From Bryobacteraceae bacterium (GTDB taxonomy: Bacteria > Acidobacteriota > Terriglobia > Bryobacterales > Bryobacteraceae), in contig JANWXD010000017.1 of the NCBI GenBank assembly GCA_025055455.1, positions 1 to 37,855 of the forward strand: DNA of 37,855 nucleotides, given 5' to 3'. Every line of letters begins with the position of its first letter. Position 1 is the first letter of the stretch. Positions 1-37,855 of the stretch are shown here, one piece after another. The notes beneath the pieces are model-generated. The model was not told the DNA's origin, did not search any database, and saw only the letters and a list, made by a program, of their open reading frames with translations. A program made the translations under genes and the position numbers.

Positions 1-248
1 GTATGAAGCGAGACCTGAAAGAGAAGGGATTGAAACCCGTGCTCATTTGCACGGGGGCACCCGTGCAGACACTCGTATGAAGCGAGACCTGAAAGAGAAG
101 GGATTGAAACCCCTTCCTGCGGCCGGTTGCCGCTTCTCTGGCGTATGAAGCGAGACCTGAAAGAGAAGGGATTGAAACGGGCGGTAGCGGGACACCCAGC
201 ACCTCCAGCAGCGTATGAAGCGAGACCTGAAAGAGAAGGGATTGAGAC
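1..248 (+). CRISPR. CRISPR array, leader-distal end (4 repeats, 3 spacers in window)
   Basis: Four copies of a 36-bp repeat lie at 1-36, 75-110, 143-178 and 213-248. Each begins GTATGAAGCGAGACCTG and the first three end GGGATTGAAAC. Spacers are 38 nt (37-74), 32 nt (111-142) and 34 nt (179-212). The fourth repeat has an A-to-G change at 246, typical of the leader-distal last repeat, so the leader and older/newer repeats lie left of the window. The ATTGAAAC 3' end matches the 8-nt crRNA 5' handle usual for this repeat class, which means transcription on the plus strand, toward the cas genes. Variable spacer length fits a type III or mixed system. The array is cut by the left edge. Confidence 0.97.
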
Positions 249-304
249 ACCAATGCTCACGAACGACAAGCTTGCCAGCTTGAGACATCCTCGACGAATC
301 GTGC

Positions 305-598
305 TTGACTGGATTCGTGCCGGAACGCAGTCTGTGGATCGCCGCCTATGACGTGCGCGACCCCAAGCGCTTGCGCCTGGCTTTGCAGGTCCTGAAAGCC
401 TACTCCATTGGTGGGCAGAAGTCCGTTTTCGAGTGCTTCCTCACCGACGGCGAGCGCGGCCGACTGCTGGCAGAAGCGGCCGCGGTCCTCGCCCCGGAGG
501 ACAGCTTCCTGATGGTGCGCCTGGATCCGCGCAGCCGCATCTTCACGCTGGGCATCGCAGTGCCACCGGAAGACCCACCGTTCTTCTACGTGGGCTGA
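305..598 (+). CDS. cas2: CRISPR-associated Cas2, first copy
   Basis: About 97 residues with a Cas2 ferredoxin-like core. The first strand carries the signature IAAYDVRDPKR, with the conserved Asp at about residue 16, followed by a helix and the strand GGQKSVFEC. Cas2 dimers bridge two Cas1 dimers in the spacer-integration complex. The gene starts only 56 nt after the last CRISPR repeat and ends 2 nt before cas1. The start is uncertain: no ATG is available, a TTG at 305 and a GTG at 317 are both possible, and neither has a clear ribosome binding site. It differs clearly from the second Cas2 at 2335-2676: the C-terminal strand region (residues 75-97) does not resemble the other copy, so this is not a recent duplication. 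Confidence 0.88.
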   Translation: MTGFVPERSLWIAAYDVRDPKRLRLALQVLKAYSIGGQKSVFECFLTDGERGRLLAEAAAVLAPEDSFLMVRLDPRSRIFTLGIAVPPEDPPFFYVG

Positions 599-600
599 CC

Positions 601-1581
601 ATGGCGACCCTGTACCTCGACCGCTCCGGACTGGAATTGCGCGAAGACAGCGACTGTGTGGCCGTGTACGAAGGCGGTCACAAGCGTCGCAGCGTGCCAC
701 TGCGAATGCTCGAGCGCGTGGTCATCCTCGGCAATGTCCAGTTGAGCAGCCGGCTGCTTGCCCGCTTAGCGGCGCGACAGATCGGAGTCATTGTCCTCGA
801 TCGACGGCGGGGTGAAGCCCGCACGGCGAGCCTGTGGTTGGGTGGCGGCGATGCGCGGCGGCGCCTGGCGCAATACCGGGCTTATCAGGATGAGAACTGG
901 CGTCGTGACTGGTCGCGGCGTTTGGTGCGCCGCAAGCTGGCCTCCCAGCGGGCGTTTCTATTGGCTGCCGCCGAGGAGCGACCGAGCCTGCGGCATCCGT
1001 TACACGCCGCGGCCGAGACCCTCGCACAGCTTCTCGAACGCCTCCGCCGTCCCGAGCCGCTCGAACGGGAAACCATCCGAGGATGGGAGGGGGCTGGGGC
1101 GGCCGCGTATTTTGCAGCCTACTGCCGGTTGTTCCCGCCGGCGCTGGAGTTCCACGACCGCAACCGGCGACCGCCCCAGGACCCCGTCAATGCGTGCCTC
1201 TCGCTGGCTTACACGCTGGCGCACTATCAAGCCTGCTGCATTGCGGCGGCCGCCGGGCTGGACCCGGCCATCGGCTTCTACCACGAGCTGACTCACGGAC
1301 GCGAATCGCTGGCTTGCGACCTCGTCGAGCCCGTGCGTCCGCGGATCGAGGCTTGGGTGTGGCGGATGTTCCGTCAGCGTCGGCTGCGCGCGGAACATTT
1401 CCGCCGTTACGCCGGCGCGTGCCTTCTCGGCAAGGCGGGACGGAGTATTTTCTACGAGGACTACGAATTGGTGAGCGCCGACTGGGGACGCCTCGAGCGG
1501 CGCTGGTGCCGTGCGCTCGTCGGGGCGCTTCTCGGTCAGTCCGTGGAGGAGGGCAGGCCCGATGAAACCACTCTATCTTGA
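601..1581 (+). CDS. cas1: CRISPR-associated integrase Cas1, catalytically intact
   Basis: 326 residues, the usual Cas1 length. It has an N-terminal beta domain (about 1-80, opening MATLYLDRSG) and an alpha-helical catalytic domain. Expected metal ligands are visible: Glu163 in GWEGAGA, His228 in DPAIGFYH, and Asp240 and Glu243 in CDLVEPVRP. Cas1 is the nuclease-integrase that inserts protospacers at the leader-proximal repeat. The ATG at 601 lies 2 nt after the cas2 stop, although the frame is open further upstream; this start is supported by the standard N-terminus. Its 3' end overlaps the next gene by 20 nt, so the two are almost certainly translated from one mRNA. The C-terminal 10-15 residues sit in the overlap and are probably tail. 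Confidence 0.95.
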   Translation: MATLYLDRSGLELREDSDCVAVYEGGHKRRSVPLRMLERVVILGNVQLSSRLLARLAARQIGVIVLDRRRGEARTASLWLGGGDARRRLAQYRAYQDENWRRDWSRRLVRRKLASQRAFLLAAAEERPSLRHPLHAAAETLAQLLERLRRPEPLERETIRGWEGAGAAAYFAAYCRLFPPALEFHDRNRRPPQDPVNACLSLAYTLAHYQACCIAAAAGLDPAIGFYHELTHGRESLACDLVEPVRPRIEAWVWRMFRQRRLRAEHFRRYAGACLLGKAGRSIFYEDYELVSADWGRLERRWCRALVGALLGQSVEEGRPDETTLS

Positions 1582-2338
1582 CGCCGACGAGCGCGTGAGA
1601 CTGCAACTGGACGGTCCGTCGCTAGTGGTGATCAGCCCGTCGTCGGCCGCTCGCCGGTTTCCCTTCAGCCGTCTGAGCCGCGTCGTGATTTGTGGACCCG
1701 TGGAAGTGGAAACGCAGGCGCTCGTCGAGTGCCTGCGCCATGGTATCGCCGTAACGTTCTTGGCCTCCGACGGCGCCCCGGCCGGCACGGCCCTGCCGGC
1801 GCAACTGCGGCCGTCGCGGTTCGAGCAGCGGTTGGAAGAGTTTTTGGAACGGCCGAACTGGCGCGAGGCGTACGACAACTGGCGGCGCGCGGCCGAGCGG
1901 CGCGAGATTCTGGCCGCGCTGCGCCGCCTCGGGCTCCGGGCCCGGGACTTGCGGCCGAATACGGTGGACCTGTTGCTCGGCGAGGAGCTGGAGGCGCGCT
2001 GCGGGCGCTCCCGGCGCGAGGAGGCGGTCGCTTGGCTGAGAGGCCTCGTGGCGTCGCTGGTCCACGAGCGGTTGGTGGCTGTGGGCGTGGCGCCCGAGCT
2101 CGTCGCCGGACGGCGCCCCGATTTCCACCTGGCCGCGGATCTGACAGCCCTGATGCTGTGGATGGTGAAAGCAGAGTTGGTGGCGGCCCTGGCGGCGCAA
2201 GCCCTCATCCCGGCGGATCGGGAGCGGCCGTGGCGGCGGCAGTTGACGGCCTGGTTCGAGGAACGCCGCGCACGGGAAAGTCATCGCGCCGGGCGCTTGC
2301 TCGACGGATTCTCGTACTGGCTCGGAGGCGTGCGGTGA
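1562..2338 (+). CDS. Divergent Cas1-like protein lacking the catalytic triad
   Basis: 258 residues starting MKPLYLDADERVRLQL. The N-terminal 75 residues follow the Cas1 beta-domain pattern (SLVVI, then FPFSRLSRVVICG, then ALVECLRHGIAVTFL). The C-terminal part is helical and can be laid beside Cas1: GVAPELVAG corresponds to GLDPAIGFYH but the histidine stretch is deleted, and LAADLTAL corresponds to LACDLVEP, keeping Asp193 but replacing the last acidic residue by Ala196. No GxEG motif is visible. It is therefore predicted to be unable to integrate DNA alone. It lies between an intact cas1 (20-nt overlap) and a second cas2 (GTGA overlap), so its reading frame is maintained within a tight operon. 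A structural role as non-catalytic Cas1 subunit is my inference. Confidence 0.75.
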   Translation: MKPLYLDADERVRLQLDGPSLVVISPSSAARRFPFSRLSRVVICGPVEVETQALVECLRHGIAVTFLASDGAPAGTALPAQLRPSRFEQRLEEFLERPNWREAYDNWRRAAERREILAALRRLGLRARDLRPNTVDLLLGEELEARCGRSRREEAVAWLRGLVASLVHERLVAVGVAPELVAGRRPDFHLAADLTALMLWMVKAELVAALAAQALIPADRERPWRRQLTAWFEERRARESHRAGRLLDGFSYWLGGVR

Positions 2339-2676
2339 GCTGGACCGAACCGCGGGCGCACCTGATCGCTTACGACATCGCGGACCCCAAACGGCTCTAT
2401 CGCGTCCATCGCTATCTGAAAACCGTGGCGGTGGACTTGCAGTACTCGGTCTTTGTAGGACGGCTGTCTTCGCGACAACTCGACGCGATCTTGCGCGAGC
2501 TCGAGGACCGCATCGAACCGCTCGAGGACGACGTGCGCATTTACCCCTTGCCGGAACGCTGCCAGGCAGTCGCCCTGGGCCGTCAGCATCTCCCCGACGG
2601 CGTGCTGCTCACGGACCGCGCGTTGACGGAACTGCTCCTGGAGAGTCTGCGACGCGGCGAGGAATCTTCAGGCTGA
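2335..2676 (+). CDS. cas2: CRISPR-associated Cas2, second copy
   Basis: 113 residues. The core is a textbook Cas2: HLIAYDIADPKRLYRVHRYL with the conserved Asp at residue 14, then DLQYSVFVG, then the strand DDVRIYPLP near residue 70. A C-terminal extension of about 30 residues follows. The GTG start overlaps the stop of the Cas1-like gene (GTGA), showing translational coupling. The gene pairs positionally with the Cas1-like protein just as the first Cas2 pairs with the intact Cas1. Its last 9 nt overlap the end of the convergent CARF-HEPN gene. Which Cas1 it binds cannot be told from sequence; a mixed complex with both Cas1 proteins is possible. Confidence 0.92.
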   Translation: MSWTEPRAHLIAYDIADPKRLYRVHRYLKTVAVDLQYSVFVGRLSSRQLDAILRELEDRIEPLEDDVRIYPLPERCQAVALGRQHLPDGVLLTDRALTELLLESLRRGEESSG

Positions 2677-3954
2677 GCGGGGCTTCAGCTCCGGAAAGCG
2701 AAATAGGTGGGCTTCGTCGAAGCCCAGCTCCGCGGCCAGCGCGAGGGTCTTTTGCCACAGAGTCTCGCACCCCTTTTGGCTCATCGGTTTCCAGCCGTGG
2801 CCCGCGATCGACTGGTTGCGCTCCTCGAGAGCCGATCGGCCGGGTTCACCCAGACCGAGTGCTTTGAACCGCTGGCCTAAGGGATCGCCCACAGCGTAAA
2901 GCAGTTCATAGGCTTTCTGGAGTCCGAGGGTCGCTGTACCGTCCGGCTCGAGTGCGATCTTTGCGCGAAGGCTCTCCGGGATCCGCTCGGCAGGAACTGC
3001 GCCCGTGTCGGGGATCTGGTACTGGGTGGCCAGGCGCCACTGGGCCATGGCCTCGACGGCGCGGTACAGTCGGGCGACCGCATCGACGTAGCGGCCTTCC
3101 TCGCGGCGGCGCGCGGCGTTGCCCAATAAGTCCTCGATGAGCTCGAGCGAGGGGCGCTCGGCCGAAAGAGTTTCGAGCCGCTGTCGCCAAGCCGGCAGCT
3201 GGCGTTCGACCTCGAGGCAGGTCTCCGGCGCCAGAAAGCGGTGCAGATCGGCGCAGTTTTTTTCCACCTTATCGCGGAGCGTGCTCAAAGCTTCTTTGTG
3301 ATCGAAACGATCCCAGGCCGCGAACAGCCCGAGGAGCTGGGACAACGTGTACAGCGCACGCTTGATGTTTGGCTCGCGCGCGCCGCGGGCGCTCGCCTCC
3401 AGCAGCCGCTGCCCAGCCGCGTAGTCGCCAGCGGCGGCCAGGGTGAGGGCGTCCTCGGCGGTTTGATAGCCGAGAACGTCCAGCGGATTGTGCGACTGGA
3501 AGACTTGCTCGGCGCCAGTTTGCACCACGCCGGGTCCCGCCGTTCCCGGATGACGAGCCGTGCCCCCCACGTATCGAAAGGTGCACTCCCAACGCCGCGC
3601 CACAAGCGCGAGAGACATGGACATGATCTTAGTGCCGCCGGTCGGATCCACGGTGACCGTGCGAGTTTGTGGATCGTGAGCGCGCCATCGGCGCACGAGC
3701 GGAGTCAGTTGAGTCTCCATCTCTCGGACGCACGCCGCCAAGTCCTGGGGGTCGGAAATCGAGATGATTTCATACTGCGCCGGAGACAGCTGCCAGCCGG
3801 ATTCGCTCACGGCGGGCAAGATGTGCGTGTCGACCAACTCGCGAGTCTCCCGCGAGCACACGAACAGGATTTTTTCGGGCCGCGGTTCGGTCAGCATGGA
3901 CGTGACGATCGGCGCAGGAGCGCCTCCCACCGTACAGACCAGGAGCGAGTGCAT
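2668..3954 (-). CDS. CARF-HEPN ribonuclease of the Csm6/TIGR02710 type
   Basis: 428 residues. The N-terminal Rossmann-like CARF domain (about 1-160) opens with SLLVCTVGGAPAPI and carries the ligand-pocket motif DPTGGTK at residues 103-109. The C-terminal third (about 280-420) is helical and contains a HEPN signature, RNQSIAGH (Arg379-His386), the Rx4-6H catalytic pair. In this family cyclic oligoadenylate made by Cas10 binds the CARF domain and switches on the HEPN RNase for collateral RNA cleavage in the cytoplasm. The family assignment is from motifs and length. The gene converges on cas2 with a 9-nt overlap. No Cas10 or other effector gene is in the window, so the signal source must lie to the left or elsewhere in the genome. 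Confidence 0.88.
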   Translation of the reverse strand: MHSLLVCTVGGAPAPIVTSMLTEPRPEKILFVCSRETRELVDTHILPAVSESGWQLSPAQYEIISISDPQDLAACVREMETQLTPLVRRWRAHDPQTRTVTVDPTGGTKIMSMSLALVARRWECTFRYVGGTARHPGTAGPGVVQTGAEQVFQSHNPLDVLGYQTAEDALTLAAAGDYAAGQRLLEASARGAREPNIKRALYTLSQLLGLFAAWDRFDHKEALSTLRDKVEKNCADLHRFLAPETCLEVERQLPAWRQRLETLSAERPSLELIEDLLGNAARRREEGRYVDAVARLYRAVEAMAQWRLATQYQIPDTGAVPAERIPESLRAKIALEPDGTATLGLQKAYELLYAVGDPLGQRFKALGLGEPGRSALEERNQSIAGHGWKPMSQKGCETLWQKTLALAAELGFDEAHLFRFPELKPRSA

Positions 3955-4011
3955 ACCGAGGCGTATCTTACTGCAAGACTGCGGCGCGCTCGCCTTCTGA
4001 CAAGCTTGCCG

Positions 4012-5508
4012 TTATCGCGCCGGGCCCACTTGGGCCAGGAAGCCGGCGGCGGCGCCGGGCGGGGTGGGTTTGGTGGAGCCGTCGGTGACCGGCAGGTTGC
4101 GCGAGGTCGTATAGCCGGTCACGTAGAAGCTCGCGCCGGGGGCGGAGACGAGGCCCGTTGCGGTCTCCGTACCGGCGCCGGCCAGAAGCGCCGACCAGGT
4201 CAAGCCGTGCGGCTCCGGCGCGGCGGGATCGAGCACCGCCATGAAGGCGTCCGCGCCGGGAAAGCGGACCGTGTTGGCGGGGGCGGCGTCGCGGAGGGGG
4301 AAGTCCGAAGAAGTCGTGTAGCCTGCCAGCGCCACGCGGCCATCGTCCAACCGAGCGAGCGCGTACGCTACGTCGGCCGACGCGCCGCCCAAGTACGTCG
4401 AGTAAGTGAAGAACTCGGAGGCGGGCCGCGACGGATCGAGCCGCGCCACAAAAACGTCCGCGTTGCCGCCGAGCGCTCGCTGGAGCGAAGGTCCCGCCAG
4501 CGGGAAATCGTCGGACAGGGTGTATCCGGTCAGCCAGAATCCGCCTCGCGTGTCGCGGGCGAGCGCGCGGGGCACGTCCAGACCCGAGCCGCCGAAGTAC
4601 GTTCCGTAGGTCAGCGTTTCCAGGCCGGAGCGGTTGAAGTCCACTTCGACCAAAAAGCCGTCGCCTCCGCCCGAAGGCTGGGCCTGCGCGCCGACGCCGG
4701 CGATCGGGAAGTCGGTGGAAAGGGTGTAGCCGGCCACCCAGGCCCGCAGCGAAGCCCCGTCGAAGGCCACGCCCGTCGCAGCGTCGGTCGAGTTGCCACC
4801 GAGGAAGGACAGAAACAGCAGCGACGGGGAGCGGTCGGGGTCGAGGCGGGCGATGAAGGCATCCCAGCCGCCGCGGTTGCCAGGCTGGAGGGTGCCGCTC
4901 GGCAATCCGGAAAGGTCGCCGGAACCGGTGTAGCCGACCACGACCAAGCCAGCGACGGGATCGAGCGCCAGAGCGGTGGCCGCATCCAGGCCGGGACCGC
5001 CGATATAGGTGGAGTACACCAGCGATTCGGCGCCAGAGAGCCGCGGATTGATCTTCGCCACGAAGGCGTCCCAGCCGCCGCCGGAGCTGGTCTGATGGGC
5101 GTTGCCCGCCGTGGGGAAGTTGGTCGAGGCCGTCATGCCCGCGACATAGACGTTTCCGGAGGCATCCACCGCGAGTGCGGCGGGAAGATCGTCCGCCGCT
5201 CCGCCAAGGGCGGTCCAGTAGACGAGGGTGAGCCGGCCGCTCGGCTCGAGGACGTATTTGGCCAGCGAGACGTCTCGGGCGCCCTTGACCGTGAATTGGA
5301 AAGGATCGGGCTGCACGGGCAATTCGACGAACGAGGTCGTCACGCTGGCGACCCAGATGCCGCCGTCGGGGTCACGGGCGATGGCGGCGGGCTGATCGAA
5401 GCGGTCCCCGCCGAAGTATCCGGCAAAAAGGATCGCAGGGTTGGCTGCAAGGGCGCCAGAAGAGCATAAGAGAGCGGCGCAAATCAGAGTGACGAAGCGG
5501 CGACGCAT
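4012..5508 (-). CDS. Exported SBBP-repeat beta-propeller protein
   Basis: 498 residues from the ATG at 5508. This start is chosen because it gives a clean signal peptide (MRRRFVTLICAALLCSSGALA); an in-frame upstream start at 5535 would lie in repeat DNA. The mature part holds seven units of about 55-65 residues with the pattern YSTYLGG-x3-D-x3-ALA-x10-V(A/T)GYT-x-S-x-DFP, the SBBP repeat of seven-bladed propellers. Likely secreted or surface-exposed, function unknown; such repeats are common in Acidobacteria and other soil bacteria. It lies 57 nt upstream of and on the same strand as the CARF-HEPN gene, but nothing ties it to CRISPR. No cell-wall or sorting domain is visible at the C-terminus. 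Confidence 0.85.
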   Translation of the reverse strand: MRRRFVTLICAALLCSSGALAANPAILFAGYFGGDRFDQPAAIARDPDGGIWVASVTTSFVELPVQPDPFQFTVKGARDVSLAKYVLEPSGRLTLVYWTALGGAADDLPAALAVDASGNVYVAGMTASTNFPTAGNAHQTSSGGGWDAFVAKINPRLSGAESLVYSTYIGGPGLDAATALALDPVAGLVVVGYTGSGDLSGLPSGTLQPGNRGGWDAFIARLDPDRSPSLLFLSFLGGNSTDAATGVAFDGASLRAWVAGYTLSTDFPIAGVGAQAQPSGGGDGFLVEVDFNRSGLETLTYGTYFGGSGLDVPRALARDTRGGFWLTGYTLSDDFPLAGPSLQRALGGNADVFVARLDPSRPASEFFTYSTYLGGASADVAYALARLDDGRVALAGYTTSSDFPLRDAAPANTVRFPGADAFMAVLDPAAPEPHGLTWSALLAGAGTETATGLVSAPGASFYVTGYTTSRNLPVTDGSTKPTPPGAAAGFLAQVGPAR

Positions 5509-5512
5509 GGTT

Positions 5513-5554
5513 GTGAGCCGTGAGCGATCAGCCATCAGCCCCCAGCCGTCAGCG
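5513..5554 (+). repeat. Six contiguous 7-bp repeats (left array)
   Basis: Six heptamers follow one another without a gap: GTGAGCC, GTGAGCG, ATCAGCC, ATCAGCC, CCCAGCC, GTCAGCG. The consensus is about (G/A)T(C/G)AGC(C/G). A matching array in opposite orientation stands at 5810-5837, so the two bracket the four-helix-bundle relic. The array lies immediately upstream of the start of the SBBP gene. Confidence 0.85.
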
Positions 5555-5795
5555 GCGACCGATCAGAGGTAGCCGGAGGGCGACGGGGAGAAGCCCCACG
5601 TTGGCGGTCCGCGTTGAGCTTTCGAAGCAATCCCGAAAGCATGCGCTTCACTTCCGTTATCTGCCGGGCCGCGGCGTCGTAATCCTGATCGCGCACGAGC
5701 CGGAGCCCGCCCGCCAACCAGGGGGATCTTCGCATTCGCTCGCCGAGCCTAGCTCGGTGCACCGACGGCGGCCGCCGGAGCCACAGCGAATCCAA
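5535..5795 (-). pseudogene. Relic of a four-helix-bundle (S23/IVP-like) protein
   Basis: A minus-strand reading frame of 86 codons. Residues 21-60 of it (5616-5735) resemble the last helix pair of four-helix-bundle proteins of the S23 family: WLAGGLRLVRDQDYDAA followed by ITEVKRMLSGLLRKL. Intact members are about 120 residues and start with the conserved N-terminal helices, which are not found upstream here; the first 20 codons look unrelated. The frame closes inside the left heptamer array. I read it as the C-terminal remnant of a mobile or repeat-associated S23-like gene. A free-standing small gene is possible but less likely. No ribosome binding site is seen. Confidence 0.5.
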
Positions 5796-5809
5796 CCTTC
5801 TCGGTTACT

Positions 5810-5837
5810 CGCTGACCGCTGATCGCTGACCGCTTAT
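5810..5837 (-). repeat. 7-bp repeats (right array, inverted relative to the left one)
   Basis: Read on the minus strand, GTCAGCG, ATCAGCG and GTCAGCG follow each other, with a fourth degenerate unit at 5831-5837 that runs into the stop codon of the prepilin peptidase gene. Together with 5513-5554 it forms the inverted ends of a unit of about 325 bp. This fills the gene-poor stretch 5509-5833. Confidence 0.8.
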
Positions 5838-6643
5838 CTCCCTTGATACCACAGGAACGCCGGGCTCTGAAGGAAGGCGATCAGGAGGGCGGCCAAAGCC
5901 AGGAAAGTGCCGAAGGGAAGCTCGTAAGTGGCGTAGTCTTTCCGGGCGGCGCGGATGTAGATGAGACCGACAACGGCGCCGAAGACGGAGCCGAAGATCA
6001 GGGTCTGGAGCGCGCCGCGGAGGCCGAGAAAAGCGCCGATCATGGCGAGCATCTTGACGTCGCCGAATCCGAGCCCTTCACGGCCGCGGACGCGGCGGTA
6101 GACGGCGCCAGTGAACCACAGCAGCCCGGCGCCGAAACCGGCGCCGAGGAGCGCTTCGAGCACGGAGAGGCTGCGCGGGCCCCAGTCGGAAAGGAACAGC
6201 TGGGCGAGGGTGAAGTCGAACGGCTCCAGGGCCGCGAGGGCCACTCCGGCGATGGCCCCTCCGAGCGTCATCTGGTCCGGCAGGATGCGCTGCTCGAGGT
6301 CGCAGAACGCCAGACCGATCAGCAGAGCGCTGAACAAGCAAAGCTTGAAGGCAGCCAGGCTGAAGCCGAGCGGCAGAACGATGACGAAGAACGCGGCGCC
6401 GGTCAGGAGTTCTACCGCTGGATAGCGCACGGGGATGCGCGCGCGGCAGTGGCGGCAGCGGCCGCCGAGGGCGAGGTAGCTGATCACGGGAACGTTGTCG
6501 TACCAGGCCACAGGCGTGTTGCAGGCCGGGCAGAAAGAGCGCGGGCGGACGACGGACAGATCCCGCGGCATGCGGTAGATGCAGACATTGAGAAAGCTGC
6601 CGACGAGCAGGCCGGCCCCCAGCGCTAGGACGGCTTCGAGCAT
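5834..6643 (-). CDS. pilD: Prepilin peptidase (type IV leader peptidase)
   Basis: 269 residues, normal for the bifunctional PilD/GspO family, an inner-membrane aspartic protease that cuts the leader of type IV prepilins and pseudopilins and usually N-methylates the new end. The cytoplasmic N-terminal loop has the two zinc-type cysteine pairs (Cys38/Cys41 and Cys63/Cys66) and the ARIPVRYPAVELLTG motif. The catalytic aspartates are visible as Asp115 in CDLEQRILPD and Asp195 in GFGDVK. About seven hydrophobic segments follow. The start overlaps the end of the upstream glycosyltransferase gene by 19 nt, so it is likely the last gene of a minus-strand operon. No pilin gene lies near, so it probably serves pili or type II secretion encoded elsewhere. 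Confidence 0.95.
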   Translation of the reverse strand: MLEAVLALGAGLLVGSFLNVCIYRMPRDLSVVRPRSFCPACNTPVAWYDNVPVISYLALGGRCRHCRARIPVRYPAVELLTGAAFFVIVLPLGFSLAAFKLCLFSALLIGLAFCDLEQRILPDQMTLGGAIAGVALAALEPFDFTLAQLFLSDWGPRSLSVLEALLGAGFGAGLLWFTGAVYRRVRGREGLGFGDVKMLAMIGAFLGLRGALQTLIFGSVFGAVVGLIYIRAARKDYATYELPFGTFLALAALLIAFLQSPAFLWYQGR

Positions 6644-7533
6644 GCGAGCACCTTCTCGTAAACGGCGAGCGTCGCTCGGACCATATGCTCCACGGTGAAG
6701 CGTTCGAGAACTTGGTTGCGGGCCTGTTGGCCGAGCCGGCTGCGTAGTTCGGGATCATCCCGAAGCCGGGCGATCGCGGCGGCGACGGCAGCGGGGGAAT
6801 TTTCGGCGAGCAGGCCGGTCCGCTCGTGCTCGACGATCTCCAGTAGACCCCCCGTGCGGCTGGCGACGACAGCAATGCCATGCGCCATGGCGAGCAGCAC
6901 GGCCGAGCCGAGACCTTCGGCCTCGCTGAGGTAGACGAAGATGGCGGCGCGGGGCAGGTCCTCGTCCAGGTTTTCGGAAAAGCGCACGGGCGCGCGGGCC
7001 AGCTCGGCGGCCTGGCGCAGCAGCTCGGGACACTTGCGGCGGTCGGAGGAGGCGGGAGCGACGATCCAGTCCCCGCCAGCAGGCGCCTCGGGCACGGGCA
7101 CGCCGTCGTAGACCACGGAGATTTTATCGGCAGGGACGCCGGCGGCTAGAAGCGTGGCTCGGGCGCATTGGGAGACAGCGATAAAGTGGTCGGCGCGGGC
7201 GTATTTCCAGCGCGAAAGCGGGTCCCGGCGAACCGGGAAGGCGACGCGGCGGGCGGCGACGAGCGGGGCGCGCTTGAGGAGAGCGGCGAGCGCATGGGAA
7301 CGCGCGTCGTGGGCGTGTACGAGATCCGCGGAGCGGCTGTGGCGGGCCAGAGCGCTCAGCGATAGGGGTGCGGTCAAGAGTCCCCGGGCGCGTGCGGCGG
7401 CCAGCAGCGGGGCGCGGCGCGGGGCCAGCAGCAGCACGTCCTCGCCGGCGCGCGCCAGACCTTCGAGCAGCAGGAGGGCCTGCCACTGGCCGCCGCGCAT
7501 CGTGCAGCCGCTGTCGAGGTGAAGCACCCGCAT
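6625..7533 (-). CDS. Glycosyltransferase family 4
   Basis: 302 residues from the ATG at 7533; the frame is open much further upstream, but that part overlaps the preceding gene and MRVLHLDSGCTMRGGQWQ is a standard GT4 N-terminus. The donor-binding half carries SEAEGLGSAVLLAMAHGIAVVA and the E-x7-E arrangement in GGLLEIVEHERTGLL. GT-B retaining enzymes of this type add hexoses to lipid-linked or lipopolysaccharide glycans at the cytoplasmic membrane. At 302 residues it is shorter than most GT4 members (350-400), mainly in the linker between the two domains. It begins 5 nt after the GT2 gene and overlaps the prepilin peptidase gene, consistent with co-transcription. Confidence 0.88.
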   Translation of the reverse strand: MRVLHLDSGCTMRGGQWQALLLLEGLARAGEDVLLLAPRRAPLLAAARARGLLTAPLSLSALARHSRSADLVHAHDARSHALAALLKRAPLVAARRVAFPVRRDPLSRWKYARADHFIAVSQCARATLLAAGVPADKISVVYDGVPVPEAPAGGDWIVAPASSDRRKCPELLRQAAELARAPVRFSENLDEDLPRAAIFVYLSEAEGLGSAVLLAMAHGIAVVASRTGGLLEIVEHERTGLLAENSPAAVAAAIARLRDDPELRSRLGQQARNQVLERFTVEHMVRATLAVYEKVLACSKPS

Positions 7534-7538
7534 CCGGA

Positions 7539-8297
7539 TTATGGGGACCTTCCCTGCCGACGGATCTCTTCGCGAGCTTTGGCGTACTTGAGAAAGGTAT
7601 AAAAGCCGGCCATCCAGGCCAGGACGAGCCCCTGGGGCCCGTCGAGGAAGCCGGCTCGAAGAAAATAGGTCCGAACGAAAGTTGCCAGGGGCGCCCCAGC
7701 GATCCGGATCCAGGAGACGCGCTCGCCGCGCGCCGCGAGCTCCTCGGCGGCCAGTGTGGTGTAGCGGTCCAGGCGCGCCAGGTGCTCGGAGAGCGAGTCG
7801 CAGGTGAAATGGAGCAAGTGGCCCGCAAGCGGCGCGACGGTTCCGGACACTTCGAGTCGTTCGTGGACCCACTGCCCCGTCCAGCGGGCCTTGCGGCGAT
7901 CGTAGAGGCGGACCTTGCGGTCGGGATACCAGCCGGAGTGGCGGATCCAACGCCCGAGGTATTGCGCCAGGCGGGGCATGGAGTAGGCGTCGGCGCGCGG
8001 GCCGTCGCGCTTGAGTTGCCAGATTTCGGCTTCCAGCGTTTCGCTCACGGCTTCGTCGGCGTCGAGCGACAAAATCCAGTCGTGGGAGGCGGCCTCGGCG
8101 GCGAAGTTTTTCTGCGCGGCAAAGCCGCGCCAGTCGCGACAGAGGACGCGGGCGCCGAGGCGGGCGGCGATGTCGCGCGTGGCGTCCGTCGAGCCGCTGT
8201 CCACGACCACGATTTCGTCGCAGCAGCGCAGGCTTTCGATGGCCCGGGCGATGTGCGCCTGCTCGTTCCAGGTGATGATGGCGCCGGAGATTTTCAT
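7539..8297 (-). CDS. Glycosyltransferase family 2, WaaE/KdtX-like
   Basis: 252 residues from the ATG at 8297 (MKISGAIITWNEQAHI). GT-A fold: nucleotide-sugar site in EIVVVDSGSTDATRDIA, metal-binding DxD-type LSLDADEAVS, and the RDWRGFAAQKNFA segment that is characteristic of the WaaE/KdtX lipopolysaccharide core glucosyltransferase group. It should add a sugar to the lipid A-core region on the inner side of the inner membrane. The exact sugar cannot be read. The gene lies 10 nt after the M50 protease gene and 5 nt before the GT4 gene. The upstream in-frame extension to 8435 overlaps the M50 gene and is rejected. Confidence 0.88.
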   Translation of the reverse strand: MKISGAIITWNEQAHIARAIESLRCCDEIVVVDSGSTDATRDIAARLGARVLCRDWRGFAAQKNFAAEAASHDWILSLDADEAVSETLEAEIWQLKRDGPRADAYSMPRLAQYLGRWIRHSGWYPDRKVRLYDRRKARWTGQWVHERLEVSGTVAPLAGHLLHFTCDSLSEHLARLDRYTTLAAEELAARGERVSWIRIAGAPLATFVRTYFLRAGFLDGPQGLVLAWMAGFYTFLKYAKAREEIRRQGRSP

Positions 8298-8307
8298 CCC
8301 TGCGGGC

Positions 8308-9273
8308 CTAGTCCGGCGTTTGGATCGGCGCCACCATGAAACACAGGGCGAAGATGGCCAACGCGACCAGGCCGAGCTTCTTGCGCGCGGCGCCGAGCTC
8401 GCTCGTGTCGTAGATGACGGGGTGGCGCAGCCCAAAGAAGAACAGAATCGCAGCCCACAACAGCCACGGCCAGTAGAAGAATCCCAACGGAATCAGGGCG
8501 GCCAGGAAAAGGCGCGACAATAAGCGATGCCGTTCGCCGACGAATGCGTAGAGGAGGTGCCCGCCGTCGAGCTGGCCGATGGGGAGCAAGTTCAGGGCCG
8601 TGGCGAAGACCCCGACCCAAGCGGCGCGCGCCATCGGATGCAAGGAGATGTCCTCGGACGGCACGCCGGGAAAGATGAGAGATTCGAACAGGCGCAGGAT
8701 GGGCGGCGTGTCAAAGACGACGTCGCCGCGCAGGGCAATGCCCGGGGCGACGCGGGAATACGCCAACCCAATCGTCAGCGCGGGCAGGAGGAAGACAAAG
8801 CCCGCAATGGGACCCGCAACGGCGACGTCGAACAACACGCGGCGCGAGTAGATCGGCGAGCGGATGCGGATGAACGCGCCGAAGGTTCCAATCAGCGTGG
8901 GCGAGGGAAGGAAGTACGGGGGACTGGCGTCGAGCCGGTAGTACAGACAGACGAAATAGTGCCCGAGCTCGTGAGCCAGCAGGATCGTCAGCAGCGTGAG
9001 CGAGAAGGACAGGCCATCCAGCCAAAAGCTGAGTTCGCGCCAGTGGGCCAGCGATCCGAGGCTCCGGTCCAGGTCGATGGCAGGAAGGTCGTGGCGAAAG
9101 TTGTACGCCAAGCTTCCGCCCACGGCCGTGGTCGTTACCAACGTGGCGGCAAACAGCACGGCGTGGAGCCACCACCGGGGACGCTGGGGCGCCGCTGCCG
9201 TCGCGCGCCATGCTGCCCTCCCGTTCCAGGATTCGGGGAAGGCGGAGGTGCTAGGGAAGCCGGAAGGGGTCAC
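8308..9273 (-). CDS. Membrane-embedded M50 (site-2 protease-like) metalloprotease
   Basis: 321 residues. Zinc site HELGH at residues 101-105 inside a hydrophobic helix, and the third ligand region NLLPIGQLDGGH at 228-239 (Asp236) inside another. About six to seven transmembrane segments. Site-2 proteases cleave substrates within the membrane, often anti-sigma factors or signal-peptide remnants. The second motif is closer to the plant EGY/cyanobacterial subgroup than to RseP, and no PDZ domain is present. The GTG start at 9273 immediately abuts the HU stop codon at 9274. The first 30 residues are polar and the true start could be slightly inside. Substrate unknown. Confidence 0.9.
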   Translation of the reverse strand: MTPSGFPSTSAFPESWNGRAAWRATAAAPQRPRWWLHAVLFAATLVTTTAVGGSLAYNFRHDLPAIDLDRSLGSLAHWRELSFWLDGLSFSLTLLTILLAHELGHYFVCLYYRLDASPPYFLPSPTLIGTFGAFIRIRSPIYSRRVLFDVAVAGPIAGFVFLLPALTIGLAYSRVAPGIALRGDVVFDTPPILRLFESLIFPGVPSEDISLHPMARAAWVGVFATALNLLPIGQLDGGHLLYAFVGERHRLLSRLFLAALIPLGFFYWPWLLWAAILFFFGLRHPVIYDTSELGAARKKLGLVALAIFALCFMVAPIQTPD

Positions 9274-9540
9274 CTACAGCGACTGGAGTTCCTTGCCCGG
9301 CTTGAAGCGTACGGCTTTACCGGGCGGGATGGCGACTTCCGCGCCGGTTCGGGGGTTGCGGCCGATGCCCGTCTTACGGTTGCGAACCGTGAAGATGCCA
9401 AAGCCGCGCAGTTCGATGCGCTCGCCGCGGGCGAGCGCCTCCTTCATGCTCTCGAAGACGCGATCCACCGCCATTTCCGCCTTGACTTTGGTAATGCCGG
9501 TACGGTTCACGACCTCGTTGACAAGATCGAGCTTGATCAA
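9274..9540 (-). CDS. HU/IHF-family DNA-binding protein
   Basis: 88 residues from a TTG start at 9540, chosen because it is preceded by a strong GGAGGAGGA ribosome binding site 3-4 nt upstream and gives the standard HU N-terminus (MIKLDLVNEVVNRTG). The DNA-clamping arm is visible as RGFGIFTVRNRKTGIGRNP followed by RTGAEVAIPPGKAVRF. HU dimers bend and compact DNA in the nucleoid and assist replication and recombination. The longer frame to 9597 would begin inside the structured leader and is rejected. It heads a minus-strand run (M50 protease, GT2, GT4, prepilin peptidase) with almost no gaps, driven by the promoter at 9628-9656. Confidence 0.95.
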   Translation of the reverse strand: MIKLDLVNEVVNRTGITKVKAEMAVDRVFESMKEALARGERIELRGFGIFTVRNRKTGIGRNPRTGAEVAIPPGKAVRFKPGKELQSL

Positions 9541-9627
9541 TTTCTCCTCCTCCGGTGCGGGCCGAAAGGGCCGACTGCCCAAGCGTGCGGGCTCCACGAG
9601 CGGCAGTCGCCTCTGCGTGCAAACCTC

Positions 9628-9656
9628 ATGATAAGATTGAGCTTAATTTTTGTCAA
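9628..9656 (-). promoter_or_regulatory. Near-consensus sigma-70 promoter for HU
   Basis: On the minus strand TTGACA (9651-9656) and TATCAT (9628-9633) are separated by exactly 17 nt; the spacer is AT-rich, unlike the surrounding GC-rich DNA. Transcription should start near 9621, leaving a leader of about 80 nt before the HU start. The leader contains a long-range stem, GACTGCC pairing with GGCAGTC around a 20-nt interior, and a short GGCC-loop-GGCC hairpin just before the ribosome binding site. Confidence 0.85.
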
Positions 9657-9678
9657 GCCACTACTGGGAAGTGTTGGG

Positions 9679-10161
9679 ATGCCGTTTTCCGCCGTAAACC
9701 GGGATAGCTTTCGCCGGGCGTGTGCCAAGTTTCCGACGGGCGTGGCCATCGCTACGGTGAACGGTGCCGACGGGGCGCCGCACGGCCTGACGGTGAATTC
9801 CTTCACCTCGGTTTCGCTTTCGCCGCCTCTGGTGCTGATCTGCGTGGACCACGCCGCGGCGGTGCTACGCCACTTCCGCGCGGCGCAATGTTTCGGCATC
9901 AACGTGTTGCGCGAATCCCAGCGGGAGCTTTCGGTGCACTTTGCGCGCAAGGGGCATGACCGCTTCGACGGCATGGAATGGACGCCGGGCGCGACGGGCG
10001 CGCCGCTGCTGGCCGGTGTGTTGGCCTCGCTGGAGTGCGTGGTGGAGAAGACCGTAGAAGCCGGCGATCACACGATTTTCATCGGCAAAGTGGTCGCCGC
10101 AGCGGCGCACCCGGGCAGGCCGCTGGTGTACTACGAAAGCGGCTACCACACGCTCGGGTGA
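9679..10161 (+). CDS. Flavin reductase-like (FMN-binding split-barrel) protein
   Basis: 160 residues, starting MPFSAVNRDSFRRACAKFPTG. The family signatures are FPTGVAIATVNGADGAPHGLTVNSFTS, then SLSPPLVLICVD, and the C-terminal GDHTIFIGKVVAAAAHPGRPLVYY. Members reduce FMN or FAD with NAD(P)H, often to supply a two-component monooxygenase, or act alone as flavin oxidoreductases. No monooxygenase gene is adjacent, so the partner is unknown. It is divergent from HU, the intergenic region is about 140 nt, and no ribosome binding site of note precedes the ATG at 9679. A long plus-strand extension of the frame upstream runs antisense through HU and the M50 gene and is not coding. Confidence 0.9.
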   Translation: MPFSAVNRDSFRRACAKFPTGVAIATVNGADGAPHGLTVNSFTSVSLSPPLVLICVDHAAAVLRHFRAAQCFGINVLRESQRELSVHFARKGHDRFDGMEWTPGATGAPLLAGVLASLECVVEKTVEAGDHTIFIGKVVAAAAHPGRPLVYYESGYHTLG

Positions 10162-10162
10162 G

Positions 10163-10197
10163 CAGCGGTCAGCAGTCAGCGGTCAGCAATCGGCGAT
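10163..10197 (+). repeat. Five contiguous 7-bp repeats
   Basis: CAGCGGT, CAGCAGT, CAGCGGT, CAGCAAT, CGGCGAT follow without gaps right after the flavin reductase stop codon. They match the family seen at 5513-5554 and 5810-5837 and have the same period. Confidence 0.8.
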
Positions 10198-10436
10198 GGG
10201 CAGACTGCGGCCACCCGTGAGGATCGGTCAACGAACCGCAAGACGACCCGCCGATCCCGTCCCGTTGCGCCAACCGCTGTCAGCCGCCTTGCGGGGCGGG
10301 CGAGAAGTGAGCCACGCGGCCGAGCCGCTCCCGTCTGCGCCGGCCGCGGCTCGGCCCAGCTTCCAGTTGCCGCTGCAAGTTCGCCAGTCGCATCTGGCCT
10401 GAGAATCGCGACGCGCGCGGCGCTACCCTTTCGGGT
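10198..10436. other. Intergenic stretch with a possible second four-helix-bundle relic
   Basis: No convincing gene. On the minus strand at roughly 10289-10396 a short frame reads QMRLANLQRQLEAGPSRG, followed by a low-complexity Arg-rich tail. The first part could be the final helix of an S23-like four-helix-bundle protein, and the heptamer array lies on the same side of it as in the 5513-5837 unit. The likeness is short and could be chance. Confidence 0.3.
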
Positions 10437-11666
10437 TTACCAAGCGTGGGAAGCCACTAGCACGGCCGGCTGGTGAGAACCGGACACGATGCTCACCCGC
10501 AACACTAATTGCAAATTGCGGCGAGGCCAGCCTGCGGGCAAGTGACGAGCTACGTTTTTCCAGTAATCCGGTTGGGAAAGAAAGTCCAGAGCGGCCTGGG
10601 TGCCGAATCGCGTCAGGCCTCCAGCCGCGATTCGCGGGCCCTGACCGTCGGTGGCCACCAGACGGGTGACGAGCGCGTAGTCAACATCCACGGACTTTGG
10701 GTTCGGGCTGCCCACTTTCCACGACCTGCCGCCGCCTGCCTCGACGATGGCCAGGCCCGCGGGCGGCACGCGTTCGAAGCGGAAGCGGAGATCGGAATTG
10801 AGGCGGATCGTCCAGGCGTTCGAGAAAGCGCCGACGAAAAGGATCGGGGCGCCCCGGAGTTCCTCGGCGGAAATCTCCTCGCCGGGTCGAAATTCGATCG
10901 GCTTGCCGTGGCGCTGGCAGAACTGGTAGATCTCAAGAAGCCCCCGGAAGTGCGCCAGGGAAATGAACTCGTTGCGCGCCACGGCGATATCGGCCCGCTG
11001 AAGGGTCACCGCGTCTTGCCCAGTCGAAGCCAGAGCTTGGGCCGCCTCCGGCGAAAGCCGTACGATTTCACTCGTGCCCAGGCTGACCAGCAGTGGAGCT
11101 TGGGCGTCGAGCAGCGGGGCCCAGAAACGGTCGAGCGGATCCGGCCGGGCCCACCAGTAAAGCCCCGCCCCGACGATCAGCGCCGCCAGTGTGAGGCCCC
11201 CCCACGTTCTCCGGGCCCCGCGGAGCAACCGGCCCAAGGACTTCCCGATGCGACCCGCCGCGCGGGGCGGCGCCGAATCGGCAACCAATAGGAACTGCGG
11301 CACATAGGTCCCTGCGGGGAGCACGATCTTGACGCCGTCCGGAGTGCCGCATTCCTCGTAATTCTGCGCCAGCCGTTTTCGCACTTCATTCGCCTTGACG
11401 CGCACGATCGGGTCTTCCCCGGTATCGTAAGCGACATCGCGGCCAAACAGGTGGACTCCGATCAACCTCTCTTTCAGCTCGTCCCGTTTGCCGGCCAAGG
11501 CCAGCTCGACCACGTGGGACAGGAATTCCTGACAACGCGGGCTGGCGCGGAAGGCGTTCGAGCGGAGAACGGTGGCTAAGTGGGCGCGGATCTTATGCTT
11601 GTCCTCGGGGGAAATCGGACCCTCGAGGGGCAGGGTTCGCCAGTGATTCCCTCCCGAGGACCCCAT
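10437..11666 (-). CDS. Membrane-anchored transcriptional regulator-like protein (Acidobacteria type)
   Basis: 409 residues. The N-terminal domain (about 25-128) has the pattern LRSNAFRASPRCQEFLSHVV, then LKERLIGVHLFGRD, YDTGEDPIVRVKANEVRKRL and a VLPAGTYVPQF end. This domain recurs in Acidobacteria, where it is annotated as winged-helix-like or regulator-like. One transmembrane helix follows at about 155-173, and a roughly 230-residue domain (about 174-409) lies on the other side, probably periplasmic. The layout suggests a one-component sensor. Good start: ATG at 11666 with GGAGGG 7 nt upstream. It is divergent from the TonB-dependent receptor gene with 182 nt between the starts, so control of that receptor is the simplest guess. 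Confidence 0.75.
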   Translation of the reverse strand: MGSSGGNHWRTLPLEGPISPEDKHKIRAHLATVLRSNAFRASPRCQEFLSHVVELALAGKRDELKERLIGVHLFGRDVAYDTGEDPIVRVKANEVRKRLAQNYEECGTPDGVKIVLPAGTYVPQFLLVADSAPPRAAGRIGKSLGRLLRGARRTWGGLTLAALIVGAGLYWWARPDPLDRFWAPLLDAQAPLLVSLGTSEIVRLSPEAAQALASTGQDAVTLQRADIAVARNEFISLAHFRGLLEIYQFCQRHGKPIEFRPGEEISAEELRGAPILFVGAFSNAWTIRLNSDLRFRFERVPPAGLAIVEAGGGRSWKVGSPNPKSVDVDYALVTRLVATDGQGPRIAAGGLTRFGTQAALDFLSQPDYWKNVARHLPAGWPRRNLQLVLRVSIVSGSHQPAVLVASHAW

Positions 11667-11848
11667 GCCTTGCCCTCCGAGGCCAGTCTATCACACGAGG
11701 CCAGAGGTTCATTACCGTTAGATGGACAAGCCGCAACAGGTTGATTGCAGAAAGCTCGGCGTTTCCGTTACCGTACGGAGCCTTCCCAGGGAAGAGGTCT
11801 GCCTTTAAGTTAGAGCTGAACGCGGATCCAGAAAGGAGGAGAATTCGA

Positions 11849-14800
11849 ATGGGCAATTGCAAGAAGCCCAGGGGGGCCACGGCCGTCCTCGTGTTTCTGG
11901 CCTGTGCCGTCGGAGCGCTGTGGGGCCAAGTCAGGTCCGGGACGATTGTAGGCACGGTCACCGACCCGACCGGCGCGGCGGTTCCGGAGGCGACGGTCAT
12001 CATCCTCGATGTGGCCAAGAACCTTCGTTACGAGACCAAGACGAACGAGGTCGGTGCATACGCCATGCCGTACCTGCCCTTCGGCACCTATGCCGTGGAG
12101 GTGAGAAAGGCAGGTTTTCGCACGGCGACGCTGACCGGCGTTGAGCTCGGCACGGCGACGACAGTGCGGGCGGACGTGGCGCTGGAAGTCGGGGCGGTGG
12201 AGGCCGCGATCACGGTCGCGGCGCCGGCATTGGGGCTTCAGACCGACACGGCTACGGTGCAAACGGCGGTTGCCGAAACGGTGATCCAGTCCGTGCCGAA
12301 CATTCAGAACAATCCTCTGCACTACGTATTGTTACTGCCCCAGGTCCAGACGCACTCGCGCTTCAGCGACTCGACCAGCACATACGGCTTCGGTATCGGG
12401 GCCGAGGGACGGCGAAGTTTTTCGGCGTTTTCCGTCAATGCCGGTGACACCTATTCCAACGACATCCAAGTGGATGGCATCAGCGTGCTGGGTCACGGCT
12501 GGAACGAGGCCACCGTCCTGCCCAACCCGGAAGGGATTCAGGAGGTGCGGTTGCAAGCGAACAATTACTCGGCCGAGTACGGCAGGGGACAAAGCATCGT
12601 CCAGGTGATCACCAAGAGCGGCACGAACGAATTGCGCGGTTCGGCGTTTTACCGGGTGCGAAACGAGATCCTGAACGCGAACACCTTCTACCGCAATATG
12701 CTCGGCGCACAAAATCCCCTGTCGCAGAGGCCGCCCTTCAAATCGCATGTCTTCGGAGGTGCCGCCGGAGGCCCGGTCTTCCTTCCGGGACTGTACAACG
12801 GTAAGGACCGGACCTTCGTTTTTGCCAGCTTCGAGAGACTGCACTTTGACCGGGCCGTGGACTACATCCGAACGGTGCCCACGGAGGCCGAGCGGCGCGG
12901 CGACTTCAGCCGGAGCGTGGCCAACGTGGGAGGCACGCCAGCACCCTTGCAATTGTTCGACCCGCTCGCGGTGCGTTTCGAGGGTGGCCGCTACGTGCGC
13001 ACCCCGTTTGCCAACTCGGTCATCCCGCCGAACCGGCTCGATCCGGCAGGCAGCTTCTTGGTCAACAGTTATCCGAAGCCGAACATGGACCCGCTCGAAC
13101 CTCGGTTCCTGTTGAATAACTATTCGGCGCGCTTTCCCCAAGCCTTTCGGAGAAATAACTTCAATGGCCGGTTCGACCACCGCGCCGGCAGCCACAACCT
13201 CTATCTGACGGGCGGATTCAGCTTCGGAGATATTTCGACCGAATCGGGCTGGGGTCCGCAGAATCCCTTCTATAGCCAGCCGGAGTTCGTGGGCCGGGTG
13301 AACCAGGATCGGAACCCTTATGTGTCGTTCGGGGACACAATCGTGATCTCGCCGACTCTGGTAGTGGACGCGCGGCTCGGCCTGAACCGCGTCGACACGC
13401 GGAATATCGCTGGAATGGGGCCGCCGACGCTGTACAACGAAATGAGGGTCCCGGCCGCCATTCAAGCCTTGGCCGTACCGTTCGGGGGCATTCCCCACGT
13501 GTCGGACGGCATCAACTACTGGAGCCCCTTGTCGCAAGTGGCTTATCTGTGGAAGATCGAGAAGCAGACCAACTGGGTGACCAACGTCAACGTGACCAAA
13601 CTGTTCGGCCGGTGGACCTTCAAGTTCGGCGGCGAGTACCGGAACTCGCTCGCGAACTTTACGGACAATGCCTTCCCCTTCGCGGTCCGGACGAGCCCGA
13701 ATTTCACGCGCGCGACAGTGAGCGCCACCGGCGATCCGAGCGAGGCCTTGACGGCGGATCGGAGCGGACACGGCGGCGCGTCGTTGCTGTTAGGTTACGG
13801 TGACATTTTCATCCAGCCCGGTTTCGCTCTCCAGCCGGCGCTCTCGGCCAAATACTGGGCGCTGTATTCACAGAACGACTGGAGAGTGAGCAGCAAACTG
13901 ACGTTGAACCTCGGCGTGCGGTTCGACCAGCAGCCCGGACCGACCGAGCGGTACAACCGGCTGATGCCCGTCAGCCTTTCGCAGAAAAACACGTGGGGCG
14001 CGCCGGGCAAGTGGCTCTTCCCAGGGACGGCCGGGCTGACCCGAAATTACTGGGAGAACAATTCCTTCGACCTACAGCCGCGGTTGGGAATGGCGTATCG
14101 CATCCATTCCAACCTGGTGTTTCGCGCAGGCTACGGTCTGTCGATGATCCCGTCGAACACCGGGTTCAACGCCGGACCGGGGCACTACAATATGACGGCA
14201 TTCGCTCCCTCGACGAGCCCGGCCCCTTACGGTGACGCGCCGAGCGGCGTGCCCATCGGCAAGTTTTACGACCCGCTCGTGAACCGCATCGTTGCCCCGA
14301 TCGGAGCGAATCCGGACGCCCCGCAGCTTTACGGCACGGGTTACATGACCTTCGTGCGGGATGACTATAAGACGGGACGGCTGCAGCAGTGGAACGCCGC
14401 TCTCGAAACTACGCTCTTCCGGAAATATCAGATCTCGGCGACCTACAACGGGCTGCGCGGCTACCGGTTGCCCTATTCCCGCCTTCCGCTCAATAACCGT
14501 CAGCTCATGCCGGACAGCGTGCACCAGATGTTCCGCCAGCAGTGGATTGCACGCAACGGGGCCAGCGACCCGAGGAACGACCAAGTTCCGAACCCCTACC
14601 AGCCGGCCACCGGGCCCTTGAACGCATTCTCGGCGCCGTGGAACGCGCGCACCGTGAACCACGAGCTGATCTACATGCCCTACCCGCTCCTCGGCGGCTA
14701 TGCGCAGGTGGCGCCGATCGGATGGAACAATTATCACGGTCTGACGCTCGCCGTGAGCCGGCAATTCTCCGACGGCCTGTTGCTGAGCACGCACTACACC

Positions 14801-15628
14801 TGGAGCAAGGCGCTCGACTTCGTGCAGGGCGAGATGCAACTCAACGGGGGTTCGGAGGCGGTCGGCAACATCCCCGGGGACTTGGACCGGCGCAACCTGC
14901 GGAACAACCAGCGCTACAGCGACCATGACATCCGGCACCGTTGGGTAGCGGTGTGGGTTTACGAACTGCCCTTCGGACGAGGCAAGCGCTGGGGTCCCCG
15001 AAACGGTCTGTGGAATGCCCTCGCAGGCGGATGGAAGCTGAGCGGGACCTACTTGGCGCAGAGTGGAACCCCGAACAACATCGGCGGCGGCAACACGAAC
15101 TCCCTCAACGGCCGTCCCTTTCGGATCCCGGGCGCGCCGGCCCAGGTGCCCAAGGAGTTGCAGCGCTGGTACGACGGCCGGACGACCGTGACGCTCCCCA
15201 ATGGGCAGCGCATCACGCCGTGCGCCTTCTGCTTCCTCAAGTACAACCTCGGAGCATTCCGTGGGGCCACCACGACGGCCGCCAACGGGGCCACCATCCT
15301 CGACATGTTGTGGTGGGGAACGGCGGCCACCAACTACGGCGACATCACGGGGCCGGGACGGAGCAATTTGAACCTCAGCGTCGAGAAAGGCTTCAAGGTC
15401 AGGGAGCGCGTGGAGTTCCTGCTGTCCGCGGAGGCGACCAACGCGCTGAACAACGTGCAGTTCAAACCGCGGATGCGGAGCGTAAGCTTAGGGCCGCTTC
15501 AGCCAACGCGGGACGCTGCGCGCGGGCTAGAGGTCGGGATGCCGACCAACTCCAACTTTGGCACGATCGACGCCTCCAGCACCTTCGATGCCCGGCAAAT
15601 CGAGCTGCGCCTGAGGATCCGATTCTAG
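11849..15628 (+). CDS. Oar-like TonB-dependent outer-membrane receptor
   Basis: 1259 residues from the ATG at 11849, chosen over the longer frame because of a strong AGGAGGAG ribosome binding site 7 nt upstream and a signal peptide directly after it (hydrophobic stretch ATAVLVFLACAVGALWG). Residues about 30-115 form a carboxypeptidase-regulatory/Ig-like domain (GTIVGTVTDPTGAAVPEATV, then GAYAMPYLPFGTYAVEV). A plug region follows with DIQVDGISV and QVITKSGTNELRG, then a long beta-barrel ending in an aromatic residue (LRLRIRF). Such proteins are very abundant in Acidobacteria and are thought to import oligosaccharides or large ligands, or act in adhesion. No TonB box is obvious. The divergent regulator and the downstream glycoside hydrolase support a carbohydrate ligand. 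Confidence 0.93.
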   Translation: MGNCKKPRGATAVLVFLACAVGALWGQVRSGTIVGTVTDPTGAAVPEATVIILDVAKNLRYETKTNEVGAYAMPYLPFGTYAVEVRKAGFRTATLTGVELGTATTVRADVALEVGAVEAAITVAAPALGLQTDTATVQTAVAETVIQSVPNIQNNPLHYVLLLPQVQTHSRFSDSTSTYGFGIGAEGRRSFSAFSVNAGDTYSNDIQVDGISVLGHGWNEATVLPNPEGIQEVRLQANNYSAEYGRGQSIVQVITKSGTNELRGSAFYRVRNEILNANTFYRNMLGAQNPLSQRPPFKSHVFGGAAGGPVFLPGLYNGKDRTFVFASFERLHFDRAVDYIRTVPTEAERRGDFSRSVANVGGTPAPLQLFDPLAVRFEGGRYVRTPFANSVIPPNRLDPAGSFLVNSYPKPNMDPLEPRFLLNNYSARFPQAFRRNNFNGRFDHRAGSHNLYLTGGFSFGDISTESGWGPQNPFYSQPEFVGRVNQDRNPYVSFGDTIVISPTLVVDARLGLNRVDTRNIAGMGPPTLYNEMRVPAAIQALAVPFGGIPHVSDGINYWSPLSQVAYLWKIEKQTNWVTNVNVTKLFGRWTFKFGGEYRNSLANFTDNAFPFAVRTSPNFTRATVSATGDPSEALTADRSGHGGASLLLGYGDIFIQPGFALQPALSAKYWALYSQNDWRVSSKLTLNLGVRFDQQPGPTERYNRLMPVSLSQKNTWGAPGKWLFPGTAGLTRNYWENNSFDLQPRLGMAYRIHSNLVFRAGYGLSMIPSNTGFNAGPGHYNMTAFAPSTSPAPYGDAPSGVPIGKFYDPLVNRIVAPIGANPDAPQLYGTGYMTFVRDDYKTGRLQQWNAALETTLFRKYQISATYNGLRGYRLPYSRLPLNNRQLMPDSVHQMFRQQWIARNGASDPRNDQVPNPYQPATGPLNAFSAPWNARTVNHELIYMPYPLLGGYAQVAPIGWNNYHGLTLAVSRQFSDGLLLSTHYTWSKALDFVQGEMQLNGGSEAVGNIPGDLDRRNLRNNQRYSDHDIRHRWVAVWVYELPFGRGKRWGPRNGLWNALAGGWKLSGTYLAQSGTPNNIGGGNTNSLNGRPFRIPGAPAQVPKELQRWYDGRTTVTLPNGQRITPCAFCFLKYNLGAFRGATTTAANGATILDMLWWGTAATNYGDITGPGRSNLNLSVEKGFKVRERVEFLLSAEATNALNNVQFKPRMRSVSLGPLQPTRDAARGLEVGMPTNSNFGTIDASSTFDARQIELRLRIRF

Positions 15629-15648
15629 AATTGGATCGCAGCGCGCCA

Positions 15649-15697
15649 GGCGCCCGCTGTGGCGAGCGACTGCGGTGCGTCGTCCATAGCGGGCGCC
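15649..15697 (+). repeat. Perfect 10-bp inverted repeat after the receptor gene
   Basis: GGCGCCCGCT at 15649-15658 and its exact complement AGCGGGCGCC at 15688-15697 enclose a 29-nt loop, starting 20 nt after the receptor stop codon. It would form a stable RNA stem and may end or protect the receptor mRNA. No T-run follows, so it is not a standard intrinsic terminator. Confidence 0.6.
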
Positions 15698-15855
15698 GGG
15701 CCGTGCGCGAACCCGTAAGGCGGTCGCCCGCGACAGGGGATCCCCGGGCGAGCTGTAGGGTCCCCCCATCGAGGCGCGGCCGGGAGCGTGCAGGTGAGTG
15801 AACGGCGAGCGTTGCGCGTGACACCCAGGCCGGGTCGTCGTCCGCGTGAGACCCG

Positions 15856-17310
15856 ATGCCGATGACCCGAAGGTTCGCACTGCAGTTGATGAGCGGGGCT
15901 GCGGCCGTCGCAACTCGGAAGGGGGATTGGTCGGTAGCCACGGTGGGACAGCGGCCAACGGGGCCGCTGCCTGTCGTGTTGCGACCCGGATGGTCGTGTT
16001 TCCCCGTCCGCCCGGGCCCCGACGGCAGAGTGACGCTCCGCTGGCAGCAGGGGGTGGCGGGTCCCGCACGTCTGCGTCTCACGGTGGCGTTCGACGCTCG
16101 GGAGAATGCACGCCTGCTAGTTCGAGAGTCTTCCCGCGGAGACGTCCTCGGTGAGTTCGACATTCGATTCGCATACCCGTTCCAGCCGTTCGATCTCGAG
16201 TTAACCGAAAGGCAGGCCGAAGCAGCGGCCGAGCAAGGCGTGACGCTGGAACTGGTCGAAGGCTTCGGCCCCCTGTGGTTTTTTTCCGGGGCGCCGTCGG
16301 AAGTCGGCGGCTCCCTACTGCCGCACCTCCGGCGGAACGTCTATCCCTCGGAGAGCTGTTTTACGGAGGCGATCCGGTCGTTGGCGGCTGCGCAACCTTT
16401 CGGCTGGATGGAAGGCTGCGTGATGGACGGCTTGCACCAGCGCGCACGGCTGTTACGGTCGCAAACCGACCGGATCGCTCTCGAGCGCCACATCCAGGCT
16501 TACTTCGACCATCGGGACACCCCGCGGTATGTCCCCCACACGGACGCACCCGTGCGCCACGGAAGCGAAGGTTTGTTGCCGTTCGCCGTGCTGGCCCAAT
16601 ACGATCGCTCGCACCCGTCCTTTCAAGGGATGCTCGAGTTTTGCCAAACCGCGGCGGTGAGCGGGGTGATTCGGGACGGGCAGGTGACGACGGCGGAAGG
16701 CTGCTACACCTTAGCCTATCCGCTGGCGGTCCTCGGTGTGGTCCGAGACGATCACCGACTTCGCGACCTGGCGGTCGGGCAGCTTCTGCACCGGATCGAG
16801 CGTCTGGTCGGTCGCGGCGTGCTGTATCTTCGCGCCGCCGACACAGGCGCGCGCACGTTCCCGAACTGGGCTCGGGGGTTGGCGTGGTTCGCCCTAGGGA
16901 TCATCCGTACGGTGGACGCGCTGCCCGCCGAGGAGGTTCCGCCCCCCGTGATCGAGGCTTTTCGGTGGTGCGCCGAGCTAGCGCTGAAGTGGCAACATCC
17001 GACGGGCCTGTGGAGCTGCTTCATCGACCAGCCCGAGACGGGGATCGAGGCCTCCGGGTCCGCCGGCATTGCAGCGGCCTTAACGGTCGGCGCCCGTCTG
17101 CTGCCGGATCCGGCGCGTGCTCTGCGCGCGGCGCGTGCCGCGCACGGCGCGCTCTTGTCCCGGCACTTGGTTCCGGGCGGATTCTTGGGGACCGTGTCGC
17201 AAGCCAACCGGGACGGCGAGCGGCTCCAGCGCAGCGGATACCGGGTCATTGGCCATTTCGGCGCCGGCCTGCTGGCGCAGCTGGACGCCGCCCTAAGAGT
17301 GTCCGCCTGA
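15856..17310 (+). CDS. GH88/GH105-like unsaturated glucuronyl/rhamnogalacturonyl hydrolase
   Basis: 484 residues. Residues 1-20 start MPMTRRFALQLMSGAAA, a short export signal with twin arginines. A beta-rich segment of about 150 residues precedes an alpha/alpha-barrel (about 165-480). Barrel features typical of GH88/GH105 are GWMEGCVMDGL (about 183), HGSEGLLPFAVLAQYD (about 235), FPNWARGLAWFALG (about 335), GLWSCFIDQPETGIEASGSA (about 384) and GGFLGTVSQ. These enzymes hydrate and cleave the unsaturated uronic acid left by polysaccharide lyases. The beta-rich N-terminal region is longer than in minimal GH105 enzymes and may bind substrate. The gene follows the receptor by 227 nt and is likely part of the same carbohydrate function. 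Family assignment is by motif only; no catalytic Asp was proven. Confidence 0.7.
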   Translation: MPMTRRFALQLMSGAAAVATRKGDWSVATVGQRPTGPLPVVLRPGWSCFPVRPGPDGRVTLRWQQGVAGPARLRLTVAFDARENARLLVRESSRGDVLGEFDIRFAYPFQPFDLELTERQAEAAAEQGVTLELVEGFGPLWFFSGAPSEVGGSLLPHLRRNVYPSESCFTEAIRSLAAAQPFGWMEGCVMDGLHQRARLLRSQTDRIALERHIQAYFDHRDTPRYVPHTDAPVRHGSEGLLPFAVLAQYDRSHPSFQGMLEFCQTAAVSGVIRDGQVTTAEGCYTLAYPLAVLGVVRDDHRLRDLAVGQLLHRIERLVGRGVLYLRAADTGARTFPNWARGLAWFALGIIRTVDALPAEEVPPPVIEAFRWCAELALKWQHPTGLWSCFIDQPETGIEASGSAGIAAALTVGARLLPDPARALRAARAAHGALLSRHLVPGGFLGTVSQANRDGERLQRSGYRVIGHFGAGLLAQLDAALRVSA

Positions 17311-17345
17311 GCATGCCGTGTGGCCAACCGGATATGACCCGGCCC

Positions 17346-17682
17346 TCACGGGCGCAATGGGGAAGTTCGCTCTTTCAAGGCGGTGATGCGCCGATCGTGG
17401 TCTGCGAGCAATTGCTCGATGCGCTCCAAGCGGCGCTCGAGGGCGTCCAGACGCCTCAGCACGAGATCTTTCAAACTCGTCAATGCGCCGGGTCACATCT
17501 TCGAATCGACGAGTGACGTCGTCGAAGCGCCGATTGACATCGTCGATACGCCGGTTGACGTCGTCGATGCGCCTGTTGTGGGCCCAGTAGGTCAGCACAA
17601 AGGCAATGACGATGGGCAGTGCCACTTGAAAGAAGGGCTGCTGCCACCACAGGGCGGCATATTGCTTCAATACCATACGCAT
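17346..17682 (-). pseudogene. Frameshifted small membrane protein with coiled-coil heptads
   Basis: The start MRMVLKQYAALWW (ATG at 17682, alternative 17676) is followed by one transmembrane helix (about 16-34) and five near-identical seven-residue units of the type RRIDDVN (residues 37-69). After IDE the open frame continues as proline- and arginine-rich nonsense. Dropping one base in the A-run at 17473-17475 (TTT to TT on the coding strand) restores a perfect coiled coil, LKDLVLRRLDALERRLERIE and more, ending at a stop at 17346. The restored protein would have 111 residues. So it is either a recently broken gene, a programmed slip, or a sequencing error. Function unknown: a membrane-anchored coiled coil. 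It converges on the GH88/105 gene with 35 nt between stops. Confidence 0.75.
17476..17574 (-). repeat. Tandem 21-bp coding repeats
   Basis: Five in-frame copies of a 21-bp unit encode RR(I/F)(D/E)DV(N/T). Nucleotide identity between units is high enough for slippage or recombination to change copy number. The frameshift of the host gene lies directly at the end of the last unit. Confidence 0.8.
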
Positions 17683-17836
17683 AACGATTTCGATTCCAGG
17701 CTGGGGCACCTCGGAATGGGTTAACGGAGTCGTCTCCAAACAGGAACACGGTCCTTTTGCTGCCCGCGGCGGCAGGCTAGGGCGAGGGCCTCGGATGGGA
17801 AGAACGCCGCCGGCCGCTGAGGTCAACCGCCAGGAC

Positions 17837-18349
17837 TTAGCCGGTCAGGGCGCGTGCTGCGGCCAGCGCCGCCTCGTAATTGGGGTGGTCGCCGACCTCT
17901 TTGACGTACTCCACGTGGCGGATGGTGTTGTCCTTGTCCAAGACGAAGATGGCCCGGCACTCGATGCGCAGCTCCTTGATGAGCGTGCCATAGTTGGTGC
18001 CAAAGGAGGCCGAGCGGTGGTCGGAAAGCATCTTGATGCGATCCACGCCGAAAGCGCCGCACCAGCGCTTCTGGGCGAAGGGTAGATCCATGCTGATGGT
18101 GTAGATCTCCACGCCGGGCAACTTCGCCGCCTCCTCGTTGAACCGTTTGGTCTGGGCGTCACAAACCGGCGTGTCCAGCGAAGGCACCACGCTGAAGATG
18201 CGCACCGAATTGCCCGTCTTCGCCAAATTGACGGGACTGAGCGTAAGGTCGACCACCTCGAAATCCGGCGCCTTGTCGCCAGGTTTGAGTTCCGGTCCGA
18301 TCAGTGTCAGGGGGTTTCCTTTGAGCGTTGTGGCTCCCGGTCTTTCCAT
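17837..18349 (-). CDS. tpx: Thiol peroxidase (atypical 2-Cys peroxiredoxin)
   Basis: 170 residues, standard Tpx length. The peroxidatic cysteine is Cys63 in VVPSLDTPVCDAQTKRFNEE and the resolving cysteine is Cys97 in FAQKRWCGAFG; their spacing of 34 equals that of E. coli Tpx. The enzyme reduces hydrogen and alkyl peroxides in the cytoplasm with thioredoxin as donor. The ATG at 18349 has GGAGG 5-6 nt upstream. It follows the YyaL-like gene on the same strand with 46 nt between, and that neighbour also has a thioredoxin-fold domain, so a shared redox role is possible. Confidence 0.96.
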   Translation of the reverse strand: MERPGATTLKGNPLTLIGPELKPGDKAPDFEVVDLTLSPVNLAKTGNSVRIFSVVPSLDTPVCDAQTKRFNEEAAKLPGVEIYTISMDLPFAQKRWCGAFGVDRIKMLSDHRSASFGTNYGTLIKELRIECRAIFVLDKDNTIRHVEYVKEVGDHPNYEAALAAARALTG

Positions 18350-18395
18350 TCTGCCTCCTGTCGTCGAGAAACCCGCGATGTGGCGTCAAAAGGAT

Positions 18396-20501
18396 TTATT
18401 CTAGCAGCCTGGCCAGTTCGTCCGGCTCGGTGACGGGCGCGCGGCAGACGAAGTTTTCGCAGACGTAAGCGGTGGGTTTGCCCTGCCGGGCGCGCATGGC
18501 GGCGATAGCGGGCTGCCACTGCGCCAGCCGGGGCTGGGACTCTTCGCCCGCCAACAGGACTACCTTGTAGGGCAGAAAGCGCTGCTCGACGACGCGGAGC
18601 AGGGCCTGGGTGCGGGTATCGTCGCGCGGTCCTGCAATCACGACCTGCCTCGGAGTGGCGAGGAGCCAGCCCAGCGCCACCAGCATCTGCGGCACGCCGG
18701 AGGGCGCCAACCGCATCCGGGAGGCGAAGGCCTCGAGGGTCCGTTCGGCCGACTGGCGCAAGTCCGCACGGTCCGTGATCGCGGCCAGACGCAACAGGTT
18801 GAGCGCTGCAATGGAGTTTCCCGACGGTTCGGCGCCGTCATAATCGTCCTTCATGCGAAGCACCAGGCTCGAGTCGCCCTCCGCCGTGCTGAAGAAGGCT
18901 CCGTGGCGGCGGTCCTCGAAAAGTTCCCGCATACGCTCGGTGAGCTCCAAGGCCTGCTCTAGGTACCGGACGTCGAAGCAAGCCTCATACAGGTCCAGTA
19001 GGGCCTGGGCGAAAAACGCGTAGTCGTCGAGGAAGGCGGGGATCGCGGCCTCGCCTTCTCGATACCGCCGCAAAAGCGTGCCGGCGCGGGAATCGTACAT
19101 GCGGGTCAGAACAAATTCCGCCGCGCGCCGGGCCGCTTCGAGGTAACGGGTTTGTCCGAGAATCCGCGCGGCCACCGCAAAAGCCGAAATCATCAAGCCG
19201 TTCCAGGAGGTCAGGACCTTGTCGTCCCGGTGGGGACGGGGCCGCAGGTTGCGCGCGGCGAGCAACGCCGCCTTGGCTTGCTCGAGCGCCGCCGCCATCG
19301 CCTCTGCGCTCCGCCCGAAGCGATGGGCGGTTTCCTCGATGCTGCGCGCTTCGTACAAGATGTTTTTCCCCGTGAATTCGCCGTGGGGATCGTGGGCGAC
19401 GTTGCCGTCTTCCTCGACGCCGTAGCGGTAGGCGAACCACTCGGCCGCCGGCCGGCCCAACACGGCTTCGATCTCATCGCGACGCCAGACGTAGAAAGCA
19501 CCCTCGCCTTTGACCTCGGGTTGCGACGGGTCGATGACGCTGTCGGCATCCTCGGCGGAATAGAACCCGCCTTCGGGATCCGTCATGTCGCGCAAGACGT
19601 AGTCGAGAACCTCGCGGGCCACGCGGGCCAGCACGGGCCGGCCCGTGATCTGGAACGCTTCCAGGTACGACACCGCAAGCTGCGCCTGATCGTAGAGCAT
19701 CTTCTCGAAATGCGGCACAAACCAGCGTTCGTCCACGGAATAGCGGTGGAAACCGCCGCCCAGGTGGTCGTAGATGCCGCCGCGCGCCATGGCTTCGAGC
19801 GTCGCCAGCGTCATCTCCAGCGCTTCGGGATTTCGCGTGCGCGCATATTCCCGCAGCAGGAAATTGAGGGCCGCGGGTCGGGGAAACTTGGGCGCCTCGC
19901 CGAAGCCGCCGTAGCGGGAGTCGAAGCTGCGGCGGAAGGCGAAAAAGCCGCTTTCGAGCAGGGAGGCGTCGAGCCGCGCCGGCTCGGGGACGATCTCGAC
20001 ATAGCGCCGGAGCTCCTGGAGCAACTGCTCGCCGGAGTGGACCACCCGTTCGCGGTCCGAGATCCACGCTTCGGCCAGACGTTCCAGAATGTAGCGGAAC
20101 CCCGGCCGGCCCCAGCGGTTGTCGGGAGGGAAGTAGGTGCCGCCGAAGAACGGTTTGAGATCCGGGGTCAGAAACACGGACATCGGCCAGCCGCCGCTGC
20201 CCGTCACCGCTTGCACGAAGGTCATGTAGATGCGATCCACGTCGGGCCGCTCCTCGCGGTCAACTTTTACGGGGACGAAATAGCGGTTCAGCAGCGCAGC
20301 GATCTCCTCGTTTTGGAAGGACTCGCGCTCCATGACGTGGCACCAGTGGCAGGTGGAGTAGCCGACCGACAGAAAGATGGGCTTGTCCTCCCGCCGCGCC
20401 TTCTCGAAGGCTTCCTCCCCCCACGGGAACCAGTCCACGGGATTGTGAGCGTGCTGGAGAAGATAGGGACTCTTTTCGTGCACCAAACGGTTCGTGGGCA
20501 T
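18396..20501 (-). CDS. yyaL: YyaL/DUF255 thioredoxin-fold and six-hairpin protein
   Basis: 701 residues from the ATG at 20501; a TTG at 20513, overlapping the upstream stop as TTGA, would add four residues. The N-terminal thioredoxin-like DUF255 domain has [20 protein letters not shown] and the redox-type motif CHWC (Cys51-Cys54). The rest is an alpha/alpha six-hairpin glycosidase-like fold, with EDADSV and [13 protein letters not shown] typical of the family (human relative SPATA20). Biochemical role is unknown in bacteria. The family is widespread and well conserved. The gene is next to or overlaps the DapA-like gene, so the two are probably co-transcribed. Confidence 0.93.
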
Positions 20502-20509
20502 CGGACGGT

Positions 20510-21448
20510 TCAATCGCCCCGGGCGGCGGAAGCCGCCGGTTCGGGGAGATAGTGCTCCTCTCTGAGTTTCTCCAAGACTTCACTGAGACGGGCGCGAGCT
20601 TCTGCGGACACGGGCCCGACGGGCCGGCGGCAGCGTCCCGCGGGCAGACCCGCCAAATTCATCGCCTCTTTCACGATGGCGGGGAACGTGCCCAACGCAA
20701 AGGCGCGGCGCAGTGGTTCCACTAACGCTTGCAGCCGTTCGGCTTCCGCCAGCCGGCCCGCCTCGAAGGCGTTGTAGAGATCCACGAAGGCGCGGGGGGC
20801 CACATTGGCGCAAGCCGTGACGGCCCCGATCGCGCCGCGCTGAAGCGCGGGCAAGATCAGGTGATCCCGTCCGATGAACACGACCAGGCCAGCGCGCCGC
20901 CACTCGGGAATCAGTTCGAGTTTGCCGCTGGAGTCTTTCAGTCCCAGAAAGTTTGGCTGCCGGCGCGCGACTTCGCTGAGGATCTCCGGCGTCAGCTCGA
21001 CGCCCGTGCGCTCGGGAATGTTGTACGCCAGCACCGCAAGGCGTACGCTGCGGCAGACTTCCAGGTAATGCTCCACGAGTTCCGCGGCGGAAGGTTTGAC
21101 GTAGTACGGCGTAATGACCACGGCGTAATCCACGCCTTCGGCCTCGGCGCGCTGGGCCAGCCGCACCGTTTCCCGCGTCGTGACCGCTCCGACGTTGGCG
21201 TAGACGGGGATGCGGCGCGCCGTGGTCTGCACCACGAAGCGCATGGCTACGGTGCGCTCTTCTTCCGTGAGCGCGAAAAATTCTCCCTGTCCGCCGGCGA
21301 CGAACAGTCCGTGCACGCCGCTGGCGATGAGGTGCTCGATGAGGGTCTGCCAGGCGCCGTAGTCCACCGCTTCGTCCTCGCGGAACGGCGTGACGATGGC
21401 GGGCACGATTCCGCGCATGGCCGCCGGGACCGGCATGGGTGTTCTCAT
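20510..21448 (-). CDS. DapA-family (dihydrodipicolinate synthase/N-acetylneuraminate lyase) aldolase
   Basis: 312 residues, starting [20 protein letters not shown] at 21448; the open frame upstream lacks family similarity. TIM-barrel class I aldolase: Schiff-base lysine Lys171 in LGLKDSSG and the catalytic tyrosine Tyr142 in YNIPERTG. The usual GTTGE pyruvate-binding loop reads GGQGEF here (residues 52-57), so the two threonines are replaced. That argues against lysine biosynthesis (DapA proper) and for another 2-keto acid aldolase or dehydratase of the superfamily, for example on sugar acids. The substrate cannot be assigned. Confidence 0.85.
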
Positions 21449-21731
21449 TGTAACCCTTTCCCCGCACCGCAGCGTGGAGTAGGGCCCGCATCCTCGAGGG
21501 GCCTTTGCACCTGGTTGGCCGCCTTGCCAGGTGGATTTCGCGGCGGTCGCCCAAAATCGCCGACGGAGCAGATGCCGCATCTTAGAGGCGGCAAGGGAAG
21601 CGCAGCGTTCGCCGCGGTGGTCCACGACAAAGCCCAGGGATCGCGGCGCAAGCTCCCTTCGGAAGCGGAACCCTGGACGGGGACGTCGAGGGGCGCCGCA
21701 AGTTGGGCGACAATCGGAAGAGGCCGCGAGG
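21449..21731. other. Divergent intergenic region
   Basis: 283 nt between the starts of the DapA-like and YceI-like genes. No gene, repeat or clear promoter is recognised. The open frames in it are arginine-rich and resemble no family known to me. Confidence 0.5.
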
Positions 21732-22322
21732 ATGCGATTCTGGCTTGCTTGGATGGCGTCCCTGTGTCTGGCGGCCGAGACAGTAGCGTACCTCATCGAG
21801 CCCGGTCGAGGGGACCGGTTTGCCTTGAAGGTCGAAAAGACCGGCTTGATGAGCGGCAAGAAGCACCTGTTTCTTTTTGAGCGCTGTCGAGGGCGGCTCC
21901 ACTACGATGCTGCTGCGCCGGAGCGATCCTCGGGCGAGCTGGTCGTCGAGTCGGCCAGTATCGCATGCAAGGACACTTGGGTGAAGCCGAAGGAGTTGGT
22001 CAAGATCCAACGGGCGGCGGTTGAAGACATGCTGGCAGCGCAACTCTATCCCGAAGTGATCTTCCGCTCTACCGGCGCGATGAGGAAGCCCGAAGGCGGC
22101 TGCGAGGTGCGGGGGAACCTGACGATTCGGGACCGGACCATGCCGGTCGCAGTCGCCGTTTTCCCGGAAACCGGACGAGGAGGCGAGTTGCGGTTCCGCG
22201 GTCACGCGGTTGTCCGACTCCGGGATTACGGTTTGAAGCCGCCCTCGACTCTGCTCGGCGCCATCGGCACCAAGAACGAGGTGCGCCTGGGGTTCGTCGT
22301 CACGGCGCGGCCGCAGCGGTGA
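21732..22322 (+). CDS. YceI-family exported lipid-binding-like protein
   Basis: 196 residues from the ATG at 21732, with a short signal peptide (MRFWLAWMASLCLAAE). The YceI pattern is visible: YLIEPGRGDRFALKVEKTG at the start, a central helix, and strands VEDMLAAQLYPEVIFRST, VRGNLTIRDRTMPVAV, then DYGLKPPSTLLGAIGTKNEVRL. YceI proteins are periplasmic beta-barrels that bind polyisoprenoid-like lipids. The histidine common in the first strand (KHxG) is replaced here. It is followed 53 nt later by the amphi-Trp gene. Confidence 0.8.
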   Translation: MRFWLAWMASLCLAAETVAYLIEPGRGDRFALKVEKTGLMSGKKHLFLFERCRGRLHYDAAAPERSSGELVVESASIACKDTWVKPKELVKIQRAAVEDMLAAQLYPEVIFRSTGAMRKPEGGCEVRGNLTIRDRTMPVAVAVFPETGRGGELRFRGHAVVRLRDYGLKPPSTLLGAIGTKNEVRLGFVVTARPQR

Positions 22323-22375
22323 GTTCGGGAACCCCTCTTGCGGCGACCCGATGATAGTTTCGAGGAGGTTTCGAC

Positions 22376-22636
22376 GTGGCCATGCGCAAGAAAGCTTCCA
22401 AGCGCGACGTGGAAAAAGACTATCCCGCGCGGCAGTTCGTCGCCAAGCTGCGCCGTTTGGCGGACGCCATCGAGCAAGGCAAGCGCTTCCGGATCCAAGT
22501 GGCGGGCGAGCGGGTCACCGTTCCGGCTGGGGCTGTGATCAACATCGAGCACGAGCGAGGCAGCCGAGAGGAAGAGCTCGAGTTCCAGCTCAAGTGGCCG
22601 CTGCGGTCCGGCGCCGTCAAAAACTACCGGCGGTGA
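22376..22636 (+). CDS. Amphi-Trp domain protein
   Basis: 86 residues. The GTG start at 22376 is supported by GAGGAGG at 22362-22368, 7 nt upstream; an ATG two codons later is too far from it. The amphi-Trp pattern is visible as FVAKLRRLADAIEQGKRFRI, then VAGERVTVPAGAVINIEHER and ELEFQLKWP near the C-terminus, a short alpha-beta domain with a conserved Trp. Molecular role unknown; it occurs widely in archaea and bacteria as a small single-domain protein. Confidence 0.85.
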   Translation: MAMRKKASKRDVEKDYPARQFVAKLRRLADAIEQGKRFRIQVAGERVTVPAGAVINIEHERGSREEELEFQLKWPLRSGAVKNYRR

Positions 22637-22746
22637 GCCCGCAGATTGGGCCCTTCGGTATTCACCGGGGCTCGGAGCGGCTGGCTGGCGGCGCCTGTTC
22701 CGGCGTGTCCGAATTTCTCAAGAGCGGTCGGAGGTTCAGGGCGAAG

Positions 22747-24297
22747 CTAATCCGGGATCCCGAAGATCGGTCTGCGAACGTTCTTGTAATGGAACCGGGA
22801 GGTGTTGACTGCAGTGGCGCCGGGAGTGTCGACTTCGATGATCCGGGCGGCGATCGGCTCGTAAGCGGCACGCGGCGCGATCGCGCCCTTCACCACGAGG
22901 ATCCGCTGGCGCTCGGGGTAAATCCCACAACTGATCAGCTGGTGCAGACTGTTCGGGCTCGAGCGCAGCGTGGTCAGGTGGAGATAGCTGGCAAGATCGG
23001 GCGTCGAGCCCTCCACCTCGATGACGGCGGTCAAACCCTGCCGGTAATACCGGGTGCCGCCGTGCCGGACTTCGGGTTCGATATAGTTGCCGTCGTGCAG
23101 CGACTTGACTCGCCCGCGGACGCGCACCGGCCGGCCGTGGGCGTCATCGGTCTTGCCCCCAACCTCCATGTCGAACGCGCCACCCACGCCCGCAGCTACC
23201 GCCGCTCTCACCGCTTCCGGATCGGCGATGTTCACCACCCAGCCGCGCGCCTGCTGGCGGATCAGCTCCGCGAGGAGGAAGGTGGAGTCGCCGGCCGAGC
23301 CGCCGCCAATGTTGTCGCCTAAGTCCATGAGCACCACCGGAAATTTCGGTTCCGCCATCGCCATGCGCACCGCCTCGGCCGGCCCCGGCAAGTGGAGGCG
23401 GAGCTCGTCGCGCGTGGCCCAAAATAGGTCCGCCAGGCGCCGAGCTTCTGCCTCGGCAAGCTCCGGCTGCCCATCCGTGACCACGATGGCGCTAGGGCCG
23501 TTGTGCGGGATGTCGGCGTACTGATATCCGGCCGGTGTGCTGACCGCCAGCACGCCCGGTTTCTGCTCGAGGGCGCGGTTTTCTCCCACGATGCGTCGCA
23601 ACGGAAGTTTGTTGGTGTTCTGAAAGACGATGTTGTAGATCATCGGCGGTTTGGCGATGCGCTGCACGGGCTTCAGTCGGCCGCTGAGGATGCCGGCCAT
23701 TAGGCGGGCGGCATGCAGGCCGCGTTCTCGGGTGTCCAAGTGGGGGTTCTCCTTGCCGGTAATCAGGACGGTGGAGTCGCGGACGATCCGCTCGGTCACG
23801 TTCGCATGGAAATCGTGAGTGACGACGATTGGAAAGTCCGGCCCCATGGCTTTCCTCACGCGAGCGGTCAGCTCGGCGTCGCCGGAGTGGAACGTTTCGA
23901 CGACCATGGCCCCATGCAGGGCCAGGAAGACGCCACTCAGATCCGGCGTCGCTCTCAAGGATCGAATGATTTCTGCGCTCATCGTCTCGAACGCCTCGGC
24001 CGACACCGGGCCGCGGGGAGTTGCCTCTGCGATCAGCAGCGGGACCAGCTCGAGCCCGAATTTCCGCGCCCCCTCGATGTAGCCGCTGATGAAGTCGTTG
24101 GCTTTCTCGTACCGAGCCAGAAAACTCTCTTGTGTGTGGCGTGGGTGCGGCCAGCCGAAGTCGGCAAGCGTGGTCTTGACGGGGTTGAAGGAATTCGACT
24201 CGTGAATGATCCCAGTCACGGCGACCCGCGGGGGTCGGGATTGGCTGAAAGCGAGGCTGGTCATCAGGACAATGAGCCGCGCGAGGTTTGCAAGCAT
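22747..24297 (-). CDS. Exported M81-family (MlrC-like) metallopeptidase
   Basis: 516 residues with an N-terminal hydrophobic signal (ARLIVLMTSLAFSQS). Family features: VAVTGIIHESNSFNP near residue 26, GVFLALHGAMVVE near 122, VVTHDFHANVT near 157, VLMDLGDNIGGGSAGDSTF near 315. The family is named for MlrC, which degrades linearised microcystin; most members have unknown substrates and the group includes many environmental amidase/peptidase-like enzymes. The histidine and aspartate residues in these motifs are likely zinc ligands. The gene converges on the amphi-Trp gene with 110 nt between. It is likely monocistronic. Confidence 0.88.
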   Translation of the reverse strand: MLANLARLIVLMTSLAFSQSRPPRVAVTGIIHESNSFNPVKTTLADFGWPHPRHTQESFLARYEKANDFISGYIEGARKFGLELVPLLIAEATPRGPVSAEAFETMSAEIIRSLRATPDLSGVFLALHGAMVVETFHSGDAELTARVRKAMGPDFPIVVTHDFHANVTERIVRDSTVLITGKENPHLDTRERGLHAARLMAGILSGRLKPVQRIAKPPMIYNIVFQNTNKLPLRRIVGENRALEQKPGVLAVSTPAGYQYADIPHNGPSAIVVTDGQPELAEAEARRLADLFWATRDELRLHLPGPAEAVRMAMAEPKFPVVLMDLGDNIGGGSAGDSTFLLAELIRQQARGWVVNIADPEAVRAAVAAGVGGAFDMEVGGKTDDAHGRPVRVRGRVKSLHDGNYIEPEVRHGGTRYYRQGLTAVIEVEGSTPDLASYLHLTTLRSSPNSLHQLISCGIYPERQRILVVKGAIAPRAAYEPIAARIIEVDTPGATAVNTSRFHYKNVRRPIFGIPD

Positions 24298-24406
24298 ACC
24301 GGCTTATATCATGACACCGCCCGACCGAACAAGGGCTATGCGCCGCTCATCGAGGTGGAGCGCTCAACGTGGGCTGTGGGAGTCTCGGGTGCGCGGTGAC
24401 CAATCG

Positions 24407-24482
24407 TGGTGGCCAGGGACGGAATCGAACCGCCGACGCCAGCCTTTTCAGGGCTGCGCTCTACCAACTGAGCTACCTGGCC
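24407..24482 (-). tRNA. tRNA-Phe (GAA)
   Basis: A 76-nt cloverleaf on the minus strand: acceptor GGCCAGG/CCTGGCC, D arm GCTCAGTTGGTAGAGC, anticodon stem CAGCC/GGCTG with loop CTGAAAA (anticodon GAA), T arm GGCGG-TTCGATT-CCGTC with one G-U pair, discriminator A, and an encoded CCA. All stems pair fully. Confidence 0.98.
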
Positions 24483-24829
24483 GAAGGCAACCCTATTTTA
24501 CCAAAACGTTCGAGCCAGTACCGCCCGTGGCCGGCCCGCTCGAGAAGCTCGGCGGCTCTTCCAGGGTGTTCCATGATCCCGTCTCCCGAATTCCACGTCG
24601 TCCGGCTGCGGAGGTCGAGGCCGAGCTGCAGACAATTCCTCGATCGCTGCAGGTGGGCGGACGCGGCGCTTTCCGGAGACGGCTGTGATCGTCCTCGATC
24701 CTGGGGTGCTCGTGGACGGCCTAACCGGCTCGAAGCGCGGCGCCCGCCGGACGCCCGCCAGTTCCGTAAGCTGTTTCCGCCCCGCTGGCTGGAGTTGTGC
24801 CGCGCGCCGCGATAGTGTATGACAAGGAT
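24483..24829. other. Intergenic region upstream of tRNA-Phe and the oxidoreductase gene
   Basis: 347 nt without a confident gene. On the minus strand TAAAAT at 24495-24500 sits 12 nt before the tRNA and is a plausible -10 box, though no good -35 is seen. On the plus strand a 45-codon frame (24685-24822) starts VIVLDPGVLVDGLTG, like the first strand of a PIN-domain toxin, then degenerates. Confidence 0.4.
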
Positions 24830-26077
24830 ATGTTCAGTCGACGGAAATTCCTTCACACCGCCGCCGCGGCGCCGGCTGCGCCGTTGATTATCCCGGGCTC
24901 GGCGCTGGGATTGAACGGCGCCACACCGCCCAGCGACCGCATCACCCTAGGCGGCATTGGCATCGGCCGCCGCGGGCAGAACGTATTGAACGATTTCCTC
25001 GAGCAACCGGACGTGCAGTTCCTCGCCGTCTGCGACGTCCGCAACGAACGCCGGGAGGAGATCAAAAGCCTCGCCGACAAAAAGTACGGCAACCGCGATT
25101 GCGCCGCCTACAGCGACATGTTCGAGCTGCTGGCGCGCCCGGACATCGACGCCGTGTTGATCGCCACGAGCGACCGCTGGCACGCCCTGATCAGCATCTA
25201 TGCGGCCAAAGCCGGCAAGGACATCTACTGCGAGAAACCGTGCTCGTTGACTATCGCCGAGAGCCGCGCGCTGGCCGACACGGTGCGCCGCTACGGGCGC
25301 GTCTTCCAGGCAGGCACGCAGCGGCGCAACATCAGCAACTTCGTGCTGGCGGTGGAGATGGCCCGCAGCGGCAAGCTCGGCAAGTTGACCACGCTGCACG
25401 CCAATACCCTGGATCCCCGCACCACGCACGACTGGCTGCCCCCGGAGCCGGAGCCCCCCAAGCAACTGGTGGACTGGGACCGCTGGCTCGGTCCGGCGCC
25501 GTGGCGCCCCTACAATTCCGCTTACATCGCAGGCCGCTGGCGCGGCTTCTGGGATCTGCACGGGGGCGGGATCCTGGAATGGGGGGCGCACACCGTGGAC
25601 CTGTGCCAGTGGGCCAACAACGCTGACGACACGACACCCGTCGAGTACACGCCCCAGGGCAACCACGTGGTGTGCCGGTACGCCAATGGGGTCAACCTGG
25701 TGATGCGCGACACCGGATGGATGGGGCTCGGCACGTGCAGCATCCGCTTCGAAGGCGACGCCGGTTGGGTGGAAACCGGTGACACGGGCAAGATGGAGGC
25801 TTCGGAGAATCTGCGGGGCGAAATCCAGTTGACCACCATGCCCGGCACGCGAGCCCTGAATCACGTGCGTGACTTCCTGGATTGCGTCCGGTCCCGTCGG
25901 CAGCCGCGCTCCCACGAGGAGGCCACCGCACGCGCCCACATCGCCTGCCACGCCGCCTACATCGCCTGGCAGCTCGGCCGCACCTTGCGGTGGGATCCCG
26001 TGCGAGAGGAATTCGTCGACGACGACCAAGCCAACCGCATGCGTTCGCGCGCCATGCGGGAGCCGTGGCGCATCTGA
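24830..26077 (+). CDS. Tat-exported Gfo/Idh/MocA-family oxidoreductase
   Basis: 415 residues from the ATG at 24830. The N-terminus MFSRRKFLHTAAAAPAAPLI is a twin-arginine signal (SRRKFL). A Rossmann fold follows with an altered glycine loop (GGIGIGRRGQNVL), VCDVRNERREE, the family motif YCEKPCSLTIAES (Glu-Lys-Pro) near residue 137, and a C-terminal alpha/beta domain with GGGILEWGAHTVDLCQW. Members oxidise or reduce sugars or cyclitols with tightly bound NAD(P); Tat-exported ones keep their cofactor, as Zymomonas glucose-fructose oxidoreductase does. Acidobacteria and Planctomycetes have many such copies. The substrate is unknown. A HEAT-repeat gene follows 26 nt later, likely in the same operon. 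Confidence 0.9.
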   Translation: MFSRRKFLHTAAAAPAAPLIIPGSALGLNGATPPSDRITLGGIGIGRRGQNVLNDFLEQPDVQFLAVCDVRNERREEIKSLADKKYGNRDCAAYSDMFELLARPDIDAVLIATSDRWHALISIYAAKAGKDIYCEKPCSLTIAESRALADTVRRYGRVFQAGTQRRNISNFVLAVEMARSGKLGKLTTLHANTLDPRTTHDWLPPEPEPPKQLVDWDRWLGPAPWRPYNSAYIAGRWRGFWDLHGGGILEWGAHTVDLCQWANNADDTTPVEYTPQGNHVVCRYANGVNLVMRDTGWMGLGTCSIRFEGDAGWVETGDTGKMEASENLRGEIQLTTMPGTRALNHVRDFLDCVRSRRQPRSHEEATARAHIACHAAYIAWQLGRTLRWDPVREEFVDDDQANRMRSRAMREPWRI

Positions 26078-26103
26078 ATCGGAAGCGCAGAAGGAGGAAA
26101 GCG

Positions 26104-26838
26104 ATGCCGCAGACACCTTCGGCTCCACAGACCGCGACAGCTCAGCCCTCCGGGCAAGCGCCCGCCCAGCGGCCCACGCTCGGACAGCAGGCCGTGCAAG
26201 CGATGCCGCATCCAGCCGAGGAGAAGTGGCGCGAAATCTGGAGCCTCCAGCCGTCCACGCTTCTGGTCCTGCTCAAGGATCCCGGGGCGTCTGTATTCCT
26301 GAAAGCAAAAATTTGCCAGCGCCTGGCGGAGGTTGGGGGCAAAGAGGCCGTTGCCGCCGTCGCCGCGCTTCTGGAAAATCCGCAGTTGAGCACGTATGCG
26401 CGTTTCACGCTGGAGGCGGTGCCCGACCCGTCCGCCGACGCGGCCCTGCGGGAAGCGGCCCGCAAACTTCAGGGAACGTTGCTCGCCGGGGTGCTGAACT
26501 CCATCGGCGTGCGGCGGGACGCGGCGGCTGTACCGTTGCTAGCCCAGCGTTTGCAGGACAGCGACGCGACCGTGGCGCAGGCGGCCGCAGCGGCTTTGGG
26601 CCAAATCGGCACCGAGCAAGCTGCGCGCTCGCTCATGGATGCGCTGCAGCGCCGACGGGCGGAACTGCGCCCCGCGTTGCACGACGCGGCCCTGGTTTGC
26701 GGAGAGCGCCTCGAAAAAGCCGGCCGGGCCAGCCAGGCGCGGACTCTCTACGAAGCCGTTCTCGGCGACCAACCGGCTCCGGCGGTGGCCTCCGTGATCG
26801 ACCGCCGCCTGGGGGAATTGCGACCCAAAGCCGGCTGA
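26104..26838 (+). CDS. HEAT-repeat protein
   Basis: 244 residues from the ATG at 26104, with AAGGAGG about 6 nt upstream. A Pro/Gln/Ala-rich first 35 residues precede helical repeats: VLLKDPGASVFLKAKICQRL, then AVAAVAALLENPQLSTYAR, then AAVPLLAQRLQDSDATVAQA and AALGQIGTEQAARSLMDAL. Such alpha-solenoids are protein-binding scaffolds. No enzymatic motif or signal peptide is visible, so it should be cytoplasmic. The spacing to the oxidoreductase gene points to co-expression, possibly linked to cofactor loading before Tat export, which is only a guess. Confidence 0.8.
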   Translation: MPQTPSAPQTATAQPSGQAPAQRPTLGQQAVQAMPHPAEEKWREIWSLQPSTLLVLLKDPGASVFLKAKICQRLAEVGGKEAVAAVAALLENPQLSTYARFTLEAVPDPSADAALREAARKLQGTLLAGVLNSIGVRRDAAAVPLLAQRLQDSDATVAQAAAAALGQIGTEQAARSLMDALQRRRAELRPALHDAALVCGERLEKAGRASQARTLYEAVLGDQPAPAVASVIDRRLGELRPKAG

Positions 26839-26973
26839 TAGAAGCACCGGGACCCGGCACGGACCTGCCGACCCCGGGCGGTGTCCCGGCTTGCCCGTCG
26901 GCACGCCGTCAGTCCGCGCGGGCCCGTGTGGTAGACTTTTCGGTTCTCGATTCTCTGGCCATGCGAGGGCCCG

Positions 26974-28623
26974 TTGAGGCTTTCCTTCGTTGATTACGTC
27001 ATTCTGGCGCTGTATTTCTCCTTCGTCTTGGGCATCGGCTGGCTGCTGCGCAAGCGCGTAGCGACCAGTGAGGACTTTCTCACCTCCGGTCGTTCGGTTC
27101 CCGTCTGGATCACGAGCTTGGCCTTCATCGCGGCCAACCTGGGGGCCCAGGAGGTGATCGGCATGAGCGCCTCCGGGGCCAAGTACGGCATCATGACGGC
27201 GCACTTCTACTGGGTGGGCGCGATTCCCGCCATGATCTTCGTAGGCGTCTTCATGATGCCGTTTTACTATGGCAGCCGCGCCCGCTCCGTGCCGGAGTAT
27301 CTCAAGCTGCGCTTCGACGAGAAGACCCGGGGCTTCAACGCGCTGACCTTCGCCGCCATGACGGTGTTTTCTTCCGGCATTTCGATGTACGCGCTGGGGC
27401 TGCTGTTCCAGCTCGTGCTGGGCTGGAGCTTCACAGCCTCCGTGTTGTTGTCGGCGGCGATCGTGCTGATTTACACCTTCCTCGGCGGGCTGACCAGCGC
27501 CATGTACAACGAGGTGCTCCAGTTTTTTCTGATCGTGCTCGGCTTTGCGCCGCTGGCGATTCTGGCCGTGGTGCGGGCGGGCGGCTGGGACGGCATCGCG
27601 GCCCACGTGCCGGCGGCGATGACCCACTCGTGGCGCTATGTGGCAGAGGCTTCGCACAACCCGATGGGGGTGGAAGTGTTCGGGCTGGTGGCGGGCTTGG
27701 GGTTCGTGCTGTCCTTCGGCTACTGGTGCACCGACTTCCTGGTGATCCAGCGGGCCATGGCGGCCAATTCCATGTCGGCGGCCCGTCGCACGCCGCTGCT
27801 GGCGGCTGTGCCCAAAATGCTGATGCCCCTCATCGTCATCGTGCCCGGGATCGCCGCCGTGGCGCTGGCGCAGATGGACACCGGCTACTCGCTGCCGCGC
27901 AAGGGGGACGGCTACGACTACGACCAGGTGCTCATGACCCTGATGGCGCAGTTTTATCCGTCCGGCATGCTCGGCGTGGGGATCACCGCGCTGATGGCTT
28001 CGTTCATGTCCGGCATGGCGGGCAACGTAACGGCGCTGAATACGGTCTGGACGTACGACATCTATCAAAGCTACATTCGCAAGCGCGCCCCCGATTCTCA
28101 TTACCTCTGGGTAGGGCGGCTGACCACCGTCTTCGGCACGGCGCTGTCGGTGGCCACGGCGTACCTGGCCCGGCTGTACAACAACATCATGGATCTGCTC
28201 CAGCTGGTGTTCGGCTTCGTGAACGCGCCGTTGTTTGCCACGTTTCTGCTTGGGATGTTCTGGAAGCGCGCCACGGGGCATGGGGCGTTTTCCGGCCTGT
28301 TGGCTGGCACGGCGGCCGCCGCGCTCACTCACGGCCTTACGCGCGCCGAGGGCAAAGGCGGCTGGGTTGCGACGCTGCATGAGTTCCCCTCCACCATGGC
28401 CCAGAATTTCTGGATCGCGATTTTCGCCTGGACCGCATGCTTCGTCGTGACGATTTTGGTGAGCCTACTGACGCGACCCCGTCCGGAAGCGGAACTGCGC
28501 GGGCTCGTCTACGGACTCACGCAGTTACCGCGCGACGAGGGAGTGGCATGGTACCGTCGCCCGGCGCCTTTGGCGGTGGTCGTGGGCGGAATGTGTGTGC
28601 TGCTGAATTTCTGGTTTTGGTGA
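26974..28623 (+). CDS. Sodium:solute symporter (SSS family)
   Basis: 549 residues. TTG start at 26974 giving MRLSFVDYVILALYF, the normal first transmembrane helix of the family. About 13-14 hydrophobic segments; family features include RSVPVWITSLAFIAANLGAQ (helix 2), GARARSVPEYLKLRF-like loop (residues 90-110), LGGLTSAMYNEVLQFFL and SFMSGMAGNVTALNTVWTYD. Imports a sugar, vitamin or carboxylate with Na+. The immediately following small membrane gene and galactokinase suggest a hexose such as galactose, as in bacterial SGLT-type carriers. The GTG/ATG of the next gene overlaps or follows its stop by a few bases. Confidence 0.93.
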   Translation: MRLSFVDYVILALYFSFVLGIGWLLRKRVATSEDFLTSGRSVPVWITSLAFIAANLGAQEVIGMSASGAKYGIMTAHFYWVGAIPAMIFVGVFMMPFYYGSRARSVPEYLKLRFDEKTRGFNALTFAAMTVFSSGISMYALGLLFQLVLGWSFTASVLLSAAIVLIYTFLGGLTSAMYNEVLQFFLIVLGFAPLAILAVVRAGGWDGIAAHVPAAMTHSWRYVAEASHNPMGVEVFGLVAGLGFVLSFGYWCTDFLVIQRAMAANSMSAARRTPLLAAVPKMLMPLIVIVPGIAAVALAQMDTGYSLPRKGDGYDYDQVLMTLMAQFYPSGMLGVGITALMASFMSGMAGNVTALNTVWTYDIYQSYIRKRAPDSHYLWVGRLTTVFGTALSVATAYLARLYNNIMDLLQLVFGFVNAPLFATFLLGMFWKRATGHGAFSGLLAGTAAAALTHGLTRAEGKGGWVATLHEFPSTMAQNFWIAIFAWTACFVVTILVSLLTRPRPEAELRGLVYGLTQLPRDEGVAWYRRPAPLAVVVGGMCVLLNFWFW

Positions 28624-28628
28624 GTGGC

Positions 28629-28814
28629 ATGTGGGATCTCCGGGTGCCCTCCGGCTGGTTCTTCGCCCTCGTGGGCGCGATCCTTTGTGTGCACGGCTTG
28701 CTGGCGCCCGGCGCCCGCGCCCCGCTCGCGGAGACCAACGTCAATCTTTACGCGGGTCTCGTGATGCTCGTGTTCGGAGGAGCGCTGCTTTGGCTGGCCC
28801 GCCGCGCCTCCTGA
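28629..28814 (+). CDS. Small two-helix membrane protein linked to the symporter
   Basis: 61 residues from the ATG at 28629; a GTG at 28620 overlapping the symporter stop (GTGA) would add three. Two hydrophobic helices (WFFALVGAILCVHGLLAP and LYAGLVMLVFGGALLWLA) are joined by a short conserved-looking loop with ETNVNLYAG. It is sandwiched between the symporter and galactokinase genes and overlaps the latter by 25 nt, so it is under coupled translation. I know no assigned function. A small accessory subunit of the symporter is the natural guess. Confidence 0.75.
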   Translation: MWDLRVPSGWFFALVGAILCVHGLLAPGARAPLAETNVNLYAGLVMLVFGGALLWLARRAS

Positions 28815-29953
28815 GGGAAGTCTTCCGGGAGCGCTTCGGCATGGCTCCCGAATGCCTGTTCCGGGCGCCTGGGCGGATCAACCTGATCGGGGAGCACACC
28901 GACTACAATCTCGGCTTCGTGGTGCCGGTGGCGCTGGACTTGGCCTGTTACACCGCCGTGTCATCCAACGGCTGCGGCCAGCTGCGGGTTTTTTCCGCGA
29001 ACCAGAACGAGGCGGTGGAATGGCCGATCAGTTCGATCGCGTCGGCGCCGCCGCGAGGCCATTGGTCCGACTACGTCTTGGGCGTGGCCCGCGAGCTCGT
29101 GCGCGCCGGATACGACGTTCCCAGCTGCAACCTGCTCGTGTCGAGCACCGTGCCCACGGGCGCCGGACTGAGCTCCTCGGCCGCGCTGGAGGTCAGCGTG
29201 GCGTTGGCGTTGCTCGGCGACCGGAAGATGGATCCTCTCGAACTGGCTCTTCTGTGCCGTCGCGCCGAAAACGAGTTTGTCGGGATGCCTTGCGGCATCA
29301 TGGACCAGTACATCTCGGTCTTCGGCCGCGAGGGGGCGGCGGTCAAGATCGACTGCCGCAGCTTGGAGCACGAAATTGTTCCGTTGCCTCCAGGCATGGA
29401 GATCGTGGCAGTCAACTCCATGGTCAAGCACGAACTGGGCTCCTCGGCCTACCGCGACCGCGTGCGCGAATGCGGCGAGGCCGTGGACGCCGTGCGGCGC
29501 CGCCGGCCAGAGGTTACGAGTCTCCGGGATGTGACGTCGACGGACCTGCGGACGTTTGCCAGCGAAATGGCGCCTGTGCCGTTCCGCCGCGCGCGCCATG
29601 TGACCACAGAGAATGCACGTGTGGAGGCCTTCGTCGAGGCCTGCCGCCGTTGCGACCTCGCAGCGATGGGCGAATTGCTCGTGGCCTCCCACCGCAGCCT
29701 GCAACACGACTACGAAGTCAGCTGCGAGGAGCTGGACTTCTTGGTAGATACGGCGCTGTCCGTGCCGGGTGTGCTGGGCGCGCGCATGACGGGGGGAGGC
29801 TTCGGGGGTTGCACGGTCAACCTAATCGCCGCGGGCCACGCGGCGGCGTTTGTCCGTGCCATCCAGTCCGCGTATCGAGAGCGCTTCGGCGTGACTCCGG
29901 AATGCTACCTCTGCCGTCCGGCGGCGGGCGCCGCGGAGGTCCGAACGGTCTGA
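28790..29953 (+). CDS. galK: Galactokinase
   Basis: 387 residues from a TTG at 28790, chosen because GGAGGAG at 28776-28782 lies 7 nt upstream and the resulting length matches the family; it overlaps the small membrane gene. GHMP-kinase motifs: RAPGRINLIGEHTDYN (residues 25-40), ATP loop PTGAGLSSSAALEV (122-135), catalytic Asp172 in GIMDQY, and MTGGGFGGC near the C-terminus. Phosphorylates galactose at C1 in the Leloir pathway. No galT or galE is adjacent. The link to the upstream symporter suggests galactose uptake and activation in one operon. Confidence 0.95.
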   Translation: MAGPPRLLREVFRERFGMAPECLFRAPGRINLIGEHTDYNLGFVVPVALDLACYTAVSSNGCGQLRVFSANQNEAVEWPISSIASAPPRGHWSDYVLGVARELVRAGYDVPSCNLLVSSTVPTGAGLSSSAALEVSVALALLGDRKMDPLELALLCRRAENEFVGMPCGIMDQYISVFGREGAAVKIDCRSLEHEIVPLPPGMEIVAVNSMVKHELGSSAYRDRVRECGEAVDAVRRRRPEVTSLRDVTSTDLRTFASEMAPVPFRRARHVTTENARVEAFVEACRRCDLAAMGELLVASHRSLQHDYEVSCEELDFLVDTALSVPGVLGARMTGGGFGGCTVNLIAAGHAAAFVRAIQSAYRERFGVTPECYLCRPAAGAAEVRTV

Positions 29954-30030
29954 GTGGGAGCCGCCGGAGGATGCCGGTCTTCGGGGCGCCGTGCCCGGTG
30001 GACCGTTATGATGAGAACACCGCCGACATC

Positions 30031-30666
30031 ATGATCCTTCCCCGTCTCTATCCCATCCTGGACACGGGTACGCTCGAGCGCCGGCGGTGTCCCGTCGAGA
30101 CCGCCGCCCAGGCCCTGGCAGACGCCGGGGTTCGAATCTTGCAGTTCCGGCACAAGGGCCACCTCTCGCGGGCTGTCTTCGAGCAGACGGAGCGGGTGGC
30201 CGCACTCTGCCGCGAACGAGGGACGTTGTTCGTTATCAACGACCGCACCGACCTGGCGATGGTCTTTGGAGCGGGTCTGCACTTGGGACAGAACGACCTG
30301 CCGCCGGCCGAGGCGCGCCGGCTGCTCGGGCCCGGCGCAGTCCTCGGCTTTTCGACGCATAACGAAGCGCAACTGCGCGCCGCGGCTGGCGAGCCGGTGG
30401 ATTACGTGGCCCTAGGGCCGATCTTCGGAACCGCCACGAAAGAAAAGCCGGATCCGGTGGTCGGCCTTGCGGAACTGGTCCGCCTGCGACCGATAAGCTC
30501 CCGCCCGTTGGTTGCAATCGGCGGGATTACCAGGCAGAATGCAAGGTCAGTGCTGGAGGCGGGCGCGGACAGCGTGGCCGTGATCGCGGATTTGTATCCG
30601 GAACCGTGCACGTACGACACGCTCCGCGCCCGGACCGTCGAATGGCTCGAGCTACTGAACAGATAG
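30031..30666 (+). CDS. thiE: Thiamine phosphate synthase
   Basis: 211 residues from the ATG at 30031. TIM-barrel with the ThiE signatures: ILQFRHKGH (substrate loop, HK in place of the more usual EK/DK), FVINDRTDLAM, AGLHLGQNDLP, YVALGPIFGTATKE and AIGGITRQNA. Joins hydroxymethylpyrimidine diphosphate to the thiazole phosphate carboxylate to make thiamine phosphate. No other thi gene or THI-box riboswitch is visible nearby. Its last 25 nt overlap the start of the amino acid permease gene. The ATG lacks a strong ribosome binding site. Confidence 0.92.
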   Translation: MILPRLYPILDTGTLERRRCPVETAAQALADAGVRILQFRHKGHLSRAVFEQTERVAALCRERGTLFVINDRTDLAMVFGAGLHLGQNDLPPAEARRLLGPGAVLGFSTHNEAQLRAAAGEPVDYVALGPIFGTATKEKPDPVVGLAELVRLRPISSRPLVAIGGITRQNARSVLEAGADSVAVIADLYPEPCTYDTLRARTVEWLELLNR

Positions 30667-32030
30667 ACACGGGGCTCGTCAAGGGGCTGGGCCTGTTCGA
30701 CGCCACCACCATCGTCATCGGCTCGATGATCGGCTCCGGGATCTTCATCGTCTCGGCCGACATTGCGCGCCAGGTGAACTCGCCCGGCCTGCTCATCATG
30801 ACCTGGGTCGCCACGGCCGTGCTGACCTTGATCGCTGCCGTGAGCTACGGCGAGCTAGCGGCCGCCATGCCACGGGCCGGGGGCCAGTACGTCTACCTCC
30901 GGGAAGCCTTCGGTCCCCTCTTGGCTTTCCTCTACGGTTGGACCCTCTTCCTGGTGATTCAGACGGGAACGATTGCCGCTGTGGCGGTGGCGTTCGCCAA
31001 GTTCACAGGCGTGTTCTTCCCGTGGTTTTCCGGGACAAATTACTTGCTCCAGGTGGGCGGCTTCACGGTGAGCACGCAGCAGGCGTTGGCGATCGCGGTC
31101 ATTGCCCTGCTCACCTGGATCAACACGCGCGGCATCCGCGCCGGGGCCGTCGTGCAGAATATTTTCACGGTGGCCAAGACGGGAGCGTTGGCGGGCCTGG
31201 TCGGACTGGGATTTTTCGCGGCCCGCAACTCGGAGGCTGTGGCGGCTAACTTCACGGACTTTTGGCGCGGCGCGGACTGGAGCTTCACCAGCGTGCAGTT
31301 GGTGGGGGTGGCGATGGTGGGGGCGCTGTTCGCCTCCGACGCCTGGAACAACGTGACCTTCACGGCCGGCGAGGTGCGCAATCCCCGCCGCGACATCCCC
31401 TGGGCGCTGGGGCTCGGCGTCGCGATCGTCTCCGCCCTGTACATCGCCTCGAATTTCGCCTACCTGCGGCTGTTGCCATTCGAGGCGATCCAGAACGCCC
31501 CAGAGGACCGCGTGGGAACGGCGGCAGCGGCGCAAGTCTTCGGCGACGTCTCGGCCCAGATCATGGCGGCGGCCATCATGGTTTCCACTTTCGGCTGCAT
31601 CAACGGGCTGGTGTTGGCCGGCGCCCGGGTCTATTACGCGATGGCGCTCGACCGGCTGTTTTTCCGCAGCGTGGCGCAGCTCGATCCCCGCACGCACGCG
31701 CCGGTGCGGTCGCTGCTCGTGCAGGGTGTCTGGGCCTCGCTGCTGACGCTGAGCGGCACCTACAGCGACCTGCTCGATTACGTCATCTTCGCGGTGCTGC
31801 TGTTTTATGTGCTCACGATCAGCGGGCTGTTCGTGCTCCGGGTTCGCCGGCCGGATTTGCCTCGCCCCTACCGCGCCTTCGGCTACCCCGTGCTGCCGGC
31901 GCTGTACATCGCCGCCGCGCTGCTGATCGAAGTCCTGCTGTTGATCTACAAACCGCGGTACACTTGGCCGGGACTGATCATCGTGCTCGCAGGTGTCCCC
32001 GTGTACGTCGCCTGGCGTCGCCGGGCATGA
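30642..32030 (+). CDS. APC-superfamily amino acid permease
   Basis: 462 residues from the ATG at 30642. About 12 transmembrane helices; the first carries the ligand-binding IVIGSMIGSGIFIVS (the GSGIF unwound segment), and NNVTFTAGEVRNPRRDIPWAL marks helices 6-7. A LAT/SteT-like exchanger is the best match by eye. Start overlaps thiE by 25 nt. Substrate unknown. A second, clearly different permease follows 106 nt later. Confidence 0.9.
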   Translation: MARATEQIDTGLVKGLGLFDATTIVIGSMIGSGIFIVSADIARQVNSPGLLIMTWVATAVLTLIAAVSYGELAAAMPRAGGQYVYLREAFGPLLAFLYGWTLFLVIQTGTIAAVAVAFAKFTGVFFPWFSGTNYLLQVGGFTVSTQQALAIAVIALLTWINTRGIRAGAVVQNIFTVAKTGALAGLVGLGFFAARNSEAVAANFTDFWRGADWSFTSVQLVGVAMVGALFASDAWNNVTFTAGEVRNPRRDIPWALGLGVAIVSALYIASNFAYLRLLPFEAIQNAPEDRVGTAAAAQVFGDVSAQIMAAAIMVSTFGCINGLVLAGARVYYAMALDRLFFRSVAQLDPRTHAPVRSLLVQGVWASLLTLSGTYSDLLDYVIFAVLLFYVLTISGLFVLRVRRPDLPRPYRAFGYPVLPALYIAAALLIEVLLLIYKPRYTWPGLIIVLAGVPVYVAWRRRA

Positions 32031-32136
32031 GTTCCATCCCGGCGCGCCGCCGGCCCGTGTCGCCTCTGCGACCGGCGGGGGTGGTCTGTTATAGTTGCAG
32101 TTTTATCCTTGTGCGACGCTGGGAGCGAGAACGCGG

Positions 32137-33600
32137 ATGAGTTTGTTTGCCACCAAGCCGCTCGAGCGAATTCTGGCCGAGGCGGGCGAGCACACCCTAC
32201 GACGCACGCTGGGGCCGGGCAATCTCGTGGCGTTGGGCATCGGCGCCATCATCGGCGCGGGCCTGTTCTCACTCACCGGGATTGCCGCCGCCGAATACGC
32301 CGGCCCAGCCATCGCCCTGTCGTTCGTCCTTGCTGCCATCGGCTGCGCTCTGGCCGGGTTCTGTTACAGCGAGTTCGCCACGATGATCCCCATTGCCGGC
32401 AGCGCGTACACGTATGCCTACGCCACCATGGGCGAACTGATCGCGTGGATCATCGGCTGGGACTTGGTGCTCGAATACGCCGTGGGAGCTTCGACGGTTT
32501 CCATCTCCTGGTCGGCTTACGTCGTCAGCTTTTTGCACGACCTCGGGATCGAGCTGCCCCCCGCGCTCATTGCTTCTCCCTGGCAACCGGTTCAGCTGCC
32601 CAACGGCCAGCAGGTCTATGGAGTCATCAACCTGCCGGCCGTTTTCATCGTCGTGGTGATCTCTTGCTTGTTGATCGCGGGCATTAAGGAGTCCGCCACG
32701 GCCAACGCCATCATGGTGGCGATCAAAGTGGCCGTGGTCGTGGTTTTCATCGCGGTCGGAGCTTGGTTCATCAAGCCCGAAAACTACACGCCCTTCATTC
32801 CTCCCAACACCGGCACCTTCGGCGAATTCGGGTGGAGTGGCATCCTGAAGGCGGCGGGAGTGATCTTCTTCGCCTATATCGGCTTCGATGCTGTGTCGAC
32901 GGCGGCGCAAGAAGCGCGCAACCCGCAGAAGGACATGCCCGTAGGTATCATCGGCTCGCTGGCGATCTGCACGGTGCTGTACGTGCTGTTTGCGGTCGTC
33001 ATGACCGGCTTGGCCCACTACACAAAATTCAAAGGTGCAGCGGCGCCGGTGGCCGTGGCCGTGGCCCAGACGCCGTACGGGTGGCTGGGGGCGTTGATCA
33101 AGCTGGCCATCCTCGCGGGTCTGACTTCGGTGATCTTGGTAATGTTGCTCGGCCAGTCCCGGATTTTCTTCTCCATGTCCCGCGACGGCCTGCTGCCGAA
33201 GGTGTTCTCCGATATCCATCCGCGTTTCCGCACCCCGTGGCGCTCGAACCTCCTGCTCATGCTGTTCGTCAGTCTGTTTTCCGCCTTTGCACCGATCTCG
33301 GCGGTGGGGCAGATGACCAGCATCGGCACGCTGTTCGCGTTCGTGATCGTTTGCGCGGGCATCCTCGTCATGCGCAAGACCCAGCCAGACGTCCCGCGCC
33401 CGTTCCGCACGCCTTGGGTTCCGGTAGTTCCCGTCCTCGGGATCCTCGTCAACGCCTTGATGATCTACGGGCTGGGTTGGAGCAACTGGTTGCGGCTGCT
33501 GCTGTGGCTGGCTCTCGGGCTAGCGATTTACTTCGGCTACGGCCGCCGCCACAGCCTCCTCACCGCCTCTCGCCAATTGCAACTGCAGAAGGGAGATTAA
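32137..33600 (+). CDS. APC-superfamily permease, cationic amino acid transporter (CAT) type
   Basis: 487 residues from the ATG at 32137. The N-terminal MSLFATKPLERILAEAGEH and then HTLRRTLGPGNLVALGIGAI are typical of the CAT/YfnA subgroup, followed by IIGAGLFSLTG (substrate loop) and FFAYIGFDAVSTAAQEARNP (helix 6). About 12-14 helices; the C-terminal DVPRPFRTPWVPVVPVLGIL is also diagnostic. Imports amino acids by proton symport. Only distantly related to the permease before it, so the pair is not a recent duplication. The stop is followed by the next start within 2 nt. Confidence 0.92.
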   Translation: MSLFATKPLERILAEAGEHTLRRTLGPGNLVALGIGAIIGAGLFSLTGIAAAEYAGPAIALSFVLAAIGCALAGFCYSEFATMIPIAGSAYTYAYATMGELIAWIIGWDLVLEYAVGASTVSISWSAYVVSFLHDLGIELPPALIASPWQPVQLPNGQQVYGVINLPAVFIVVVISCLLIAGIKESATANAIMVAIKVAVVVVFIAVGAWFIKPENYTPFIPPNTGTFGEFGWSGILKAAGVIFFAYIGFDAVSTAAQEARNPQKDMPVGIIGSLAICTVLYVLFAVVMTGLAHYTKFKGAAAPVAVAVAQTPYGWLGALIKLAILAGLTSVILVMLLGQSRIFFSMSRDGLLPKVFSDIHPRFRTPWRSNLLLMLFVSLFSAFAPISAVGQMTSIGTLFAFVIVCAGILVMRKTQPDVPRPFRTPWVPVVPVLGILVNALMIYGLGWSNWLRLLLWLALGLAIYFGYGRRHSLLTASRQLQLQKGD

Positions 33601-33601
33601 C

Positions 33602-34084
33602 TTGAAAACTACAGTGAAGCTGTTTTGCCTGGCGGTCTTACTGATCCTGGCCGCCGGGGCAGGATTCGCACAGGAAAAGCCTAACTTCTCGGGCGAGTGG
33701 ACGTTGAACGCGTCCAAGAGCGATTTCGGGCCCTTCCCCGCGCCCGCCAAGTTCGTCCGCAAGGTCACCCATGAAGAGCCCAATCTCCACTCGGTGACCA
33801 CGCAGGCAAGCGAGCGCGGCGAGTTCACCACGGAGTTGCGCTACACCACTGACGGCAAGGAATGGGTGAACCAGATCCGTGGCCAGCAGGTCAAGGGCGT
33901 GGCGAAGTGGGACGGCTCGACGTTAGTCATCGAGTCCAAGCGCACCTTTCAGGACACCGAACTGACGATCACCGAGAAGTGGCGTCTGTCGGAGGACAAG
34001 AAAACGCTCTCGATTGACACACACATCGCCGGGCCGCAGGGCGAGGCCGACTTGAGATTCGTCCTGGACCGGAAGGAGAGCTGA
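33602..34084 (+). CDS. Exported small beta-rich protein
   Basis: 160 residues from a TTG at 33602 with GAAGGGAGA 6-8 nt upstream, inside the end of the permease gene. Signal peptide MKTTVKLFCLAVLLILAAGA, cleavage after GFAQ. The mature domain begins PNFSGEWTLNASKSDFGPFP, a pattern common in Acidobacteria secreted proteins that are probably lipocalin-like barrels. No catalytic motif. Function unknown. Probably co-transcribed with the permease because of the close spacing. Confidence 0.8.
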   Translation: MKTTVKLFCLAVLLILAAGAGFAQEKPNFSGEWTLNASKSDFGPFPAPAKFVRKVTHEEPNLHSVTTQASERGEFTTELRYTTDGKEWVNQIRGQQVKGVAKWDGSTLVIESKRTFQDTELTITEKWRLSEDKKTLSIDTHIAGPQGEADLRFVLDRKES

Positions 34085-34088
34085 CGGG

Positions 34089-34634
34089 TCAAAAGACCGC
34101 CGCCGGATCGAGCGTCACGCCTTCGAGCACGTGCGACCTGACCGGCTCGCCCCGGCTGAAGACGCCCAGCGTGCGGTAGGCGCCCCCTTCCCGCACGAAG
34201 ACCCGGATGTGTTCCTCGCGGGGATCGACAATCCAGTACTCCCGCACTCCGAAGCGCTCGTAATCGCGAAACTTCACCACTGTGTCATGGCTGCGATTGG
34301 ACTCGGAAATTACCTCGATGATCAGATCCGGCGCGCCCTCAAAGTAGGGAGAATCCAGCTCCAGGCGCCGGTCGTTGGCGATGAAACACAGGTCCGGTTC
34401 GTAGTGGACGTGCTCACTGAGGATGACGTGGACCGGACGTCCGAAGAAATGTCCCAATCCTCGGTGGTGGACATAGTCGCCGAGCACCGCCGCAAGCCGG
34501 TCGCAGATCGTCTGATGGCGTAACGACGGGGTGGGGGACACAACGAGTTCTCCGTCTACGAGTTCGGTTCGGCCGTGGGACTCAGGCAGATCCTTGATGT
34601 CCTCCCAGGTGAGCTTTTTCAGCACCGTGCTCAT
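34089..34634 (-). CDS. Uma2-family (DUF820) putative endonuclease
   Basis: 181 residues from the ATG at 34634. PD-(D/E)xK-like core: Glu24 in GRTELVDGEL, Asp81 in YEPDLCFI, Glu107 in APDLIIEVIS and Lys121 in VVKFRDYERFGVREYWIVDP. Uma2 proteins are abundant in cyanobacteria and other bacteria and are thought to be restriction-like nucleases, often mobile; biological role unproven. The start overlaps the hemQ stop as ATGA, which makes it a coupled downstream gene of hemQ, an odd partner. It converges with the exported protein gene, 4 nt between stops. Confidence 0.88.
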   Translation of the reverse strand: MSTVLKKLTWEDIKDLPESHGRTELVDGELVVSPTPSLRHQTICDRLAAVLGDYVHHRGLGHFFGRPVHVILSEHVHYEPDLCFIANDRRLELDSPYFEGAPDLIIEVISESNRSHDTVVKFRDYERFGVREYWIVDPREEHIRVFVREGGAYRTLGVFSRGEPVRSHVLEGVTLDPAAVF

Positions 34635-35527
34635 CGCGGTTCGGATTCCTTCACAGAGGGCCACGGCGGCAGGCGGCCCTCCAGCCACGTTGCCAGATCG
34701 CGCGCCGCAAAGCGCAGGCCGACGTAAAAGGGACCGAAGGCGGCATAGACCGCGCTGACCTCATCGAAACGCATCTCGTAAATCAGTTTCTTGAACACGA
34801 GCGGATCGTCAGCGAATAAATCCACGCCCCACTCCCAATCGTCGAAGCCGATCGAACCGGAGATGATCTGCTGGACTTGGCGCGCGTACTTGCGGCCCGC
34901 CTCGCCGTGTTCGTGCATGAGCCGCTGCCGCTCGGTAATCGGCAGGCGGTACCAGTTGCCCGCGGCATCGCGCTTGCGGTCCATGGGATAGAAGCAGAGG
35001 TAGCGGCGCGGCGGAATGGAAGGCCACAGGCGCGGCGCCATGGCCTTGCGGTGCTGATCGAGCGTTTCCTCCACTTCGTGCCGCCACTCTTCGCTCTCCG
35101 GCTCGATACCGCGTTCAGCGAGGCGCGTGTACAGTTTCACCGTGGAATCATACAAGCCCAGTTCCACCACCGAAAGGTAGGAAGCCGCCGGCTCGAGGTA
35201 GTCGGCCAGCCGCAGCGAAGCCACGCGCAGCGCCGCCGTGCTCAGCTCCTCGAAACTGCGTCGGAAGTGGAGAACCAGCAAGTCGCCTTTGTGTCCGAGC
35301 AAAGCGTAAAGCCCGGTCTGCGTGTCCTGCCCGCCTTCCATCTCCTCGAGAACCGCCGCGGCCTCGGCGGTGATCTGGCGGCGCTCGTCGTCGCCCACGG
35401 CACGCCAGGCGGCACGGCGCAATCGGAACATCTGGTGGAGAACGCTCGAGCCCTCCACCGTCAGCGGCACGGCCGGCAACGTGAGCGCTTGGGTTGCCAG
35501 GACGCCTTCGGGATGGTTGCCACGCAT
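34631..35527 (-). CDS. hemQ: Coproheme decarboxylase HemQ (chlorite-dismutase family)
   Basis: 298 residues. The C-terminal half is a strong match to the family: YPMDRKRDAAGNWYRLP (Tyr180 at the position of the catalytic tyrosine), RQRLMHEHGEAGRKYARQV with the heme-ligand histidine, SIGFDDWEWGVDLFADDP and YEMRFDEVSAVYAAFG. The lysine normally four residues after the tyrosine is Arg here (YPMDR). HemQ makes protoheme from coproheme in the coproporphyrin-dependent pathway used by Gram-positives and some other phyla. The N-terminal 30 residues are extra and poorly conserved. No other heme gene is near. Overlaps the Uma2 gene by 4 nt. Confidence 0.92.
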   Translation of the reverse strand: MRGNHPEGVLATQALTLPAVPLTVEGSSVLHQMFRLRRAAWRAVGDDERRQITAEAAAVLEEMEGGQDTQTGLYALLGHKGDLLVLHFRRSFEELSTAALRVASLRLADYLEPAASYLSVVELGLYDSTVKLYTRLAERGIEPESEEWRHEVEETLDQHRKAMAPRLWPSIPPRRYLCFYPMDRKRDAAGNWYRLPITERQRLMHEHGEAGRKYARQVQQIISGSIGFDDWEWGVDLFADDPLVFKKLIYEMRFDEVSAVYAAFGPFYVGLRFAARDLATWLEGRLPPWPSVKESEPR

Positions 35528-35631
35528 TGCCTCTACCCTCTTACCTACTTTAGCTGCCCAGGAGGAACTTCAGCCGTGACCCCCCATCCGTTCACAGCTT
35601 TGGTATGGTGTTGGTCTTGCAGGGCGGGCTC

Positions 35632-36462
35632 ATGGACGAGGAACTCGCAGGGATTGACTTTCAGCGCTTTTGGAAGCGCCTTCAGCAAATCGGACTGAAC
35701 GCGTACGAGGCGCGCTCGTACTTAGTGCTCATTGGTCACCCCCGCTTCAAGGCCCTGGAGCTGGCTGCCCGGGCCCACGTCCCCCGGCAGAAGATCTACG
35801 AGGTGCTCGACAGCCTGGTGGAGAAGGGCTTTGCTCAAGTGGTGCAGGAGAAAACGAAGCTGTTCTCCGCTGTGGAACCGGCCCTGGCTATTCCGGCCTA
35901 CATCGGTCGGAAACGGCAACTGCTCGAGCAGGAACTCACCGAGCAGGCGCGGATGGCCGAAGGCTTGGTGGAGGATTTGATGGCGGCCTATTCGGAAGGA
36001 CGCGGCGGCCGGGGTACGCTCGATTTCCTTCGGATTGTCAGTGACCCGGACCAGACCGCCGCTCAATACCGGCGCATGCTTTCCGAGGTAGAGCACGAGT
36101 ACCTGGAGTTTTCCCGCCCGCCGTATGCCGTGGACCCCTTCGAGGAGCAACTGGTGAAGCAGGCGCGGCTGCGGGGCGTCTGCTGCCGGCTCTTGCTCGG
36201 CGCCGAGCCCCTGGACGCCGAACACCGCCAGCGACTCGAAGATTATCTGGCGGCAGGCGTCGAAGTGCGGCAAGCGGATTCTCTGCCCATGAAGCTGGCG
36301 CTGTTCGACGGCCGGCAGGGCCTGGTCGCGCTGCTGGATCCGGTCATCACCAGGCCGCGGTGGACCTCCGTGGTTTTCGACCACGCCGGATTCGGGCAAG
36401 CCATGAAAGGGCTGTTCGAAGAATACTGGCAGCGCGCCCGGATGCTGGGCCAAGAGGCGTGA
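35632..36462 (+). CDS. TrmB-like transcriptional regulator
   Basis: 276 residues from the ATG at 35632 (MDEELAGIDFQRFWKRLQQI); an upstream ATG at 35605 would add nine residues. Residues about 15-85 form a winged helix-turn-helix of the TrmB type: IGLNAYEARSYLVLIGHP, then AARAHVPRQKIYEVLDSLVEKGF. A coiled-coil linker follows (QLLEQELTEQARMAE), then a phospholipase D-like effector domain (about 125-270). TrmB proteins are mainly archaeal sugar regulators with bacterial relatives. It is divergent from hemQ with about 100 nt between starts, so control of hemQ-uma2 or of itself is likely. Confidence 0.82.
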   Translation: MDEELAGIDFQRFWKRLQQIGLNAYEARSYLVLIGHPRFKALELAARAHVPRQKIYEVLDSLVEKGFAQVVQEKTKLFSAVEPALAIPAYIGRKRQLLEQELTEQARMAEGLVEDLMAAYSEGRGGRGTLDFLRIVSDPDQTAAQYRRMLSEVEHEYLEFSRPPYAVDPFEEQLVKQARLRGVCCRLLLGAEPLDAEHRQRLEDYLAAGVEVRQADSLPMKLALFDGRQGLVALLDPVITRPRWTSVVFDHAGFGQAMKGLFEEYWQRARMLGQEA

Positions 36463-36463
36463 G

Positions 36464-37441
36464 CTATTTCCGGCTTCCTTTGACCGGCGGCTCCCGCCGC
36501 TCGCGGATCTCCCGGATGGCGTAAATACGGCGGCCCTGGCTCTCGAAGTAGGTGCGCGTCAAAACTTCCCCGAGCAGGCCGGTGCTGAACATGATCAGTC
36601 CCGTCAAAAGCAGCAGCCCTCCGGCGACCATCAGAGGTCCGTGCTCGGTCATCAACGGGTAGCCGCGGATCTTCTGGACCAACAGCCAGGCTAGGATCGC
36701 CCCTCCTCCCAAGGTGGCCCCCAATCCCAGTCGGCCAAAAAAGTACATGGGACGTGTGAGGTAGCTGAGGAGGAACTTAAGCGTGAGGATGTCGAAGAGG
36801 ACGTGGAAAGTGCGCCGCAAACCGTAATGGGAGTTGCCCGCCTGGCGCGGGTTGTTGCGGATGGGCACTTCGGCGATCCGGGCGCCGTAAAAGCTGGCCA
36901 GCGCGGGGATAAAGCGGTGCAGTTCGCCGTACAACTGCACGTCGCGGAGGATCTCGGCTCGGTAGGCTTTGAAGGTCGTTCCGAAGTCGTGCAACTCCAG
37001 TCCGGAAACTTTCGCCACCAGCCAGTTGGCGATGCGCGACGGCAGGCGCCGCGTGAGGGGGTGATCCACGCGATGCCTCCGCCAGCCGCTGGCGATGTCG
37101 TAGCCTTCGTCAATCTTGGCGACCAGGGCCGGCAGATCCTCGGGGTCGTGCTGCAAGTCGCCGTCCATCGACACGATGATGTCGCCCTGGGCGTGGTGGA
37201 AACCCGCCGCCAGCGCCGCGGTCTGTCCGAAGTTGCGGCGCAGGCGGATCACCTTGAGCCGGGCGTCGGTCTCCACCAAGTTCGACAGCAGCTCGAAGCT
37301 GCCATCCGAGGAAGCGTCGTCCACGAACAGGATTTCGTAAGGCCGTCCCATGCGCTCTAACACCGCCGTCAGCCGGTCGTAGAGCGGCAGCAGCGACGGC
37401 TCTTCGTTGTGGACCGGAATCACGACCGAGATCTTGCTCAT
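36464..37441 (-). CDS. Polyprenyl-phosphate glycosyltransferase (GT2, ArnC/GtrB/DPM1-like)
   Basis: 325 residues. GT-A domain: VVIPVHNEEPSLLPLYDRL at the start, ILFVDDASSDGS, DGDLQHDPEDLPAL (DxD region), DFGTTFKAYR. Two C-terminal transmembrane helices (about 237-257 and 268-290). Enzymes of this type move a sugar from a nucleotide donor to undecaprenyl phosphate at the inner membrane, for later flipping and use in lipid A or O-antigen decoration. Sugar identity unknown. Its stop lies 1 nt from the convergent TrmB gene stop; the cysE gene lies 2 nt upstream on the same strand. Confidence 0.92.
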   Translation of the reverse strand: MSKISVVIPVHNEEPSLLPLYDRLTAVLERMGRPYEILFVDDASSDGSFELLSNLVETDARLKVIRLRRNFGQTAALAAGFHHAQGDIIVSMDGDLQHDPEDLPALVAKIDEGYDIASGWRRHRVDHPLTRRLPSRIANWLVAKVSGLELHDFGTTFKAYRAEILRDVQLYGELHRFIPALASFYGARIAEVPIRNNPRQAGNSHYGLRRTFHVLFDILTLKFLLSYLTRPMYFFGRLGLGATLGGGAILAWLLVQKIRGYPLMTEHGPLMVAGGLLLLTGLIMFSTGLLGEVLTRTYFESQGRRIYAIREIRERREPPVKGSRK

Positions 37442-37443
37442 GG

Positions 37444-37855
37444 TCAGTGACTCCGTTTCTCCGTGACGCGATCCTCGAGCAACGCCTGCAACTGCTGTTC
37501 GAGCTGTTCCACGCGGCGCGTCAGCTCCTCGATGGCCTGCCCCTGCGGGTCGGGAAGCTTGCCATGCTCGAGCACTTCGTTCTCGATGAGCTCGCCACGC
37601 GTCCGCACCACGCGGCCCGGCACGCCGACCACCGTGGAGTGGTCTGGCACGGAGTGGATAACCACGGAACCAGCGCCGATCTTGACGTGGTTGCCGATGC
37701 GGATGTTGCCGAGCACTTTGGCCCCGGCACCGATGACCACGTGATTGCCGATGGTGGGGTGGCGTTTGCCTTTTTCCTTGCCCGTGCCGCCCAGGGTGAC
37801 GCCCTGGTAAAGCAGCACGTCGTCGCCGATCTCCGCCGTCTCCCCGATCACCACC
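37444..37855 (-). CDS. cysE: Serine O-acetyltransferase, partial (C-terminal part)
   Basis: The last 136 codons only; the gene runs off the right edge. Left-handed beta-helix hexapeptides are evident ([66 protein letters not shown]), with the CysE active-site loop [11 protein letters not shown]. Makes O-acetylserine from serine and acetyl-CoA for cysteine synthesis. After the usual end there is a C-terminal coiled-coil tail of about 45 residues ([20 protein letters not shown]) not present in E. coli CysE. It overlaps nothing and precedes the GT2 gene by 2 nt, on the same strand. Confidence 0.9.

Follow-up and report, generated by a model that had tools for sequence, protein, structure and literature searches.

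Inverted heptamer arrays around an S23 relic in a Bryobacteraceae genome: a candidate REPIN-like miniature element

A 37,855-nt stretch of a Bryobacteraceae genome (the window, part of contig C54 in a genome of 3.95 Mb and 145 contigs) contains a short intercistronic segment in which two arrays of 7-bp repeats, in opposite orientation, enclose what looks like the end of an S23-type four-helix-bundle gene. Is this a chance meeting of simple repeats and a gene fragment, or is it what is left of a mobile unit, and do intact relatives of such a unit exist elsewhere? The first-pass annotation, made from the letters of the window, proposed a mobile unit with heptamer arrays as its ends.

The element in the window and its genome

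Read in the orientation of the relic, the order of features is peptidase A24 gene, TAA/array, relic, inverted array, 4 nt, and SBBP start codon (Table 1); the element fills the gap from the stop codon of the peptidase gene to the next start codon (5506–5508), and the first TAA of the array on the peptidase side doubles as that stop codon. The array 3′ of the relic consists of the heptamers GTGAGCC GTGAGCG ATCAGCC ATCAGCC CCCAGCC GTCAGCG. These are in phase, as the first-pass annotation had stated, although the units of both arrays are degenerate rather than exact repeats. With 26 matches in 35 at period 7, this array is the window maximum, tied with an array near 10160; among 200 first-order Markov shuffles the maximum period-7 signal was 24, reached twice.

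Table 1. Features of the window discussed in the text (positions are those of the window)
Feature	Positions	Strand	Remarks
Heptamer array, six units, reading inward	5513–5554	+	3′ of the relic, in relic orientation
Inverted heptamer array, four units (TAAGCGG TCAGCGA TCAGCGG TCAGCGA)	~5808–5836	−	5′ of the relic
S23/23S-IVP four-helix C-terminal helices, relic, 38 residues	5604–5717	−	Pairwise alignment; subfamily of L044, L045 and L031
Whole decayed element	5509–5836	−	Fills the gap between two co-oriented genes
Type IV leader peptidase gene (A24_N_bact, Peptidase_A24), upstream	5834–6643	−	Stop codon coincides with the array's first triplet
SBBP/NHL beta-propeller gene, downstream	4012–5508	−	N-terminus signal-peptide-like (by eye)
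Second array of the same heptamer type, gene-less	10157–10198	+	Starts at the stop codon of a flavin-reductase-domain gene (8527–10161, +)

The relic encodes the residues LAGGLRLVRDQDYDAAARQITEVKRMLSGLLRKLNADR. Aligned with the C-terminus of the S23 protein of locus L044, which is from another genus of the window's family, it gives a Smith-Waterman score of 99 (300 shuffles: mean 22, maximum 39) and is the top scorer among 792 six-frame segments of the window; a TCAGCGT-type array follows the L044 gene too. In pairwise comparison the relic scores conspicuously only with members of its own subfamily (L044, L045, L031, L049), and it has no match with the S23 model PF05635 over the genome, with NCBIfam, with Pfam, or with a mixed S23 HMM. 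Its place in the S23/23S-IVP family (PF05635, TIGR02436) therefore follows from pairwise homology below the profile cut-off, which intact relatives pass. The AGC-type unit of the window agrees with the AGC-type units of this protein subfamily. The two opposed arrays and the C-terminal S23 relic between them, all three present in the first-pass description, are thus real, and the segment is best read as a decayed copy of a miniature element that is probably mobile.

A PF05635 search of the whole genome detected no intact S23 gene, and no Y1_Tnp match at E ≤ 1e-10 is present there. Heptamers of the window's type are dispersed: AGCSRTC × 3 with up to 3 mismatches has 33 genome matches vs 2 for the reversed control. 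A looser pattern, RNSAGCS × 3, discriminated poorly (303 vs 196 matches) and was discarded. At up to 2 mismatches there are six further sites of this heptamer type, among them a gene-less inverted pair (C53:69511–69585). The window site alone has an S23 relic; no comparable one was found near the other arrays tested, where the next-best score (58, locus L023) falls in an unrelated ORF, presumably RecR-like as judged by eye, ~430 bp off the array. Arrays would remain when S23 is lost, as in the window.

Association of arrays with S23 genes

PF05635 was found in 17 of 41 genomes (40 relatives, all outside the window's genus, and the window's own; E ≤ 0.01) and in 134 of 297 genomes of the phylum (E ≤ 1e-8). 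A first sample of 30 + 30 + 80 regions gave 140 loci, 136 with an S23 match after L046, L047, L055 and L059 had been dropped for lack of an HMM match; 10 of these lacked 620-bp flanks, leaving 126. The second sample, the best 80 of 561 relatives across GTDB, was reduced likewise by 10 to 70 and covers proteobacteria, cyanobacteria, planctomycetes, Chloroflexi, a Treponema, Bacteroidota, and a contig labelled Methanosarcinales. ORF calls were mechanical throughout.

Among these S23 loci, which are the best-scoring of the matches listed rather than a random draw, include some orthologues at one site and share one locus between samples (L036 = L178), an array of period 7, 8 or 9 lies within 200 bp of the S23 gene at 153 of 196, compared with 7 of 196 in control zones. 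The samples agree, with arrays on at least one side at 100/126 and 53/70 loci (controls 3 and 4) and on both sides at 49/126 and 31/70, and the association persists after thinning to protein identity below 60% (77 of 101 loci vs 3 in controls). At the threshold used, 43 of the 196 loci have no array. Period 7 alone accounts for 62 upstream and 57 downstream arrays among the 126 loci (1 and 1 in control zones 370–600 bp away) and for 40 and 38 among the 70 (controls 2 and 1). The heptamer of the first-pass annotation is thus the dominant unit but not the only one: in the first sample, period 8 occurs upstream at 9 and downstream at 16 loci, and period 9 at 5 and 2. At one site, one genome has 8-mers on both sides where others have 7-mers. 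Other periods from 3 to 20 occur at 0–6 loci, except 14 and 16, which are twice 7 and twice 8. The association between heptamer arrays and S23-like genes that had been suggested from the window alone therefore extends well beyond it. Phage carriage was also considered; one S23 protein had no match in 50,697 phage records.

We used Y1_Tnp genes in S23-bearing genomes as a control mobile gene, and arrays flank them upstream at 1 of 20 loci and downstream at none of 20. These counts bear on a reading in which a Y1/RAYT (REP-associated) transposase mobilizes the unit in trans and the arrays are an unusual REPIN. The architecture is shared, since REPINs are inverted doublets that behave as a miniature unit (PMC3116915, available part), and S23 and Y1_Tnp co-occur with an odds ratio of 3.7 among the 297 genomes (both 85, S23 only 49, Y1 only 52, neither 111), although this co-occurrence may reflect mobile-DNA load. 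However, 49 of the 134 S23 genomes have no Y1_Tnp match at E ≤ 1e-10, including two (G300 and G333) with at least 15 S23 hits each. As an obligate enzyme Y1/RAYT is rejected on these grounds, and its action in trans on the unit seems highly doubtful.

Within a locus, the unit of one array recurs inverted in the other: the two agree at 6.19 of 7 positions (3.50 when permuted), and the units are identical on both sides at 39 of 75 loci, where permutation predicts 1.4 (34 of 65 after thinning at 80% protein identity). The inverted ends proposed for the window are accordingly a general feature, while the unit itself differs between loci. The strand reading inward is G-rich (G 0.40, C 0.14 in 7-mers). 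AG recurs at least three times at one phase in 249 of 305 arrays, a motif picked post hoc, for which a stricter count gives AG 208/305 and GG and GT 157 each; it is missing in phase from 56 of 305, among them the GTGAATG arrays at the nuoC-nuoD sites described below. The last base of 7-base units, before the next AG, is a pyrimidine in 151 of 208, and a typical unit can be written (Y)AG-N4, 7 bp and sometimes 8 or 9. Intact elements measure ~430–570 bp, with the S23 gene between the two inverted arrays.

An alternative that can be judged at this point takes the arrays for ordinary heptamer microsatellites that sit at stop codons or terminators and have S23 beside them by chance. Heptamer repeats are known in bacteria (PMC4692102, PMC4679880, PMC2700814, available parts) and the present arrays do vary in copy number. 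The 153 against 7 loci, the strict inverted polarity, the matched units, and the presence or absence of the unit as a whole (below) nevertheless make it extremely improbable.

Array span has a mode of five units, in 63 of 208 arrays of 7-mers and 11 of 33 of 8-mers; the 9-mers (8 arrays) have no such mode, and the correlation in length between the two arrays of a locus is weak (rho 0.23). The PDB relatives 2gsc and 2rld contain five chains each, and a Xanthomonas S23-family protein is described as a homopentamer in the available part of PMC4990558, after Lin (2006), whose title speaks of five four-helix bundles. One S23 protomer per repeat is an attractive idea that these numbers suggest.

Several further observations concern the unit. 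S23 residues 14–22, 55–61 and 75–79 (L036 numbering) covary with heptamer positions 2–4, in an analysis with no phylogenetic correction, and are a candidate array-reading face, which we take only as a lead. A GGTTTT(C/A) heptamer array (L363:499–557) lies near a Y1 transposase in genome G161, whose S23 locus (L097) has GGTTTT(G/A) arrays. On Nostoc plasmids one S23 element occupies one plasmid site in two strains with differing repeat numbers (L176/L177). Three Rhizobiales loci (L274, L295, L246) have 8-mer GCAGTAGG-type arrays around S23 or a remnant; relative to their 7-mer GCAGTAG relatives, one extra G shifts the period on both sides.

Transfer, loss and placement of the unit

The heptamer follows the protein. 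Pairs above 80% protein identity share 4.6–4.9 of 5 variable heptamer positions (18 pairs), compared with 2.25 at 60–70% and 1.25 at 35–40% identity, and the Mantel correlation of unit with protein is 0.17 (null maximum 0.06). The flanks could be tested for 101 of the 107 pairs whose proteins are 55–97% identical and whose heptamers share at least 4 of 5 variable positions; 72 of the 101 lack a homologous flank within ~1.2 kb and 29 have one. A flank-unrelated pair joins a locus of the window genome's family (L034) to one on a cyanobacterial Trichormus plasmid (L172). Gene and arrays therefore move together, and the arrays do not belong to the site as such.

Presence and absence of the unit could be followed in Mesorhizobium, rather than in the window's own family or at its own site. 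There an acyl-CoA dehydrogenase gene and a 3-hydroxyisobutyrate-dehydrogenase-type gene (Pfam) flank the element, and these flanks are present in 41 of 41 genomes, of which 13 have an intact unit (426–571 nt between flanks), 1 a decayed, 4 a gene-less and 23 an empty site. In the decayed copy (G354) the gene is internally deleted and 8-mer arrays (GCAGTAGG) stand on both sides, whereas intact copies have 7-mers; both ends differ together from the intact copies, in either direction of change. In four genomes (G343, G344, G351, G362) this point holds nothing but inverted arrays that are gene-less or degenerate, as judged by eye. The S23 genes of this site have a median dN/dS of 0.069 (66 pairs, 12 of 13 genes; mean dN 0.060, dS 0.822), and on this comparison of sequences S23 is under purifying selection.

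Empty sites leave 24–30 nt, apart from two with palindromes, and share a spacer that starts with a stop codon; in occupied sites the stop codon is part of the array or next to it. The shared spacer suggests that many of the empty sites probably never held the unit. Alternatively, an old insertion with repeated decay and loss could give the Mesorhizobium pattern, and loss is more likely part of the story since gene-less remnants sit at one point in four genomes. The junctions read at this site showed no insertion event, intermediate or clear target duplication. The idea of a mobile unit is largely supported, by presence and absence at an orthologous site and by gene-less forms, while gain at a new site was not seen; the reverse outcome, with arrays spread uniformly away from S23 genes and invariant between strains, is not what we find. 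At the same intercistronic point, two empty Mesorhizobium sites (L275, L281) carry an unrelated 84–85-nt palindrome, and a Bosea locus (L292) has a 153-nt spacer with another palindrome-like sequence (by eye).

Arrays also persist in genomes without S23. TAGGCAG × 3 occurs in 29 of 41 Mesorhizobium genomes, the reversed control having no match, and 5 of 9 Mesorhizobium genomes with no S23 match have arrays, as does the window's genome. When one array per genome was examined, 4 of 29 flanked S23 and 25 were gene-less. In a scored partner test (a strict hairpin pattern missed degenerate partners), 21 of the 25 gene-less arrays have a partner in inverted orientation downstream (p ≤ 0.01), and none has a direct partner or an inverted partner upstream; by eye, several of the 25 represent one site shared by different genomes, so they are not independent. 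The G-rich arm is always 5′ in these gene-less hairpins, and two such hairpins occur in Bosea also.

Placement relative to neighbouring genes is strongly biased. At 95 of 148 loci (2–6 when shifted), a co-oriented ORF of at least 120 codons has its stop codon no more than 15 nt from the start of the upstream array, and the downstream array has its outer edge at the stop codon of an opposing ORF at 46 of 145 (1–7 when shifted). The orientation of the longest neighbouring ORF, a noisy measure, gives 131 co-oriented upstream vs 55. This placement reflects either targeting or the survival of harmless insertions. Fifteen alphaproteobacterial loci with GTGAATG-, GCGAATR- or GGCAGTC-type units share a junction that we take to be nuoC-nuoD from its peptide motifs (both motifs in 14 of 15). 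Both arrays were detected at 14 loci, and there the sides match or nearly so. Our reading is that the two arrays evolve in concert, for instance through template switching within a hairpin; alternatively, the site may have received independent insertions.

The position of elements inside operons such as nuoC-nuoD is compatible with a role in RNA, in which the arrays pair in the transcript, RNase III excises the element from operon mRNA so that insertion is harmless, and S23 may autoregulate by binding the stem. Inverted arrays can always pair, and in the Coxiella intervening sequence (IVS), which has an S23 ORF and 2–3 tandem GACAGAT heptamers plus a degenerate one, RNase III cuts at the first repeat (PMC4990558, available part). 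However, where the two arrays of a locus differ, G-U-compatible changes in the sense transcript are not favoured (28.1 vs 34.3 incompatible, 115 loci; p = 0.064 in the opposite direction), 46 of the 145 downstream arrays also end at stop codons of opposing ORFs, and neither the window nor any of 18 S23 loci examined has an rRNA match in Rfam. The wobble test thus gave no support to pairing in the sense transcript as a driving force, a result that leans towards a DNA-level role; RNA processing is an unlikely explanation that keeps some weight. The sole tRNA detected in the window (Phe) lies at 24407–24482.

Proposed mechanism and comparison with known systems

We consider it fairly probable that the elements are REPIN-like miniature units whose arrays are recognized by a putative S23 pentamer, and that the window holds a dying copy. 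This reading builds on inverted matched arrays, a unit that follows the protein lineage, whole, gene-less and empty states, unrelated flanks, hairpins, stop-codon placement, and purifying selection, all established by sequence comparison; that S23 recognizes the arrays is probable. A homopentameric S23 ring would bind the arrays at the DNA level, one protomer per repeat, the array probably being bound as a hairpin in single-stranded DNA. We know of no nuclease motif in S23, and a host or trans-acting nuclease or polymerase would copy the unit to gene 3′ ends, which tolerate it. The two inverted arrays could be kept identical by slippage and by template switching from one to the other, such that both change together, and loss of S23 would leave the arrays behind, as in the window.

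The copying enzyme might instead be a reverse transcriptase. S23 would then be a homologue of the accessory protein Avd, a reverse transcriptase acting in trans would copy the unit, and the arrays would grow by reiterative copying. The S23 protein of L049 matches the Avd model NF033474 at E = 3.1e-5, below the model's cut-off; homology of Avd and PF05635 is noted in the available part of PMC10053308; and the constancy of the tandem unit within an element is reminiscent of repeats synthesized from a template. Against this, the whole-unit steps in which array length changes would also result from slippage. The Avd homology speaks for this route, which we regard as quite unlikely.

More broadly, S23 genes with inverted heptamer arrays may constitute an unrecognized class of miniature mobile elements in many phyla, including at least one archaeal-labelled contig. 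In this class a nuclease-free pentamer would read five (Y)AG-N4 repeats in a lineage-specific code, the element would rewrite both of its ends together, and the 23S IVSs would be a few copies that landed in rRNA. We put this forward tentatively, giving it somewhat less than an even chance. S23p-family proteins are described as having no known function, and the role of IVSs as little known, in the available part of PMC4990558, and the presence of period-7 to -9 arrays beside about four-fifths of the sampled S23 genes provides a concrete candidate ligand for S23. The association also places the Coxiella heptamers in a wider setting, hints at mobile elements as the origin of some 'simple' heptamer repeats in bacteria, and poses an evolutionary puzzle, in that the ends differ between lineages yet stay identical to each other.

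Heptamer arrays that flank an S23 gene elsewhere than in rRNA are described in none of the titles and abstract openings listed by searches of open-licence PMC full texts (subscription literature and bioRxiv lie beyond this scope). Tandem 7-bp arrays are known as TAACTGA in Beggiatoaceae and GGGAATC in Xanthomonas/Nostoc, both largely intergenic, and in Geobacter elements (PMC4679880, PMC4692102, PMC2700814); in their available parts, S23 and four-helix terms are absent from the first two sources and 'four helix' from the third. The Avd protein of diversity-generating retroelements is a homologous four-helix protein, but sits with a reverse transcriptase and template/variable repeats.

The 23S rRNA IVS of Coxiella burnetii is closer. 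According to the available part of PMC4990558, it comprises 428 nt with an S23 ORF, inverted ends, tandem heptamers upstream and strain-variable copy number, and is regarded as selfish; its GACAGAT heptamers have AG in phase, and its terminal stem of 28 bp is four times seven. It lies in helix 45 of 23S rRNA, whereas the present elements lie at the stop codons of protein genes, with matched arrays on both sides, a unit particular to each locus, and gene-less derivatives. The S23 ORF between inverted ends is common to the IVS and the present elements (intact in relatives, a relic in the window), but we do not file the window element as an IVS because the defining insertion in 23S rRNA is absent. 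The Coxiella IVS could be one special placement of the same element. REPIN/RAYT systems, as described in the available part of PMC3116915, resemble the present elements in their small inverted doublets, hairpins in extragenic space and dispersed miniature units. The gene here is S23 rather than a Y1/HUH transposase, however, and the ends are tandem 7-bp arrays rather than single palindromes. A hairpin-forming inverted doublet and dispersed gene-less copies are present, whereas a cognate Y1 gene is absent from the 49 S23 genomes mentioned above and from that of the window. The best reading of the element is therefore REPIN-like in what it works like, and built on S23 in what it is.
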